Assembly: GCA_951813085.1 (NCBI GenBank)
Contig: OX638348.1
Span: 2,923,627 to 2,987,626 of the forward strand
DNA: 64,000 bases
From: an uncultured Opitutaceae bacterium
Lineage (GTDB): Bacteria; Verrucomicrobiota; Verrucomicrobiia; Opitutales; Opitutaceae
Direction of reading: 5' to 3'
Shown here: positions 1 through 64,000 of the stretch, piece by piece
Position numbering within the stretch: position 1 is the first letter of the stretch
Layout of the letters: each line of letters begins with the position of its first letter
Notes under the pieces: generated by a model
The model's input: the letters and a program-made list of their open reading frames with translations, nothing else
What the model was told of the DNA's origin: nothing
The model's database searches: none
Position numbers and translations under genes: made by a program

Positions 1-701
1 GCATTTTCTTCATACCGTCCTAGCATCTCTAGCTCCCGATCTCCCGTAATCATCAGAAACGGAGGCGCGTCCGCGCGAACATGATACAATGGGGCGAGAT
101 CGTCGATGATGGGCTGCGTCCCCTCGATGCCGCGCTCCGCTCGAACCGTAAAATGAGTAATCGTATGGCCCGCCAGCGGAATCAGCCCCGCAATCCGATT
201 GGCATCGATTCCGTGTTCGCCCAGCCATCGCTTGTCCAAGCCGACCATACTGGTCAAATATCCACCGGCAGAACTCCCGCTAACGAATATACGCGCGGGA
301 TCGCCGCCGAACCGTTTGATATTCTTGAATACCTAGGCCACGGAAGCCGCGGCATCTTTGATGTAGGCTGGCGCGTTGACTTTTGGATGCAGTCGATAGT
401 TGACCGCTACCACCGCCCGGCCCTGTTCCTTAAAGCCCTCGGGGATCGACTTGTTGCCATTCTTCAGGCCCCCTCCATGAAACCAGACGATTGTCGAGAA
501 GCCGGATTTACCTTCAGGGTAGTAGATATCCAAAACGCACCGCTCCGCGATATACGCATCCGTTGACCGAATCGACTCATCGTAGTAAGGGATATCGAGC
601 TTCGTGAGGTAATCGGAATCCTCAGCCAAAGCCAGGGCGCAATATCCGCTCACCAGGAGTGGTAAGAAAAACTTGGGGTAAAGAACTCTGAACATTACCA
701 A
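1..701 (-). pseudogene. Alpha/beta hydrolase (BD-FAE/lipase-like), in-frame TAG, runs off left edge
   Basis: A secreted esterase/carboxylesterase-type hydrolase. The N-terminus is a signal peptide ending near LALAEDS. The oxyanion motif HGGG follows, and the nucleophile elbow GSSAGG lies downstream. The frame is interrupted by TAG at 333-335, in the stretch reading ASVA-stop-VFKNI. Relatives normally have Trp there (AWVFKNI), so one TGG-to-TAG change explains it. The same frame stays open from 332 to position 1, through the elbow and a PPFLMITGDRE segment, and the C-terminus with the catalytic His lies outside the window. Either a pseudogene or a base-call error; the good conservation after the stop favours an error or very recent loss. 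A second ATG at residue 3 is an alternative start. Confidence 0.75.
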
Positions 702-840
702 GATCTAACCCTGAGATACGCATTAGCAACTTCTATTGCCGCGTGAGCTCGTTCCCGATCTCGGTAATGCTTGATCCCATCCAAGCTCAATTTTCTATTG
801 AAAACGAGGGCCCATGGCATCATGACGCTTAATCGAACCT

Positions 841-2457
841 ATGACTCGCAGAAACTCCTATAGAAACCAGCCTCGGCGCGAAAGACCCCCCGTAAATCTC
901 AAACCAGCGATTATCACTGCCTCGATCGCCACAGTCGTCATGCTTTGCTTGGCGATGTTCACCGACGGAGCCGAAAACGCTCCCGCCTGGACCCAGTTCC
1001 TGGGACGCTTCCACCCGGCTCTTCTTCATCTTCCCATCGGGTTTTACGCCGTCCTCGCTCTCCTGGAATATCTCGACAGTCTCAAGAGCGGTCCACGTAT
1101 CGGTAAAGCCTGCGAGATCGTCCTCAAATACACCGCCTACGTTTCCGCGGTCGCCGCAATCTTAGGTATTCTTCTAGCGATGCCCGGAGGCTACAACGAG
1201 GACTTGCTGGACCGCCACCGCTGGCTCGGATCCTTGGCCGCCATCTTCGCATTCTGGCTCATCGTACTGCGCTCATGGGCCCGCTCCAAAAGTCGCGGAG
1301 GATTCTCGAAGCCCTACCATGGCGCACTCGCCGCAACACTCGTTTTGCTCGTAGTCGTAGGCCACGACGGGGGAACGCTCACTCATGGTTCGGGATACCT
1401 CACGAAGCACCTCCCCACTCCGATTAAAGCGATCTTCGGCATGGAAACATCCGACGGCGCCGAACCGATGGCAACGATCGAAGAGGCCGATATCTATCAA
1501 GACTTCATCCACCCCATTTTCGAGGAGACCTGCTTCCAGTGCCACGGACCCGACAAGTCCAAGGGTGATCTCCGTCTCGACTCCTTCGAGCTCGCTATGC
1601 AAGGCGGTGAGTTGGGGGACACCATCGTCCCCGGAGACATAGACGCCAGCGAATTGATTTACCGCCTCCACCTCGACATCGACGACGATGAGCGCATGCC
1701 TCCCGAAGGAAAGCCGCAACCCACCGAAGGACAGATCGCCATACTCGAATGGTGGATACAAGAAGGCGCTGCGGATAGCGGCCTCGTTGGAGAGTTTGAC
1801 GTCCCGAACGATATCAAGCTAGCGATGACTGCTCAGCTCGGCAAGCCAGGTGAGACCATGATCGCTGGTGACGAGCCAGAAGCGCCGGCAATCCCTCTCG
1901 CTCCATGGGAAGAGATCGCGTCTACCGTCGCCTCGCTCGAGAGCGAGCCCAATATCACCGTTCTCAAGCTCGCCATCGATTCACCTGCGATCCGCATCAA
2001 GGGACCGTTCGGGGACAATAAATTCAATGATGACGCCCTCGCCAAGCTCGGCCCGGTAGCGAACAATATCGTAGAATTGGAGATCGGGTTTAGCGATGTA
2101 ACCGATGCCGGGCTATCCGCCATGGCGGACATGCCTAACCTCGAGAAACTATACCTTCAGAAAACAGGAATTACGGACGAGGGACTCGCGCAACTTTCAA
2201 AATTCAAGAAACTGCGGTACCTGAACCTCTACGGCACGGAGATTTCCGATGATGGCCTGGATCACTTGCTAGAGCTCAACAACCTAAAAAGCCTCTACCT
2301 CTGGGAAACCGGAGTAAGCAAGGACGCAGCCCTGGAGTTTCAGACCCGAAAATCGAGCGCCTCCGGGATCGACGCCTTGAAAGCAGAAATCGAAGCGCTT
2401 CAAGCCCAGATCGACCAGTCCGAGGTGCTTGTGGATACGGGCGTTGAGATCAACTAA
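841..2457 (+). CDS. Membrane c-type cytochrome: DUF2231-like TM domain, PSCyt1-type heme motif, LRR
   Basis: 538 residues. The first ~190 residues hold several hydrophobic helices of the DUF2231 type, including an FHPALLHLPIG motif and a later HDGGTLTHGSGYL motif. A planctomycete-cytochrome-like domain follows with one heme site CFQCH (Cys231, Cys234, His235) and the usual GPDKSKGDLRLDS context. Residues ~370-500 are leucine-rich repeats (LEKLYLQKTGITDEGL and similar), and the end is a short coiled coil. Proteins of this layout occur widely in PVC bacteria and are thought to move electrons at the membrane; substrate and partner are unknown. It stands alone here, and its end abuts or overlaps the convergent ABC permease gene. 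No convincing ribosome site precedes the ATG. Confidence 0.8.
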   Translation: MTRRNSYRNQPRRERPPVNLKPAIITASIATVVMLCLAMFTDGAENAPAWTQFLGRFHPALLHLPIGFYAVLALLEYLDSLKSGPRIGKACEIVLKYTAYVSAVAAILGILLAMPGGYNEDLLDRHRWLGSLAAIFAFWLIVLRSWARSKSRGGFSKPYHGALAATLVLLVVVGHDGGTLTHGSGYLTKHLPTPIKAIFGMETSDGAEPMATIEEADIYQDFIHPIFEETCFQCHGPDKSKGDLRLDSFELAMQGGELGDTIVPGDIDASELIYRLHLDIDDDERMPPEGKPQPTEGQIAILEWWIQEGAADSGLVGEFDVPNDIKLAMTAQLGKPGETMIAGDEPEAPAIPLAPWEEIASTVASLESEPNITVLKLAIDSPAIRIKGPFGDNKFNDDALAKLGPVANNIVELEIGFSDVTDAGLSAMADMPNLEKLYLQKTGITDEGLAQLSKFKKLRYLNLYGTEISDDGLDHLLELNNLKSLYLWETGVSKDAALEFQTRKSSASGIDALKAEIEALQAQIDQSEVLVDTGVEIN

Positions 2458-2460
2458 ACT

Positions 2461-3591
2461 CTAAACCGGTAAACCGCTCCCAAATTGGCCGCTATTCCAA
2501 AAAGCGATAACGCTCCCAGCTGCCCTAATAACACTTGGGAAACTTCCCCCGAAGGTGATGAGCTGGTGAAGCGCATCCAAGGCGAGCCCAGTAGGCAGGA
2601 ATAGAGCTAGGTTTTGCAGCGGTTCCGATACGATTTCCAATGGCCACCAGCAGCCGCCCAGCGCCCCCAATGGCAGCACTACACCGAGACTGAGGCCTAC
2701 CACCTTTTCTTCCGATTTGATCAGGAAACCGACAAGCAGACCCAAGGAGCCGGAGACCCATGGCAAGACAAGCAGGGTAATCAAAATCCCCAGCAGGTTC
2801 TCTCCCATATTCATGCCGAACGCGAATTGTCCTAACAACATGAATACGAATATTTGCACGCAGGCCAACAACATCAGCCCCAACAGCTTTCCCACTAGTA
2901 ATTGAGCTTTCGAAATCGGAAAAACGCTGATTCGCCTTAAAGTGCCTGAGCGGCGCTCTGCGGCGATGCCAGCGCCACCAAAAATGATCAGATTCAGCAT
3001 AAGATACATTACGAGGTTGCCGGGAATGGATTGATTGAATCCCACCGGTATCGGTTTTTTTCCCGCAAACCGGGCATCCAAGCCCAGCAAGTTTTCCTTC
3101 GCCATAACCGCTCTGAGCGCGTCCTCGGTCAGATCGCCACCGAACTCGTCTGAAGTTCCTGCTTCGAGCAAGTATCCATTGAAAGCCACGGTCGCTCTTC
3201 CCAATACCACTTGAGACAGAAACGCTCGTTGGCCGCCTCCTGAACCCACCTTGAAAAAATCCAAGACGCTCTGTTCCTTAGACAGAATCTTCTCCGTAAA
3301 ATCTGCGGGTATCTTCAGTCCACGCTTCGCGTCTGTCTCGGAATCGTGAAACACGACATTCAAACCTTCGCTCCCCAAAACCTCCAAGAACAGCGCGCTC
3401 ATGAATCCCTCATCATGATTGACGACGACCAATTCTGGCCGGTCATTTTTGGGATCTCCCGAGCCACCTTGCATTACAAACCCCAAGAAAAAGGAGAACG
3501 CCAACGGCATGGCCAAAAGCCAAATGTAGGCGGACTTATCGCGCAGAAACACGCGCAGATCGTGCAACGCAATATCGACGATCTCCTTCAC
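2461..3591 (-). CDS. ABC-2 type transporter permease (second permease; C-terminus probably frameshifted)
   Basis: Membrane subunit of an ABC exporter. One helix lies near the N-terminus, a large extracytoplasmic domain follows, then a five-helix ABC-2 block in the C-terminal half. The start chosen is GTG at 3591-3589. It overlaps the TGA of the upstream permease (GTGA arrangement) and has an AAAGGGGG Shine-Dalgarno upstream. A longer ORF to 3690 would run inside the upstream gene. The last ~17 residues look wrong. Removing one G from the GGG run at 2515-2517 gives a hydrophobic tail ending VYRFRV with a stop at 2454-2456, typical of the family. A one-base insertion is therefore likely. Confidence 0.8.
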   Translation of the reverse strand: MKEIVDIALHDLRVFLRDKSAYIWLLAMPLAFSFFLGFVMQGGSGDPKNDRPELVVVNHDEGFMSALFLEVLGSEGLNVVFHDSETDAKRGLKIPADFTEKILSKEQSVLDFFKVGSGGGQRAFLSQVVLGRATVAFNGYLLEAGTSDEFGGDLTEDALRAVMAKENLLGLDARFAGKKPIPVGFNQSIPGNLVMYLMLNLIIFGGAGIAAERRSGTLRRISVFPISKAQLLVGKLLGLMLLACVQIFVFMLLGQFAFGMNMGENLLGILITLLVLPWVSGSLGLLVGFLIKSEEKVVGLSLGVVLPLGALGGCWWPLEIVSEPLQNLALFLPTGLALDALHQLITFGGSFPSVIRAAGSVIAFWNSGQFGSGLPV

Positions 3592-4874
3592 ACGGCGCCC
3601 CCTTTCAGAATTTTGCGATGAAAAAGCGTAGCGGATACTCCGGCGAAGAGGAAACCGAATATGCAAAGGCGAATCGAAATGCCGACCCATTCAGTCGCCA
3701 TATCAAAATTCTGCAAATCACGAACGGTTCTGATGAACCATTCAGTGGGAAGATAGGGAGAGACGTAATCTTGGATGAATCCGGGCAGCGCATCCGTTTG
3801 CACCATTGTGCCGCTCAATAGAGCCAATCCCATAATGATGATCGTATTTGGCGTGTCCGCTCGCTTTTCCTTCCCCGCGATGCTCGCGATTAAGCTCGTC
3901 AAACCAGCGCCGCAAACGCAGTAGGCCAATGTAACTATCGCTACCTTTCCAGGACTTATCCATTCGATTCCAAACAATAAGGCTCCTCCCACAAACATTA
4001 TCACGGCTGAGATGGATGTAACCGCAACCACAAGTACCATCTTTCCCAATACAAACGGGAGCAAACGGCCGTGCATCGAGCTAAATCGACGCAAGGTTCC
4101 AAATTGCGACTCGCGATAAATGCCGTTGGTGGAGCTATTCGCTATCATCAAAAGGAACATCCCGGCCATTCCAGCGAACAAGTAGCTGAACAGATCAAAG
4201 GGCTTGCCTGCCTCCTCTTCCGTACCATCGCTACGTGTCGATGATTCGAATGACACCAGAGGTGGAGTCAGGTAGTCTCGGGCGCTTTCAATCTGTTCTC
4301 GAGCATCTCCCAAAAGCTTGGATGCCAGAAATACCGTTGAGAAAAAATCTGCCTCCTCAGCTTCCTCCAGAATATCTCTCCAGTTTCTCAGCTCCTCTCC
4401 GAAATTTCGAGACAATGCGTTCAGAAGGGTTAGCAATGCTTCAAGGCCTTCCTCGACAATAGCGGTATAGATCGATTGGGCTGGATTCTTGATCAGCTCC
4501 AGATTCCGACCCGATTCGGACCCGTCCAGAAATGCGTCCGAAAATCCGTCAGGAATCACTGCGACAGCACTGATCTCGTTTGCGTCAACGCGCTCCATCG
4601 CTTCCGCCCGATCAAGAAATTCGGTGTCGAAATATTCAGCGAACTTTTTGCTTGAAATTGAATTCTGAAGCAGTTCTGTGAAAAATGACTCATCTTCGTC
4701 CACGATCGCCATCTTAATGGGAGCCATTCCCGAACCAGACTTCGCCTGTTCGCCAAAGGCTAGACCGATAACGGCAACCAATATGAGCGCTATCCCTATT
4801 TGGGTGATTATCGGAATCGGATTGCGTCGAACCCGTCTCAGATCTTTAGCTAGAAGCGTACGTATCAAGTGCAT
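3588..4874 (-). CDS. ABC-2 type transporter permease (first permease)
   Basis: 428 residues. An N-terminal cytoplasmic stretch (LLAKDLRRVRRNP) and one transmembrane helix precede a ~200-residue extracytoplasmic domain, followed by the C-terminal ABC-2 membrane block with about five helices. The segment FGTLRRFSSMHGRLLPFVLGK is the usual ABC-2 coupling region, and the neighbouring permease has the matching RSGTLRRISVFPIS. The gene begins 18 bases after the reconstructed end of the ATPase gene and shares four bases with the next permease, so the three form one operon. The complex is probably a heterodimeric exporter of the NatA/NatB or DrrA type. The substrate cannot be read from sequence. Confidence 0.88.
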   Translation of the reverse strand: MHLIRTLLAKDLRRVRRNPIPIITQIGIALILVAVIGLAFGEQAKSGSGMAPIKMAIVDEDESFFTELLQNSISSKKFAEYFDTEFLDRAEAMERVDANEISAVAVIPDGFSDAFLDGSESGRNLELIKNPAQSIYTAIVEEGLEALLTLLNALSRNFGEELRNWRDILEEAEEADFFSTVFLASKLLGDAREQIESARDYLTPPLVSFESSTRSDGTEEEAGKPFDLFSYLFAGMAGMFLLMIANSSTNGIYRESQFGTLRRFSSMHGRLLPFVLGKMVLVVAVTSISAVIMFVGGALLFGIEWISPGKVAIVTLAYCVCGAGLTSLIASIAGKEKRADTPNTIIIMGLALLSGTMVQTDALPGFIQDYVSPYLPTEWFIRTVRDLQNFDMATEWVGISIRLCIFGFLFAGVSATLFHRKILKGGAV

Positions 4875-4892
4875 CGCAACTTCGGTCCGGAT

Positions 4893-5831
4893 CTAGCCCT
4901 CTCTCAAGTCCCTACCAGTCAATGCGAGGAACGCGTCGTTTTAAGCTAGGACGTTTCAGAATGACATTCTCCAGCTGAACCGGCAGATCGAGAAGCTCCT
5001 TTAGGCACTCGGCAGGATCCTTCGTATCGGAAGATGCCACCACTAGCTGGGAGTCGGATTCTTGAATCACGCGAAACGACTCTTGAAAGCCAGTCCATTG
5101 AGACCGATCAACGCCCGTGAACTTTCCTTCCAGCACAAAGAGAGCTGGTCATGACCAATTTGGTTTCTCAAGTCGGCCAAGGTTCCTTCCGCCAAAATTT
5201 TTCCATGGTCGATTATCCCAATGCGATCGCACAAGCTTTCCGCTTCCTCCAAGTAGTGAGTCGTATAGAGAATCCCCGTCCCATCGTTGGCTAAGCCTCG
5301 AATAAAATCCAAGATGTTCATCCGCGCTTGCGGATCGATTCCCACCGTCGGTTCATCGAGCAAGAGCAGCTTTGGGCGGTGCATCAGGGCGCAACCCAAG
5401 TTGATGCGCCGCTTCATTCCACCCGAATACTTTGAAATGGCATCATTCCCACGGTCCGACAAGGTAAGCGATTCGAGCAATTCAGTCGCCCGTTCCTTGG
5501 CGTCGTTTCGGCTCAAGCCGGCCACTTTCCCCCAAAATTCGAGATTTTCACGCCCTGTTAGCTCTTCGTAAAGGGCAAGATCTTGAGGGACAAGTCCCAT
5601 CAATCGGTGCGACTCCTTTGGGTTCGACCAAAAGTCAGTTCCATCGACTCCAATGCTTCCTTCATCGGGCTTGAGAAGACCGCAGACCAACGAAATAGTG
5701 GTCGTCTTCCCCGCCCCGTTCGGACCTAGCAGACCGTAGAATTCTCCGGGATTTACGTTAAACGAAACGTCCTCGACGGCTACCGTTTCACCGAAACGCT
5801 TTCGCAATTTATCAATATTGAGGAGCGACAT
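4893..5831 (-). pseudogene. ABC transporter ATP-binding protein, two frameshifts in the C-terminal part
   Basis: First gene of the exporter operon. The nucleotide-binding domain is complete: Walker A GPNGAGKTTT (36-45), signature YSGGMKRR (135-142), Walker B LLLLDEP (155-161) and the H-loop Thr-Thr-His. As read, the frame leaves the family after LSL at about 5137 and stops at 5067. A base missing in the TTT run at 5137-5139 would restore VLEGKFTGVD and onward. One extra base near 4938 would then restore a tail DAFLALTGRDLREG with a stop at 4893-4895, exactly the usual end for this family. The native protein would be ~312 residues. Either sequence errors or a recently damaged gene. Confidence 0.85.
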
Positions 5832-6361
5832 GGTACTAGTGGAACGCGATATTTGTTGCCTTAGGAATCAGAGCAAGGCCAGAAGCCCCGCTTACATAGG
5901 AACGGCTCAAGGAGGGATTGAAGCGCATACACTCGTCTATACACACTCAATTGAAATACGTTACATAATTGAGCGCAAACTTCGCCAAGATTTATCGATC
6001 TCAACCCGTTGATAATCGGTTTGAGCATTTGCTCTCATCATTAGATCCCTCTACGCAAAATCACCCCAGAAGCACTAGTACCTAAGGTTGTATCCTAGAG
6101 GGCACTACCTGTAGAAAAATATTACACTAGTGTGTATTCGTAAACCATTGGTTATAAAAGACTAAATACGCTATTCTAGGTTACGATTAGAAGAGTGTCG
6201 GAATTTTTTACGAAACGGGACGTGACGGACCGTATAGAGCTTATTCTCTATGCTATTGCAAGTGCATGACTGTCATTAATTTAAATAGGCCGAGGGCAGC
6301 ATTCCGAATGTTGGCATCATACAAGCTATAGAGGGTTCATAAATCACAACCCTATAATACC
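5832..6361. other. 530-bp AT-rich intergenic region with ACTAGT-centred repeats
   Basis: No credible gene is seen. The region lies upstream of the ABC operon (minus) and of the 49-residue VPDSG gene (plus), so it should hold both promoters. No confident -35/-10 pair could be fixed; a TATAAT at 6352-6357 is too close to the ATG unless the transcript is leaderless. ACTAGT occurs three times. GGTACTAGTG (5832-5841) and CACTAGTACC (6073-6082) form a 10-bp inverted pair, and ACACTAGTGT (6124-6133) is a perfect palindrome. These may be operator sites. Confidence 0.5.
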
Positions 6362-6511
6362 ATGAATACTATAATCACAACTCTAGCCACAGTCCTCCCT
6401 GATCCTCAGTATGACCAAGTTCCTGATTCAGGATCTTCTATCCTCCTTCTTAGCGCCGGCATAATCTGCCTCGGAGCGCTCGCGCGGTTCGCGAAGAAGT
6501 TCAAGCGCTAG
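6362..6511 (+). CDS. 49-residue protein consisting mainly of a VPDSG-CTERM sorting signal
   Basis: Starts at ATG 6362 and stops at TAG 6509-6511. After 18 residues (MNTIITTLATVLPDPQYD) it has the complete tripartite VPDSG signal: the motif VPDSG, a ~20-residue hydrophobic helix (SSILLLSAGIICLGALA) and a basic tail (RFAKKFKR). The same pattern ends the larger protein at 7544-8260. VPDSG-CTERM is the verrucomicrobial counterpart of PEP-CTERM and is predicted to be cut by an exosortase-like enzyme. The protein has almost no cargo and no clear signal peptide. It could be a tiny surface peptide, a sorting-pathway component or a gene remnant. A strong terminator 26 bases downstream supports a real transcription unit. 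Confidence 0.7.
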   Translation: MNTIITTLATVLPDPQYDQVPDSGSSILLLSAGIICLGALARFAKKFKR

Positions 6512-6536
6512 ACGCCAATTCAATTCAAGCCATACA

Positions 6537-6568
6537 AGCCGCAGCTTTTTCGGGAGTTGCGGCTTTTT
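6537..6568 (+). terminator. Rho-independent terminator
   Basis: AGCCGCAGCT (6537-6546) pairs with AGTTGCGGCT (6555-6564), giving a 10-bp stem with one G-T wobble, an 8-base loop and a T run. It lies between the 49-residue VPDSG gene and the convergent hydroxylase gene. Confidence 0.85.
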
Positions 6569-6574
6569 GCTACC

Positions 6575-7378
6575 CTATTTGCTTAGCTTGACAAATGGAT
6601 ACAGTAAACGCCCAATCAGGCTCTTGGGATATTTAGACATCCCGTGAAAGCCCAGTTTTTCAGGCTGCTCTTTGTCCTCAGGCCAATATGAGTTGCCAAA
6701 CATCCTATCCCATATCGTTAAGCTAATCGCAAAATTCTGCCCGTGCTTTCCATGCATTTTCAGATCATGATGCCAGGCATGGTATCGAGGAGAGTTTACT
6801 AGGTGCCTGAGAGGACCAATATGGAGCTTTAGGTTTGAATGACTCACCTGCTGTACAACCATTGTAATTACGGTTATAATGAGGATCGTGGTATTGCTCG
6901 CTCCCAAGACGATGATCGGAATGAAGCTAAATGTTCTGTGAATGAATAGCTCGAACCAATGGGAACGAAACGCGCCAAGCCAATCCAGTTTCTCAATACT
7001 ATGGTGCAGTTTATGAAAATGCCACATCCAAGGTACTGTATGGAGCAGGCGATGCGTATACCATTCGATAAAGTCTTTTATCACAAACGCGACCCCCACC
7101 TGTGCCCAAAGAGGCCAACTGGAAATCAGATCCATTCCCCTCAATGTAGGAAGTCCAAGGTTGGCAAGGGCACCATCCAAAAAGGACACGAGGTTCACGA
7201 ATATCAAGGCTAGCATCCAACCGACATAGTGTTGATTGAAGACCATCCAGAAGAGATCTTGAACCAAATCCTCTCTCACTGCTTCCTGCTGCGGCCTCCA
7301 TGGTCTAACACGCTCGAGTACAAGAAGAACTAACGACACGGACACTAGCCAAAAGTAATATTCGAGGTAAATGGGCAT
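6575..7378 (-). CDS. Sterol desaturase / fatty acid hydroxylase superfamily membrane protein
   Basis: 267 residues with four or more transmembrane segments. It carries the three histidine boxes that bind the di-iron centre: HRLLH (His109, His113), HKLHH (His122, His125, His126) and HAWHH (His200, His203, His204), with further His near 209-212. The family uses oxygen to hydroxylate or desaturate lipids such as sterols, carotenoids or fatty acids. The substrate is not evident here. It is monocistronic, converging on the small VPDSG gene, and starts at ATG 7378 just before a very hydrophobic first helix. Confidence 0.88.
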   Translation of the reverse strand: MPIYLEYYFWLVSVSLVLLVLERVRPWRPQQEAVREDLVQDLFWMVFNQHYVGWMLALIFVNLVSFLDGALANLGLPTLRGMDLISSWPLWAQVGVAFVIKDFIEWYTHRLLHTVPWMWHFHKLHHSIEKLDWLGAFRSHWFELFIHRTFSFIPIIVLGASNTTILIITVITMVVQQVSHSNLKLHIGPLRHLVNSPRYHAWHHDLKMHGKHGQNFAISLTIWDRMFGNSYWPEDKEQPEKLGFHGMSKYPKSLIGRLLYPFVKLSK

Positions 7379-7484
7379 CGTTGATTCCTATATATATCGG
7401 TAGATTCCGTTCTCCCTATAGGAAAGGTCCGATCAATGGTTGCGCGCAGGACATTAAATCGAGCGGGACAGTCTGGTCTCATGT

Positions 7485-7516
7485 ACAAAAAAGACCGATC
7501 CTCACGGATCGGTCTT
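7485..7516 (-). terminator. Rho-independent terminator of the VPDSG-CTERM gene
   Basis: A perfect 11-bp stem, AAGACCGATCC (7491-7501) with GGATCGGTCTT (7506-7516), and a 4-base loop. On the minus strand it is followed by a run of six Ts. It sits 28 bases past the stop of the gene at 7544-8260. Confidence 0.92.
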
Positions 7517-7543
7517 GGAAATTTATTCAGTCTGGCTATTGCT

Positions 7544-8260
7544 CTACTTTGATCTAGCCAACTTCCGTCGCGCCCCTACGAGACCGCAGACAGCGACTAG
7601 CAGCAACGAGACCGTCGTTCCGGAATCGGGCACCCCTGCATATACAAGCTGATCTTGGTGATGCTTGTGTCCGTTATTGCTGGTTAGGTTCATTACCTTG
7701 ACCGCGCCTCCAACGTAGTCGCTAGCATAATCTAGCTGCGACTGCGCCAAACCAAGGAAACTACCAAATCCAACTCCATAGTACGCGCTCGTAATTTCGC
7801 CTTCGAGATACCAGATCGTATTCTGAAGCTGCTTCGCGCTGTCGTAGACGACGCTATCCAGGTTCGTGTCGCCATAGTTGAATCCAGCGAGGGTTCCCAA
7901 TGCAAATTGCTCATACAAGTATGCAGTTCCATTGGAAATTACGTCCTTGCCATTCACGGCACCGCTCACCCCGCCCATAATAGAGCCATTGTTGAGCGCT
8001 ACGTCATAAACGCCTCCGCTGTGGAAATACTCGTTGAATTCGATACAGAAGGTACCGAACCACGTTCCGTCGGTCGATTTCCCATTCGCGTAGTTCGCGA
8101 GAACCCATTCGAGTTCATCGTTGGGATTCGCTCGGTAATTGCCCCCGGAACCCGCATCGAACGTACTCATCGTGACCTGAGGAACAGCTAAAGAGCTGGT
8201 AACGCCAAAAGCGGCAACCGCGCCCAATACAGTGATAACTTTTGTGAATTTCGTTTTCAT
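7544..8260 (-). CDS. Secreted VPDSG-CTERM protein
   Basis: 238 residues from the ATG at 8260. This start was chosen over the longer ORF to 8314 because MKTKFTKVITVLGAVAAFGV is a clean signal peptide. The body is rich in Gly, Asn, Tyr and Asp and resembles other PEP-CTERM-type extracellular proteins of unknown function (CIEFNEYF, NTIWYLEGE). A short His-rich patch (NNGHKHHQDQ) precedes the sorting signal VPDSG, a hydrophobic helix and the tail RRKLARSK. It is probably exported by Sec, processed by an exosortase-like enzyme and displayed at the surface or in extracellular matrix. It has its own terminator. Confidence 0.85.
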   Translation of the reverse strand: MKTKFTKVITVLGAVAAFGVTSSLAVPQVTMSTFDAGSGGNYRANPNDELEWVLANYANGKSTDGTWFGTFCIEFNEYFHSGGVYDVALNNGSIMGGVSGAVNGKDVISNGTAYLYEQFALGTLAGFNYGDTNLDSVVYDSAKQLQNTIWYLEGEITSAYYGVGFGSFLGLAQSQLDYASDYVGGAVKVMNLTSNNGHKHHQDQLVYAGVPDSGTTVSLLLVAVCGLVGARRKLARSK

Positions 8261-8561
8261 ATCAATCGTTCTCGTCCGTCTCGATCGAGCCAATTCATTT
8301 CGAGCGCGATCCATAAGGACGCTCCATACTAAACAATTTTATGAAATCAGTAAATCGGGGCGAGAGACGGTGATGCTTTGAGGTCAGGCATTAGGGTGCT
8401 TTACTCAATGAACCCTAGGTCGAGCGGATCCGCTGAATCCTAATTAATTAAAGCGTCGCTAAACCTGATGTGGATGCATATTGTTGTTGAGCGGGCATTC
8501 AGGTATCGCTTCCATGATCAAGTCCCCAACGACGAGTCGATCGGAAAAACGGTTTTAACCT
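8261..8561. other. Divergent intergenic region without a recognised gene
   Basis: 301 bases separating the start of the VPDSG protein (minus) from that of the glycosidase-like gene (plus). It should contain both promoters. An AT-rich patch around TAATTAATTAA near 8441-8452 is visible, but no promoter, operator or RNA structure could be fixed. Confidence 0.4.
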
Positions 8562-10022
8562 ATGCTCAACAAACTCGCTCCATCAATTCTTAGGTTCGCT
8601 AGCATTGGGGGAGTCCTCGCTCTAGCAGGAACATTCGCAATCGCAGCATCCTCTGACCCTCCAAAGCTCGAACGCGAGTTTCGCGCGGCTTGGGTTGCGA
8701 CTGTATTCAATATCGACTGGCCCTCCAAGGCCGGTTTGAAGGTACGAGAGCAGCAACAGGAACTAACGGATCTTCTCAACGCCGCGAAGTGGATGGGGCT
8801 AAACGCGATCATCCTTCAAGTACGACCTGCAGCCGATGCCTTGTATCAATCAAGCTTTGAGCCTTGGTCACCCTACCTCACCGGCGAGATGGGACTTTAT
8901 CCTGGATACGACCCATTGGAATTCGCGATCGAGGAAGCCCATAAAAGAGGCCTGGAACTCCATGCATGGTTCAATCCCTTCAGAGCGCAAACGAACTACA
9001 AGAACGCCATAGCGGACGACCACATCGTCAATACGCGTAAAGACTGGATCAAGCGTTACGGTAACTACCTTTGGCTGGATCCTGGCAACCCGGAGGCGCG
9101 TGAATATTCCATTCAAGTGATTCTCGACGTCGTTGAACGGTACGACATTGACGGCGTCCACCTTGACGACTACTTCTACCCGTATCCGAGCAATGATGAC
9201 CGCTTGCCATTTCCAGATGAAGACACGTTCGAACGATTCGGTCGCGGAAAGATCGAGGACTGGAGACGGGCAAGCATCGACGACTTTATTGAAAACCTAA
9301 ACAAGCGTATCCATAAAACCAAGCCATGGGTACTTTTGGGGATCAGCCCTTTCGGTATTTGGAAACCGGGAACGCCCAAAGGAACCGAGGCCGGACTGGA
9401 CGCCTACAGCCTGCTTTACGCCGATTCCAGGAAATGGCTGCGAAAGGGATGGACGGACTATATGATGCCTCAACTATACTGGATGATCGATTCCAAAGGA
9501 CAGAGCTTTCCCAAGCTACTGGATTGGTGGGTTGGCGAAAACAAGCGAAAGCGACACTTGTGGCCTGGAATCGCTACCGATCGCGTGGGACCCGACCGTC
9601 CTGCTTCTGAAATGAGCAAGCAGATCAAGCTCATTCGCAGCTCGAAGCAGGACTACCCCGGTCACGCCCACTGGAGCGCCGACAGCTTGATCAAGGATCA
9701 GCGTGGCGTTCAAAAGCACTTGATCAAAACAACTTACAACTACCCTGCCCTTGTACCTCCAAGTAAATGGCTCAAAGGTTCCCGCCCCGATGCGCCAACG
9801 ATTGCGATAACGCCGAAAGGAGAACAATACGTCATCAAGATCGCCCCCCAGGACGCGGTCCGTTTTTGGATCGTACAAACCAAGATTGGATCCCGGTGGA
9901 CCTTTAGACGAATCGACGCGAATCAGGAATCCGTTACCGTCGACAGCGCAGACATATTCGCCGTATCCGCCCTCGGGCTGACCGGACTCCAAAGCAAGCC
10001 AACCGTCTACGATGCCCGGTAG
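8562..10022 (+). CDS. GHL10-type (DUF187) glycoside hydrolase-like protein, secreted
   Basis: 486 residues. A signal peptide (to about residue 30) precedes a TIM-barrel-like domain with the family landmarks EFRAAWVATV, LNAIILQVRPAADALY, AWFNPFR and DGVHLDDYFYPYP, whose acidic residues are probable catalytic or binding positions. The ~80-residue C-terminus may be a Fn3-like beta domain. GHL10 proteins are annotated as family-10-like glycosidases, mostly without known substrate, and act in the periplasm or at the surface. The gene stands upstream of fdhD by 30 bases, but no functional link between them is apparent. Confidence 0.85.
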   Translation: MLNKLAPSILRFASIGGVLALAGTFAIAASSDPPKLEREFRAAWVATVFNIDWPSKAGLKVREQQQELTDLLNAAKWMGLNAIILQVRPAADALYQSSFEPWSPYLTGEMGLYPGYDPLEFAIEEAHKRGLELHAWFNPFRAQTNYKNAIADDHIVNTRKDWIKRYGNYLWLDPGNPEAREYSIQVILDVVERYDIDGVHLDDYFYPYPSNDDRLPFPDEDTFERFGRGKIEDWRRASIDDFIENLNKRIHKTKPWVLLGISPFGIWKPGTPKGTEAGLDAYSLLYADSRKWLRKGWTDYMMPQLYWMIDSKGQSFPKLLDWWVGENKRKRHLWPGIATDRVGPDRPASEMSKQIKLIRSSKQDYPGHAHWSADSLIKDQRGVQKHLIKTTYNYPALVPPSKWLKGSRPDAPTIAITPKGEQYVIKIAPQDAVRFWIVQTKIGSRWTFRRIDANQESVTVDSADIFAVSALGLTGLQSKPTVYDAR

Positions 10023-10052
10023 ACACTTCACGACAGCGTCGCCCCTGGGCTA

Positions 10053-10916
10053 TTGACCCAATCCTTCTCAAGCAGGTACAGTGCGTCTAATTTGGAAAAC
10101 AAATCTAGAGATCCCTCTATCGTACAAAGCGCCGTAGCTCGCTTGCATGCGGACGGGAACGTCAATACAATATCCGACGACGTCGCCATCGAAGAGCCCT
10201 TGGAAATTCGCCTGGGCAATCGCCCTTTCGTCGTGACCATGCGAACGCCAGGACACGATGAGGAGCTGGCGGCAGGGTTTATGATTACGGAAGGGATCGT
10301 TCATTCCGCTGACGATTTCAAGGAGATCGATCGTTGCCAAGTCTCTCCCACCCCGGAAAACACGATTCGTATACGGCTCAAAAAGGGAAACGATTCGGAA
10401 GCGATCGATTCGCGACGCTATGGAGCCGTTTCCTCAAGCTGCGGCGTTTGCGGAAAGACCTCATTGGAGGATCTTAGAAAATCGTATCCAACGATTGAGA
10501 GTCGCTGCGCCATCGATCGCAAGACGCTGCTAGAGTTGCCCGACGCGCTTCGAGCCCATCAAGCGGTATTCGATCGAACTGGAGGCCTTCATTCATCCGG
10601 CATCTTCGATTGCGAAGGAAATTTCCTATATCTTAGAGAAGACGTGGGACGGCACAATGCGCTAGACAAGGCAATCGGGCACGCAGCGCTGAACGGCGAA
10701 TTTCCATTGGACAATCATGTACTCGTGGTAAGTGGGCGTGTCTCCTTCGAAATTATTCAAAAGGCGCTGGCCGCGCGCATCCCCATTATCGCAGCTGTAT
10801 CCGCTCCGTCATCACTCGCAATCTCCGTCGCCCGCGAGTGCGGCATCACTCTTGTCGGCTTTCTTCGCTCCCCCACCATGAACGTCTATTCCCATCCACA
10901 ACGCATATCAGGATAA
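10053..10916 (+). CDS. fdhD: Formate dehydrogenase accessory sulfurtransferase FdhD
   Basis: 287 residues. FdhD moves sulfur from a cysteine desulfurase to the molybdenum cofactor of formate dehydrogenase. The signature CGVCG is present (Cys130, Cys133), as are the conserved DEELAAGFMITEGI, LREDVGRHNALDKAIG, VVSGRVSFEI and SAPSSLAI segments. No formate dehydrogenase gene is in the window. The only early start in frame is TTG at 10053; the next Met falls inside the conserved domain, so a TTG start is likely although no strong ribosome site precedes it. Confidence 0.93.
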   Translation: MTQSFSSRYSASNLENKSRDPSIVQSAVARLHADGNVNTISDDVAIEEPLEIRLGNRPFVVTMRTPGHDEELAAGFMITEGIVHSADDFKEIDRCQVSPTPENTIRIRLKKGNDSEAIDSRRYGAVSSSCGVCGKTSLEDLRKSYPTIESRCAIDRKTLLELPDALRAHQAVFDRTGGLHSSGIFDCEGNFLYLREDVGRHNALDKAIGHAALNGEFPLDNHVLVVSGRVSFEIIQKALAARIPIIAAVSAPSSLAISVARECGITLVGFLRSPTMNVYSHPQRISG

Positions 10917-10949
10917 GCGTTTCACGAACTTTAAACGAACCCATCAATT

Positions 10950-11933
10950 ATGAAACCACACTTGCTATATCCAATCGCGATTCTCGCATTCTTATTTCCG
11001 ACAACGCTTTCGGGACAAGCTTCCTCGGACAAATCCCTAACGAAAGACGACATCATGGCCATGGTCGATGAGCTCTCCAATTGGGGACGATGGGGACCCG
11101 ACGATCAGCTTGGCGCCATCAATCTGATTACTCCTGAAACACGAAAGCGCGCAGCGAAACTTGTCCGCGAAGGGATATCCGTATCCCTCGCCCGAGACGT
11201 CGAAACGGAGGTCGCGGTCGACAATCCAAAGCCCTTCGAGCATACGATGCTGTCGGATGGCCAAACCTTGCACGCCCAGTGGTGCTCGGACAACTTTTCG
11301 GTCTCCTACCACGGATTCGCCCACTCGCACATAGACTCGCTTTGCCACTATGTTCACGAGCAAACGCTGTACAACGGCTACTCGAGCAAGCTCGTCACCT
11401 CGGAGGGGGCCCTGACGCTCGACATAACCAACATGAAGAACGGGCTCTTCAGTCGCGGTATCCTTATTGACCTCCCCGCTCTCAAAGGCGTCGACTACCT
11501 CGAACCAGGGACAGCCATCTATCCAGAAGATCTCGACGCTTGGGAAAAGAAGATCGGCCTCAGCATCCGCTCGGGGGACATCGTGCTGCTCTACACCGGA
11601 CGCTGGGCGCGACGCGATGCAGTCGGTCCTTGGAATGGAAGCCAAGCAGGACTGCACGCTACTTCCGCCCGATGGCTCAAGGCCCGCGACATCGCCGTGC
11701 TTGGCAGCGACGGAGGCAGCGAAGCCTCCCCTTCAGGAATTCCCGGAGTCAATAGCCCCATCCACCTTCTAATGCTCCACTCGATGGGCGTACCGATACT
11801 CGACAATCTCGACCTGGAAGCCTTAAGCAAAAAGTCGAGGGAACTAAATCGGTGGGACTTCTTACTAACCGTTGCGCCGCTAGCGGTAAAAGGAGGCACC
11901 GGTTCGCCCTTGAACCCGATTGCCACGTTTTAA
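10950..11933 (+). CDS. Cyclase-family (kynurenine formamidase-like) metal-dependent hydrolase, exported
   Basis: 327 residues with a signal peptide ending near SGQASSD. It belongs to the putative-cyclase superfamily (PF04199 type), shown by the metal-binding segment HGFAHSHIDSLCHY, the strand SRGILIDLPALKGVDYLEPG and the later GSDGGSEASPSG and NLDLEALS parts. Members open amide or ester bonds in small cyclic molecules; the substrate here is unknown. The gene lies 33 bases after fdhD and 6 bases before the subtilase, so it may share a transcript with them. Confidence 0.82.
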   Translation: MKPHLLYPIAILAFLFPTTLSGQASSDKSLTKDDIMAMVDELSNWGRWGPDDQLGAINLITPETRKRAAKLVREGISVSLARDVETEVAVDNPKPFEHTMLSDGQTLHAQWCSDNFSVSYHGFAHSHIDSLCHYVHEQTLYNGYSSKLVTSEGALTLDITNMKNGLFSRGILIDLPALKGVDYLEPGTAIYPEDLDAWEKKIGLSIRSGDIVLLYTGRWARRDAVGPWNGSQAGLHATSARWLKARDIAVLGSDGGSEASPSGIPGVNSPIHLLMLHSMGVPILDNLDLEALSKKSRELNRWDFLLTVAPLAVKGGTGSPLNPIATF

Positions 11934-11939
11934 GAGCGC

Positions 11940-13583
11940 ATGCAAATGAAGCGTCCTGTCGCAATCTTGATAATCGTTTTAATACTCGCGTATTGCGGAG
12001 GTCGCCTCTCCTACCATTGGTTCGCACAAACGAAATCTGACTCCCCGCCTGAGTCAACGCCGGTCGTTTCAGCAGAGCCATCAAGCCTACCCGCGGAACC
12101 GACGCTTGCTCCTAGCTTCGAGGTGGAAGCCATCATGGACGATTCCTTTTCACCCCCAGAGGACATCGCGTTCTCGGATGAACTCCTCGTTTCATTCGAC
12201 AACGACTCAAGCTACCAACGCTTTCTTGAAAACGCTGCTCGCGAGGGAATCAATGTCATGCGCGCGAATGACCGACTCAGATCTGCGCGAGTCGGCATCT
12301 CCGACGAAAGCGAAGCCGATCGCGTCCGCGCGATCGCTGGGGAGGATGCCCAATTCGACTACAACTACATCGTAGCAGCGCCAACAACCCCGCAGCCCTC
12401 CGTTTCAGGGCAAGGCAATCAAGCGTTCAACAACCAAGCGCTCGCCTGGCTGGGCGTCCCCGATGACCATTCGACCTGGGGAGCGGGAATAACCGTTGCG
12501 ATTCTCGATACGGGAATATCAAGCCATTCCTCGCTGGACGGGGTCGAGATTGAGCGGATCTCGTTGATTGACGACAACGCCCAAAACGGGCGCTCCGAAT
12601 ACAGCGGCCACGGCACGGCCGTCGCTTCGATCATCGCAGGCAGCTCTGGAACGGGAATCGCTCCAGCTTCGGATTTAATCAGTATTCAAGTTATGGATTC
12701 AGATGGACTTGGCGATAGTTTCACTCTCGCGGAAGGCATTATTCGAGCAGTCGATTCCGGAGCAGAGGTAATCAGCATGTCCCTTGGAAGCTATGGCTAT
12801 ACGCGCGCACTGCAGGATGCGGTCGACTATGCTCATTCCAAGAACGTCGCTCTCGTCGCTTCCGTAGGCAACGACGGCTCCTATGCGGCGCCGTACCCTG
12901 CCCAGTTGGAAGGTGTAATCGGCGTATCGGCCGTCGACGCAGAAAGTCAGCGCGCCGCATTTTCCAACTACAGCTCTGCAGTCGATATTGGAGCTCCCGG
13001 CGTAGGCGTCTACGCCGCTTGGAATGACAACGATTGGACCCGCTTTTCCGGCACGTCGGCAGCGGCCCCTTATGTTTCAGGCACGATCGCCGCCACCCTT
13101 TCACTCGATTCAAAGCTCAATCCAGTCGATGCTGCGGAAATCGTTCTCGACTATGCGGACGATGCGAGCGCTCCCGGAATTGATATAGAGGTCGGCCAAG
13201 GTATCCTCAATCTAGACCGGGTGGTAAACCGCGATGAATCGCATATCTTCGACGCCGCGCTCGCTGATTTCTACCTGGACCTAGACCAGGCCAACGAGTC
13301 GACGATTCCTTTGCTGGTAAATGTGCAAAATAGAGGCACGGAGCGACTCAACAACGTTTCGGTCATCGTGACCGAGAACGACGGAATCCCCCAAAGAGTC
13401 TATTTAGGCAGCCTCATGGAAAGCGAAACGACATCCCACACGATCTACCTAGACCCCTCGCAGCTAATGCCTGAAGCCGGATATACCATTTTTGCAGAAA
13501 CGGTCATCAATGGACCCGAGGATTCTCGAGCAGGAAACGATGCTCGATCAGGATCGCTTCAACTGCAAGTACCCGATCCTTAA
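11940..13583 (+). CDS. Subtilisin-like serine protease (S8), membrane-anchored or secreted
   Basis: 547 residues. One N-terminal hydrophobic helix, a Ser/Pro-rich linker and a propeptide-like domain precede the S8 domain. All three catalytic residues are present: Asp190 (ILDTG), His224 (GHGTAVASI) and Ser373 (SGTSAAAPYVSG). A C-terminal beta domain (from ~430; LLVNVQNRGTERLNNVSV) resembles CARDB-type adhesion modules. It is probably a cell-envelope protease. It starts 6 bases after the cyclase gene and appears intact. Confidence 0.9.
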   Translation: MQMKRPVAILIIVLILAYCGGRLSYHWFAQTKSDSPPESTPVVSAEPSSLPAEPTLAPSFEVEAIMDDSFSPPEDIAFSDELLVSFDNDSSYQRFLENAAREGINVMRANDRLRSARVGISDESEADRVRAIAGEDAQFDYNYIVAAPTTPQPSVSGQGNQAFNNQALAWLGVPDDHSTWGAGITVAILDTGISSHSSLDGVEIERISLIDDNAQNGRSEYSGHGTAVASIIAGSSGTGIAPASDLISIQVMDSDGLGDSFTLAEGIIRAVDSGAEVISMSLGSYGYTRALQDAVDYAHSKNVALVASVGNDGSYAAPYPAQLEGVIGVSAVDAESQRAAFSNYSSAVDIGAPGVGVYAAWNDNDWTRFSGTSAAAPYVSGTIAATLSLDSKLNPVDAAEIVLDYADDASAPGIDIEVGQGILNLDRVVNRDESHIFDAALADFYLDLDQANESTIPLLVNVQNRGTERLNNVSVIVTENDGIPQRVYLGSLMESETTSHTIYLDPSQLMPEAGYTIFAETVINGPEDSRAGNDARSGSLQLQVPDP

Positions 13584-13653
13584 CCGAATTTGAAATTTGA
13601 AAATATTAGCATAGGACCAACGTTGTCCGATGCCATAGCGTAGCATACCGCCT

Positions 13654-14085
13654 ATGAAAGAAACCGACATTGCATTCACAGGCTACCCTGTTTCGAACAT
13701 GCCTCGCGCTCGAGCCTTCTACGAGGGCGTACTAGGACTAGGGCCTACGGTTTACGAGCTCCCGAACGGAACCTCTTGGGTCGAGTACGAGCTTGCCTCG
13801 GGAACCTTGGCCATCACTGACGTCGATCCCAATTGGCAGCCTCGAGACAACGGCCCGGCGATCGCTTTAGAAGTCGATGAATTCGATTCCGCCATGGACC
13901 ATTTTCGAGCAAAAGGCGTTGAAATTCGTATTGAAGAAATCGATTCGCCAGTTTGCAAAATCGGTTCGATCCTCGATTCCGAAGGGAACACGATCACGAT
14001 ACACTGCAAGAAGGAGTCCCATCCAGACAAGGCGGGCTTCCCAAGCAATCGCCCATTCACGCTAGAACGGGAGCTCTACTTCTGA
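13654..14085 (+). CDS. VOC superfamily (glyoxalase/bleomycin-resistance-like) protein
   Basis: 143 residues with the paired beta-alpha-beta-beta-beta modules of the vicinal-oxygen-chelate fold: TGYPVSNMPRARAFYEGVLGL at the start and ILDSEGNTITIHCKK near the end. Such proteins bind a metal and act on small molecules such as methylglyoxal adducts or antibiotics. The exact role cannot be read. Its last 10 bases overlap the convergent FecR gene. Confidence 0.8.
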   Translation: MKETDIAFTGYPVSNMPRARAFYEGVLGLGPTVYELPNGTSWVEYELASGTLAITDVDPNWQPRDNGPAIALEVDEFDSAMDHFRAKGVEIRIEEIDSPVCKIGSILDSEGNTITIHCKKESHPDKAGFPSNRPFTLERELYF

Positions 14086-15530
14086 GCAACCGCTACGGGC
14101 GAGGGATCGGCTTCGACGATGATTCGCGCTTGGTCGATAAACCCGTGGATCTCGAAATTCATGAAGACCTGTTGACAATCCGAGGAAATACGAACGATGT
14201 CGTTCTCAGTACGTCGGCCTTGCTTGCTTTCGTAAGCGATATCCGAGTGTCCAACAATCGAGTCGCTTTCATTCAAGTTAGGCCCATGGAGAATCACTCC
14301 GAGTATCTTATTCTTGAATCGTACGCGGCCTTTGGCACGATGGTTTTCGTTCGCGCTCGCGTCAAAATGTATCAAGTAACTGTGTACAAGCGTGTTTTCA
14401 GGGATTTTTCCTTGGATCAATGAAGACAGTACAGGCTTCTCGCGCTCGCGCTGTTTCGACGTAGCGGTATCGAGGTATTGCTTGAGCGCATTCTCGCTCA
14501 TAACGCGGTACGTGCCTGGCTTGGCCAGATTCACTTGCAGCGACTGCGGCAATGAGAAATTCCTTCGCTCTGGAAATAGCATCAGGTAGTCGTGCTTGAA
14601 CCGGCCATGACGCAAGTCCTTGGGCGGGTCCTGTAGATTGTGAACCTGTCCCCCAATCGCTCGAATGAGCGGATCCTTCAGCGGAGAAGGCGCGAATGAA
14701 TTGGGATCGTACTCCCGCTCCAAATAGGACGGATTCAGATCGAGCTCCGCCAATCGGTCCTTGGCGATGACGAGCGGTTCGTTCTCGTAATCCATCCCCA
14801 TTTTCATCCGAGCTTCAACTTCGCCTTCAAGCACGTGCAAGCGAGACTCTCCCGCCTTGTCTACCTTTAGAGCGAATTCGGTACCCAGATCGACTACTTC
14901 CATATCCGGCGTATCGATACGAAACCCAATCGCCTGAGGCGGTACGTTGGCAGTGACGCGGCCCGTCATCAACGTAATGTGATCGAGCCCAAACACGTCG
15001 AATTCCACAGGGCCCCTCATTGAAAGCTCCACGCCGTTATCCAAGCGGACCTGGGCTTTTCCGGCATCCAGCCGAAACAGACCACGCTGCAGACCCTTGC
15101 CCACGAACAGGTCCGACGGCGATTCCTCGCTCTTCAAGCTGGTTACGATTCCAAGGTAGTCCTCTTGATCGAATCCCTGCGAACCCGAACCTGGAATAAC
15201 CTGCCAGAGATTGAGCGATAAGGCAACTAAGGCAGCGATCGAGGCTACCGCAGCGAATGTTTTCCAAAAATCGATATTGTCCCGTCGAGCCGCTTCAGAC
15301 TTGAGCGTCTCATAGTCGATCATGTTGTCCATTTTTCCCGCTACGGCGAGCAATGGTTCCTGATACAGGGAACCGTGCATGTCCACGTATCGAATATAGT
15401 CGTCGAGCCGGTCTTGATCGGATTTCAAAATCCGATTGAGAGCCTGCGCCTCGTGATCGCTTAGAGTCCCGCTGATCGCTTTATCCAAAAGCGAATCCCA
15501 CTCTTCGTTGCCTATGGGTTTCATGTTCAT
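14076..15530 (-). CDS. FecR-domain protein (putative anti-sigma/signal transducer)
   Basis: 484 residues. A cytoplasmic N-terminal part with an anti-sigma-like zone (LSDHEAQALNRILKSD) precedes one transmembrane helix (~85-105) and a periplasmic FecR domain (~150-240; FRLDAGKAQVRLDNGVELSMRG, VVDLGTEFALKV). The ~240-residue C-terminal region is unassigned. Its ATG overlaps the stop of the ECF sigma gene (TGATG), so the two are translationally coupled. The usual model in this phylum is that FecR senses an envelope signal and controls the partner sigma factor. Targets are unknown. Confidence 0.87.
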   Translation of the reverse strand: MNMKPIGNEEWDSLLDKAISGTLSDHEAQALNRILKSDQDRLDDYIRYVDMHGSLYQEPLLAVAGKMDNMIDYETLKSEAARRDNIDFWKTFAAVASIAALVALSLNLWQVIPGSGSQGFDQEDYLGIVTSLKSEESPSDLFVGKGLQRGLFRLDAGKAQVRLDNGVELSMRGPVEFDVFGLDHITLMTGRVTANVPPQAIGFRIDTPDMEVVDLGTEFALKVDKAGESRLHVLEGEVEARMKMGMDYENEPLVIAKDRLAELDLNPSYLEREYDPNSFAPSPLKDPLIRAIGGQVHNLQDPPKDLRHGRFKHDYLMLFPERRNFSLPQSLQVNLAKPGTYRVMSENALKQYLDTATSKQREREKPVLSSLIQGKIPENTLVHSYLIHFDASANENHRAKGRVRFKNKILGVILHGPNLNESDSIVGHSDIAYESKQGRRTENDIVRISSDCQQVFMNFEIHGFIDQARIIVEADPSPVAVAQK

Positions 15531-16069
15531 CAGGCGGTCACGCCCCTCGCTTGCATTTTTCCTTGTATGCAGTGCATCAGTGTTTTTCGTACGCGTTGAA
15601 GGGCCTTGTAGGTGGCTTCAACCGTCTTGCCTTGAGAATCCGCAATAACATCTACGGTCTCATCTTCAAAGTAGTAATCAGTCAACATGGATCGCTTGTC
15701 CTGGGGCACTTCCGCAAGACACTCTTTCAGGTACTCGCGGCGCTGATCCAGCTCAGGAGTCAGCATCGATTGCCTCGATGCGATTTCTTTCATCAAGTCC
15801 TCGTCTAGAAAACGGTGCCAACGGCTCGACTTCTCGCGATGCTTCAGAGTCATATGGTACGCGAATCGGAAGGCCCAAGGAGCGAAGGGTCGCGTGGGGT
15901 CGTAGTCTCCGATCTTGTTGTACAACGCGATTGCCGTCTCCTGCAGAACATCCTGCGCATCCTGAGAATGGGGCATCAAAGAAAGTATGTACCGATAAAT
16001 CTGCTTCTCATGAGACATGAAAAGCTGGATGAATCGGCTTCGCGGGTCTAATTTTTCTTCAGAAGACAT
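15530..16069 (-). CDS. ECF-family RNA polymerase sigma factor
   Basis: 179 residues. Region 2 is clear in the first half (YRYILSLMPHSQDAQDVLQET, PFAPWAFRFAYHMTLKHREK), and region 4, a helix-turn-helix, lies in the second (LAEVPQDKRSMLTDYYFEDETV, EATYKALQRVRKTL). This type is common in Planctomycetes and Verrucomicrobia next to FecR and DUF1501/cytochrome genes. It is co-transcribed with the FecR gene and is likely controlled by it. Confidence 0.92.
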   Translation of the reverse strand: MSSEEKLDPRSRFIQLFMSHEKQIYRYILSLMPHSQDAQDVLQETAIALYNKIGDYDPTRPFAPWAFRFAYHMTLKHREKSSRWHRFLDEDLMKEIASRQSMLTPELDQRREYLKECLAEVPQDKRSMLTDYYFEDETVDVIADSQGKTVEATYKALQRVRKTLMHCIQGKMQARGVTA

Positions 16070-16375
16070 TGTTAAGTAAGATACGGCAACTGTATGGGAA
16101 CTATTACTAAAATCGATCGAATTCTGGACAGGCTGCGCGTTGGCGGACGAATCTCATTTGTTTTGTCCAAGTTTCTATGACGCTAGGTAATCTGTTTGTT
16201 GCAAGGCGCTACGTCGAATCGATCAGCGCCATCCATTGCAGCACCTCCTTTATTTATTCATAGTGTCAATCGTAAGCGTCTCCTGTCGCAATTCAGGAAT
16301 TCGCTTAATGTGGGAATCGCTTCCGGGTCGCAAGGCCTGGAAGCGTACCTGTTTTCAGACCCTTCTAGTTGTCCG
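16070..16375. other. Intergenic region upstream of the ECF sigma gene; nothing recognised
   Basis: 306 bases between the stop of the M48 protease gene and the start of the sigma factor gene, both on the minus strand. It should contain the promoter of the sigma-FecR pair and the 3' end of the protease transcript. No clear hairpin, promoter or small ORF was found. Confidence 0.4.
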
Positions 16376-17869
16376 TTAATTGGCTACCAGCTTCAGCGCG
16401 CGGCCTTTCCCAAGAGACTGATCCAGCTCCACCTGATTGATAATCGCCAAATCGAGCGCATCCAAGCCATAGGGCAAGTCATCGGTCAAATACGATTTGA
16501 AAACACCGTCGCGATCCACATTCCGGACCACCAGCCTGGCAGGTTGCAGATCTCTGATGGATTTGTCGCCAATAGGTCCGAAACTGCCTGAGATCCGCGC
16601 GAAAACAGGCCAGTACCGCTCGACATCAGCAGCAGAAGCATAGCTCAAGAAACTGAATACAGTTCCATCGTACTTGAAGAATTCATTCTTCAAAATCACC
16701 GGGCCGCTCGACGTATCGACAGATCCCTCTACAACGTATCCATCAAATCTACCGATCCTGGTAGATTCCGCTCGCCTTGGCTGCAGCTGAGCGACGGCAA
16801 CGAAACTTCGAGCGGCTTCCTCGGGCGTATTGCCTTGCCCAATACCGAATATAACGATACCCCGACCCTGAGAGTCGGCAAGGGTAACGCGGCTGGCTTC
16901 ATTCTTCGCTCTCCATCCCTCAGGAACGTTGAACTCGAAATTCATGTCAGGATGATAGAATTTCCCCCGGAGAGAAACCCCTTTCCGCGGATTCTCTCCT
17001 AGGACGAGCCCGTCGATTCGCCTCAAGTATTCGGCCTCCCCTACTTTGGTTTCCCCGTACTTCGTCTTCATTTCCGCCGCGAGCTGCAGAATGCGGCTTT
17101 GGCGCTCGCCTGGATCGGGGTGACTCGATTGCCATGTAGGCAAACGCTGCCCTGACTTCCCCGATATTCGACCCAGGGAATTGAAGAAAGCAGCGGATTC
17201 CCCAACCGAATAGCCGGCTTTCGCTGAATACTCGACGCCGTAGATATCTGATTCGCGCTCCGCATCCCGACCGTACTTCAAGCTAATCATCTGAAAGACG
17301 CTACCACCTAAACCCAGAAATTGGTCCGCAAAGTTCTGATTTCCCGTGACCGTTTGACCAATCACCGCGCCCGCTACCAGTCCGATTTGCCCCCACTGCT
17401 GCTTCAGCGCCCGCTGCGATGCGTGACGCGCCGCCACATGCGTGATCTCATGGCCTAAAACTACGGCCAGCTGAGCCTCATTGTTCAAGTGCGCCAGCAG
17501 CCCTCGGGTCACGTACACGTACCCCCCAGGCAAGGCGAACGCATTGACGACTGGGCTATCCATTACCCGGAACGTAAATTCGAGATTGCGGTAGATCTCC
17601 GGCGTGTCGGGTTGGCGCAGGCTGCTCTGGGCGAGTACGCGTTCCCCTATTTCGGTCACATAGCGAGCCAAAGCATCGTCCGGATACAAGCCCATTTCCT
17701 GAATTAGTTCTCGATCGCTTTTCTTTCCGAGCTCGAGCTCTTGCTGCCAGGTATAGCCGTAGCTCTTCGACTCACCTGTAAGAGCGCTCGGTTCGGTAAC
17801 GCAACCAGTGAAAACGGCAACGAATGAGAATATTCCAATAACCAGAAAGGTACGCTTTTTCGATTTCAT
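16376..17869 (-). CDS. M48-family zinc metalloprotease, lipoprotein
   Basis: 497 residues. A lipobox-like VFTGC places the lipidated cysteine at residue 23. The zinc site is HEITH (His140, Glu141, His144), followed by a downstream helix holding the third ligand (RDAERESDIYGVEYSAKAGY). The sequence resembles BepA/YfgC-type outer-membrane assembly proteases in its catalytic half. The C-terminal ~200 residues contain a FEFNVPEGW-type domain of unknown role instead of typical TPRs. It is probably a periplasmic quality-control protease. No partner is visible in the immediate surroundings. Confidence 0.88.
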   Translation of the reverse strand: MKSKKRTFLVIGIFSFVAVFTGCVTEPSALTGESKSYGYTWQQELELGKKSDRELIQEMGLYPDDALARYVTEIGERVLAQSSLRQPDTPEIYRNLEFTFRVMDSPVVNAFALPGGYVYVTRGLLAHLNNEAQLAVVLGHEITHVAARHASQRALKQQWGQIGLVAGAVIGQTVTGNQNFADQFLGLGGSVFQMISLKYGRDAERESDIYGVEYSAKAGYSVGESAAFFNSLGRISGKSGQRLPTWQSSHPDPGERQSRILQLAAEMKTKYGETKVGEAEYLRRIDGLVLGENPRKGVSLRGKFYHPDMNFEFNVPEGWRAKNEASRVTLADSQGRGIVIFGIGQGNTPEEAARSFVAVAQLQPRRAESTRIGRFDGYVVEGSVDTSSGPVILKNEFFKYDGTVFSFLSYASAADVERYWPVFARISGSFGPIGDKSIRDLQPARLVVRNVDRDGVFKSYLTDDLPYGLDALDLAIINQVELDQSLGKGRALKLVAN

Positions 17870-17934
17870 AACGGCCTAATCCCAATCCGATACTTATCGG
17901 GCAATTAGGTTCCAATTCCAAGCGGTAAATTGGG

Positions 17935-19566
17935 CTAGCCCTGATTCGGGATCGTCAGCCTAAAACACGTTTTCCCTTCGACGGATTCGACCAGAACCAG
18001 GTCTCCTCCATGCGCTCGAGCAAATTCCCGAGACAAATTGAGACCGAGGCCAAACCCATCAACGCTCCGGTTCCGAGCGCTATCCACCCGCGAAAATCGA
18101 TCGAATAGCCTTCGCTGCGATTCTACCGGAATCCCATCTCCCCCATTTGAGATTTCCAGACGCATCTCCGACTCGTCCACTGCAAGTTCTATACTCACCC
18201 AGGGATTGGAATCATCGTTGTACTTCAGGGCGTTGCTCAACAGATTCTGGACGATCTGCGTCACCAGCGAATCATCTACCGAAAGGGCTGTTTTCGAGTC
18301 TACATCGACTGAAAATCGAGTCTGAGCCGATTGCATTTCGAAGTCCTCAACCAGCTCGGCAATCAAAGACCCAACCTTCACCGGTTTTGCGGAAACGCTA
18401 ATTTGACCCGCATCCGCCTGAGCAAGCAGCAGCAGTCGGCGCGTAATACCGTGAAGCCGCTGCGTCTCCTCCAGCAACATCCCCAGGCGCCGTTGCTGCT
18501 CGCTATCGTCTGGGGCTTCCTGCAAGGCGCTTTCCAAGTGACCTTGCAGGATCGTCAACGGCGTTTTCAATTCATGAGCCGCATCCGCGCTAAAGCGAGT
18601 CGCTTGATTAAAGCTCCGCTCCAATCGCTCGAGCATGTCGTTGAACACTTGAATAAGTTCGGAAAATTCCCGATCTTCATTTCCGCGCGAAATGCGCTCG
18701 TCGAGCTTGGCGGCCGACATGCCACTTGCGGTAACCGTCAGCTTTCTAATCGGACTGATAGCGCGAGACGCAATAACCCACGCCCCTATCGCAACGATAA
18801 GCAGAGCGAACGGAGCGCTAATCAGGAAAGCGTTGCGCGCATGCGTCATTTCCCGAGCCACTTTACTAAGCTCTACACCGACCGCAACACTGTATCCAGA
18901 AAAAGGAAACACTCCGAACCTTATAGGTCCATCGGGGCCCATTCGCGTAGTCAAAATCGGAGGACCGGACGGGCGGATTCCTCGATCATCGGGCCGTATC
19001 ATAGGATCTCTTCCTCCTGGCCGACCACGATCTCCACCGGAATCTATAGCCCTTGGCGTATCAACGGAAATTGCGTTTTCGGGAGGACCGCGAGGGCCAC
19101 GGTCAGGATTAGGTGGCTCTCCCGTTTCCGGACCTTTGGGACCGCCTCCTCGACGGCGATTCGAATGGTGCCACCAATCCGATTGAACGAATCGGTCCGG
19201 CCTTTTCGGAGGAGCGAGTTCTCCCTCGGGAACCGGCAATGCTGCAACCAGCTCGTCCGATGGCCAGTACTCGGTTTGGAAGAAAACGGTTTCGTCTGCT
19301 CCATAAGCCAGAATGTGTACGTCCCCGTTGAAAATGCGTTGAGCAACGCGATCCGTCGCCTCGGCGAGCCGGATCCAGGACTGCTCATGCTTCGGGTGCG
19401 GAAACTCGCGAAAAGGCATTGTCCGCAAGCTTTGATCCACTGTGGATATCTTAATGACATACAATGCATAACGGCTCCCCAGGCCGAACGCGGCCAAAAC
19501 CGTTCCGCAGACGAGGATCGTCAGGGCTAGAATCTTGAACCGAAAGGACTGTCGAAAACGTTTCAT
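17935..19566 (-). CDS. Sensor histidine kinase with Gly/Pro/Arg-rich periplasmic segment
   Basis: 543 residues. Two transmembrane helices (near 10-30 and 250-270) flank a periplasmic domain. HAMP, the H-box (SADAAHELKTPLT), the N-box (NLLSNALKYN) and the G-boxes (GGDGIP, GFGLGLNL) follow. The periplasmic part contains a low-complexity stretch of ~65 residues (about 136-205) made of RGGGPKGP, DRGPRGPP and GDRGRPGGRDP units. This is unusual for a sensor. The gene overlaps the upstream response regulator by 4 bases (ATGA). The kinase core resembles metal-responsive CusS/CopS-type kinases. The nearby divergent EF-hand gene is a plausible target or ligand source. Confidence 0.92.
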   Translation of the reverse strand: MKRFRQSFRFKILALTILVCGTVLAAFGLGSRYALYVIKISTVDQSLRTMPFREFPHPKHEQSWIRLAEATDRVAQRIFNGDVHILAYGADETVFFQTEYWPSDELVAALPVPEGELAPPKRPDRFVQSDWWHHSNRRRGGGPKGPETGEPPNPDRGPRGPPENAISVDTPRAIDSGGDRGRPGGRDPMIRPDDRGIRPSGPPILTTRMGPDGPIRFGVFPFSGYSVAVGVELSKVAREMTHARNAFLISAPFALLIVAIGAWVIASRAISPIRKLTVTASGMSAAKLDERISRGNEDREFSELIQVFNDMLERLERSFNQATRFSADAAHELKTPLTILQGHLESALQEAPDDSEQQRRLGMLLEETQRLHGITRRLLLLAQADAGQISVSAKPVKVGSLIAELVEDFEMQSAQTRFSVDVDSKTALSVDDSLVTQIVQNLLSNALKYNDDSNPWVSIELAVDESEMRLEISNGGDGIPVESQRRLFDRFSRVDSARNRSVDGFGLGLNLSREFARAHGGDLVLVESVEGKTCFRLTIPNQG

Positions 19567-20234
19567 TCCTTCTTCATGCGATAGCCCACGCCCCTAACCG
19601 TTTCGATCAGCTTCTCCTCCCCCTCCTGATCAATCTTCTTGCGCAATCGCTGCAAGCACACGTCCACGATATTCGTGTTTGGATCGAAGTCATAACCCCA
19701 AACGTGCTCCAAAATTTGGGTACGCGTATAGACACGACCCGGAGATCGCATCAAGTACTCGAGCAAATTAAATTCGCGGGAGGTCAATTCGATCTCCCTT
19801 TCGCTGCGGCTCACTTCTCGAGTCGCTAAGTTCAATACAAGGTCATCGACCTGCTTTACATTGAGCTGGCTTCCCGTCGTCCGGCGATGCAATGCCTGCA
19901 GGCGAGCCACGAGCTCATCGATATAGAACGGTTTCGTCAGATAATCATCCGCTCCCAAGTTCAAGCCTTCCAGGCGTTCGTCCAATTCGCCTCGCGCCGT
20001 AGCCGCGATCACGGGCACGTTGTTCCCTTTCTGACGAAGGCTTTTAAGGATGCTCAAACCGTCACGCCCAGGAAGCATTATATCTAGAACGATCGCGTCA
20101 TAGCTTTGAGAAGTCGCCAAATAGAATCCGTCGTTGCCGTCCTCGGCCAGATCAACCGTGAATCCATGCTCCTTCAGCCCCTTCGTTACGAAGTCGGAGA
20201 TCTTCTTTTCATCCTCAACTAATAGAACTTTCAT
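19563..20234 (-). CDS. OmpR/PhoB-family response regulator
   Basis: 223 residues. The receiver domain has acidic residues at 7-9 (VEDE), phosphoacceptor Asp51 (IVLDIMLPGRDG) and the conserved Lys in LTKPF. A winged-helix DNA-binding domain follows (RVYTRTQILEHVWGYDFDPN, TVRGVGYRM). The sequence is close to the CusR/CopR group. It is the first gene of the operon with the histidine kinase, and the promoter region contains repeated TGTAATTT boxes that fit OmpR-type direct repeats. Confidence 0.94.
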   Translation of the reverse strand: MKVLLVEDEKKISDFVTKGLKEHGFTVDLAEDGNDGFYLATSQSYDAIVLDIMLPGRDGLSILKSLRQKGNNVPVIAATARGELDERLEGLNLGADDYLTKPFYIDELVARLQALHRRTTGSQLNVKQVDDLVLNLATREVSRSEREIELTSREFNLLEYLMRSPGRVYTRTQILEHVWGYDFDPNTNIVDVCLQRLRKKIDQEGEEKLIETVRGVGYRMKKE

Positions 20235-20312
20235 GATCTGGCCGACTCTGATGCGAGCCTTGTTATCTTGTTATCCTTTAAACTATTAGGCAGCGGATCT
20301 CAAGAATTGGTT

Positions 20313-20356
20313 TATTACAAATCTGTAATTTGCCAGCGACGCAAATTGTAATTTTC
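20313..20356. promoter_or_regulatory. Candidate response-regulator operator: repeated TGTAATTT boxes
   Basis: The divergent region between the regulator gene (minus) and the EF-hand gene (plus) holds TGTAATTTG at 20324 and TGTAATTTT at 20347, a 23-base period or about two helical turns. An inverted copy, TTACAAAT, lies just upstream, forming ATTACA-N4-TGTAAT. Direct repeats of this kind are typical OmpR-family targets. This is inference from pattern only. Confidence 0.45.
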
Positions 20357-20425
20357 TCGTGGTTTACTCGTTTGCATACACCGAAGCGCGAACAGCGCAA
20401 AGACAACAACACAAGGAAAGTTATT

Positions 20426-20899
20426 ATGAAAAAGAAAATTCTCGCAGCGAGCATCGCTGCGCTCGCCACCACAGCATTCACCGCCCAGGCTCAACCAGGG
20501 GGGAAAGCGCGCGGCGAACGACCCGATCCCGAGACAGTCGTAATCGACATCGTTTCGGAATACGATAACAATACAGACAATTTGATCGACGCAGTCGAAC
20601 TAGAGGCGGCCCTAATGGGGATGCACGAGAAACGCGCCGAGAGAATGGACGAACGCATGGGTGAGCGCGATGGCGATCGGGACCGTTCCCAACGCGGAGA
20701 GGGAAGAGATCGACGACGACCTGATCCCTCGCAAATCGCAGCTCGTCTCGTAGGCGATTTCGACGAGGACGGTGACGAAGCTTTGAATACAGAAGAACTT
20801 CATGGAGCGGTAAGCGCAATGGGTCCACGAGGACCTAGAGGGAAACGGGGACCCAAGGGAGATAACCGTCCTCGAGACCTGGCGCCCGATACGGAATAG
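20426..20899 (+). CDS. Secreted EF-hand protein with basic Gly-rich tail
   Basis: 157 residues from ATG 20426, preceded by AAGGAAAG at 20413-20419. A signal peptide ends near AQAQPGG. EF-hand loop 1 runs from Asp47 to Glu58 (DNNTDNLIDAVE). Loop 2 runs from Asp113 to Glu124, canonical except Glu at position 6. Between them is a strongly charged Arg/Glu/Asp stretch, and the end is RGPRGKRGPKGD-like. It probably binds calcium or another cation outside the cytoplasm. It is divergent from the two-component system, with putative regulator boxes between. The Gly/Pro/Arg style matches that of the kinase sensor segment. Confidence 0.82.
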   Translation: MKKKILAASIAALATTAFTAQAQPGGKARGERPDPETVVIDIVSEYDNNTDNLIDAVELEAALMGMHEKRAERMDERMGERDGDRDRSQRGEGRDRRRPDPSQIAARLVGDFDEDGDEALNTEELHGAVSAMGPRGPRGKRGPKGDNRPRDLAPDTE

Positions 20900-21026
20900 G
20901 CTGATCACAATCTAGGGATGGAAGGGAAGAGAGGAGGCCGCCAGATGGGAGGAACTGGCGGCGCCTCTCACCCACCCTTTGAACGTTGAAAGCATTTTTC
21001 ACACACAGACACATCACACATCAGGA

Positions 21027-21058
21027 ACGGACCCGGCTTTGGCTGGGTCCGTTTTCTT
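21027..21058 (+). terminator. Rho-independent terminator after the EF-hand gene
   Basis: ACGGACCCGGC (21027-21037) pairs with GCTGGGTCCGT (21041-21051 region), giving an 11-bp stem with one wobble and a four-base loop. TTTTCTTT follows. Confidence 0.85.
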
Positions 21059-21117
21059 TGGGATTGGACTTGCGCGATCGCTCCGCCGGCACAATTTCCA
21101 AATCTACGCCTCGCGAA

Positions 21118-21627
21118 ATGGACGCCGATCAAAAAGACAATCTTACTATAAAGAAGGCTTTGAGCTACGCAAATGGCTATAGAGAGCTCGGTATGCTGCA
21201 AGATGCGCTGGAAGAATTGGCAAAGATGCCTGACGCTCTGGCCGACCGGATCGAGATCCATCAAATGCGGCTCGCCATTCTATTCGATGCTAAAGATTGG
21301 CCGGCAGCAGAATGCGCAGCGAAGACCATCGCTCTGCGCGAGCCCGAAGATCCGGGAGCCATCGTCAATCTTGCATTCGCTACGCGCCGTTCGAAGTCTA
21401 TGCAAGAAGCGAAGCAAATTCTTCTGGCCGCTGTCGATCGATTCGCGAATGTCGCGATCATCCACTACAATCTCGCTTGCTACGATTGCGTCGATTCAAA
21501 TCTTGAAACCGCCAAGGAACGATTGGTGAAATCGATTTCGCTCGATCCCAGCTTTTTGGATACCGCCAAGAGCGACGACGATCTCAAGCCTCTGACAGAC
21601 TGGCTCGAAAATCTCGAAATCGCCTGA
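21118..21627 (+). CDS. TPR-repeat protein
   Basis: 169 residues from ATG 21118. The longer ORF from 20986 was rejected because it would run through the terminator hairpin. The protein is almost all helical, with tetratricopeptide-like repeats such as ALSYANGYRELGMLQDALEEL, AECAAKTIALREPEDPGAIVNLA and HYNLACYDCVDSNLETAKERLVKSI. The last matches the common small-TPR family in which a repeat is followed by LDPSFLDTAKSDDDLKPL. No signal peptide; probably a cytoplasmic scaffold. It converges with dnaX, and the exact function is unknown. Confidence 0.75.
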   Translation: MDADQKDNLTIKKALSYANGYRELGMLQDALEELAKMPDALADRIEIHQMRLAILFDAKDWPAAECAAKTIALREPEDPGAIVNLAFATRRSKSMQEAKQILLAAVDRFANVAIIHYNLACYDCVDSNLETAKERLVKSISLDPSFLDTAKSDDDLKPLTDWLENLEIA

Positions 21628-21701
21628 GCGATTCTCGACAAGGATAGAATGCGACGTGCCGGCGCGTTTTCTTTCTCAGCGAGCGTCAAGCAACGCTACC
21701 C

Positions 21702-22048
21702 TTACCGAATCTCCTTCGGATCGATGCGCTTCACTTTTTCAAGCTTGGCTCGAAAGAGCTCATCCATCAACGCCTTGGTCCGATCTGGAATCGTCTTTTC
21801 TACTTCCTCCAAGGAAGGGAGCGGACGTTCATCTTTTAAGGATGCCTCGCTCGTATCGCCGATTTCAGAATCCTCTCCAACATAGGCAGCCATCTCTTCT
21901 GGCGAAGGAGCATCGTCGACGGCAATGGGAACTTCTTCAGGATCCGACAGGCTCGCCTCGTCGGGAGCGTTCATCTCGAGATTCGACTCGGATACAGGTT
22001 CTTCAATAACCTGAACAGGATTCGACGATGCCTCCTTTGAACTAGGCG
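21702..22048 (-). CDS. dnaX: Tau-specific C-terminal extension of DnaX (shifted frame)
   Basis: After the A10 run the -1 frame (one extra A) is open for ~120 codons: [13 protein letters not shown], then an acidic linker with many Glu, Asp and Pro, then a basic helix (ALMDELFRAKLEKVKRID). An acidic linker plus a short C-terminal helix is what a tau-type extension looks like. The part from 21974 down also has its own internal ATG, but no good ribosome site. It is expressed only if slippage occurs, or if the run is really 11 bases long. Confidence 0.65.
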
Positions 22049-23188
22049 CTAAGGCTTTTTTTTTTCGTCGGGCAAGCTACCCGCTAGGGTTGAAAGCTCT
22101 CGGATCAATCCGTCGATGGCGCGAGCGCGGCAATGCTCGGACGCCTTGAGCAGGGCGACTTCGAAATTCACCTTCTCATTCAAGCCAAATTTCAATCCAC
22201 TTTCGCTTTCCCTCAGACTATCGAGAAGACGCGTAAGCGATTCAGTACTCATCGAAGCGCCTAGGCTAGAATCAGTTCCTCCCGCTTTGACGGCATTGAG
22301 CAGCGCTTCGCGCACTCGAGCTTGTAAATCCACTAGGGCGCGAAAAAAGTCGCGGCCAGAAGCATCGAATTCGTCTACGAGCTCAATGAGCCGAGCATGA
22401 TCTCCCGTCGCGATGGCTGAAGCTAACGCTGTCGTCTGCTCAACGCCGATCAATCCGTAAACCTGCAGCACATCTTCCTCGGCAATCGCGCTACCGCAGA
22501 AAGCGATCATTTGATCGAGAATCGACTGCGAGTCGCGCATCCCTCCGTCCGCCATTCGAGCGATCGCTTCAAGGGCGGCATCTTCCGCCGAGATCCCCTC
22601 CTGCTCGCAAATGTATGCGAGGCGATCCTTGATTAGATTCTCTGGTATCGGCTTGAGGTCAAAACGCTGGCAGCGCGAAACAATAGTCGGGAGCACCTTG
22701 TGGGCTTCCGTGGTCGCGAATACGAATTTCACGTGCTCAGGCGGTTCCTCCAGGATTTTCAGCAACGCGTTGAACGCGGCAGTTGAAAGCATGTGCACTT
22801 CGTCGATGATATAGATCTTGAAGCGCCCCTGGCTGGGCGAATACTGAGCGTCCTCTCGCAAGTCGCGCACTTGCTCAACACCGTTGTTGGAAGCGCCATC
22901 AATCTCTAGGACGTCCATGCAAGAGCCATCCATTATGGATTTGCAGATTTCGGAATCTGCCGGTGGATCCGCCAAGGGGCCTCCCTCGCAGTTGAGGCAC
23001 TTGGCAAAAAGGCGCGCCGTAGTCGTTTTTCCAGTACCTCTCGGTCCTACGAATAGATAGGCGTGAGCAATTCGGTTTTGCTCGATCGCATTTTTCAGGG
23101 TACGCACCACATGATCTTGCCCGACGAGATCGTCGAACGACTGAGGTCGCCACTTTCGAGCAATTACTTGGTACCCTACTGAAGACAT
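22049..23188 (-). CDS. dnaX: DNA polymerase III subunit gamma/tau, gamma-like product
   Basis: 379 residues in the main frame. It is the clamp-loader ATPase of the replicative polymerase. Visible are the [19 protein letters not shown] start, the Walker [12 protein letters not shown], the zinc-site cysteines (CLNCEGG, SEICKS), the [22 protein letters not shown] box and the SRCQRFD sensor. The frame ends with KKKP and TAG right after an A10 run, leaving a typical gamma-length protein. The gene follows the SRP RNA on the same strand, an arrangement also known in Bacillus (scr-dnaX). Confidence 0.93.
22056..22065 (-). promoter_or_regulatory. A10 slippage site in dnaX
   Basis: Ten As on the coding strand, read GAA AAA AAA AAG CCT TAG. 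The run contains the A-AAA-AAG heptamer. Adding one A in RNA, or a -1 ribosome slip, replaces the stop with a 120-codon extension. In Thermus an A9 run gives the same gamma/tau switch by transcript slippage; in E. coli A-AAA-AAG gives it by ribosomal frameshift. Confidence 0.65.
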
Positions 23189-23295
23189 AGACTAATTCTG
23201 AAAAAGACTACCCACGAACCGATCGAACTGTCTCGAACTATGGATTCTTGTACAATCACAAATTCAAACGAAACGCGCATTCGCAGATTAAAAAA

Positions 23296-23412
23296 GGTGG
23301 CCAGGCGACCTACGGCGCATGTGGAGCGTGACTACCGTTGCTACCTTCCGGTCCTGGCGGAGTTTGCCCGTTCCATCATCGCATAGGACCTAGCCGGCGA
23401 AAAACCTGGCGC
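23296..23412 (-). ncRNA. ffs: Signal recognition particle RNA, small bacterial type (4.5S)
   Basis: On the minus strand the conserved SRP core CCAGGACCGGAAGGTAGCA is present, with the GGAA tetraloop at 23344-23351, and is followed by the matching TGCGCCGTAGGTCGCCTGG strand. The 5' segment GCCAGG (23410-23405) pairs with CCTGGC (23306-23301) to close the helix. The molecule ends in a run of six Us (23295-23290). The length, ~117 nt, fits the small 4.5S class. It pairs with Ffh in co-translational membrane targeting. It lies just upstream of dnaX. End points are estimated from pairing. Confidence 0.88.
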
Positions 23413-23485
23413 CGAATTCAATCAGATCAATCTCAAAAACGATCAATCAGGCGGAAACCTCAGTTTTATATTTAAAGGCAAGGAT

Positions 23486-24218
23486 TCAATCGGACAATTC
23501 GGACGCGGGCGATCCCTCCTCTGATTTGATCGGATCGAAGTAATAGCGCCGTTGATTCAGCTCGACCTGGATCTCCAGGGAGTCCAATTGAACAGGTGGT
23601 TTCAGAATCGCCAAAGTCCCGACGTCTGGATGGGCTCGAAAACCCGTGGAATAGACGATCTTCCATTCATCGGCCATACGCACCGCAAATTCGAAGGGCA
23701 CCTCGTCGATCGCCTCCAAAGCCCGGCTCCAGCGTCAAGGTTCGTTCCCCTACCCGAGCGAGCAAAGGCGGGACCGCCAAATTGAGGAATCGCAAATGCC
23801 CAGCCTCGAACTCTCCAGGACTCTCGTCCGCCACAAAAACGGTGTAGGGAAGATTCCTGAGGCTGTCTCGATTCGCGATGACAACGAGGAATGCTCGAGA
23901 CTCGATACTCTCGATATCGCCGACCGCGATGGTCTCTTCCTGCTCGCGCCCCTGTTCATCCTGAAACACGCGCAGGAACGCGATTTCTGATTGGTCCTCG
24001 GGCACCGCGTAAACCCGAGTGCGCCCATAAGGGTCGAACTCTATGGCCTCTCTTTCATCGTTCGCGTTGTAAAAATAGATTTCCTGAAAAAAATCGTTCC
24101 CAAATGCTCGGGCAGTGAATTGGATACGGGGTTCCTCCTCCAATTCCTGGGCCCACCCTAGGACTGTTCCGAATAACATCAAAATAAAAGTATACGTAAT
24201 TTGGATACAAATTTTCAT
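23486..24218 (-). pseudogene. Secreted protein of unknown function, last gene of the pseudopilin operon (frameshift)
   Basis: The ATG at 24218 overlaps the stop of the previous gene by four bases. A signal peptide ends near GWAQELEEE. The rest is beta-rich (FTARAFGNDFFQEIYFYNANDE, AIEFDPYGRTRVYAVPEDQ, VFVADESPGEFEAGHLRFLN), which I do not recognise. As read, the frame goes wrong near 23718-23726. One missing base there would join it to EAIDEVPFEFAVRMADEWKI and onward, ending at 23486, ~243 residues in all. Its place in the operon suggests an extracytoplasmic partner of the pseudopilins. Confidence 0.65.
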
Positions 24219-26646
24219 ATCTCGTCACCCGTCAACCACCGAAAGGCGATAACGCGGTACTCCCGGCCATAATTTCCAGGAGTATTCAAGGTTGGCAACA
24301 TGGGGTCTTGATTACCGGGAGTCACGTCGTATTCGGTCTCATCTTTAGCGTGCACGCGCTGCACGATCACTTCGCAATACGCTCTCACCACCGTTTTTGT
24401 CGCATCGAAGGGGTTTACGGAGTCGCCATAAGCTCGGATGACGAACGTATCGCTACGAGCGGACAAGAAAGGAGCGATCGCCGCCAATACGTCTTGCTGG
24501 GTCAAGAAGCTGGAGGCGTAGGCCAGTTCCGTCAATGGATCCGCTAAGTCGGTTCGAACAGCGTCATTCAGACCAGCGGCTGCGATAGCTCCTTCAATGA
24601 CGCCTGAATCCACGAAATCCTCAAGGCTCACGAACGGACCAACCGTACCAGACAGCGCTTGGCGACGGGTGCGGATCAATTCAACTATCTCAGTCGCCAG
24701 AGTCTCCACTTCCGCATCCGTCAGGGAGCGCATCCCCTTGCGGAAGAACTCGCGTGACTTTCCAAGATCGGACATGTCGTAGGAGCCAAGCCAGGTTTCC
24801 TCAGCGGTTTGCCCGAAGCGCAGGAATTGATATTCGCCAGTTACATCCACTTCGCTTTGCCCGGCTACCGGAGTAGAGCCCAAAGGATCGTCATAGGCCC
24901 AATTCCCCAATCGTACCCCTTTCAAAAGCGAAGCCCAAGCTTCTATCGATGTGGAGTTCACATTGAACGCCCCCTCCAGATAAAGGTGCTCTGCGGAGTC
25001 GGGGTCTTGCAGATCTCCGATCGCCGTTCCTTGAACCGGTTGCATTCGACTATTCGGCAGCGGCGCAGAAGGCGTCCATGTCGTCGTTCCCTGCGGGACA
25101 GTGGAAAGGAAGAAGCGGTCGAATACTTCGTTGATGGGAGCCACAGGACTGATGCTCGCATCAGACGCTCCCAAATGCGCCTTCAGTCCCGATGGGAATT
25201 CCGCCATTTGCAATGCGCCAAGAGAGAGGAATTCCTGACGCGGCAGTCCAAGCAACGGAATGTTGTTTTCGATAGAAGCGTCAGAATTGTAGCCCAGCAA
25301 ATCCGTGACTGAGCTTTGGATCGTCGAATTCGAAAAGGGATTGTCCCCACCCGGGTATTCGAAAAAGAACATCGACGCAGGAACATACCCCGGAGGCGCT
25401 GGATTCGGGTCACGGTACTGGCAATGGGGGGAGGTTCTGGAGCCGTTTCGAGATCTTTCGCCGACATACGAATCACCAAGTGGAATTCAGAAATCACCGG
25501 TGAGATATTAGGCGTCGGGCCACCCCCTCCAAACGTCGTACCCGCAGCGATCGGATAGGAACGCGTTAATTCAGTGGGCGATGTAAAAGCGATATCGGCA
25601 ACATTCAGGTAAGGCATCAAGTAATTATTCACTAGATCGTCTACCCCCGTATCTCCCGTATTCACCAAATGAATATCGGATAAATCCTCTCTCAATCCCC
25701 CTCTTACCGTATCCGCGAGCAACCCGATCGATGTCCCAGTATAGTCATGAAATCGACGCAGCACATCATTTTGCGTAAACGTCCCCAGGAACGACAATCC
25801 TGGATTCTCCTCTTGCCGCAGCACGAGCTCGCTTACGATCGAATCTATCCGCGCATTCGTCGCATCCACTGCCCGTCCATCCACTTCAAGCAGATAGCGC
25901 TGAACGAGCATTTGTTTCAACCGAGCATGCTCGTCTGTCGGAGAACCCGCATTATCGTAGCCGTCGTGAACGATCCCGGAATGCAGATCTTCAGAAGATA
26001 GCTGGCTTTGACCCCGTTGTCGCCCACCCAATACGCGTAATGGCCGACCGTTGCTTGCTTAGAGGTCGCCAATCCGACGATGTTGTCGGACAGCAGCGGT
26101 TCCTTAGGCACCCAAACATCATGATTGGTCTGTCCGCTGGAGGGTGTCTCTGGCTTGGCGGTTCCCGCTCCCACCAGCTTTACCAATTCCGAGGACACTC
26201 CTGTCGCTGGCAAACGGATCCGCGTCTTGCATGCCCGTATCGATCGTATAGGTCGCGTCCAAGGGTCGAGTGACGAGCCATCTCGGCGCATCGGACGTGT
26301 TGTCATTGTCCCAGGCACCTGTCCAAAACGGCTGGTACACGCCGCTCGTCCCAGGAGAGTTGGCATCGTTGAAATCATCATCCGCAGGAACGCGGGCACC
26401 GTCTGCTATCGCCGTTATCCTCTGGTCCGGACCCGTGAGGGTTTGCAGGTCGCCTATCGCCATTTGCAAGGCAAGACGCGCATTCGCTCGGGCAACCCTC
26501 AATCCCTGATCGTATTGGCTGGAAGCCGTTTCTACTTGCGTTAGCGAAACCAGCGACAGCCCCAGAAGCAAAACAATGCTCGCCAGGGAGAATACAAGTA
26601 TCAAGGCGAAGCCCTTTCGATTTCGAAATCGAACCAATCCCTTCAT
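24215..26646 (-). pseudogene. Verru_Chthon cassette protein A-like / GspK-PilX-like large pseudopilin, three frameshifts
   Basis: Start at ATG 26646, one base after the stop of the previous gene. The N-terminus (RKGFALILVFSLASIVLLLG) is the GspK/PilX type of prepilin signal, lacking the canonical Glu5. The large exported region then runs through three frames: DADPFA to TGVSSELVK (~26200, one base extra), KASYL to SSEDLHSGIVH (~25995, one base missing) and APEPPP to HCQYRDPNPAP (C6 run at 25426-25431, probably one C lost). The restored protein is ~810 residues. Cassette A members are the large, poorly understood component of this verrucomicrobial prepilin set. Confidence 0.72.
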
Positions 26647-26647
26647 G

Positions 26648-27592
26648 CTACAATCCGCTCCTCCCTCGAACAACGATGTAGCGTCTATAAAGACGTGAGT
26701 TATTCTCGACGATTTCCTCCCAGGTCGCGTTGCTCCCTCCCTCTTCCATCACAGAGATTTCGTCGGCCCCATTCTGGCTTAGCACGCGAATGAACACCTC
26801 GACGACATCTGGATAGCGATCTCCATAAGTTGCACCCACAAACGTGGATCCTTGGTGCTGCAGCGTTGAAGGGATCGTAGTTTCCAGTCGACTAGACGAA
26901 TTTGCCGGGAAAATCAATCGCAGCCCATCCGGAGCATCCACATCGCTTGGATCCGGGTAGTCTGGCGAGCTGGCTGGTTCATAAATATAGAGCCGTACCC
27001 CAAAATCCACTACGTTTACCGCGAGTATATTCGATCGCGTGATTGCTGACGCCCCTCCTCCTGTGGTGTACACGGACGAGGACAGGTTCATTCCGTATGT
27101 CTGGATATTGTCCACCGTATCTTTGGCGAGCGTGGCGTTGCGATAGAGCATGTACCGAGGAGTGCCCACGGAATCTCGTATGGTGGATCGGATTATTTGG
27201 TAACCCACCGCGTTAAGCGTGGGTGACGCCGTAATAAGCCGGACCCAACAGCCCGCCCACCCGTATTCATGATTCGCTGTATCGAATCCGGACGAGATCG
27301 GTCTCCCCGCCGACGCGCCTTCCCACTTCGAGCCCGTGTTTGAATCGTCTCCCAATACGTCTACAGCGAACATATGGTCGGACCCTTCCAGGAAATAGGC
27401 CGACTCGAAATCGCGCGCGATTATGTCGAGAGCCGCGCGGGCCTCGGTCTCCCGAGCTACAGAATCTCCAAAATTGTCCCAGGCATTCGCAAAGTCGCGA
27501 CCAATGGAAATAAAGAAAAACCCGATCACCGCCGTCACTGCAAGGGCGACTACCAGTTCAATCAACGTAAAGGCTTTTCTCACTGAATTCAT
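26648..27592 (-). CDS. Verru_Chthon cassette protein C-like / GspJ-type pseudopilin
   Basis: 314 residues. The type IV prepilin signal is KAFTLIELVVALAVTAVIG, with Glu5 after the cleavage site. The long C-terminal domain, with EARAALDIIARDFESAYF just after the helix, is the PilW/GspJ pattern. It starts inside the stop of the preceding gene (4-base overlap) and is followed after one base by the A-like gene. It is probably a minor pseudopilin at the tip of a secretion or pilus-like fibre. Frame intact. Confidence 0.8.
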   Translation of the reverse strand: MNSVRKAFTLIELVVALAVTAVIGFFFISIGRDFANAWDNFGDSVARETEARAALDIIARDFESAYFLEGSDHMFAVDVLGDDSNTGSKWEGASAGRPISSGFDTANHEYGWAGCWVRLITASPTLNAVGYQIIRSTIRDSVGTPRYMLYRNATLAKDTVDNIQTYGMNLSSSVYTTGGGASAITRSNILAVNVVDFGVRLYIYEPASSPDYPDPSDVDAPDGLRLIFPANSSSRLETTIPSTLQHQGSTFVGATYGDRYPDVVEVFIRVLSQNGADEISVMEEGGSNATWEEIVENNSRLYRRYIVVRGRSGL

Positions 27593-28131
27593 TTACTCAA
27601 TACAACTGGTAAAATCAACTGCTGCAGCGATTCCGCATTGCTCTCGTTATCGACGTACCCGCCCCCAGAATCTGGGACGAACGCTGGCCAAATGATATTG
27701 AATAAGAAGACCCGGTAAGGATCGTCATCGTCGTAGACATAGCCGTCGGGCATGGATACTACGACCTTATAGTATTTTTCACTATCCGACATCGTCGCCC
27801 CATCTTGCTCCAGCGTATCCAAATCGCTACTTGCATAGAACTCAACGTCGCTCAGCAGGAAGCTCTCATGAAAGACATCGTATATCAAATCAGTGCCACC
27901 TGGGCCCGCTCCCACATCGACGATAGTCGCTCCACGCAATTCCAATTCCAGCAACGACTTTATTTCAACTGCATTGGGCGCTTGCAGTTCCGTATTCGAA
28001 TTTCGATACGAAAGGGCAACCAAACCTATTGCGGGAACGACAATGATTGCGAATACGGCGAGCGACAGCACCGTCTCGAGAAGAGTGAACCCTCTCCTTG
28101 AAAGCTTAACTGTTCCCACGCGTACTCTCAT
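27589..28131 (-). CDS. Verru_Chthon cassette protein B-like / GspI-PilV-type pseudopilin
   Basis: 180 residues. Its prepilin signal is RRGFTLLETVLSLAVFAIIV, with Glu5. The short globular domain after it (LLELELRGATIVDVG, YKVVVSMPDGYVY) fits the PilV/GspI class. It overlaps both neighbours by four bases, so translation of the set is coupled. Prepilin peptidase would process it in the inner membrane. Frame intact. Confidence 0.8.
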   Translation of the reverse strand: MRVRVGTVKLSRRGFTLLETVLSLAVFAIIVVPAIGLVALSYRNSNTELQAPNAVEIKSLLELELRGATIVDVGAGPGGTDLIYDVFHESFLLSDVEFYASSDLDTLEQDGATMSDSEKYYKVVVSMPDGYVYDDDDPYRVFLFNIIWPAFVPDSGGGYVDNESNAESLQQLILPVVLSK

Positions 28132-28904
28132 AGCTCGTTCGGATCATTGACCGCATAGCTTACCCCATTAGCTCTCAGATAAATTCCAACCGTGAATTGA
28201 CTATTCTCAAAGAGCAGATTCCCATCCGCCTGATAGCTCGCCAATCCCAGAACGATATGGTTTCCGATGGCGCCAGAGGCGCTCGAGCACACTCCAAAAT
28301 CGGACTTCTTGACGTGTCCATCGGGACCAAATTGAAAGCCGATCCAATCCTGTTCCATACCCGTCGAGGCATCCAAGGAAACAGCGTTGTCAACCGGGTA
28401 CTCGACCGCCCCAACCGCCAAGCTCGATCCGCTGCCCGTGCAATAGTATTCGCTCCGCATGTCTGGATCCGCGCCCACCGCTGGCCATACGGAATCAAAG
28501 GCGAACCCATCCGTCAGCGGGGCTACAGGCTGCGGTACGAAATAGACTCCCTCCGGCAGATAGATCCCTGAATGAGCGGCCTCCCAATTCGTCGAATCGT
28601 ATTCCTGCTCGACGAGCACTCCCACGTAACGGAGAAACTTGTCAGGATCGTCTTTATCGTAATTCACGATCAACATAGAATTCGTTCCCTAGACGATCGC
28701 CTGCTGCCGCGCGAACCGTAGCATACTATGAATTTCGTTGCGGGCCGCATTCGCAGCGCCTGGCGGCACACTCGCTTCGTATCCAACAATACCCATCGTC
28801 GCGAGCACCACTATAATAGATAGCTCAACCACGATCTCGAATAGCGTGAAGCCTCGGCGTAACTGCAGCCTGCGAGCATAAAGCAATTTGCGCGATTCAA
28901 TCAT
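28128..28904 (-). pseudogene. Verru_Chthon cassette protein D-like / GspH-FimT-type pseudopilin, in-frame TAG
   Basis: The signal RRGFTLFEIVVELSIIVVLA is followed by NEIHSMLRFARQQAIV, the standard FimT/GspH helix (R-x-A-R-x-x-A-I). A TAG at 28689-28691 then interrupts the frame. The same frame continues GTNSMLIVNYDKDDPDKFL, giving a full ~258-residue protein ending at 28128. Nothing downstream looks degraded, so one base change is enough. Alternatives are a sequencing error or a true nonsense mutation. An internal ATG shortly after the stop could give a helix-less fragment only. Confidence 0.72.
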
Positions 28905-29489
28905 TCTGCGTAAATATTGTCCTGATTGCTCGCCCCAGCCTCGTTGTTTTGACCTTCTGCGGTAATGTCCGTGTACAAGCTATCGGGCCCCGCGGAGAAA
29001 AGGACATAGTTGAAGTTTTCCCAGTTAGAGTCATCCGGATCGTAGCGATATTGAAACGGTGTCCCCCACGGATCGATAATCGTATTGCTAACGAGTGCAG
29101 GCGTTCCCCCAATTACCGGAAAGCTGGAATTCGCAAACTCAAGCGCGCTGCGATCCAGCATCGGTGGAAAATTTCCCAGCGCTCCATTCGGAGCCAAGGA
29201 ACCATTCAGGGCATTGAACAAGACAAGCTCCATCGAAGGCGTACTGCCACCTACCATCGTTTTCCGGGGATATTCCCCGAACCGAATGCGGTAGGCTTCA
29301 AGGAAGGGCTTGCTGAATGTGAATAATATCAGCGTGAGCTTGCTTCCTTTTCGACTGCGGCAGCAGACCACCTACTCCCGTAGCGAGCATTGTCATAGTG
29401 ATAGCGATGACCGCAACCGCCGTTAGTATCTCGAGCAGGGTAAATCCTCTCTTGGCAGCTAGGTTCTGGACGCATCTCAGCATATCCAT
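28901..29489 (-). pseudogene. GspG-like major pseudopilin, frameshift
   Basis: First gene of the operon. The signal KRGFTLLEILTAVAVIAITM has Glu5. After HIQQAL the frame stops. Removing one C of CTTCCTTG (29302-29303) restores LEAYRIRFGEYPRKT, and later IIDPWGTPFQYRYDPD, the major-pseudopilin pattern in which a Pro-Trp-Gly-x-Pro-Tyr-like motif precedes the calcium-site region of GspG. The restored protein is ~195 residues. It is probably the fibre subunit of the set. A one-base insertion or a sequencing error is likely. Confidence 0.75.
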
Positions 29490-29581
29490 ACCCTATCACC
29501 TTCAGGGCCGAAACGCACCCCAAGCGCGAATTCGTCCAAACTATCGCTCTAGGAGAACTGCGGTCGATTGATCCAGACCGG

Positions 29582-31528
29582 CTAACCTTGCTCTTGAAGC
29601 TGTCGCACTACCGAAACATCCTCAAGCGTGGTCGTGTCACCGTGAATCTCCTTGCCCGCTGCGATGTCCTTCAAGAGACGCCGCATGATCTTTCCACTGC
29701 GCGTCTTCGGAAGAGCCGTCGCAAATCGGATTTCATCTGGCTTGGCGAACGGTCCGATTTCCCCGCCAACGTGCGCTCGAAGCGTCGCTTTGAGAGCATC
29801 ATTGCCCTTGTAGCCGTCCTTCAAGGTCACAAAGCAAACAATGGCGCTTCCTTTGATGTCATGCGGTCGTCCTACTGTCGCTGACTCCGCTACAGAAGGA
29901 TGGCTCACCAACGCGCTTTCAATCTCAGCCGTACCGAGTCGATGTCCTGAAACATTCAATACGTCGTCGATGCGACCGACTATCCAGAAATAGCCGTCCT
30001 TGTCCTGTCGGCATCCATCGCCGCAAAAATACACTCCATCGTATTCGCTCCAATAGGTTTCCTTGTAGCGCCTATTATCGCCATACAGCGTACGCAGCAT
30101 GCTGGGCCAGGGTTGCGTAAGCACGAGTTTACCGCTCCTGCCTCTACGCACTTCCCTGCCGGCGTCATTGAACACCTTAGCTACGACGCCAAAAAACGGC
30201 AAGCCAGCGGAACCCGGCTTCGAATAGGCTGCTCCCGGAAGCGTGGTGATCATTATTCCCCCTGTCTCGGTTTGCCACCAGGTATCCACGATTGGGCAAC
30301 GCCCTCCGCCAATGACCTTGTGATACCATTTCCAGGCTTCCGGATTGATCGGCTCCCCCACGGACCCCAGCAGACGCAATGAACTAAGATCGTGCTTCTT
30401 TATATGCGCTTCGCCCCATTTCATGAAGGCGCGAATCGCCGTCGGAGCCGTGTAGAAGATCGTGACCTTATGGTGATCGACGATTGACCAGAACCGATCC
30501 GGTCCTGGCTCGTTAGGAGCGCCTTCGTAAATCACATTGGTCCCGCCATTGCTCAATATTCCGTAGACCACGTAGCTATGGCCCGTAATCCAGCCGATGT
30601 CAGCCGTGCACCAGTACGTGTCGCTTTCGCGAAGATCGAATACGTATTTCGACGTCATCGTAGTGCCGAGCAGGTAACCGCCACTGGTATGCAGGACCCC
30701 TTTGGGCTTACCTGTGCTGCCGCTGGTATAAAGGACGAAAAGCGGAGTCTCGCTGTCGAATGCCTTGGCTTTGTGAACGTGCGATGCATTCGCCACGAGA
30801 TCGTGCCACCAGTGATCGCGGCCTTTTTTCATGTGAACGCGATTGGAAGCGCGCTTGAGGGTAATCACGTTCTCGACTGAAGGGCAACCCTTCAGGGCTT
30901 CGTTCACGTTCGCCTTTAAATCGATGATCTTGCCGCGGCGCCAACCGCCATCCGCCGTGATCACCAGCTTTGCAGAGCAGTCATTCACGCGATCCTTGAT
31001 CGATTCAGAACTGAAACCACCGAAAATAACGGTATGGACCGCGCCGATTCGGGCGCATGACAGCATTGCAACAACTGCCTCCGCCACCATAGGCATGTAA
31101 ATCGCCACCCGGTCCCCTTTTCGTATTCCCATCGTCTCCAAGGCATTGGAAAAGCGGCAGATCTCAGTGTGCAATTGCCTGTAAGTCAGGGTCTTCTGAT
31201 CACCTGGCTCTCCCTCGAAAATCAGGGCCGCCTTGTTTTCGCGAGCCGTTCCCAGGTGCCGATCGACGCAATTCTCACACACATTAAGCTTGCCACCCAC
31301 AAACCATTTAGCATGAGGTTCTTTCCACTTGAGGGTTTGCTTCCAAGGCTTCCGCCAAAGGAGCAAATCTTTTGCTTGAGTATTCCAAAACTTTTTTGGA
31401 TTCTTCACGGACTCCGAGTAAAGCCTCTTGTATTCGGCCAGACTTTGGATGGCAGCCTGTTTCTTAAATTCCTGAGAAGGCGAAACTTTTTCACCTTTTT
31501 GCGTTACTGAAGATTTTTTATCTGCCAC
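29582..31528 (-). CDS. acs: Acetyl-CoA synthetase (AMP-forming)
   Basis: 648 residues, typical length. It activates acetate to acetyl-CoA through acetyl-AMP. Signatures: [14 protein letters not shown] (adenylate/P-loop motif), [12 protein letters not shown]-like [30 protein letters not shown] and the C-terminal [15 protein letters not shown], whose Lys is acetylated in regulated homologues. The N-terminus carries the ACAS_N part ([17 protein letters not shown]). The gene is single and lies upstream of the pseudopilin operon with 92 bases between, so co-transcription is possible but not shown. Confidence 0.95.
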
Positions 31529-31745
31529 GAAAATTCCTTAATTTAGAAATAGATTGAGGTTTGGAAAAGCCGAATACCAGCAAGATCGCTGTTGAGGGTC
31601 AAGTCTCGGATCCACAAGCGAATTCTCAATTCGAATATTTGATTACAACGAGCTGATCGAGCGTCGCTTAACGCCGCGCTTGTATTTGAAAACAACTACA
31701 AAAGCTCTCCTTCCAAACAATAACCCGCCCGCAAACGCGACGCGT

Positions 31746-32879
31746 ATGGCAGACGAAAACGATAAGAACAACGAACAGACCGTCCAGGTCGAAGGTGTCC
31801 TAGAGGTCACGAAAAAGAAAACTGGGCAACTGCTCGACCTAACTAAGAACGGTCGGCAACGACCGACCGACCCTTTCATTCCCAAAGAGTTGATTCGTCG
31901 ATTCAAGTTGAAGAGCGGCAACTATATCGTCGCTCAAGCCACGGCAGATCCCCGCTTTCAGAATCCAAAGGTTCGATACATCGACACAGTCGACGGGCTC
32001 ACGGTTGACGAACGGAGGAAGAAGCTAGAATTCACTCAGCTGACGACCATTACTCCTGAAGAGCAAATCAAGCTCGAGACCGATCAAAAGCGGATGACTA
32101 CCCGAGCCATGGACCTTTTCTGCCCGCTCGGCAAGGGTACGCGCGGGCTCATCGTCGCCCCGCCTCGAACCGGAAAGACCACCTTGCTTACGCATATCGC
32201 CCAAGGGGTTGGAGCGAATCACCCAGAGATCCAGCTAATGATTCTTCTGGTCGATGAACGCCCTGAAGAAGTCACCGATTTTCGACGTAACATCGAGGGC
32301 GAGGTATGGGCTTCGTCCAACGACGAGGACCTTCCCAGCCATATTCGAGTCGCGGATCTTTGCATTGAGCGGGCCAAGCGCCTCGTTGAAGTCGGCAAGG
32401 ACGTCGTCATATTGATGGACTCGATTACGCGATTGGCCCGGGCACACAACGCCGCCAAGAAATCGGGGCGCACGATGTCGGGGGGGCTCGACATACGAGC
32501 GCTTGAAAAGCCGCGGCAAATTTTTGCAGCTGCTCGGAATACCGAAGAAAAAGGCAGCTTGACCATTGTCGCGTCTGCGCTGATCGAAACGGGCAGCCGC
32601 ATGGACGACATGATTTTCCAAGAATTCAAGGGCACGGGCAACATGGAGATGGTACTCGATCGAAAGGTCGCTGAAATGCGCCTTTACCCCGCCATGAATA
32701 TCGCCTCTTCAGGCACGAGACGAGAAGAGCTACTGATTCCAGAAGAGGTTCTGGAAGGAATACATTTCTTCCGACGCGCCTTGGTGCAGCAAAAGACGGA
32801 AGACGCAACGGAAACGATGCTCACGCGCCTTTCAAAAACGGAGAGCAATCAAGATCTTCTCGATCTAATCAGCCGCTAG
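31746..32879 (+). CDS. rho: Transcription termination factor Rho
   Basis: 377 residues from ATG 31746; an upstream in-frame TTG (31680) would add 22 unlikely residues. It is the RNA-dependent ATPase that ends transcription. It has a short RNA-binding CSD-type domain (GVLEVTKKKTGQLLD, VAQATADPRFQNPKVRYID), Walker A APPRTGKTTLL, Walker B DVVILMDSITRLARAHN, the Q-loop segment TMSGGLDIRALEKPRQIFAAARN and the R-loop EFKGTGNMEMVLDR. The N-terminus lacks the long insertion found in some phyla. Frame intact. Confidence 0.96.
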   Translation: MADENDKNNEQTVQVEGVLEVTKKKTGQLLDLTKNGRQRPTDPFIPKELIRRFKLKSGNYIVAQATADPRFQNPKVRYIDTVDGLTVDERRKKLEFTQLTTITPEEQIKLETDQKRMTTRAMDLFCPLGKGTRGLIVAPPRTGKTTLLTHIAQGVGANHPEIQLMILLVDERPEEVTDFRRNIEGEVWASSNDEDLPSHIRVADLCIERAKRLVEVGKDVVILMDSITRLARAHNAAKKSGRTMSGGLDIRALEKPRQIFAAARNTEEKGSLTIVASALIETGSRMDDMIFQEFKGTGNMEMVLDRKVAEMRLYPAMNIASSGTRREELLIPEEVLEGIHFFRRALVQQKTEDATETMLTRLSKTESNQDLLDLISR

Positions 32880-33007
32880 CGACGAAGCCCGATTCCAGGT
32901 TCCCCCCTCCAGAGCGACTCTAATGCAGGCCCCGAACCCGATTTAATCGAAATCTACCCACTTCGCGCTTGAACTAGAAAAAACTGCTGGCAGAAAAGAC
33001 TGTTTCT

Positions 33008-33037
33008 CTCCTCATCGCTCTCGAGGAGTTCCTTTTT
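33008..33037 (+). terminator. Weak terminator candidate after rho
   Basis: CTCCTC (33008-33013) pairs with GAGGAG (33023-33028), with a nine-base loop, then TTCCTTTTT. A short stem, so uncertain. The GAGGAG could instead take part in translation of the next gene, though 23 bases to its ATG is far. Confidence 0.3.
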
Positions 33038-33051
33038 ATATAGAACCTTTT

Positions 33052-34815
33052 ATGGAAAGCTTCTCACAACAGTGTCTCGACATGGCTCGCTCCATGCTCA
33101 GCCACAATTTGGACTCCATCAACCAGGATGGGACAATTACCCCGGTAGCCGGGGAAGAGCCTCGCCTGGACGAGCCAGGACACGCGGCGCTCGCGATCGG
33201 AGAATTCTACCGCGCCACCGGAGAAGCAGAACTGGAGGGGAAAGACCTGATCGACCTCGCCGCTCGCTGTATCACCGCTCAAGTTTTTCGCGATCCTCCT
33301 CAGGAAAATGGATTGGCCTACGCTGCCTTGGCCCTGCTTTCATTCGGTCCCTCGAAAGAGCGCAACCCAGTTTGGGAGCGGCTCGTAGACGAAACGCGCG
33401 AGCAGCTCGACAAGCTCTTGCTCAATCGAAGCGACTACGAAAATCACTGGCAGATATTCAATATCTCAAAAGCGGTTTGCCGTTTCAGCCTCGGGCTTTC
33501 CAAGAAAGACGAAACCGGTCGACTGATTGAACGCTTCCTCGCTCGCATCGACGAATCCAGCTCGAACGGGTATTTCGACGACGTCGATGAAGGGATCGGC
33601 GGTTCGTTCTCTCTCTACGGCGTAATGTCCTTCGTATTCATTCGCCAGTCCCTTCAGCTTCATTCGAACCCGGGTCTGAGGGAGCGCAAGCTGCCGAGCC
33701 TTCGAACCTACGCTCAGAAGTACATCAAGATTCTTCCCGACCTCGTTCGCGAGGATGGATTGGGTTGGGCCTTCTCGAAAAGCTCGGGAGCCTATGGCCA
33801 GATGCACTTGATCAGCCTGCTGCTTCAAGGCTTTCGCGATGGATGGGTCCCCGAAGACCGTCAGCAGAAGTACTTCGACCTGCTGCGGAGACTCTTCTAC
33901 TTTTTCTACGTCACTTTCCTGGATCAAGAACATGGGTTTCTAATCGTACGTGACGGGGAACGCACTGCATTCGCCAACCACACCACGCGTCTTTCCAACT
34001 TCGACGGCGCTCGCTACCTAAGTCAGTGGGCTCGCTTATCCAAGGATATTACCGCTCCCAAGGCCGCCGCTCCGGAGCCCTTCAAATCCGGTTGTCGCTT
34101 CGTAATCTTCGATAAGGCGAACAAGAAGGAGCAAGGGCTGCTCCTCTACCGAAATGTCGACACTGGCCTGCAAATCCAGATGCCTCTGGTGTCCTGCGGA
34201 GGAAATCCCACCGCAGACTGCCTGCCCTTCCCTCACTCGCCCGGCGTATTCGATTGGCCAAACAATCACTACCTTCCGGTATTGCTGCCAGAATTGACGT
34301 TTCGAGGCGAGCAGTTCATTCCCGCGTTCTACGGCAAGAAGTGCACAATCGGCCTTGGCTTCAAGCGCTCTTTCTACTTTCGCTACGAACAACCCGACCT
34401 CATCACAAAAGAGGAAAAAATAGTTTCGGATATCGGCTCCTGCAAGGTGAGCTGGACCTTCGCAGGCAACAAGATTACGAGCGAATTTATTTATACCGTC
34501 AAAAACCAGATCACTCTTGATCGGTTCCGCTACGTACTCGCTATCGGTTCGCCTCACTCTAGCTGCCGCGTGGATTCCACTCCAATGCTCGGTCAGGAAG
34601 GTTTGCGCTGCCAAGTCCAGAAAGACGATTTCCAGGGAGTCTGGAAGGAAACTGAGGTTATCACCAATGACGTGACCTACCGGACGAATTACGGCAATCT
34701 CCACTACCTGCAAACGCTGGAACGGGATCATCCGCTCATCATGCGTCCCGGACAGACCTACCGACTCACCGTTTCTTTCGACCCCGATATCATCGCCGTC
34801 GGAGAGACCGAATAA
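33052..34815 (+). CDS. Conserved protein of unknown function, alpha/alpha-toroid-like (DUF2264- or heparinase-like)
   Basis: 587 residues, no signal peptide. The first ~350 residues are rich in paired helices with Trp, Tyr and His near their ends (ENHWQIFNISKAVCRF, GWAFSKSSGAYGQMHLISLLLQ, LFYFFYVTFLDQEHGF), like an alpha/alpha toroid. The last ~230 residues are beta-rich (GCRFVIFDKANKKEQGLLLY, FKRSFYFRYEQ), as in the beta-sandwich of polysaccharide lyases. I recognise no catalytic motif with certainty. It might act on an intracellular glycan, but that is only inference. It is followed by hisF after 32 bases. Confidence 0.6.
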   Translation: MESFSQQCLDMARSMLSHNLDSINQDGTITPVAGEEPRLDEPGHAALAIGEFYRATGEAELEGKDLIDLAARCITAQVFRDPPQENGLAYAALALLSFGPSKERNPVWERLVDETREQLDKLLLNRSDYENHWQIFNISKAVCRFSLGLSKKDETGRLIERFLARIDESSSNGYFDDVDEGIGGSFSLYGVMSFVFIRQSLQLHSNPGLRERKLPSLRTYAQKYIKILPDLVREDGLGWAFSKSSGAYGQMHLISLLLQGFRDGWVPEDRQQKYFDLLRRLFYFFYVTFLDQEHGFLIVRDGERTAFANHTTRLSNFDGARYLSQWARLSKDITAPKAAAPEPFKSGCRFVIFDKANKKEQGLLLYRNVDTGLQIQMPLVSCGGNPTADCLPFPHSPGVFDWPNNHYLPVLLPELTFRGEQFIPAFYGKKCTIGLGFKRSFYFRYEQPDLITKEEKIVSDIGSCKVSWTFAGNKITSEFIYTVKNQITLDRFRYVLAIGSPHSSCRVDSTPMLGQEGLRCQVQKDDFQGVWKETEVITNDVTYRTNYGNLHYLQTLERDHPLIMRPGQTYRLTVSFDPDIIAVGETE

Positions 34816-34847
34816 GGTCCGAATAACGGATCCCCAATCGTCATCGG

Positions 34848-35603
34848 GTGCTTGCAAAACGGATAATCCCTTGCCTCGACGTTCACGCTGGACGCGTGGT
34901 CAAAGGCGTAAATTTCAAGGAGCTTCGCGATGCGGGCGATCCGGTCGACTGCGCCAAGGCCTACGATGAACAGGGGGCTGACGAGCTCGTATTTCTCGAT
35001 ATAACCGCCTCAAGCGACGAGCGAGAGATCATGCACAACGTCGTCGAGAAAACGGCTTCGGAATGCTTCATGCCGCTCACCGTCGGCGGTGGGCTTCGTA
35101 ATATCGACAATATCACGCAAATGCTGCATTCGGGAGCGGACAAGGTAAGCTTGAATACCGCCGCTATCAACGATCCAGATCTCATACTGAATTCAGCGCG
35201 CAAGTTTGGGAACCAATGCATCGTCCTCGCTATCGACGCCAAGCGAGATGGGAACAGCTGGCGCGTATTCACTCACGGAGGACGAAACCCAACGCCTCTC
35301 GACGCCATCGAGTGGGCAAAGCAGGGCGTCTCGCTCGGAGCTGGGGAAATTCTGCTCACAAGCATGGACGCGGACGGTACGCTCGCTGGCTATGACATAG
35401 AATTGACGCGCCGTATTTCTGAAGCCGTCGAGGTTCCCGTTATCGCATCAGGCGGAGCCGGAAACTTGGATCACCTAGTTGAGGTTCTTGAAAAAGGAAA
35501 GGCGGACGCCGTTCTCGCTGCCAGCATTTTCCATTTCGGTACCTACACGATCGAGGAAGCGAAGCAGCGCCTGGCGAAATCCAATCTTCCCGTCAGGCTA
35601 TAA
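34848..35603 (+). CDS. hisF: Imidazole glycerol phosphate synthase subunit HisF
   Basis: 251 residues, GTG start at 34848. The cyclase half of the HisFH enzyme; with ammonia from HisH it makes imidazole glycerol phosphate in histidine synthesis. Landmarks: [21 protein letters not shown] (Asp11), LTVGGGLRN, the second-half AIDAKRDG with the catalytic Asp, [15 protein letters not shown] and VIASGGAG. It is isolated from other his genes, which are not in the window. Confidence 0.96.
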
Positions 35604-35664
35604 CCACCCTCATTCGCAAGTAAAACCGCTTGGCAAACGCGCACCCTTCCCTTAACTCATCCCC

Positions 35665-36060
35665 ATGATCAAATTTCTCCACACGCGCATCCGCGTTAGC
35701 GATCTCGAAAAGTCAATCGACTGGTACTGCAAGAATTGCGGCTTTCAAATCCGCAAACGCAATGACAAGAGCCCTTCCGGCAACCAGATCGTACATCTCG
35801 AGCTGCCAGGCAACGCCCACAATCTCGAACTCACCTATTCGCCCGACTACAAAGTCGAATTCCCCGAGGACCTCATGCACACCTGTCTTGGCGTGGACGA
35901 CATCGTATCCTATTGCCAAATGCTCGAAGACAACGGAGAAGAGGTCTGGCCAGGCGACTGGAAGACCAAATTCACCACGGGCGGCTTAAAGATGGCTTTC
36001 ATTACCGATCCCGACGGATACGAGGTGGAGATACTCGAGAATAAAGGCGATCTTGCCTAG
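35665..36060 (+). CDS. VOC-family, lactoylglutathione-lyase-like protein
   Basis: 131 residues covering one vicinal-oxygen-chelate domain. It has FLHTRIRVSDLEKSIDWYCK (metal-binding His), HLELPGNAHNLELTYSPDY (Glu), LMHTCLGVDDIV (His) and ITDPDGYEVEILEN (Glu), the full set of glyoxalase I metal ligands. It is probably a GloA-like detoxifying enzyme for methylglyoxal adducts, but close relatives with other substrates exist. Encoded separately after hisF. Confidence 0.85.
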   Translation: MIKFLHTRIRVSDLEKSIDWYCKNCGFQIRKRNDKSPSGNQIVHLELPGNAHNLELTYSPDYKVEFPEDLMHTCLGVDDIVSYCQMLEDNGEEVWPGDWKTKFTTGGLKMAFITDPDGYEVEILENKGDLA

Positions 36061-36120
36061 CCAAATTCTTGACAGGGGTTCGCCCTCGCATGGCGAGACC
36101 TCCGCATACGAATCCGACGC

Positions 36121-37456
36121 TTAATCCAGCATCTGCACGATCTCGCCTTCCACGAAATCAGCAGTAAGCCGTACCAGTTTCACTTCGGCGCAGCGATTCG
36201 CTAAATCGTCCCCACCCATCGCGTCGCGTGGAACGACTACACGAATGTAGTTATCCGTGTATGACGGCCATGATTCAGGCTTTGGGTTCTCGAATAGCGC
36301 ACGCATCGTTTGCCCTAAATAGGACTCGTAGAAATCGTAGCGCTTTTTAGCGGCCAATCGCCGTAAATAGGCGCTACGCCGCTGGCGCTCTTCAATCGGC
36401 ACCTGATCCTCCCTACGAGCCGCTACTGTCCCCTCCCCGCTCTGAGAAAGGAAATACATGGCAAAAATCGAACGGATTCTCCAGGAAAACACGGCAAGTT
36501 TCCTGAAATGCGTCTTCAGACTCGCTTGGGAAACCAACCATTATATCCGTCCCAATGTACAAATCGTCGACGATTCGATGGGCCAGATGAAGAAAGTCTA
36601 AGTATTCAGATATTGAATACCTTCTTCGCATTTCCTTCAAAACGAGATCGCTTCCTGACTGCAAGGGAATATGAAAGAACGGCAGCAACGCATGATCGGG
36701 ATCATTCATGAGCATGAAAAGGGCTTCCGGAATTGTGGTCGGTTCAATACTGCTGATTCGAATGCGATCGATTCCTTCAATCGAGTTCAGACCATCCAGC
36801 ACCCGCAACAAGTCCGCTTCTTTTGTTAGGTAGGTACCGATATTGACGCCAGTGATGACTACCTCCCGAACTCCTTGGGCCGCCTTCGCGCGAGCCTCGT
36901 CCAATAGGTTATTGAAATCGCGGGACCGTGAGGCACCACGAGCCAAGGGAATTATGCAAAAACTGCATACGAAGCTGCAACCGTCCTGTATCTTCAGGTT
37001 CGCCCGCTGATTGAAGGGAAGGTCCCCGAAAAACGAAATCGAAAAATCGTCTTGGCTAATCTTGTCGCGTATGATGACAGGCGCCTCGTTCTTTTCCTGT
37101 CCTATGAAATCCACCACGCTCATCTTCTCCTGATTGCCGATAATCAAATCCACTCCTCCAATCGAGGCGATCTCCTTCGACCCCATTTGAGAGTAGCAAT
37201 CGATCACGGCGGTATAGGCCTCAGGATTCCGCCGCACAAACTGTCGAATGGTTTGGCGACACTTCGAATCCGCCAGATTGGTAACCGTGCAGGTATTTAT
37301 GATCCCAAAATCCGCTTCCTCGCCGAACGGCACGATTTCATAGCCTTCCTCCTGAAGCCGTTGCTGGATCAGCAGCGTTTCAGACTGATTCAAGCGACAT
37401 CCCAACGTATGCAAGGACGCTCGTTTCGAATTTGGCTGTGTGGTCGCGGTCACCAT
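36121..37456 (-). pseudogene. mtaB: MtaB-like tRNA t6A37 methylthiotransferase, one-base frameshift
   Basis: Radical-SAM enzyme that adds a methylthio group to t6A37 of tRNA. The N-terminal domain (LHTLGCRLNQSET, INTCTVTNLADSKCRQ) and the radical-SAM site CSFVCSFC are clear, with GVREVVITGVNIG and PLQSGSD downstream. The frame is lost after PFSERGG. Removing one C from the run at 36430-36433 restores GTVAARREDQVPIEERQ and a TRAM-like C-terminus ending at 36121, ~444 residues in all. A housekeeping gene with an intact remainder, so a sequence error is the best explanation. Confidence 0.85.
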
Positions 37457-37625
37457 AAATCAGCCCGAAACTCATAAGCTCAATCCGAACAATGTCATTA
37501 AAAAAACGCTCCATCGCTCCCCTATTGAACGTGAATATCCATCCCGCTTTCGCTCGTAATTTGGATAGTCGGCGATCCAATGAGCCATTAGGCGCCAATG
37601 AAGCGTTTTTGGACTCGCGCCACCT

Positions 37626-38405
37626 ATGACCGGACATTTGACTCCCTGGCCTAACAATATGGAGCTGCTTCGAAAACTTGATCAGTGCAAGCGTCTGGGC
37701 AAATGGGAGATTCGCCCCGTCGACGCCTGGCTATTCGTCTGCCTCGTCCTTATTTCCGCGTACCTGCTTTCGTCGCTATTCGTAAGCGTCTACCAATATT
37801 TCTCACAGACCGCGCTCGAACTCGATTCTCTCCCTATTATCATCGCTTCAGGCCTGGGTTTTCAGCTAAGCAGCGTGGCAGCCTGGTACTGCTTCAAGCG
37901 GTTCGTCCAATACGAATCAAACAACCATCCCGATTCTACCTTTCGGGCGATCAAGATTGGAACCATTGGATTTATCGCGGCTTACTTGATCCTGCTACCC
38001 ACCGTACTCATTTGGCGACTTGCCTTGGAGTCGCTCAATTTCGAATACGAGTTTCAACTTCCAGTGCTGCTTATCCAAAATGGGGGGACCCCTCTTGAGA
38101 TGGCTATGATGGCGCTGCTTGTGGTGGTTGTAGCGCCGATTTGCGAAGAACTCGTCTATCGGGGCTTCCTATTTCGCTATCTCAATGAACGGCTTCCCAT
38201 TGGTCTAGCGATTGCAATTCCATCGGCCCTTTTCGCGTTGATGCATGTCAATCTCTACAGTTTCGCGCCTCTTTTCATTCTCGGAACGATCCTAAGCATC
38301 GTCTACAAGATATCGGGGAACCTCATTTCCAGCATCACGTTGCACGGCCTGTTCAATTTAGTAAATCTGCTGATGATCTACTTTATCGAACCCATAGAGA
38401 TATGA
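37626..38405 (+). CDS. CPBP-family intramembrane metalloprotease (CAAX/bacteriocin-processing type)
   Basis: 259 residues with about six transmembrane helices. The CPBP motifs are present: EELVYRGFLFRYL (Glu-Glu and Arg) and, downstream, FALMHVNLYSFAPLFILG (His). The last motif, with Asn, is SITLHGLFNLVNLL. These residues form the metal site of Abi/CAAX-type proteases within the membrane. The substrate is unknown. The stop overlaps the thiL start (ATGA), so the genes are translationally coupled. Met at 37659 is an alternative start. Confidence 0.86.
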   Translation: MTGHLTPWPNNMELLRKLDQCKRLGKWEIRPVDAWLFVCLVLISAYLLSSLFVSVYQYFSQTALELDSLPIIIASGLGFQLSSVAAWYCFKRFVQYESNNHPDSTFRAIKIGTIGFIAAYLILLPTVLIWRLALESLNFEYEFQLPVLLIQNGGTPLEMAMMALLVVVVAPICEELVYRGFLFRYLNERLPIGLAIAIPSALFALMHVNLYSFAPLFILGTILSIVYKISGNLISSITLHGLFNLVNLLMIYFIEPIEI

Positions 38406-39379
38406 TCCCATTCGCCCAAAAGGCCGAGAGCAGCATTGGATCGCTCGGAGAGTCCGAGCTCATCGTACAGATCCGAAAATGGCTAGGTTCTGCCTCGCCA
38501 GAAAGCCCAGAAGGAATCGGCGACGATTGCTCCGTATCCCATCTGCCGTCGCACGCGTCCACTTTGCTCACTACCGCCGATCCCGTCGTTTACGAAAGCC
38601 ACTTCGATGACACCCTATCGCCAGAGCAAGCAGCCAGCAAGCTTCTCAAGCGAAACATCAGCGATATCGCCTCGATGGGAGGGGCGCCCAGCCATGCCGT
38701 TCTATCGCTTGCAGCTCCCAAGAATTTATCCATAAATTGGCTACAGCGATTCTATTGCCAACTTGGCGAGGAATCCGTTCAACGAAACATCCAAATAATC
38801 GGTGGCGACACTGTGGAATCTTCGAATTTCCTAGGCGTATTCATGACCTTGTTCGGCCTGCCTACAGGCAGAATCTTGCAACGGAAGCAGGCAATTCCAG
38901 GGTCTCATCTTTACGTAACGGGATCCCTCGGCGGGAGCGCATTAGGCAAACACTACCGTTTCGAACCCCGGCTAGCAGAAGGCCAATGGCTTTCAAGTCG
39001 TTCAGAGGTGAACTCGTGCATGGATCTTAGCGATGGACTCGGAAAGGACTGCGAAGCGCTCATCGGCCAAGCGCTGTCTGCAGAGATTAGCATCGAATCG
39101 ATCCCCATAAGCGCGGACGCAGTCGCCCTCTCCAAAGAAAGCGGCCGATCAGCGCTCGATCATGCAATCAACGACGGCGAAGATTATGAACTTCTCTTTA
39201 CGCTTTCACCCGAAGCGAGCCTGCAAGACTTTGAATTTTCCTGGAAGCAACGCTTCGCAACCGAGCTTACTTGCATCGGCGCTCTTGTTGTCAGAGGGGA
39301 CAAGCAGTCAGCCCTCCTTTTCAGCAATTGCTCCGACTCACTCAAAACGACCGGCTTTGAACATTTTAAAACAACTTGA
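38402..39379 (+). CDS. thiL: Thiamine-monophosphate kinase ThiL
   Basis: 325 residues. It phosphorylates thiamine monophosphate to the diphosphate, the last step to the active cofactor. Conserved parts: IGDDCSV near the N-terminus, TTADPVVYESHF (metal-binding Asp), LLKRNISDIASMGG, IIGGDTVESS, CMDLSDGLGKD and NDGEDYELLFT. It starts inside the end of the CPBP gene and its 3' end overlaps the start of tsaE, giving a tight CPBP-thiL-tsaE operon. Confidence 0.94.
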   Translation: MIPFAQKAESSIGSLGESELIVQIRKWLGSASPESPEGIGDDCSVSHLPSHASTLLTTADPVVYESHFDDTLSPEQAASKLLKRNISDIASMGGAPSHAVLSLAAPKNLSINWLQRFYCQLGEESVQRNIQIIGGDTVESSNFLGVFMTLFGLPTGRILQRKQAIPGSHLYVTGSLGGSALGKHYRFEPRLAEGQWLSSRSEVNSCMDLSDGLGKDCEALIGQALSAEISIESIPISADAVALSKESGRSALDHAINDGEDYELLFTLSPEASLQDFEFSWKQRFATELTCIGALVVRGDKQSALLFSNCSDSLKTTGFEHFKTT

Positions 39380-39800
39380 GGAAGGCGTAGAGTCGAAATC
39401 CTCGGAAGAAACGCAGGCCTTCGCAGAAGCCTTGGCCGCAGCGTTGCCCACCGCTTCAATCCTTACACTTGAAGGCGATCTAGGGGCCGGAAAAACCACC
39501 TTCGTCAAAGGACTCGCCAAAGGATTCGGTATCCAAGAACTTGTAACAAGTCCAAGCTTCAATATACTGAATACGTATATCGGTCACAGGGCACTTCTGC
39601 ACGTCGATGCCTACCGCGTTGACGGAAATTCGAACATTCTCGATGAGCTTATGCTGGAGGACTTCATGATAGAGCCCTATTGCCTCGCCATCGAATGGCC
39701 CCGCAATCTCGGATCGCTTCCCTGGGAAACCACGATCGCTCTAGAACTTACGATTCTGCCTAACAGCGATCATTCGATTCGCGCTTCGAAAATGACCTAG
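39357..39800 (+). CDS. tsaE: tRNA threonylcarbamoyladenosine biosynthesis ATPase TsaE
   Basis: 147 residues if the start is TTG 39357, inside thiL; no ATG exists at a sensible place, and the long ORF from 39162 would run far into thiL. P-loop GDLGAGKTTFVKGLAKGFG, VTSPSFNILNTY and HVDAYRV identify TsaE, which works with TsaB and TsaD in making t6A37 of tRNA. That modification is the substrate of the MtaB-like enzyme encoded 2 kb away. The exact start is uncertain. Confidence 0.85.
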   Translation: MNILKQLEEGVESKSSEETQAFAEALAAALPTASILTLEGDLGAGKTTFVKGLAKGFGIQELVTSPSFNILNTYIGHRALLHVDAYRVDGNSNILDELMLEDFMIEPYCLAIEWPRNLGSLPWETTIALELTILPNSDHSIRASKMT

Positions 39801-39802
39801 GC

Positions 39803-41701
39803 CTACGACTTCGCTTTTTCCGCTTCTGTCTCGTTCTCCTCTATGGACTCCGTTGCCTGCCCCTCGCTCTTCGGATCTGGGGCGTCATCGGACTTCGATT
39901 CACTTTCGGATGTGCCCGTGGAGATTTCAGGAGGAGTCGGCTCCACTACGATCGCCTCGTTCGAATCTAACGTCGGCTCCTCTGCAGGTTGATCCGCTTC
40001 CTCAGTTGCTTTTGCAACGTTTGGCTCATCGGCAGACACAGCATCCGGCTTGGCCCCGTTCGAGGACTCGCTCTCAACTGAGGAGGTTTCAGCAGATGCT
40101 TTCGAATCACTTACGCTCGCGATTGGCTCGCTTTCTTCCGCGGCTTCAGGATTCGAATCCGACCCAGAATCGCTTGAATCTTCTGCAGCCTTCGGCTCCG
40201 TGTCAGCGGAAACCGCATCGGAATCCTCGGGCTTGGCATCCGTTTTCTCAGGCGCCTTCTTCGCTTTCGGCTCGTTCTCAAGTACCGGTTGGACGAAAAG
40301 CGAATCATCGCCAAAATGGCTTACGTATCCATCGGCAATGAGCCAATGCAAGTCTTGGAAGAGCTTCTTCTCTTCATATTCAGTTTCTGGAGACGCTTCC
40401 TTCAACCACGCTTCGTAAACGGGCGGCATTTCCTTAACCTTGATATTTTGGTGCGCCTCCAAGAAGCGAATCAACCGATCCAATGACTCGGACATTACCT
40501 GTCCCTTCGTCCTGAAATTACGGCGAGTCGAGCAAATCATAGTGACTCCCTTGGAACCGCGCTTGTAGATGCTGAATTTCTCGCGGCGCAATCGACCGCG
40601 AATTGCGTTGGCCGTTTCAAGCGGAAATCGGCGCTGACGCGCCAACTCACCCGCTACGGCCTTGCTTGCTTCGGTATTGCTGAATTTTTCGAGCGCGAGC
40701 CCGGAAACGCGCGCATAGTTTACCGTCCGAACGATCTTATCTCGCTTCGACGTACGCAAATAGGCAACCGCATCATTCAGCGATTCGAAGGTCTGTGCCT
40801 CTTCGCCCTCGTCTGGCTTGCTCGTATAGCGGGTTGTCGTCTTCATCGACTCCAGCCATTCATTCACCGCTTCCTCTTCGCGCACTTGCTCTATCGACGC
40901 CTTGAATTTCTCGAAAGGCATATTCCCCAGCTGCGTCTTGTGGTGCTGGTTCACGAATTCTTCGTAGCGGTGATAATTCGGAGGACCGAGCAATTTCTTA
41001 GTGATCCCGCACCGATTCACAAATTGGAAATTTCCGCTAGGCGCTTCGACCTCAACCTCCTCCGTATCGAAAAAAGATTCCGCGCAATGAGCCACGGCGT
41101 GCTGGATCGCTTCCTCTTCCGTCTCGAACGGCATTCCATCAGGGATTGAAACAAAGACGCGTTCCGGCTTTTCTCCCTTGGCAGCCTTGCGCGTAACGCT
41201 GGCTACAAACCGATCCGGCTTCTCGAGAAAGATCTTCGCTACCTCGAACAGCTCATAGGTAATGTGGTTCGTTCGCAGCGCTTTAATGATTGTGGTAAAG
41301 CCAGAGTCATCCGGGTAAAAACCTACATCGAACACAGCGCTTTCGTAGGGCCGATCAAACGTATGGCCGCCCCCTTCGCCACGACCTCTTGGACCCCGAT
41401 TCTGGAAGCGACGGTCGCCCCCTTCTCTCGGGCCTCGTGGACCTCCTTTGCCTCTGGGTGGACGATCCGAAGAGGAACGCCTCGGAGGCCGCCTATCCCT
41501 TGCGGGTCCTCTACCACCCGGTCGTCGATCTGAGCGACGTCCTTGGCCAAGCCCTCGACCCGACCCTTCTCGATAGTCGCTTCTCGGCTTCTTCCCGGCG
41601 TCGGTCCACTGGGTGCCAAAGCTGAAGCTTTGAAGATCGGAAAGATCGAGCGGGTTTGATTCCGGTTGATCCTTCGGTTCCTGGGAACTAGGTTCGCTCA
41701 T
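39803..41701 (-). CDS. Conserved protein with RGG-rich N-terminus, unknown core and acidic C-terminus
   Basis: 632 residues. Residues ~38-112 are a low-complexity Arg/Gly/Pro segment (RGG, RGPARDRRPPRR, GGPRGPREGG), as in RNA-binding proteins. The central ~330 residues (VFDVGFYPDDSGFTTIIKAL to PPVYEAWLKE) seem globular; I do not recognise a family. The C-terminal ~190 residues are Ser/Glu/Asp/Ala-rich (SDSGSDSNPEAAEESEP). No signal peptide and no enzyme motif are seen. Opposite charges at the ends suggest a scaffold or an RNA- or DNA-associated protein. It converges with tsaE, 2 bases apart, and its promoter side faces tRNA-Leu. Confidence 0.7.
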   Translation of the reverse strand: MSEPSSQEPKDQPESNPLDLSDLQSFSFGTQWTDAGKKPRSDYREGSGRGLGQGRRSDRRPGGRGPARDRRPPRRSSSDRPPRGKGGPRGPREGGDRRFQNRGPRGRGEGGGHTFDRPYESAVFDVGFYPDDSGFTTIIKALRTNHITYELFEVAKIFLEKPDRFVASVTRKAAKGEKPERVFVSIPDGMPFETEEEAIQHAVAHCAESFFDTEEVEVEAPSGNFQFVNRCGITKKLLGPPNYHRYEEFVNQHHKTQLGNMPFEKFKASIEQVREEEAVNEWLESMKTTTRYTSKPDEGEEAQTFESLNDAVAYLRTSKRDKIVRTVNYARVSGLALEKFSNTEASKAVAGELARQRRFPLETANAIRGRLRREKFSIYKRGSKGVTMICSTRRNFRTKGQVMSESLDRLIRFLEAHQNIKVKEMPPVYEAWLKEASPETEYEEKKLFQDLHWLIADGYVSHFGDDSLFVQPVLENEPKAKKAPEKTDAKPEDSDAVSADTEPKAAEDSSDSGSDSNPEAAEESEPIASVSDSKASAETSSVESESSNGAKPDAVSADEPNVAKATEEADQPAEEPTLDSNEAIVVEPTPPEISTGTSESESKSDDAPDPKSEGQATESIEENETEAEKAKS

Positions 41702-41862
41702 TGGATTCTGGTTTTAAAAAGGGACGCTCGGAAGCCTCCCGGTAGTTGATAGTCTCTCTAAGCCGAAAATACGATAGGTTTAGTATTCAGCGAACTTGTA
41801 TTTACTTAGTCTGGGAGAATCAACCCAATAGAGGGAATAAATCAATTTGTTTGTTTTGACGC

Positions 41863-41892
41863 TTTACATCAGCGGGCATCTGTACTTTTTAT
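41863..41892 (+). promoter_or_regulatory. Candidate promoter of tRNA-Leu
   Basis: TTTACA (41863-41868), 17 bases, then TTTTTAT (41886-41892), about 16 bases before the mature tRNA. Only a moderate match to a sigma-70 promoter; TTGACG a little upstream is an alternative -35. Confidence 0.3.
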
Positions 41893-41907
41893 CCGCCTTC
41901 CCCGACT

Positions 41908-41992
41908 GCTCAGGTGGTGGAATTGGTAGACACGCACGCTTGAGGGGCGTGTGGCGAAAGCCGTGAGGGTTCGAGTCCCTCTCTGAGCACCA
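41908..41992 (+). tRNA. tRNA-Leu (anticodon GAG)
   Basis: 85 bases including an encoded CCA (41990-41992). Acceptor stem GCTCAGG with TCTGAGC (one G-T pair) and discriminator A41989. Anticodon stem CACGC/GCGTG with loop TTGAGGG, so GAG at 41942-41944. The long variable arm (TGGCGAAAGCCGT) fits class II leucine tRNA. The T-arm is GAGGGTTCGAGTCCCTC. It reads CUC and CUU codons. Confidence 0.95.
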
Positions 41993-42149
41993 ACGGATGC
42001 GAAGATAGGGACGAGAACCGGTTCGACGGAGCGACCTATGGAGCGGAGATGGGGGATCGCGCAGCCAATCGTCCGAAGGACTTTAAGCGTCCCAGCTCAA
42101 ACCCAGTCCCTCTCTGAGCGCCAACGGATGTGAACCGGTTCAACGGAGC
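41974..42149 (+). repeat. Partial duplication of the tRNA-Leu 3' end and its flank
   Basis: The segment AGTCCCTCTCTGAGC-A-CCAACGGATG at 41974-42003 recurs at 42105-42134 with two base changes (one at the discriminator). The flank GAACCGGTTCGACGGAGC (42015-42032) recurs at 42132-42149 with one change and ~14 bases missing between the blocks. The copies are 131 bases apart. The second copy lacks the rest of the tRNA, so it is not a gene. It may be a remnant of integration at the tRNA 3' end or a local duplication. Confidence 0.7.
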
Positions 42150-42170
42150 CGATTCACTTAGCGGGAAGCC

Positions 42171-44114
42171 CTAGTCGACGTAGATCATTTCGTTCAGATT
42201 GAAAAGAGCTAGGCAGTAGTCGGTCAATGCGCTCCCCTCGTAGCTGTCGACCTCGACATCTGAGCCTAGGAGCGTCGCTCGTTCTGCCGCATTGCGACCT
42301 TCCCTCTTCAAATGCTCGGATTGCTCACTCAGGAATGCTATTCCGATCGAGAGCTCCCTTTCCGTTTCCGGACGAGAGAAGATCGACTGATAGCACTGCC
42401 CAACCCATTTCGAGAAGTCGCCGTTGTCACCCACCGCGTCCACTACCCTTCCCGCCATTTGCCGGGCCGATTGAATTGAGAATTCCGAATTCAAGAGCGT
42501 CAGCGATTGGGGGGCCGTCGTGGATACGTTTCGGCGACCGCAACTCGCGTTCATGTCCGGGCGATCAAATACGTCGAAAAACGGATACCTCAGATTTCTT
42601 CGCGAAAAGAGATAGATGCTGCGTCGATAATGGTCCGATTCGTCCTCGCTCACTTTCCATTGCTTTTCGAGCAAGGTGATGGCTACTTCCGGCGGCAGGG
42701 GCGGATGCACCCCCGGGCCCCCTTGCTTCTGGACGAGCTGACCATTCACCGCTAGAATCGTGTCCCGAATCGCTTCCCTTCCAGCCGCTTGCGATTCATT
42801 CGCGAATAGAGCCGATTTTCCGGATCCGCCCGAATGGCCTGGTCCCAGGCAGGTCCGCTCGATCGGCTCACTTGCCGATAGGCAGCGGTATCGAGCATTA
42901 GCCGGTGCATCGCCTTCAAGCTCCAATTATGCTCTACCAGCTCCGAAGCGAGCCAATCGAGCAATTCGGGATGGCTGGGGCGCTCTCCGAGAACGCCGAA
43001 ATCGTTGGGAGTCCCCACGATGGGTCGACCAAAGTGATGTTGCCATAGACGATTTACCATGACGCGAGCCGTCAGCGGATGCCTCGGATCCGTCAGCCAT
43101 TCCGCCAAAGCCTTCCGCCGTCCGGTTGTCGTGGATTCCGATTTTGGCGTGGGTACCGACAGGTTCATTGGATTGACTGCTCTGATGAATCCTGGCTCGA
43201 TTTCAGGGCCCGCGTACCGGAAGTCCCCTTTCATCATAACGTAGCTCGGTGGAGCGGTCGCATCCTCTTCCTCGAATACATGGCTCAATTGCTCGTTCTT
43301 TTCTAGAAAGTCCATGTTGGCAAAAACCGCTCGCAATCGATAGAAGTCGGCCTGGCTTATCGGATCGGATTTATGGTCATGGCACTGCGCGCATCCTACC
43401 GTTAGACCCCAAAAGGCAAATCCCGTCGAGGCCGTCATTTCATTCAGAACCGTATGAGCGCGTTCCTCGAGAAGATTGATATCAGGCATGTCGGGTCCGG
43501 CGACGAGAAAGCCAGTGGCGATCGCCTTTTCAGGACTATTTGGATACAATTCGTCCGCTGCGATCTGGAGGCGTACAAACTCATCGTACGGCATATCTTG
43601 GTTCAACCCAATCCCTGTACTGCCACGCGTTCTCGCGAACATAATCATGCTCGAATCCATCGCTTTCCGCGAAGCGAGCCACATCGAGCCAATGCTGCCC
43701 CCAACGCTCTCCATAGCTCGGCGAATCCAAGAACCGATCCATGAGATTGGAGTAGGCTGAATCAGAAACATCTTCCAAGAAGGCGCGGACCTCGTCCGGT
43801 GTCGGGGGCAACCCTCGCAGATCAAAGGAGAGCCGCCGAATCAGCGTCCGCCGATTCGCAGATGGCATAAGCGAGAGCACTTCCTGTTCCAGGCCATCCA
43901 AAATAAATCGATCAATCCCGTTTCTTGCCTGCGACGCATTCGCTACCTGTGGAGGGTTCTCGCGCCGTACGGGTTGAAAGGCCCAGTGACTCAAATCCGC
44001 TTCTGTAAGCTCGGGCTCGACGAGCGCGTCAGCGATATCCGTTCCCCAAAGGGAACCAACGCTCGGCCAACCTGCGCATAGAATTGCGAACCAACGAATT
44101 GAGGAGCGCCCCAC
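42171..44114 (-). pseudogene. DUF1549/DUF1553 (PSD1-type) protein, two frameshifts
   Basis: Planctomycete/verrucomicrobial protein usually next to DUF1501. GTG start at 44114 overlapping the DUF1501 stop (TAGTG), then a signal peptide. The DUF1549 part (SHWAFQPV, RRTLIRRLSFDLRGLPPT, GERWGQHWLDVARFAESDGFEHD) continues in a second frame from LNQDMPYDEFVR. That frame has GCAQCHDHKSDPIS and then DUF1553 (RVMVNRLWQHHFGRPIVGTPNDFG). A third frame holds EAIRDTILAVNGQL onward. The first shift is at ~43604-43611; expected residues between DWV and LNQ are absent, so a larger deletion is possible. The second is a lost G at 42776-42778. Restored length ~648. Enzymatic role unknown. Confidence 0.78.
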
Positions 44115-45583
44115 TAGCTCAGAATCCCCTTTACCACATTGCCGGCTACATTCGTGAGCCGTTCTTCCCGACCATTGTGGAAATAGGTCAGACGCTCATG
44201 ATCCAGGCCGAGAAGGTGGAGAATCGTTGCGTGAACATCGTGCACGTGCACTCGGTCCGTCTCGGCTCTTAAGCCAACGGCATCGGTCGATCCATAGGTC
44301 ATGCCTCCGCGAATGCCTCCGCGAACGCCTCCGCCCGCGAACGCCATGGAATAACCCCATGGGTTGTGATCGCGCCCGGTTCCTTTTTCACCCATGGGCA
44401 TTCGCCCAAACTCCCCACCCCAAACAACGAGCGTGTCATCCAGAAGACCCCGCAGCTTGAGGTCCTTGATCAACCCCGCCACAGGCTTGTCGGTGCGTCC
44501 GCAAAGATCCGTGTGATTCTCCTTTACGTTCTTATGGGCATCCCAGCCAAGAGTACCTCCTGAATACAGTTGCACGAATCGTACTCCGCGCTCGATCATA
44601 CGACGGGCCAGCAAGCAACGCGTACCGAATTCATCCGTAGGTTTCTCGCCAATACCGTACATCTTCAGAGTCGCTTTCGATTCCCGGGACACATCCACAA
44701 TATCAGGAGCGGCAGTTTGCATTCGATAGGCGAGCTCGTAGGAGCGCACGCGCGCCGCCAACGAATCATCAAAATCGCGATTTTCCAAATGCTCCGTATT
44801 CAAATCATGAATAAGCTTTAGCGTAGATTCCTGCTGGGATCCGGATACTTGAGAAGGTGGCTTCAAATTCAATATCGGATTCGCGCCAGGCCTCATGGTC
44901 GTTCCTTGATAGGAAGCGGGCAGATATCCGCTCCCCCAAGCGGGAGGTCCCCCTTTGAGCCCTCCCTCAGGATCTGGCAGGACAACGAATGCCGCCATAT
45001 CCTGGTTCTCGGAGCCGAGGCCATACGATACCCAGCTACCCAAGCTGGGTCGACCCATCAATATTGACCCGGTATTCATTTGATACACCGACTGAGGATG
45101 GTTCACGCTGTCTCCGTAGCAGCTGCGCATGACTCAAAGCTCATCGGCAACGGTAGACATGTGCGGGAGGAAGTCGCTTATCTCGATACCTGACTGCCCT
45201 CGCGGACGGAAGGGCTTGACCGGTGGCAGTAGCGGATTTTGGGCGACTTTTCGCCGCGTCATTACCGAACCGAAGCTTTCTGGAAGCGGCTGACCGGCAT
45301 ATTTCACGAGATCCGGCTTTGGATCGAATAGATCCACATGGCTCGGCCCTCCGTGCATGAAAAGGTAGATCACGCGCTTAGCCCTCGGCTCGAAGTGGGG
45401 CGCTAGCCGAGCAAGAGGATTCTCCTTCGCGGAGGTTCCCGTGGAAGCAGTTAGGAGATTCTCTTCGCTCAGAATCTTAGCCAAGGCAATCGCGCCGATA
45501 CCCCCGCCCACTCGATTCAGAAATTGGCGACGATTGAGCCCTGTCCCAAAGGACTTCAGGCTACCTGTGGGGTCAGGGTTCAT
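44114..45583 (-). pseudogene. DUF1501 (sulfatase-like fold) Tat-exported protein, in-frame TGA at a Cys position
   Basis: Starts at ATG 45583. An upstream ATG at 45631 is less likely, since the Tat signal NRRQFLNRVGGGIGAIAL fits near the N-terminus here. Alkaline-phosphatase-like DUF1501 motifs follow: RAKRVIYLFMHGGPSHVDLFDPKP, then FVQLYSGGTLGWDAHKN and WGGEFGRMP. After MSTVADEL the frame meets TGA (45134-45136), continuing VMRSCYGDSVNHPQSVY. DUF1501 relatives commonly have Cys-Val-x-Arg-Ser there, so TGC or TGT to TGA is a one-base change. Restored length ~489, normal for the family. Error, nonsense mutation or, less likely, selenocysteine. Confidence 0.8.
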
Positions 45584-45806
45584 TATGGGGCAGCAATCAC
45601 CTTGAAGGGGAGGCGATCCGCAGTAGCTCATTTAGAGCCGCTGCAACGTGGTATTTCAAGCAGAATCGCTTACATCAGCGGATCCGTCCGTAGGAAAAGG
45701 CTTTCGAGTGTCCAAATAAAGGGGCGAGACGCGCAATCCATTCGACGAAACCCCTTGAATTGACAGATTTCAGTCCTGGCGCTTCAACAACCGCACCGTC
45801 CGATCA

Positions 45807-48374
45807 ATGCGACTCCTTTTATTGCTTCTAACACTATCGCTGCCCGCTCTCGGCCAAACGCACGTTTTTCGAGGCGATAGCCCGCTCTACACCGATTTCG
45901 TAGATCGGGAATTCCCCTTCCTAGAGGCCACGGTCGACTTTCGCGGCATCGCCCCTGAGGGAACCTCCGACAACCTCGTCCCTCGGGCACTCGTCTTGCC
46001 CCTATCCCATGATCTCTACGTCTGCTTCGATACGGAACTCCTTCGTGTCGCGGGTATCTGGCAAGGTGACTTCACGACAATGGAAGGACTTGCTTTGCTG
46101 TCGTATGAAGTGCCCTTGAGAAAGAAAGGCGGAGGGCAGAAATCGCTTCCCAAACCCAAAGGCGAAGTTTTCGCATCGACCGGACTCTATCACGGATGGC
46201 AGCTTCACGAGCGTATATCTCTCGATGATCCCAGGCCACGAGGACCCGACGAAAAAGAGCTAGGTCGCGGGCCGCTCCCTGCGGATCAGGGTGAATGGCT
46301 CGGTGTGGAAGACGCAGGCGAAACCGCGATTCTAAGGTACACGGTTTCCGGAGCTAGCATTAGCGAACTGTTTAGCGTCACCGAGATTGATGGTACCTTA
46401 GCTGTGGTCCGCTCCATACAGGTTGAAGACGGCGATGAGAATTTCGCTCTCATTCTCGATGATGGCGGCGCATCCCAAGAGGGACAAAAGAGACTGACAA
46501 CGAGACAGTGCGCAAGCGGTGATTCACGTTTTTTCATAATGTATCCAATTAATGGGGGCGCTTACGAATCAACCGAACCCACTGCTGCCGAAATTTTCGA
46601 AACTAAGAAAACGCGTCCGCACTGGCCTAATCCCGCGATAACGGAGTTCGAATTGGGCGCGCCCCAAGGAGCCTACGCCGTGGACGAGCTTCGCATCCCC
46701 TACCCGAACCCCTGGGGACGGCGCATCCGCCCCTACGGAATTGAGTTCTTTCCCAATGGTGATGCTGCAGTGGTCACCTTCGACGGAGATGTCTATCGCG
46801 TATCCAATCTCGGAACCAATGACGATGCGGTGGAGTGGCGACGAGTCGCCGCAGGTTTCAATGAACCTGCCTCCATTCGTATTCGAGAGGATTCACTGTA
46901 TGTATTCAGTCGCCTCGGCATCACGCGCCTCGTGGATCGCGACGGCGATGGCGAGACCGATTTCTACCAGATGTTCAGCAACCGTTTCACTCAAAGCGCC
47001 GAGACTCGAGACTTCGCTCACAGCCTCGCCAATTGGAAAGACGGAAGCTGGATCATCAGTAAAGGGGGACAGCAAAATGACCATCGCTCCCCCCACAGCG
47101 GACGGGTGTTGAAAATTTCCTCCGATGGGAAAGACGTTACCTATTGGGCCTATGGCTTGAGAAACGGATTCGTCAATTCCATGAACGGCAACGACTTTCT
47201 CGTCGCCAGCGATCAGCAAGGTCATTGGGTACCCACTACGCCTTTTCATATTGTTCGAAAAGACAGCTACATGGGATTCGAGCTAGGCGCTCCCTCTTCC
47301 CCAAAGAAGATCCAACCTGCCGCCTTGCTCTTCCCCCACCGAATTGCTCAATCGGGAATCGATACGATGTGGGGAAGCGATCCGCGGCTGGGTCCCATGA
47401 ACGACGCCGTTCTCTACATCGAATACAAAAAGCCGAGCCTCTTGAAAATTCTGGTACCTGAAAAAGGGAACACCATTCAAGCATCTGGCGTGCAATTGGA
47501 AGTTGAGTTCCAGACCCCAATTCTAAAGGGAGCTCTCAATCCTGCAGACGGATTGCCCTACATGGTCGGCTTTCAAATCTGGGACAGTCTTGCGAACCGC
47601 CTAGAAGGCCTCTGTCGCATTAGACCGATCAGGGAACACGACGGCTCCCCAATTTCCGCAAGCGTATTCAAAGAAGGCGTCCTGCTTCGGTTTAATGAAT
47701 CCTTATCCGAGGAGGCCGCGCTCGATCCGGTAAGCTATCAGGTCAGCTCCTGGAACTACTTGAGGCAATCTTCGTACGGATCGGCCCAATACAAAGCAGA
47801 CGGGAGTCCTGGCATCGATACCCGCTTCGTTCACTCCACTCAGCTTTCAGAGGACCGCAAAGCCGTATTCATTGCCATCGATGAAATGACGACCGCCATG
47901 CAGCTCGAGGTACAGCACTACTTGTTCGGAGCCTGGAAGCAGGTCTACTTCACGATCCACGAGCTCCCTCGATTTACCGCGAAAAAGCATGGTTTCCCAT
48001 CCACCAATTTCAAATCGCTATTCGCTTCGGAACCGACTCCGAGAGATACCACGACGAAAGAAGCGATTGTATCCGAAGCGCGCGGACAAGAACTATCGAT
48101 TCTCTACGGATGCATAGGTTGTCATTCCGTTGACGGCAGCACGGAAGGGAAGAGTGGACCGACGTGGAAAGGCGTCTACAACAGTCGACGGGAACTGAGC
48201 GACGGGAAAAGCGTTCGGGCCCGCGAAGAATACCTGCGCGAGTCCATTCTCGAACCTACAGCGACCATGCTCAAAGGATTCGACGCAACGGAGGCGGGCA
48301 TGCCTTCCTACAAGGGGATCCTCTCTGACGAGGACCTAGAATCGCTCGTTCTTTTCATTCGCTCGCTAAGATAA
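45807..48374 (+). CDS. Secreted beta-propeller protein with C-terminal cytochrome c (DUF6797-like N-terminus)
   Basis: 855 residues. A signal peptide to about residue 17 precedes an N-terminal region (FVDREFPFLEATVDFRGIAP, NLVPRALVLPLSHDLYVCFD), probably DUF6797. A six- or seven-bladed propeller follows (WGRRIRPYGIEFFPNGDAAV, ITRLVDRDGDGETDFYQMF, SGRVLKISSDGK). The C-terminal cytochrome c domain binds heme at CIGCH (Cys769, Cys772, His773), with Met near MPSYKGILSDEDL as likely axial ligand. It is probably a periplasmic PQQ-like sugar dehydrogenase that gives electrons to its own heme. The substrate is unknown, but the ThuA and sulfatase neighbours suggest sugars. Confidence 0.84.
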   Translation: MRLLLLLLTLSLPALGQTHVFRGDSPLYTDFVDREFPFLEATVDFRGIAPEGTSDNLVPRALVLPLSHDLYVCFDTELLRVAGIWQGDFTTMEGLALLSYEVPLRKKGGGQKSLPKPKGEVFASTGLYHGWQLHERISLDDPRPRGPDEKELGRGPLPADQGEWLGVEDAGETAILRYTVSGASISELFSVTEIDGTLAVVRSIQVEDGDENFALILDDGGASQEGQKRLTTRQCASGDSRFFIMYPINGGAYESTEPTAAEIFETKKTRPHWPNPAITEFELGAPQGAYAVDELRIPYPNPWGRRIRPYGIEFFPNGDAAVVTFDGDVYRVSNLGTNDDAVEWRRVAAGFNEPASIRIREDSLYVFSRLGITRLVDRDGDGETDFYQMFSNRFTQSAETRDFAHSLANWKDGSWIISKGGQQNDHRSPHSGRVLKISSDGKDVTYWAYGLRNGFVNSMNGNDFLVASDQQGHWVPTTPFHIVRKDSYMGFELGAPSSPKKIQPAALLFPHRIAQSGIDTMWGSDPRLGPMNDAVLYIEYKKPSLLKILVPEKGNTIQASGVQLEVEFQTPILKGALNPADGLPYMVGFQIWDSLANRLEGLCRIRPIREHDGSPISASVFKEGVLLRFNESLSEEAALDPVSYQVSSWNYLRQSSYGSAQYKADGSPGIDTRFVHSTQLSEDRKAVFIAIDEMTTAMQLEVQHYLFGAWKQVYFTIHELPRFTAKKHGFPSTNFKSLFASEPTPRDTTTKEAIVSEARGQELSILYGCIGCHSVDGSTEGKSGPTWKGVYNSRRELSDGKSVRAREEYLRESILEPTATMLKGFDATEAGMPSYKGILSDEDLESLVLFIRSLR

Positions 48375-48416
48375 TAAATCTCGTTTCACACTAATCAGCG
48401 CCTTCCTTTCATCACC

Positions 48417-49250
48417 ATGACCCCAATGAAACCTAAGCCATTCCTCATATACGTTATCGTAACCATCAGCCTAACCTTGGCAGGCTGTAGCGCTCCGAGC
48501 GACTCAAGCCCCTACAATGGAAAGACAGCATTGTTCATCCTCGGGGAACGCGAGTACGGCACCCCTGAATCGCTCCCGAAGTTCGCCAAGGAGCATTTGG
48601 ACTCGCTAGGCATTGAAAGCAAATTCGCGGTGGCCCAGAGCGATGATCGAGAATCGCCGCTTTGCCACACCTTCACCGACCTAGAAGCCATCGATTCGGC
48701 GGATATCCTGATCATCAGCACGCGCAGGCGGTTTCCAACCGCTACTCAATTGGATTCGATCCGCCAGTGGATCGAGTCCGGGAAACCAATCATCGCCGTG
48801 CGCACCGCGAGTCACGCTTTCGGCGCCCGGGCTAAAGGAACGGGCTATCAACCCCCCAACGGGCATGCCTCCTGGAATACATTCGACGTAGACGTATTGG
48901 GGGCCAAATACGAGGGCCACTACCCATCCAAGGAAGGTCAACCCGTACTGAGCGTCGACGGCTGGATAGAAGAGTCCGCCAAGGAACACGCGATCGTCAA
49001 AGGCCTCTCATTCGAAGGACCCATCACCGTTGGCGACAAATTATACGAGTATGTAGACTTGCAACCTGACGTGAACGTTCTTCTCAGCGCTCGCTGGAAA
49101 GAGGGCAAACCCAATCAACCGATTGCTTGGACTCTTGAACAAAGCAGCAAGCGAGTATTCTACATGTCACCAGGCGGCGTGGAAGAAATGGCGACCTCTG
49201 AAATTCAATCGCTACTCCTCTCTGCGATTAAATGGGGATTGGATGGCTAA
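48417..49250 (+). CDS. ThuA-domain lipoprotein
   Basis: 277 residues. The lipobox LAGC puts the lipidated cysteine at residue 24. The class-I-glutamine-amidotransferase-like ThuA fold shows in ALFILGEREYGTPESLPKFA, ADILIISTRRRFPTATQLDSIRQWIESGKPIIAVRT, NTFDVDVLGAKYEGHYPS and RVFYMSPGG. ThuA proteins are linked to trehalose and other disaccharide oxidation pathways through 3-keto sugars. It lies 42 bases after the propeller-cytochrome gene and before the large dehydrogenase, so a shared pathway is likely. Confidence 0.86.
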   Translation: MTPMKPKPFLIYVIVTISLTLAGCSAPSDSSPYNGKTALFILGEREYGTPESLPKFAKEHLDSLGIESKFAVAQSDDRESPLCHTFTDLEAIDSADILIISTRRRFPTATQLDSIRQWIESGKPIIAVRTASHAFGARAKGTGYQPPNGHASWNTFDVDVLGAKYEGHYPSKEGQPVLSVDGWIEESAKEHAIVKGLSFEGPITVGDKLYEYVDLQPDVNVLLSARWKEGKPNQPIAWTLEQSSKRVFYMSPGGVEEMATSEIQSLLLSAIKWGLDG

Positions 49251-49342
49251 TCGCGCTACGCATGCTTGAAATCAATTTGTAAAGGAAGAATAACTACGAA
49301 CAACAAGAGATTCTACAATTTTGATAGAAAGAACAGTGATCG

Positions 49343-52300
49343 ATGCTATTTAAACGCAGGCTTAATCCGTTAAGCGCGAGCCTTTGCGTTTTATCGATCG
49401 GATGGTCTCTTGCGACCAGCATACTCTATTCGCAAGAGACCGCCTCCCTCAGCAAGAATCTCGAAAAACGCGAGAAAGAGTCCCGAGAGGGTCAATTGAC
49501 CGCTCTTGACTCGCTCTCGAAAATGACTCCAGGAGACGATCTTGCGATCGATCTCGTCGCTGCTGAGCCCACAGTCGAGCAACCGTCATTCATGCGATTC
49601 GACGAACGCGGACGCCTTTGGGTCGTTCAATACCGTCAGTACCCTAATCCCGCGGGACTCGAGATTCAAAGTCGCGATACGTACTGGCGAAATCGGTACA
49701 ACAAAACCCCACCGCCTCCAGGGGACCTCGAATACACGCCAGGGAAAGATAAAATAACGATTTTCGAAGACGCCAATAGCGATGGAACCTTTGAACCCTC
49801 CAAAACCTTCCTCGATGGGCTTAGCCTTTGCACGAGCTTTGCCTTCGACCGCAATGGCCTTTGGGTCCTCCAACCACCCTATCTTCTATTCTATCGTGAC
49901 GAGGATCGTAACGACGTTCCGGACGGGCCTCCTGAAATCCACTTGAGCGGTTTCGGTATTGAGGATTCTCATTCGATCGCCAATAGCCTCGCTTGGGGGC
50001 CCGATGGATGGCTATACGGCGCTCAGGGCTCGACGGTTGCGGCCTCTATAGAGATCGCCGGTTCGGATGCGCCTCCTCGAAAAAGCGTCGGTCAGCTCAT
50101 GTGGCGCTATCATCCCGAGGATCGCCGATACGAGGTATTTTCTGAGGGAGGCGGAAATATCTGGAGCTGCCAATTCGATGCCGTGGGTCGGCTGTATGCG
50201 GGAGCGAACGAAGGCGGCAAGCTTGGCTACCACTACATGCAAGGCGCCTACAATAAGAAGAATTTCAGCAAGCATGGCGAGCTTTCCAATCCCTACGCAT
50301 ACGATTACTTTATGGGTATCCAAGAAACCCATTCGCAGCGGGTTACGACGAATTTGATGGTATATGAAGAGCGAGCGCTTCCCGATCGCTATTTCGGATC
50401 GATCATTACCGCCAACCCCTTAGCCAGCCGAGTTCTAGCTTCGCGAAAAATCTCCATTGGGCCCACTTTCCATGCGGAACCGATCGACTTGCTAATCGAT
50501 TCCGACGACCGATGGTTTCGTCCCGTCTATGCGGAAACGGGTCCGGACGGAGCTATCTACGTTGCTGACTGGTACGACCTGCAGGTCAATCATATGGAAA
50601 ATCACGAAGGTCGCATTAGCGTCCGGGACGGACGACTTTACAGAATTCGTCCAAAAAATGGATACCAGCCCAACTCGATAGATTTAGGTAAACTACCGAC
50701 TGCTCAATTGGTCAACTTCTTGCAAGACGATCGTCGCTGGTTTCGTTCCACGGCCAGACGATTGCTCACTGAGCGCCAAGATCGATCGATCAGTTCACAA
50801 CTAGTCGACTGGCTTGAACAGGAGACCGGACAAATCGCGCTCGAATCCCTTTGGATGTTGAATCTACTCGACGAGTTGGGACCCAGCCAGCGCCAAACGG
50901 CCCTCGCTCACCCGAATCCTTTCGTTAGAAAATGGGCGATTCGATTGATTGGGGACGCTCGCGCCGCAACCGATCGCGAGTATGCGATCCTCGCGGAAAT
51001 AGCCCAGTCCGACGAGAATATTGAAGTACGTCAACAGCTGGCCTCCACTGCAAAACGGCTGCAATCCCCTGAAGGACTGACGATTATCGATGCGCTGATG
51101 CGACGCTCGGAGGATGCCAAGGATCGCTACATGCCATCCCTTATTTGGTGGGCACTCGAGTCTCACATCTCATCGGACAGAGATCGGGTGATGAATTTGT
51201 TTTCGAACCCGTCCCTATTCAATCAAGCAATCCCGCTGCACTCACTGCTGCAACGCACGATGCGTCGCATCGCATCAGACGGTTCCAGAGCAGCGCTACG
51301 CGATTGCGCTCGTTTGCTCGAACGCGCGGACTCAACCACAAGTCGGGAACAGCTGCTGATTGGGTTCGAGGCGGCTTACAGAGGTCGATCAATGTCCGGG
51401 CTCCCGGAGGAGCTGCTCACCGCGCTTGCAAACGCTGGAGGGGGCTCGCTCGCCCTTCAGCTGCGGCAACAAGCGCCCGAGTCGATCGTCAGGGCCCAAG
51501 CTGTCCTAACCAACCCGTCTGCAAATGCTATTCAATTGCGTCGTATCATCGAAACGCTTGGTGAATCCCCGCAACCCAAACTCCTAGGAACGCTTCTCGA
51601 AGAGCTGGAGCGGTACGACGAGGAAACTCAATTAGCCACCCTGACCACGCTACGAGCTTATGGCGATCAACGAATTGGAATCCAGGTAACGAATTTGTAT
51701 CCTAGTTTCAGTGACACGCAACGATTGGCAGCAGAAGCTCTGTTGATGAGTCGAACTCAATGGACGGAACGCTGGCTAGCCGCTATAGACCGCGGGCAAA
51801 TAGACAAAGACCTCGTTTCACCTGCATCCATTGCTGCTCTCCAGCAGCTCGAGATGAATTCGATTAGGCCTGCAATTGATAGGATCTGGAGCCCATCCGC
51901 GCATCCAACGAGCGACGACGACGCGCAGATGGAAGCGATAGGATCGATTATCGCCGGCTCCATGTCCTCGCCAGATCCTTATCACGGGCGAGATCTATAC
52001 ACCCAGCGATGCGCTGCCTGTCATTCACTGCACGATGAAGGAGGAAACATAGGCCCCGAGCTCACGGGCTACCAGCGCCACGATTTGCAAAGCTTGTTGA
52101 CTGCCATCGTAAAGCCAAACGCAGAGATAAGGGAAGGATTCGAAAACTATCTGCTTGAAACAAAGGATGGACAGCATCTGTCCGGATTCGTCGTCGATCA
52201 GGATCCACGCGTCATCGTCATCAGGACCCTCAGCGGTCAATCCGCCACAATTGAGAAATCAAATCTTCGCCGCATGTCCGCCGCGGAATTTTCGCTCATG

Positions 52301-52396
52301 CCGCCCGGATTGCTATCGGATCTAGACGAGCAGTCGCTGATCGATCTATTCGCCTACCTGCAATCGTCTCAGCCCTTGTTCAAGCGACGAAACTAG
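49343..52396 (+). CDS. PVC-type heme-binding protein: dehydrogenase propeller, HEAT-like repeats, cytochrome c
   Basis: 1017 residues. A signal peptide precedes a beta-propeller of the membrane-bound-dehydrogenase type (MRFDERGRLWVVQYRQYPNP, WGPDGWLYGAQG, ETGPDGAIYVADWYDL). Helical HEAT-like repeats span ~450-830. The C-terminal cytochrome c has heme site CAACH (Cys890, Cys893, His894) and ends with MSAAEFSLMPPGLLSDLDEQS. It is most likely an exported oxidoreductase acting on carbohydrate derivatives. A paralogue is encoded convergently next to it, five bases away. Frame intact. Confidence 0.88.
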   Translation: MLFKRRLNPLSASLCVLSIGWSLATSILYSQETASLSKNLEKREKESREGQLTALDSLSKMTPGDDLAIDLVAAEPTVEQPSFMRFDERGRLWVVQYRQYPNPAGLEIQSRDTYWRNRYNKTPPPPGDLEYTPGKDKITIFEDANSDGTFEPSKTFLDGLSLCTSFAFDRNGLWVLQPPYLLFYRDEDRNDVPDGPPEIHLSGFGIEDSHSIANSLAWGPDGWLYGAQGSTVAASIEIAGSDAPPRKSVGQLMWRYHPEDRRYEVFSEGGGNIWSCQFDAVGRLYAGANEGGKLGYHYMQGAYNKKNFSKHGELSNPYAYDYFMGIQETHSQRVTTNLMVYEERALPDRYFGSIITANPLASRVLASRKISIGPTFHAEPIDLLIDSDDRWFRPVYAETGPDGAIYVADWYDLQVNHMENHEGRISVRDGRLYRIRPKNGYQPNSIDLGKLPTAQLVNFLQDDRRWFRSTARRLLTERQDRSISSQLVDWLEQETGQIALESLWMLNLLDELGPSQRQTALAHPNPFVRKWAIRLIGDARAATDREYAILAEIAQSDENIEVRQQLASTAKRLQSPEGLTIIDALMRRSEDAKDRYMPSLIWWALESHISSDRDRVMNLFSNPSLFNQAIPLHSLLQRTMRRIASDGSRAALRDCARLLERADSTTSREQLLIGFEAAYRGRSMSGLPEELLTALANAGGGSLALQLRQQAPESIVRAQAVLTNPSANAIQLRRIIETLGESPQPKLLGTLLEELERYDEETQLATLTTLRAYGDQRIGIQVTNLYPSFSDTQRLAAEALLMSRTQWTERWLAAIDRGQIDKDLVSPASIAALQQLEMNSIRPAIDRIWSPSAHPTSDDDAQMEAIGSIIAGSMSSPDPYHGRDLYTQRCAACHSLHDEGGNIGPELTGYQRHDLQSLLTAIVKPNAEIREGFENYLLETKDGQHLSGFVVDQDPRVIVIRTLSGQSATIEKSNLRRMSAAEFSLMPPGLLSDLDEQSLIDLFAYLQSSQPLFKRRN

Positions 52397-52401
52397 CGAC
52401 C

Positions 52402-55290
52402 CTAGTTCTGTTGGAGATAGCCAACGAGATCCCTAACCTGTTCGTCGCTTAGAGTCTGAAGGATGCCTTCGGGCATCGTCGATTGCTCGATCTGCTCCAA
52501 GGATTCGATTTCCGAATGCGGAACGATCTCTTCGCCCGTAAGGCCAAGCATCGTAAGGGTATGGGCAGAGCGATCGCGGATTGTACCCGTTACGACGCGT
52601 CCCGACTTCAAGGTCGCAATCGTCATCCAATAGTCCCGCGGAAGCGTGGCTCCCGGATCGATTATATTCTCTAGAATGTAGTAAAGGTTCTTCCGATCGG
52701 AACCACTCAAGTCGGGACCCAATTGACCGCCTTCCCCAAAGAGCGTGTGACAGGAAGCGCAGCTGTTGTTGAATACACGTTTACCATTCTCGAGATCTGC
52801 GGCGGCAATGCGCTCCGGCGAAAGCTGATTTTGCCAGGACTCGATCAACGCTTTCTTCTCCGCCGGACTATTCCTGAGCTGACCCCAGATTTCCTGCACG
52901 GATCGCGCCAAATCCTCATCGCCCAAACTCAACATCTGGCGAGCGAAATAGGCAGGCACATCCCTAGGGGAAACGGGGCCATCCCGCATTGCTTGAATCA
53001 AGTACTGCGCGTAGGACAGCCGCGATGACAGCGTTTCCAAAGCAGCCTCCCGATCTTTGATCCCCAGTCGCGCATAGTCTTTTAGCAGACGCTGAGGAAT
53101 TTTGGGATCCTCAAATTCCGCCAATGCTCGGATTGCCTGATGGCGACGCGTGGCATTGTCCAGCAACGCCATCCAATCATCTAGGCTCATCGAATCGGAC
53201 GACTCGAAAGCGGGCTCAATCGATTGAGCCAATTGGGCGATAGAGGAATCTATCGATTCCGAGACCAGCGTCCAATTCTCGGGGCGATCAATACGCTTCA
53301 ATCCTTCCCAGGCGAGATTCATTCCAGTGAGACCTGCAATCGCAAATTCGTTTCTTCCGGACTGCGCCGCCTCAGCTATCGCTGTCACTAGCGAAGGCAT
53401 CCAATCCGCATTCTTTGTGAAGTCGGAGGCGATTCTCCTTACGATATTCCTATAGACATTCGTATCCGCGCACCTGCTAAGCAGACGCGTACCCCATTCT
53501 GGATCCGCTCCTACCAAAGGCTCGATCGCGTACCAAATCATCTGAGGCAAATTCTGGTCTTCCGTGTATCCAAAATCCGAGAGCAATCTAATCGCCAAGG
53601 ATCGTTTTCTACTTTCCGAAAATCGAGGAAAAGTAGATGCAATGTAGAGCCGAACTAGCCTTGACTCGCCATCGCCTGCCATTTCTTGGATCAGGTCCAT
53701 TTGAGCAGAGCTCGCATTCCCATTTTCGCCGATCAAGCGTATCGCCCAACTACGTATGTGTTCGCTTTCGTCCTTCAACAGAATCGTCAACTCATTCTCC
53801 TTCAAGCCACCCGTTGAATGCAACGCCCACAAATGCCGTAGCCTTCGGTCAACTGGAAGCGCCACATCCATCAACGACTCGGTCATTTCGCGACGTTCTC
53901 GCGATAGGTCGACCCCTTCGGCATGCCTCTCTTGAAGAATCCGTCGCGCCAGCCTTACGTACCAATCATTCGCGTGACTCTGAAGAGCGACAAGTTCACT
54001 GCTGGAAAGCGAGCTTAGGTTCACGTTGCCAGGATTTTCTACGGAACCATAAGTGATCTTGTATATGCGCCCACTTGTACGATGAACACCGTCATTGTCG
54101 TGGCACTCACCATTGTCCGTCCAATCAGAACAGTACACGCCTCCATCCGGACCGTAGATTTGGGTAACGCCCTTGTACCAGGGATGATTCGCCTTCATGA
54201 AGTCATCACGGTGCTCCGCGACGTATCCAGAACCCAATCTCACGATCGCATCTTGATTGATACGTCGCCCATGCGTATTGCTCATGAACAAGGATCCTCG
54301 ATATGCCTCCGGCCAATTGTCCCCTAAATAGATCATTCCTCCGCAATGGGAATGTCCCCCTCCCAATGCATCAGTGGGCGCATCCACTCCATGGTGATTC
54401 TTGCGCGTATCTCTCCAGTCGCCCACATGATGCAAGTGGCCCGCGCAGCTTTGGATCCGATCGTATACATGCGGATAAAATCCGGCCCCGAACATTCTTG
54501 GGTAGAAGGCGCCCGGAATGACGTGCCACAGGTGACCGTTTACGTTTCCGGTCATGAATAGCTCACCCATTTCATTCCAGTCCATTCCCCATGGATTGGT
54601 CGTTCCGCGGGCAACCACTTCGAACGCGCGCGTTATCGGATGCACCCTGAATATCCCGCAATCCATTTCGACGCGCAATTCCTTGGGAGTTCCCGGTCGG
54701 CCTACGAACGAGGGGGCAAGAATCCCATGCTGGCCATATAGCCACCCATCCGGGCCCCATTTTAGTCCATTGAAGAAATTGTGGCTACCTGTAGCAGTAA
54801 ATCCATCCAGGACGACTTCCGGCGGTCCATCAGGAACATCGTCTCCATCCGCATCCGGAATAAATCGCAATGCAGGTGAATCGCATATCCAGACGCCACC
54901 GAATCCAAGCGCGAATCCTGATAGATGCATCGCCTTGTCGAAGAATACTTTTCGAGTGTCGAAAACGCCATCGTTGTCGAGATCCTCGAATATCAAAATG
55001 CGGTCTTCACCCTTTCGCTCCCATTCCTTGTACGAATACGATTCCGCCACCCAAAGGCGTCCGCGATCATCGAAATTCATGGCGATAGGTTGCCGCACAT
55101 CGGGCTCCCCCGCAAAAAGCGTCACTTGGAAACCCGGCGGCAGCGTCATCATTCGAGTCGCTTCGAGCGCCGTTGGCGGCGATTCGCCCTGCAGCTGCGT
55201 ATCAATCGGCTTATAAGCGTCTTGCCCGAATAGGGAAATCGATTTTCCAACCAGGTAGATTACGCAAACGAGCCAAAGGAAACGAACCAT
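52402..55290 (-). CDS. PVC-type heme-binding protein, paralogue of the convergent gene
   Basis: 962 residues, same order as its neighbour: signal peptide, propeller (LPPGFQVTLFAGEPDVRQPIA, MNFDDRGRLWVAESYSY, GPDGGVYCSDWTD), HEAT-like region, and cytochrome c with CASCH (Cys844, Cys847, His848) and MPEGILQTLSDEQ near the end. The propeller has the extra HCGGMIYLGDNWPEAYRG segment typical of this subgroup. The two genes point at each other with five bases between, so each has its own promoter. The parallel domain order shows common ancestry but the sequences are well diverged. Confidence 0.9.
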   Translation of the reverse strand: MVRFLWLVCVIYLVGKSISLFGQDAYKPIDTQLQGESPPTALEATRMMTLPPGFQVTLFAGEPDVRQPIAMNFDDRGRLWVAESYSYKEWERKGEDRILIFEDLDNDGVFDTRKVFFDKAMHLSGFALGFGGVWICDSPALRFIPDADGDDVPDGPPEVVLDGFTATGSHNFFNGLKWGPDGWLYGQHGILAPSFVGRPGTPKELRVEMDCGIFRVHPITRAFEVVARGTTNPWGMDWNEMGELFMTGNVNGHLWHVIPGAFYPRMFGAGFYPHVYDRIQSCAGHLHHVGDWRDTRKNHHGVDAPTDALGGGHSHCGGMIYLGDNWPEAYRGSLFMSNTHGRRINQDAIVRLGSGYVAEHRDDFMKANHPWYKGVTQIYGPDGGVYCSDWTDNGECHDNDGVHRTSGRIYKITYGSVENPGNVNLSSLSSSELVALQSHANDWYVRLARRILQERHAEGVDLSRERREMTESLMDVALPVDRRLRHLWALHSTGGLKENELTILLKDESEHIRSWAIRLIGENGNASSAQMDLIQEMAGDGESRLVRLYIASTFPRFSESRKRSLAIRLLSDFGYTEDQNLPQMIWYAIEPLVGADPEWGTRLLSRCADTNVYRNIVRRIASDFTKNADWMPSLVTAIAEAAQSGRNEFAIAGLTGMNLAWEGLKRIDRPENWTLVSESIDSSIAQLAQSIEPAFESSDSMSLDDWMALLDNATRRHQAIRALAEFEDPKIPQRLLKDYARLGIKDREAALETLSSRLSYAQYLIQAMRDGPVSPRDVPAYFARQMLSLGDEDLARSVQEIWGQLRNSPAEKKALIESWQNQLSPERIAAADLENGKRVFNNSCASCHTLFGEGGQLGPDLSGSDRKNLYYILENIIDPGATLPRDYWMTIATLKSGRVVTGTIRDRSAHTLTMLGLTGEEIVPHSEIESLEQIEQSTMPEGILQTLSDEQVRDLVGYLQQN

Positions 55291-55563
55291 AGGAAACAGG
55301 GTTATCTTCTGACCACTCTCTTATTTCAAGGGCCAATCACGGGCACGCTCGTCTCATCAACCAATCTTGTCGTTGTCGAGATGGGGCAGTTTCCAGCACC
55401 TTCTCCTACTGACAACGACCTACATTCTGACTTAATAGACGCTTTCTTAAGACGCGCAGGTGAATTATCTACGATGAGAATATTGAAAAAATGGTCTCGT
55501 CCCTTGGACAGGAATTTACACTCTAGCTCTTTCACCCCTCATTTCTTAGAAAATTAAAATTCG

Positions 55564-56943
55564 ATGCCCCGACTTTTAGCAATTCTACGACCGCGTCGAC
55601 TTGCGGTGGTTAGACTACTATTCCTAGCTACGATCGCGCTTGCCCCAGCTGTCTACGCCCAGGAGAAGCCCAATGTCATCATCATTTTCGCCGACGATAT
55701 CGGTATCGAAACCATTGGAGCGTATGGTAGTGAGTACGAAACGCCCCACATCGATTCGCTGGCTGAAAACGGCGTCCGCTTTGATCATGGCTACGCGACT
55801 CCGGTTTGTACGACATCGCGCACACGCTTGCTGACGGGCACTTACAATTTCAAGCACTACAAGGCCTTCGCCCACCTGGACCCGACTCTCTACACGATTC
55901 CTCAATACCTCAAGGACTCGGGCTACGATACCTGCGTCGTCGGAAAGTGGCAATTGGCCGGCAATATGGAATACGGCGGAGTCGGCGCCTATCCCGGCGA
56001 TATTGGATTCGACGAATACCTCGTTTGGCAACTCGAACGAACCTTGAAGGGAAGTCGCTATTGGCAGCCTACTCTCTCGGAAAACGGCGTCGCAAAAACT
56101 TACTGCAAAGACGATTTCGCTCCAACGCTCCTGAACGACTATCTCTTGGACTTCATCGATCGCAAAGGAGACTCCCCCTTCTTCGCGCTCTACAATCCAG
56201 TCCTCGCTCACGATCCCTGGACCACTACTCCCGACTCCTTGGATGCAGAAACCCCTAAAGAGAAATTCCGCGGAATGATGGCCTATCTGGACAAGATGGT
56301 GGGTCGCCTGCTCGCGAAGCTCGACGAGCGCGGAATCGCGGGCAACACGCTTATCTTCTTCATCGGAGACAACGGAGCGCACCCGCAGATCACTTCGAAA
56401 CGAAACGGAGAATCCATTAAGGGTGGCAAGTGGCTCCCCATCAAGGCAGGCGTCCACGTTCCATACATCGTTCAGTGGAAAGAGGGACTGCCGCGCGGCG
56501 TTCACCGAGAAGGTTTAGTTGAGATTCTCGATGTCTTCCCGACCATAGTCGCCGCCGTTGGCGAGCCGATTTCCGTATCAATGGATGGAATCGATCTCGC
56601 GCCTCATGCTCACGGAAAGGTATCGCATCCTCGAGATTGGATCTTCATGCACTATGACCCGCAATGGGGTAGCGACTATTTCAATACAGCCATGCCAGCT
56701 GCCCGATTCCTTTTCAATAAGCAATGGAAGCTCTACGGAGACGGACGCGCCTATCGAATCGACTTGGATCCTCTGGAGTCAAATGAACTCAACATTGACT
56801 CCCTCAGTGAGGCAGATCGGAGCGCCTACCAATCGCTCAGAGCGGCATTCGAAAACATGAACGATGGTCCCCTAAAACCAGCGTACCTGAACCAGTCGCT
56901 TAAAGGGAGCATTCCACTGCCTAGTCCCGATTGCGAAGAGTAG
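55564..56943 (+). CDS. Sulfatase (arylsulfatase-type), signature CTTSR
   Basis: 459 residues with a signal peptide ending near VYAQEK. The alkaline-phosphatase superfamily core is present: NVIIIFADDIGIE (metal Asp-Asp), VVGKWQLAG and FFIGDNGAH (Asp-Asn). The formylglycine site is Cys82 in CTTSR. The usual consensus is Cys-x-Pro-x-Arg, so the Pro is replaced by Thr here. Maturation by formylglycine-generating enzyme may be affected or use a variant. It likely releases sulfate from glycans in the periplasm, consistent with the second sulfatase and the symporter nearby. Confidence 0.87.
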   Translation: MPRLLAILRPRRLAVVRLLFLATIALAPAVYAQEKPNVIIIFADDIGIETIGAYGSEYETPHIDSLAENGVRFDHGYATPVCTTSRTRLLTGTYNFKHYKAFAHLDPTLYTIPQYLKDSGYDTCVVGKWQLAGNMEYGGVGAYPGDIGFDEYLVWQLERTLKGSRYWQPTLSENGVAKTYCKDDFAPTLLNDYLLDFIDRKGDSPFFALYNPVLAHDPWTTTPDSLDAETPKEKFRGMMAYLDKMVGRLLAKLDERGIAGNTLIFFIGDNGAHPQITSKRNGESIKGGKWLPIKAGVHVPYIVQWKEGLPRGVHREGLVEILDVFPTIVAAVGEPISVSMDGIDLAPHAHGKVSHPRDWIFMHYDPQWGSDYFNTAMPAARFLFNKQWKLYGDGRAYRIDLDPLESNELNIDSLSEADRSAYQSLRAAFENMNDGPLKPAYLNQSLKGSIPLPSPDCEE

Positions 56944-56954
56944 ATTCGCGTAGG

Positions 56955-57426
56955 ATGGAACCTTTTGAATACAGCTTCGATTTCGGTGAAAAGCCATCCT
57001 TTGTCATCGATGCTTGGTTAATCAAGGTCCTGCAACCGATAGCGCTCCTACTTATACCAACCGCAATTTTAGTCGCTCTCCCCGGAGATTGGTTTCTACG
57101 CTTTGTCCTTCCCTCTTCAGCTGCAGTCCTACTAGTTACGCTGTTAGTATTGCATCAATACAGACGACGACTAGCAATTAGACGTATCAGGAATTTAAAT
57201 AACACTATCTTTCAGTGCAAAATTGATTCGTCTGGGATTCATTTTAAAAAACGAGATCGGAACAGGACTCGTCAATTGGGGATTCAATGGAAAACTAGTC
57301 CGACACAAGAGATTTATGATACTTAGGAGTTTTGAATCGGGGATTATGATTCCCTTTCCTATTGACGCTCCTGAAGATGTTATCACGTACGTTAAGGATA
57401 GAATCAAAAAGCGAACTCCAAACTAG
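56955..57426 (+). pseudogene. Small membrane protein, YcxB-like C-terminus, one-base frameshift
   Basis: Starts at ATG 56955 (MEPFEYSFDFGEKPSF). Two transmembrane helices (near 25-45 and 52-72) precede a C-terminal beta domain. Reading is lost at FKKRD. Removing one A from the A6 run at 57246-57251 restores FKNEIGTGLVNWG, then KRFMILRSFESGIMIPFPIDA, ending at 57426. The restored ~156-residue layout (two helices plus a PH-like strand domain) resembles YcxB-like proteins of unknown function. It lies between a sulfatase and the symporter gene on the same strand. Confidence 0.7.
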
Positions 57427-57494
57427 TTTCATCACCCAAACACTGCTCGATACCCGATCTTACATCAACGCGTAATTTACCCCTAAATACAAAT

Positions 57495-60074
57495 ATGCGA
57501 ACCACTAATACCTCTCTGCGCAAAAACGGATCCCTTTTCGTCTGCGCTGCTCTCGCTCTCCTTTTCGCTCCTATCGCCGCCAACGCTGAATTTCTCAATT
57601 GGACACAATTCGCAGATCTTCCACCCGCCGGCGATCAGGTCGACTCTCTCGGCGTCGCAGGGCCATTCGTCGGCGTTCACAATGACGCCCTGGTCATCGC
57701 CGGAGGGGCGAACTTCCCCAAACCCTACTGGGGCGAGGGCAAGGTTTGGCACAACAACATTTGGGTACTGGATGCATCCGGCAATTGGCATGACGGAGGC
57801 GCCTTGCCTCAAGCTATTGGATACGGCTGCTCCGTATCGACGGAACTCGGCGTCATCTGCATCGGAGGCAACGATGCGAATCGCGTTTTCGACGACGTCT
57901 TCCTGCTGGCTTGGGATCCTTCGAGCAAAACCGTAACGCGGGAATCCTTACCGCGATTTCCCTCAACCATCGTTTACGGAGCCGCAGCGATGATCGGGCA
58001 GAAACTATACGTTGCGGGCGGCACTCAAACCAACGATCTCTCTTCTGCTCTCGATACTTTTTGGGTATTGGACCTAGCAAAGAACGGAAGCGATGCATTC
58101 GGCTGGGAAGCGCTTCCCTCATGGCCCGGCCCCAATCGCGGATTCAATCTCCTTGCAGCCCAAAACAATGGCGCGGAGGATCAACTGTTTCTCTTTAGTG
58201 GACGCCGTGTCGGCGTAGATGGCGAAATCCAATTCCTCAAGGACGCTTTCGCCTATAGCCCATCGACGAATTCCTGGAAAGCGCTCGCCGATGCGCCCGC
58301 ATGCCTCATGGCTGGAACGGCAATTCCACATGGATCAAATCACCTTCTTGTGACCGGAGGAGCCGATGGCTCGCTGTTTCATCAAGCGGATGCCCTCAAG
58401 GACGATCATCCCGGATTCCCTAAAACCATCTGGGGATACAACGCGTTGACCGACGCCTGGCAAGAAGCGGGGTCGATGCCGCAGAACCACGTCACCACGC
58501 AAATCGCTCGCTGGGGTAGTGACTACATTGTCGCCACCGGTGAGATTAGGCCCCGTGTACGCTCCCCTAAGATTTGGAAAGTATCGCCCCAGCCAATTGC
58601 CTCTTCGTTCGGAGCCCTCAACTGGATCACCTTGATCGCTTATTTAGGAGGCCTCGTCGTAGTTGGCCTCATCTGCGCTCGCAATACGCGTTCGGCAGAC
58701 GACTTCTATCTAGGAGGGCGCTCCATTCCTTGGTGGGCAGCTGGTATCAGCATATTTGGTACAACTTTGAGCGCCATCACTTACCTTGCGCTCCCTGCTC
58801 GCGTCTACGCTACAGACTGGTCTGCTATATTGCTGAATGCAGGTATCATAATCGTCGCCCCCTTCATCGCAGCTGTATACGTTCCCCGGTTGAGGCGACT
58901 GAATGTTACCACGGCATACCAATTCCTAGAAGCGCGCTTCGACCTCGGCCTTCGTCTTTTTGGGAGCGCCTCGTTCATCGTATTCCAGCTTTTGCGGATG
59001 GGCATTGTCGTATTCCTCCCAGCCCTGGCGCTCTCAGCAGTCACTGGCTTCAACCTGACTCTCTGCATCGTCCTCATGGGACTGATATCCACCGTGTATA
59101 CAGCGTTCGGCGGAATCAAGGCGGTCATTTGGACTGACGTGATCCAGGTCGTGGTTCTTGTGGGCGGGGCCTTGCTCGCATTGGGCATTGTCGTTGGAAG
59201 CTTGGGCGGCGGCTTCTCCACGTTGATTTCCGTCGGCCAAGACTCGGGCAAGTTCACCCTCCCCCCCATCGAATGGTCGTGGGCAAGCGATTCGTTCATG
59301 ACCCTGATGTTGGCCGCGATCTTCGCCAACGCCCTCGTTCCCTACACATCGGACCAAGCTGTCGTCCAGCGCTACTTGACGACCGCGACGGAGGGCGAGG
59401 CTCGCAAGGCGGTATGGACCAACGCCCTTCTGGCGATCCCCGCAACGCTTATATTTTCCCTGATGGGAATCGCGCTTTTCGTATTCTACAAATCGAACCC
59501 GGAACTGCTCGCGCCCCTTGAGAAGAACGATCAAATCCTCCCTTGGTTCGTAGCGCACCAGATGCCTGCCGGGCTAGCTGGACTCGTAATCGCCGGTGTC
59601 TTCGCCGCTGCCATGTCCAGCCTCGACAGCAGCATGCACTCCATTTGTACCGCCGTATCCAATGATTTCATTGGTCGCTTCAAAGACCAATGGGAGGATG
59701 CCAGCCAACTAAGCTTCGCTCGAAAGCTGGTAGCGGGTCTCGGCGTTTTGGGTACAATAATTGCATTTGGGCTATCAAAGATGGATACAGGTCACCTGTT
59801 CGATCTCCTCATCGGCCTCCTCGGCCTTATAGCCAGTCCCTTGGCAGGTCTTTTCCTTCTAGGACTATTCACCAAGCGGGCCAGCGCTACGAGCGCTTGG
59901 ATCGGCGTTAGCTGCAGCTTGGCCGCGCTTGTCTACACAAAGTACCTCACTCAACTGAGCGGACTGCTCTACGGATTCGTGGGAATCGGCGTTTGCCTCG
60001 GTGTCGGATACCTCGCTTCCTATATCGTTCCGCAAAAGGCGTCCGTTTCGACTGGCGCTGACCCTTCCAATTGA
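57495..60074 (+). CDS. Kelch (cyclically permuted mutarotase-like) / sodium-solute symporter fusion
   Basis: 859 residues. A signal peptide precedes an N-terminal Kelch propeller (~30-365) like NanM N-acetylneuraminate mutarotase (VHNDALVIAGGANFPKPYW, NIWVLDASGNWHDG, LYVAGGTQ). An SSF transporter from ~375 to the end has about 13 helices (FYLGGRSIPWWAAGISIFGTTLSA, ALVPYTSDQAVVQRYLTTA, GVFAAAMSSLDSSMHS). The fused protein could set sugar anomers outside the membrane and then import them with sodium. Sialic acid or a related acidic sugar is a reasonable guess. Sulfatases on both sides suggest it serves a glycan utilisation locus. Confidence 0.9.
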   Translation: MRTTNTSLRKNGSLFVCAALALLFAPIAANAEFLNWTQFADLPPAGDQVDSLGVAGPFVGVHNDALVIAGGANFPKPYWGEGKVWHNNIWVLDASGNWHDGGALPQAIGYGCSVSTELGVICIGGNDANRVFDDVFLLAWDPSSKTVTRESLPRFPSTIVYGAAAMIGQKLYVAGGTQTNDLSSALDTFWVLDLAKNGSDAFGWEALPSWPGPNRGFNLLAAQNNGAEDQLFLFSGRRVGVDGEIQFLKDAFAYSPSTNSWKALADAPACLMAGTAIPHGSNHLLVTGGADGSLFHQADALKDDHPGFPKTIWGYNALTDAWQEAGSMPQNHVTTQIARWGSDYIVATGEIRPRVRSPKIWKVSPQPIASSFGALNWITLIAYLGGLVVVGLICARNTRSADDFYLGGRSIPWWAAGISIFGTTLSAITYLALPARVYATDWSAILLNAGIIIVAPFIAAVYVPRLRRLNVTTAYQFLEARFDLGLRLFGSASFIVFQLLRMGIVVFLPALALSAVTGFNLTLCIVLMGLISTVYTAFGGIKAVIWTDVIQVVVLVGGALLALGIVVGSLGGGFSTLISVGQDSGKFTLPPIEWSWASDSFMTLMLAAIFANALVPYTSDQAVVQRYLTTATEGEARKAVWTNALLAIPATLIFSLMGIALFVFYKSNPELLAPLEKNDQILPWFVAHQMPAGLAGLVIAGVFAAAMSSLDSSMHSICTAVSNDFIGRFKDQWEDASQLSFARKLVAGLGVLGTIIAFGLSKMDTGHLFDLLIGLLGLIASPLAGLFLLGLFTKRASATSAWIGVSCSLAALVYTKYLTQLSGLLYGFVGIGVCLGVGYLASYIVPQKASVSTGADPSN

Positions 60075-60116
60075 TATATATCCATCGAACGCTGGATTGA
60101 AATAACGCAAATCGCT

Positions 60117-61544
60117 ATGACTCGAATTGGTTCCCTCATCGCGTTCACTGTGAGCCTAGCTGTCCAAGGATGGGGAGCAGAGCCACCCAACGTCCTCTTC
60201 ATCGCGATCGACGACATGAACGACTGGACTACCCTTTTCGACAAGTCCAACCCCATTCAAACGCCTCACCTTGAGAGGCTCGCTGCGCGAGGTACCTTCT
60301 TCACCAAAGGCTATTGCAATTCCCCCGCCTGCAACCCTTCGCGCGCTTCCGTCTTAAGCGGAGTCCGTCCGTCCACCAGTGGGGTGTATGGAAACAATAG
60401 CGACTGGAAACGAGCGTTGCCTAACGCGACCATTCTTCCTCAACACTTCAAGAACAACGGCTACAAGACCTTCGCTAGCGGAAAGATCTTTCACCACCAC
60501 GGCACGCAGTATCACAAGTACGAGGCCTTCGACGCCTTTGTCGAGTTTCCTTCGAGGCAACCCGATATGCCTATGCCCAGAAACGGCAACCTCAATGGAA
60601 TCAACGACTGGACAGCGCCGGACGGGATGAAGAGACCCGTTAGCCGAAACTTCGATTGGGGCGTGTATCCAAAAAACCCGGATAATCACATTGACAATCG
60701 TACCGTTGACTGGGCTATCGAACAGATCGAATCCAATGACGACCCTTTCTTCATCGCCACCGGAATCTACCGGCCCCACATGCCCTTTTACGCGCCTCAA
60801 GAATGGTTCGACAAGTATCCGCTGGGGCGGCTAGTCCTGCCGGAAATCAAAGAGGACGATCTCGATGACTTGCCAGACGAAGCTCGAGCCATGCTCCATC
60901 CGCCCAATCGCAAATTCATTAGTACATTCGAAGCGGAAAAATTCCGTGACGCCTACATATTCAACAAGGCCATCCAAGGATACCAAGCCTCCGCCAGTTT
61001 CGCCGACCATCAGGTGGGACGTTTGCTGGATGCCTTGGACGAGAGCGGCAAAGCCGACAACACGATCATCGTTCTTTGGTCGGACCATGGCTATCACTTG
61101 GGGGAGAAAGAGCACTGGGAAAAATTCGTTCTCTACGAGAAGGCCACCCATATTCCCTACATCATCGTAGCGCCCGGTTTCGAGAAAGGACAGATTTGCC
61201 ACAAGCCCGTTTCCTTGATCGACCTTTATCCAACTTTGACAGACCTGTGCAGCTTGCCTACGCCAGAGCATGTGGAAGGCCAAAGCCTGGTTCCTCTACT
61301 CAAGAAGCCTAAGATGGATTGGGATCCTGCAGTAATGACCTATGAGCAAGGCAATCACGCCGTAAGATCTGAACGATACCGATATATCAGATATAAATCA
61401 GGCAAGGAAGAACTCTACGACCTGAAGAACGATCCTCGCGAATGGACGAACATAGCGTATCGAAAAGGCACCGACAATATAATGAAGTCGCATGCGCGTT
61501 GGGTGCCCGAAAATGACGCTGAACCCATCGGTCCTGCTAACTAG
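60117..61544 (+). CDS. Sulfatase, iduronate-2-sulfatase-like
   Basis: 475 residues with a signal peptide (~20 residues). The formylglycine site is canonical: Cys72 in CNPSR, followed by ASVLSG. Metal ligands appear as FIAIDDMNDW, and VLWSDHGYHLGEKEHWEKF with Asp-His. The lines FHHHGTQYHKYEAF and ATGIYRPHMPFYAP are typical of the iduronate-2-sulfatase group in marine PVC bacteria. It likely removes sulfate from polysaccharide sugars in the periplasm. It starts 42 bases after the Kelch-symporter fusion and ends 46 before the oxidoreductase, so all three may be co-transcribed. Confidence 0.93.
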   Translation: MTRIGSLIAFTVSLAVQGWGAEPPNVLFIAIDDMNDWTTLFDKSNPIQTPHLERLAARGTFFTKGYCNSPACNPSRASVLSGVRPSTSGVYGNNSDWKRALPNATILPQHFKNNGYKTFASGKIFHHHGTQYHKYEAFDAFVEFPSRQPDMPMPRNGNLNGINDWTAPDGMKRPVSRNFDWGVYPKNPDNHIDNRTVDWAIEQIESNDDPFFIATGIYRPHMPFYAPQEWFDKYPLGRLVLPEIKEDDLDDLPDEARAMLHPPNRKFISTFEAEKFRDAYIFNKAIQGYQASASFADHQVGRLLDALDESGKADNTIIVLWSDHGYHLGEKEHWEKFVLYEKATHIPYIIVAPGFEKGQICHKPVSLIDLYPTLTDLCSLPTPEHVEGQSLVPLLKKPKMDWDPAVMTYEQGNHAVRSERYRYIRYKSGKEELYDLKNDPREWTNIAYRKGTDNIMKSHARWVPENDAEPIGPAN

Positions 61545-61590
61545 CGGTTGCGATGAGCCCGTTAATTGAAACCTTGACCCGATTGATATC

Positions 61591-62949
61591 ATGAAACTAA
61601 ACGAAGCTTCCGGACAGAACGACACGCAAAGGGCCCATCAACGAGCGAGCATTAGCAGGCGCCGCTTCTTGGCGACGACCGCAAGCGCTGCCGTCGCCTT
61701 CCCCACATTCATTCCCGCTTCAGCGCTCGGCCGTGATGGAACAGTGGCTCCAAGCGAACGAATCAATCTCGGCATGCTGGGAGTCGGCGCTCGCGGCACG
61801 GGCAATATGCGGAATTTCCTAGGGATGGACGACGTTCGCATCGCTGCAATTTGCGACGTCAACCAGAACCATATCAGCCGCGCAAAACAGATCCTTAAAG
61901 AGCAAGGCGGCGCGAGCGGTACCAAGTCCTATACTGATTTCCGCGCGTTGAACGACGACGCATCCATCGACGCCATCATGATGGCTCTGCCTGTCCACTG
62001 GCACACGATACCGTCACTGGACGCTATCAATAAGGGCAAGCATATCTACTACGAGAAACCAATGGCGCTATCCCTTCAAGAAGCGCAACTCGTACGCGCC
62101 GCTGTCAAAAAGAAGGGCATCGTCTTCCAGTTCGGAACGCAGCAGCGATCCAGCATCTATTTCCGCTGGGCATCCGAACTCGCCATGAACGGGCGGCTGG
62201 GAGAAATACAGAAGATCGAGGTAGGCGTCCCGGGTGGCGAGACCTCTGAATCGTTCTCTGAAGAATCCATCCCGGATTGGATCGACTGGGAGCGCTGGGT
62301 AGGCCCCGCTCAGGCGGCTCCGTTCAATGAAAAGCGCCTCAAGCGAGCGGTTCACGAACTTATATCCGACTATTCCCTAGGAATGATCTCATGCTGGGGC
62401 ATTCATCACATCGACATCGCCAATTGGGCGAATGGGACCGATCGCTCAGGAGCGGTAAGTGTCGAGGGAACGGGAAATTTCCCTAAGAGGGGCACGTGCG
62501 ATACTGTCCTAGACTGGCGGGTACGATTCGAATTCGAGAATGCAGCTCCCATTGAGTTCAGCGACCAAGGCCATCACCGAATGGGCGTGAACTACGTCGG
62601 CGACAAGACTTCGCTCCATGTCACGCGCGGAGTGATCAATCACGAAAACGAAGACTTCTTGCGCGATCCGCAGAACAAGGAGGAGGCTCTTTCCCATCGC
62701 CTACCGGTAAGCGCGAACCATTATAGAAACTTCATCGACGCCATCAAGAACGGGAGCGATCCCGTGGCTCCAATCGATTCGGCCGTAAGTTCCGACACGC
62801 TTTGCCAGCTAGCCCTCATCTCAATCAAGCGCGGCCGGAAGCTACATTGGAACTCCAAGAACGAGCAGTTCATCGACGACGACGAAGCGAATCGCCTTCT
62901 ACAGGCTAGAGATCCACGAAAGCCTTGGACGCTCCCTTCAATGGCCTAA
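61591..62949 (+). CDS. Gfo/Idh/MocA-family oxidoreductase, Tat-exported
   Basis: 452 residues. The twin-arginine signal is SRRRFLATTASAAVAF. The NAD(P)-binding Rossmann motif is LGMLGVGARGTGNMRN, followed by ICDVNQNH and the family EKPMA element in YYEKPMALSLQEA. The C-terminal domain contains GTQQRSS and SCWGIHHIDIANWA. Such enzymes oxidise or reduce sugar hydroxyls, and several exported ones act in glycan breakdown. It ends the likely catabolic operon with the symporter and sulfatase. Frame intact. Confidence 0.92.
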   Translation: MKLNEASGQNDTQRAHQRASISRRRFLATTASAAVAFPTFIPASALGRDGTVAPSERINLGMLGVGARGTGNMRNFLGMDDVRIAAICDVNQNHISRAKQILKEQGGASGTKSYTDFRALNDDASIDAIMMALPVHWHTIPSLDAINKGKHIYYEKPMALSLQEAQLVRAAVKKKGIVFQFGTQQRSSIYFRWASELAMNGRLGEIQKIEVGVPGGETSESFSEESIPDWIDWERWVGPAQAAPFNEKRLKRAVHELISDYSLGMISCWGIHHIDIANWANGTDRSGAVSVEGTGNFPKRGTCDTVLDWRVRFEFENAAPIEFSDQGHHRMGVNYVGDKTSLHVTRGVINHENEDFLRDPQNKEEALSHRLPVSANHYRNFIDAIKNGSDPVAPIDSAVSSDTLCQLALISIKRGRKLHWNSKNEQFIDDDEANRLLQARDPRKPWTLPSMA

Positions 62950-63250
62950 GCTTACATTTTCTAGGCTTACTCAGAGTAGAATTCTGCAAATTCAATCTCC
63001 ACTCGTATCTCCATACTTTAACTACAGCTCGCTCAATGCCGCTGAGATTAGCGGACAATTCAAGGAAGGCTCCGCTAGCCGTGTCGAAGAGACTGCCTCA
63101 CAGCTCTACAACTACCGTAGCCTAGAGCAGCAGCTCGAAACCAAACGCGGCGAACTCAACGTCGAAGCGCACTTCAACCGCAAGACTGCGCTCAAACTTG
63201 AAATTCAACAGATCAAATCTCAAATGGCAGAACTCGCCAAGCAGCTCTAA
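62950..63250 (+). pseudogene. C-terminal remnant of a DUF4391-type protein
   Basis: No complete gene is seen. In one frame the sequence reads SPYFNYSSLNAAEISG, then EETASQLYNYRSLEQQLETK and HFNRKTALKLEIQQIKSQM to TAA at 63248-63250. This matches the coiled end of DUF4391 proteins (FNRKVELN-like), which often precede type III methyltransferase genes. The 5' part is missing. The frame stays open to the end of the oxidoreductase gene, but it has no plausible start codon and no N-terminal domain. The junction with chromosomal DNA must lie near 62950-63010, so this is probably the broken edge of an acquired restriction-modification locus. Confidence 0.65.
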
Positions 63251-63280
63251 CCAATACTTTAAAAATCAATTCTTCAAACC

Positions 63281-64000
63281 ATGGACAAACTGACCCAAGC
63301 CGACGCCACTTCTCACGACATTGTTGCCGACAATATCGATAAGCTCAAAACCATCTTCCCCGAAGCCTTCACCGAAGGTAAAATCGACTTTGATGTGCTC
63401 AAGGAAACGCTGGGAGAATATCGTGAAACGCGAGAAGAGCGTTACAACTTTTCATGGGCAGGAAAGAGCAAAGCACGCCGCCTAGCACAGACACCAGCGA
63501 CGGGGACGCTCCGCCCATGTCCTGAAGAAAGTGTCGATTGGGACACAACGGAGAACCTTTTCATCGAGGGTGACAACCTTGAGGTGCTCAAGCTCCTACA
63601 AAAGTCTTACCAAGGGAAGGTAAAGATGATCTATATTGATCCACCTTACAATACAGGGAAGGACTTCGTTTACCCCGATAAGTATGCAGACAATTTGAAA
63701 GGATATTTAGAGTTTACAAAGCAAGTTGACGGAGAAGGAAACAAGCTTTCCAGCAACGCAGAAACTGGCGGACGCTATCATAGCAACTGGCTGAATATGA
63801 TGCTGCCTCGTTTGACGCTTGCGAAGAACCTGCTCAAAGATGATGGAGTCATGTTTATCAGTATTGATGATTCAGAAGCTGCTAATTTAGTGAAATTGGG
63901 CGATGAGGTATTTGGTGAAGAAAACCGTATCTCTCTGATTTGTCATAAGTCCAGAGCTTCTGTCTCAAACGATAAAATAATATCTCCTAACCATAATTAC
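63281..64000 (+). CDS. Type III-like DNA N6-adenine methyltransferase (Mod), cut by window end
   Basis: 240 residues visible, open to the right edge. It starts at ATG 63281, 30 bases after the DUF4391 remnant. A helical N-terminus (DIVADNIDKLKTIFPEAFTEG, LKETLGEYRETREERYNFSW) is followed by ENLFIEGDNLEVLKLL and catalytic motif IV DPPYNTG at 120-126 (beta class). Then come GGRYHSNWLNMMLPRLTLAK and DDGVMFISIDDSE, all standard for Mod subunits. It should methylate adenine as part of a type III system whose Res subunit would lie beyond the window. The coding sequence turns more AT-rich than the chromosome to its left, which fits acquisition. Confidence 0.9.
   Translation, partial: MDKLTQADATSHDIVADNIDKLKTIFPEAFTEGKIDFDVLKETLGEYRETREERYNFSWAGKSKARRLAQTPATGTLRPCPEESVDWDTTENLFIEGDNLEVLKLLQKSYQGKVKMIYIDPPYNTGKDFVYPDKYADNLKGYLEFTKQVDGEGNKLSSNAETGGRYHSNWLNMMLPRLTLAKNLLKDDGVMFISIDDSEAANLVKLGDEVFGEENRISLICHKSRASVSNDKIISPNHNY

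Follow-up and report, generated by a model that had tools for sequence, protein, structure and literature searches.

Which machine is served by an operon of pilin-like genes that has no machine encoded beside it, and what kind of protein is the giant near its end? The question is raised by six minus-strand genes in the order G-D-B-C-A-P6 (29489 down to 23486, from inspection of the sequence and its open reading frames), lying in a 64,000-nucleotide stretch of DNA from an uncultured Opitutaceae bacterium, here called the window. Passages of PMC13174399 describe the uptake of large polysaccharides by Verrucomicrobiota as only partly understood, and tie a pilus-like system of the same phylum, that of the mucin utilisation locus MUL2 of Akkermansia, to glycan attachment and uptake.

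The operon and its lesions

The features of the locus are as follows.

28901..29489, minus strand: G, GspG-like pseudopilin; ATG at 29489, two pieces in different frames
28128..28904, minus strand: D, GspH/FimT-like pseudopilin; in-frame TAG at 28691-28689
27589..28131, minus strand: B, GspI/PilV-like pseudopilin; open frame
26648..27592, minus strand: C, GspJ/PilW-like pseudopilin; open frame, 314 aa
24215..26646, minus strand: A, putative giant GspK-type tip protein; broken
23486..24218, minus strand: P6, predicted secreted tandem beta-sandwich, candidate partner of A; broken, start at 24218
23296..23395, minus strand: small SRP RNA (Rfam RF00169, 57 bits); downstream of P6 and outside the operon, marking its boundary

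Four of the five gene junctions are ATGA-type overlaps of four bases, and C and A lie one base apart, bearing out the coupled six-gene order described in the initial annotation. Its mapping of genes to families was also right in outline; as coding units, the six genes stand in their layout but not in their frames, of which only B and C are open. The same genes occur in the same order, all open, in two genomes (G009 and G010), and homologous six-gene sets are found again in other genera. G, D, B and C carry a prepilin leader and A a GspK-like leader. The leader family PF07963 (cut-off 21.2) is matched by B (25.3) and C (24.0) of the window and by G (24.5), D (25.8) and C (27.2) of the intact relative L048. 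G of L048 also passes the GspG family PF08334 (34.6, cut-off 21), with G of L057 (12.1) and the C-terminal piece of the window's G taken alone (17.4) below it. D of L048 matches the GspH model TIGR01708 (E 1.2e-8), and the L048 scores for the equivalogs TIGR01710 (GspG) and TIGR01708 lie under the curated cut-offs, at 45 against 88.85 and 35.2 against 80. In hhalign comparisons, C aligns with GspJ of the type II secretion system (T2SS) over 71 N-terminal columns (E 1.5e-8) and B with GspI over the leader alone; these N-terminal profile matches slightly favour C as GspJ and B as GspI. Searched against PDB sequences, the C profile matched three pilin leaders.

Aligned to the intact operon of G009, G has 4 extra bases at 29307, resembling a tandem duplication, the TAG in D stands where the G009 protein has Gln, A lacks two bases at 26203, one at 26000 and 515 + 116 (631 in total) around 25443-25412, and 23 bases are missing from P6 at 23716. 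This leaves four genes of the six broken, against a background of 5/44 in the genome, while all 11 T2SS genes of the same genome are intact. Over wider gene sets, which superseded an initial Fisher comparison (4/6 versus 1/22), the breaks cluster in the operon and the pilus machine but leave the T2SS untouched (p 2e-5). Breakage is not uniform across the machine, since the PilM/secretin operon includes two more genes that appear open. It is quite improbable that these breaks are sequencing or assembly errors in an operon intact in the organism: the nonzero background, the intact B and C and the amino-acid divergence of the broken pieces, which is not raised, would fit such errors, but the 631-base and 23-base losses, the stop in place of Gln and the duplication-like insertion, as aligned, are not homopolymer slips, and the breaks are concentrated in the operon and the pilus machine. 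As part of the overall explanation given below, the operon and much of the pilus-like machine are held, by a modest preference, to be decaying in this genome. Since divergence is not raised, decay, if real, must be recent; dN/dS gave no information on the operon genes, as synonymous sites were saturated. In annotation, the operon of this genome should be marked as disrupted.

The giant protein A and its candidate partner P6

Absence of Glu at position +5 of the mature protein is a trait of GspK. In A, this position is L, I or V, with no Glu in 44/44 non-gap rows, and the window's own leader reads GFALIL. The structural likeness to GspK on which the initial annotation had hinged its reading is seen in the predicted model of a relative's A, whose GspK fold covers 238 of 280 GspK residues (PDB 3ci0 chain K, 5vtm chain X). 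Profile alignment with GspK covers the leader only, the A profile had no match among PDB sequences, and the GspK model NF037980 (cut-off 130) gave 21.9 for A of L057, with A of L048 not among the matches listed; wider kinship to GspK therefore rests on the predicted fold. A resembles T2SS GspK/XcpX in fold, in its leader without Glu5 and in its place after H-I-J-like genes. It differs in its size, already remarked upon in the initial annotation (about 1000 aa versus 353 aa for GspK of the same genome), in a beta domain of about 300 residues inserted mid-chain, in usually being followed by P6 and in being multicopy in some relatives.

The same annotation had assigned the genes to the Verru_Chthon cassette, and here it fails, as searches with the A-D models (TIGR02600, TIGR02598, TIGR02599, TIGR02596) stayed below all curated cut-offs. 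In the window, the A piece scores 14.3 against 332.3 and C 22.3 against 256.5, with no match for the B or D pieces; in intact relatives, A reaches 14.3-27.7 of 332.3, C 23.4-30.9 of 256.5, D 14.7-21.7 of 70 and one B 30.8 of 51.4. True Verru_Chthon A passes its cut-off in 2/145 genomes and is multicopy in both. In these true cassettes, too, B, C and D with pilin leaders accompany an A that is very large and begins with a GspK-like leader, and N-terminal matches (C 6.5e-5, A 0.0068) as well as an alignment of A with true cassette A (E 4.5e-8) would speak for membership. The alignment is confined to 61 leader columns, however, and in seven true-cassette loci no P6 was found and the G-D-B-C-A-P6 order does not occur, their own order not being fixed (B-C-A-D in L158, L161 and L162; B-C-D-A in L159 and L163; A-B-C-D in L160; A-B-C and a pilin in L157). 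Membership is very improbable. The name Verru_Chthon was not found in the literature searched. Judged by the predicted model, A shows that a large protein with a weak leader match to Verru_Chthon A can be of GspK type.

The extra secreted protein of the initial annotation corresponds to P6, encoded after A and linked to it; its frame in the window is broken. The model of a relative's P6 (pLDDT 91.3) is a two-domain beta-sandwich, for which a fold search lists Ig/transthyretin-like folds. P6 of three relatives has no Pfam match, and its profile gave one match among PDB sequences (E 0.75). P6 may contact A.

A proposed machine in trans

No ATPase (PF00437) or GspD-like secretin place of this genome lies within the window, in agreement with the initial annotation, and nine stretches around cores or operons gave no match to own-genome T2SS, PilT or PilB references, a set without PilM/N/O-type proteins. 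The T2SS of the genome is a separate cluster with its own G-K set. Across 46 genomes, the co-occurrence of A and PilB1 is 34/0/6/6, counts that ignore shared ancestry; the PilB1 line, at 49% identity, was chosen after the rows had been seen; G017 lies on this line, and without it the counts are 33/0/7/6. A occurs without PilB1 in six genomes, of which G045 and G048 have weak matches only. The PilB1 region, by eye, also holds genes for rho and dephospho-CoA kinase, as reported in a passage on the MUL2 region (PMC13174399), a likeness of neighbourhood and not of compared proteins.

It is unlikely, though with some weight, that the operon supplies the T2SS with a second set of pseudopilins, in which the giant GspK replaces the ordinary one to export particular extracellular enzymes; A-P6 pairs in polysaccharide loci would then each serve the enzymes next to them. 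The GspK fold of A, PF08334 in G, the presence of a T2SS (secretin match in 18/18 genomes tested) and A-P6 pairs flanking carbohydrate enzymes in G099 would suit this arrangement. However, three genomes (G012, G014 and G016) have a T2SS secretin match without an A match, A tracks PilB1 instead, and the T2SS remains intact while the operon decays.

The minor pilin cluster of type IVa pili has the order fimU-pilV-pilW-pilX-pilY1, and PilY1 folds as a beta propeller. The operon resembles it in its H-I-J-K-like order followed by an extra secreted protein, with the machine in trans. Together with PilB1 co-occurrence, PilT adjoining PilB1 in 4/6 loci and mostly housekeeping genes around full operons and many solo loci of diverse genomes, this would agree with an ordinary pilus for adhesion, twitching or DNA uptake whose minor pilins the operon encodes, the sugar-enzyme neighbourhood being incidental. 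Yet A is GspK-like without Glu5, Pfam and fold searches showed nothing PilY1-like in P6, whose predicted fold is no propeller (the missing PilY1-like row in the fold search carries no evidential weight), and A-P6 is amplified beside carbohydrate enzymes in G099, compared with controls; an ordinary pilus has a small probability. The borrowing of a shared machine by a tip complex, proposed initially, is in part supported, but not in its Verru_Chthon identity.

Putatively exchangeable A-P6 pairs

The survey covered 80 loci and L165, comprising 33 full, 34 solo and 14 unclassed loci, the last mostly from missing upstream sequence. Some relatives hold many A-P6 copies apart from one core; D-B-C cores without A exist, and G is present in 4/5 cores. 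Around 33 solo loci, drawn from diverse genomes, the neighbouring genes (all 121, in sets of 59 and 62) give only a partial carbohydrate-enzyme signal; for full-operon flanks, 62/106 genes were used. Pfam tallies cover the first 25 families among the matches listed, and two domains may share one protein. Sulfatase positions were useless as a marker in G099, with three genes only. In the portions of PMC13274419 consulted, Verruconatronum alginivorum has a pulG-like pseudopilin gene in an alginate-degradation cluster and one Opitutales genome 67 homologues; a PulG-like protein is described there, with no mention of a giant GspK-type protein or a P6 partner. Giant GspK-type tips in polysaccharide loci were not described in the literature searched, mainly listings, abstract openings and passages.

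The explanation considered best, and somewhat favoured as a whole, is a pilin set capped by a giant GspK-type tip, with its machine in trans, exchangeable A-P6 and decay in the window's genome. G, D, B and C would build the filament and the base of its tip; A would cap it, exposing the beta insert; and P6 would be its secreted two-domain partner. Lacking a machine of its own, the set would rely in trans on a shared machine resembling that of type IV pili, with PilB1, PilC, PilM/N/O-like proteins, secretin and PilT. Certain lineages with many polysaccharide enzymes have A-P6 duplicated into the clusters of those enzymes, while a single D-B-C core would serve all copies; A-P6 would then be the part that is exchanged, with a probable specificity for substrate or cargo. 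A may sit at the tip, tips may be exchanged on one core, and A-P6 may serve to bind or take up polysaccharides or to export enzymes. More doubtfully, each polysaccharide cluster might bring its own A tip and P6, loaded on the common G-D-B-C base and on a retractable pilus machine that all would share, and pilus-driven glycan capture would become substrate-specific; if true, this would be a pilin-built counterpart of SusCD in Verrucomicrobiota.

Giant GspK-type tips with one shared core and many A-P6 pairs, beside carbohydrate enzymes in at least one genome, would offer concrete genes for polysaccharide uptake. They suggest that pilus-like machines can exchange their tip subunits as modules, and the scattered tip copies among sugar-degrading genes may help explain how related bacteria handle polysaccharides.

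Operon structure and probable decay in the window's genome

The initial annotation described a six-gene operon in GspG-H-I-J-K order, and this structure is real: the same genes are present with all six frames open in the relatives G009, which belongs to the window's genus, and G010, and homologous six-gene sets are also found in other genera.

Minus strand: G-D-B-C-A-P6, with four-base overlaps at four junctions and a spacing of one base from C to A
23296-23395, minus strand: small SRP RNA (RF00169), between P6 and dnaX

In the window's genome (G000), assembled as one contig of 4.85 Mb, B and C are open, and G, D, A and P6 are broken. Alignment with the intact G009 operon revealed a 4-base insertion in G, losses of 2, 1, 515 and 116 bases in A and 23 missing bases in P6, while D carries an in-frame TAG. 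As aligned, these lesions are not homopolymer slips.

Decay was assessed by comparing G009 and G010 genes with their G000 counterparts, a gene being counted as broken if comparison with one or both references required two frames or showed a stop inside the frame beyond residue 70. By this measure, 4/6 operon genes were broken, as were five of the seven type IV pilus machine genes scored (PilB1, PilC, PilM-like, PilN-like and secretin), none of the 11 type II secretion system (T2SS) genes and 5/44 other genes, two of which (L039 6835 and L247 2964) may be chance ORFs. Breaks thus fell on 9/13 operon and pilus machine genes versus 5/55 of the remainder (p 2e-5). The open pilus machine genes were a second ATPase and PilT, the latter scored from its single 356-aa frame in G000. 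Four of the pilus components lie in one operon:

L247 5605-10042 (G000:C1, about 0.43 Mb): PilM-, PilN- and PilO-like genes and secretin, with PilM-like, PilN-like and secretin split relative to G009

Here, the PilM- and PilN-like proteins, without a Pfam match, are named from position only, ahead of the PilO-like gene and secretin; the secretin matched PF00263 (160.6 bits), and the PilO-like protein matched PF04350 below the cut-off (E 0.014). Outside the scored set, the PilO-like gene (196 versus 196 aa) and the gene preceding secretin (135 versus 157 aa) look open in G000. In G002, G003, G004, G007, G009 and G010, the frame of PilB1, one type IV pilus ATPase, is open over its full length. 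As a point against decay, raised amino-acid divergence was not seen in the broken pieces, so decay, if real, would be recent. Two further genes are split in G000:

36124-37459, minus strand: gene with a length of 440-464 aa in G009 and G010, over two frames in G000
L047 12417-13745: 448 aa gene of G010

Partner machine

The initial annotation had the operon borrow a shared machine. G000 has one prepilin peptidase match, several ATPases and a complete T2SS that includes GspG-K proteins of its own. A T2SS secretin match was found in 18/18 genomes tested, whether A was present or not (best E per genome no worse than 5e-42). PilB1, called at at least 49% identity over at least 300 aa (a line chosen after viewing the rows), was compared with A in 46 genomes at least 90% complete, leaving out G099, G093, G102 and G177 and scoring the broken copies of G000 as present. 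Both occurred in 34 genomes, PilB1 without A in none, A without PilB1 in six (G025, G039, G042, G044, G045 and G048) and neither in six (G006, G012, G014, G016, G027 and G040), with a p value of 1e-4; across all 57 genomes, the counts for both, PilB1 only, A only and neither were 37/2/8/10 (p 5e-5), both p values treating genomes as independent and ignoring shared ancestry. Together, this co-occurrence and the co-decay in G000 favour a pilus machine rather than the T2SS as partner of the A set.

In 6/6 loci, coaE- and rho-like genes, assigned by eye, precede PilB1 (with three intervening genes in L242), and in 4/6 pilT comes after it. An excerpt of PMC13174399 reports rho and dephospho-CoA kinase genes with the MUL2 glycan-uptake region of Akkermansiaceae, a suggestive likeness to the PilB1 locus that is one of neighbourhood alone.

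A proposed exchangeable A-P6 pair

The guess that A is GspK-type was correct; background to this reading comprises GspK roles, the minor pilin order of T4aP and the Glu5 rule. Scanning with the A alignment, 560 stretches matched a pattern, 543 encode a relative and 80 loci were retained. These comprise two ARRANGEMENTS of A loci, 'full' with C or B directly upstream versus 'solo' with neither: 33 were full, 33 solo (L165 being a 34th) and 14 unclassable. Among loci with enough sequence, P6 followed A in 24/29 full, 25/33 solo and 9/12 other loci, and in 17/17 loci of G099. Within the window's genus, no genome has more than one A place, and G006 and G008 lack it; G099 has 17, and 29, 21 and 15 A matches, some being pieces, were found in G093, G102 and G177, respectively.

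The core has neither A nor P6 beside it in G099, G093, G102 and G055 (two G genes plus D, B and C) and in G177 (D-B-C), the best C match in each of these five being one full-length-type match. The lone-core stretches had no match to the T2SS, PilT or PilB proteins of G000. The D-B-C core is also present in G077 and G143. Other arrangements were observed:

L218 8475-9338 (G143): 287-aa protein with a GspK-like leader (by eye) after the D-B-C core, instead of giant A
L040 2832-6001 (G000:C1, about 2.537 Mb): PilV-like, PilW-like and large third protein (657+ aa)
L041 422-4031 (G000:C1, about 2.061 Mb): PilV-like, PilW-like and large third protein (740 aa)

The large third proteins of L040 and L041 are absent among the A-profile matches listed.

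Polysaccharide genes and the proposed tip set

In G099, two genes on each side of the 17 A copies (68, including three P6- or G-like hits and several overlapping or antisense ORFs) were compared with 68 control genes, drawn from 17 stretches at four apiece. Families listed near A included GH5 (three members), GH13, GH16, GH31, GH38, GH78, GH94, GH125 (two), trehalase, polysaccharide lyase and SASA esterase (three), along with CBM4/6/35 and LacI and GntR regulators, whereas controls gave chiefly housekeeping families, glycosyltransferases and one GH77. Catalytic-family matches listed thus numbered 16 versus 1, counting matches rather than proteins (two may fall on one protein) among the first 25 of 36, 28, 60 and 46 families, so that others could add to either side. 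The 33 solo loci from diverse genomes listed sulfatase (3), LacI (4), GH5, trehalase, heparinase-like and AXE1 (2 each), single GH2, GH16 and arabinofuranosidase, and many housekeeping genes; full-operon flanks held acs, rho, dnaX and similar genes, with GH28 twice (families listed, 62/106 genes used). The link of A to polysaccharide loci is therefore strong in G099 and partial in other genomes. An excerpt of PMC13274419 describes an alginate cluster with a PulG-like pseudopilin, of which one Opitutales genome has 67 homologues, and its authors suggest there that the alginases are exported by T2SS.

On balance, we lean towards a tip set of giant GspK type, disrupted in G000, in which the A-P6 part is exchangeable and which serves a shared pilus-like machine. 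Past the predicted fold and comparative genetics, we infer the mechanism: the A-P6 pair would be the swappable part of the tip set, which would work with a shared pilus-like machine.
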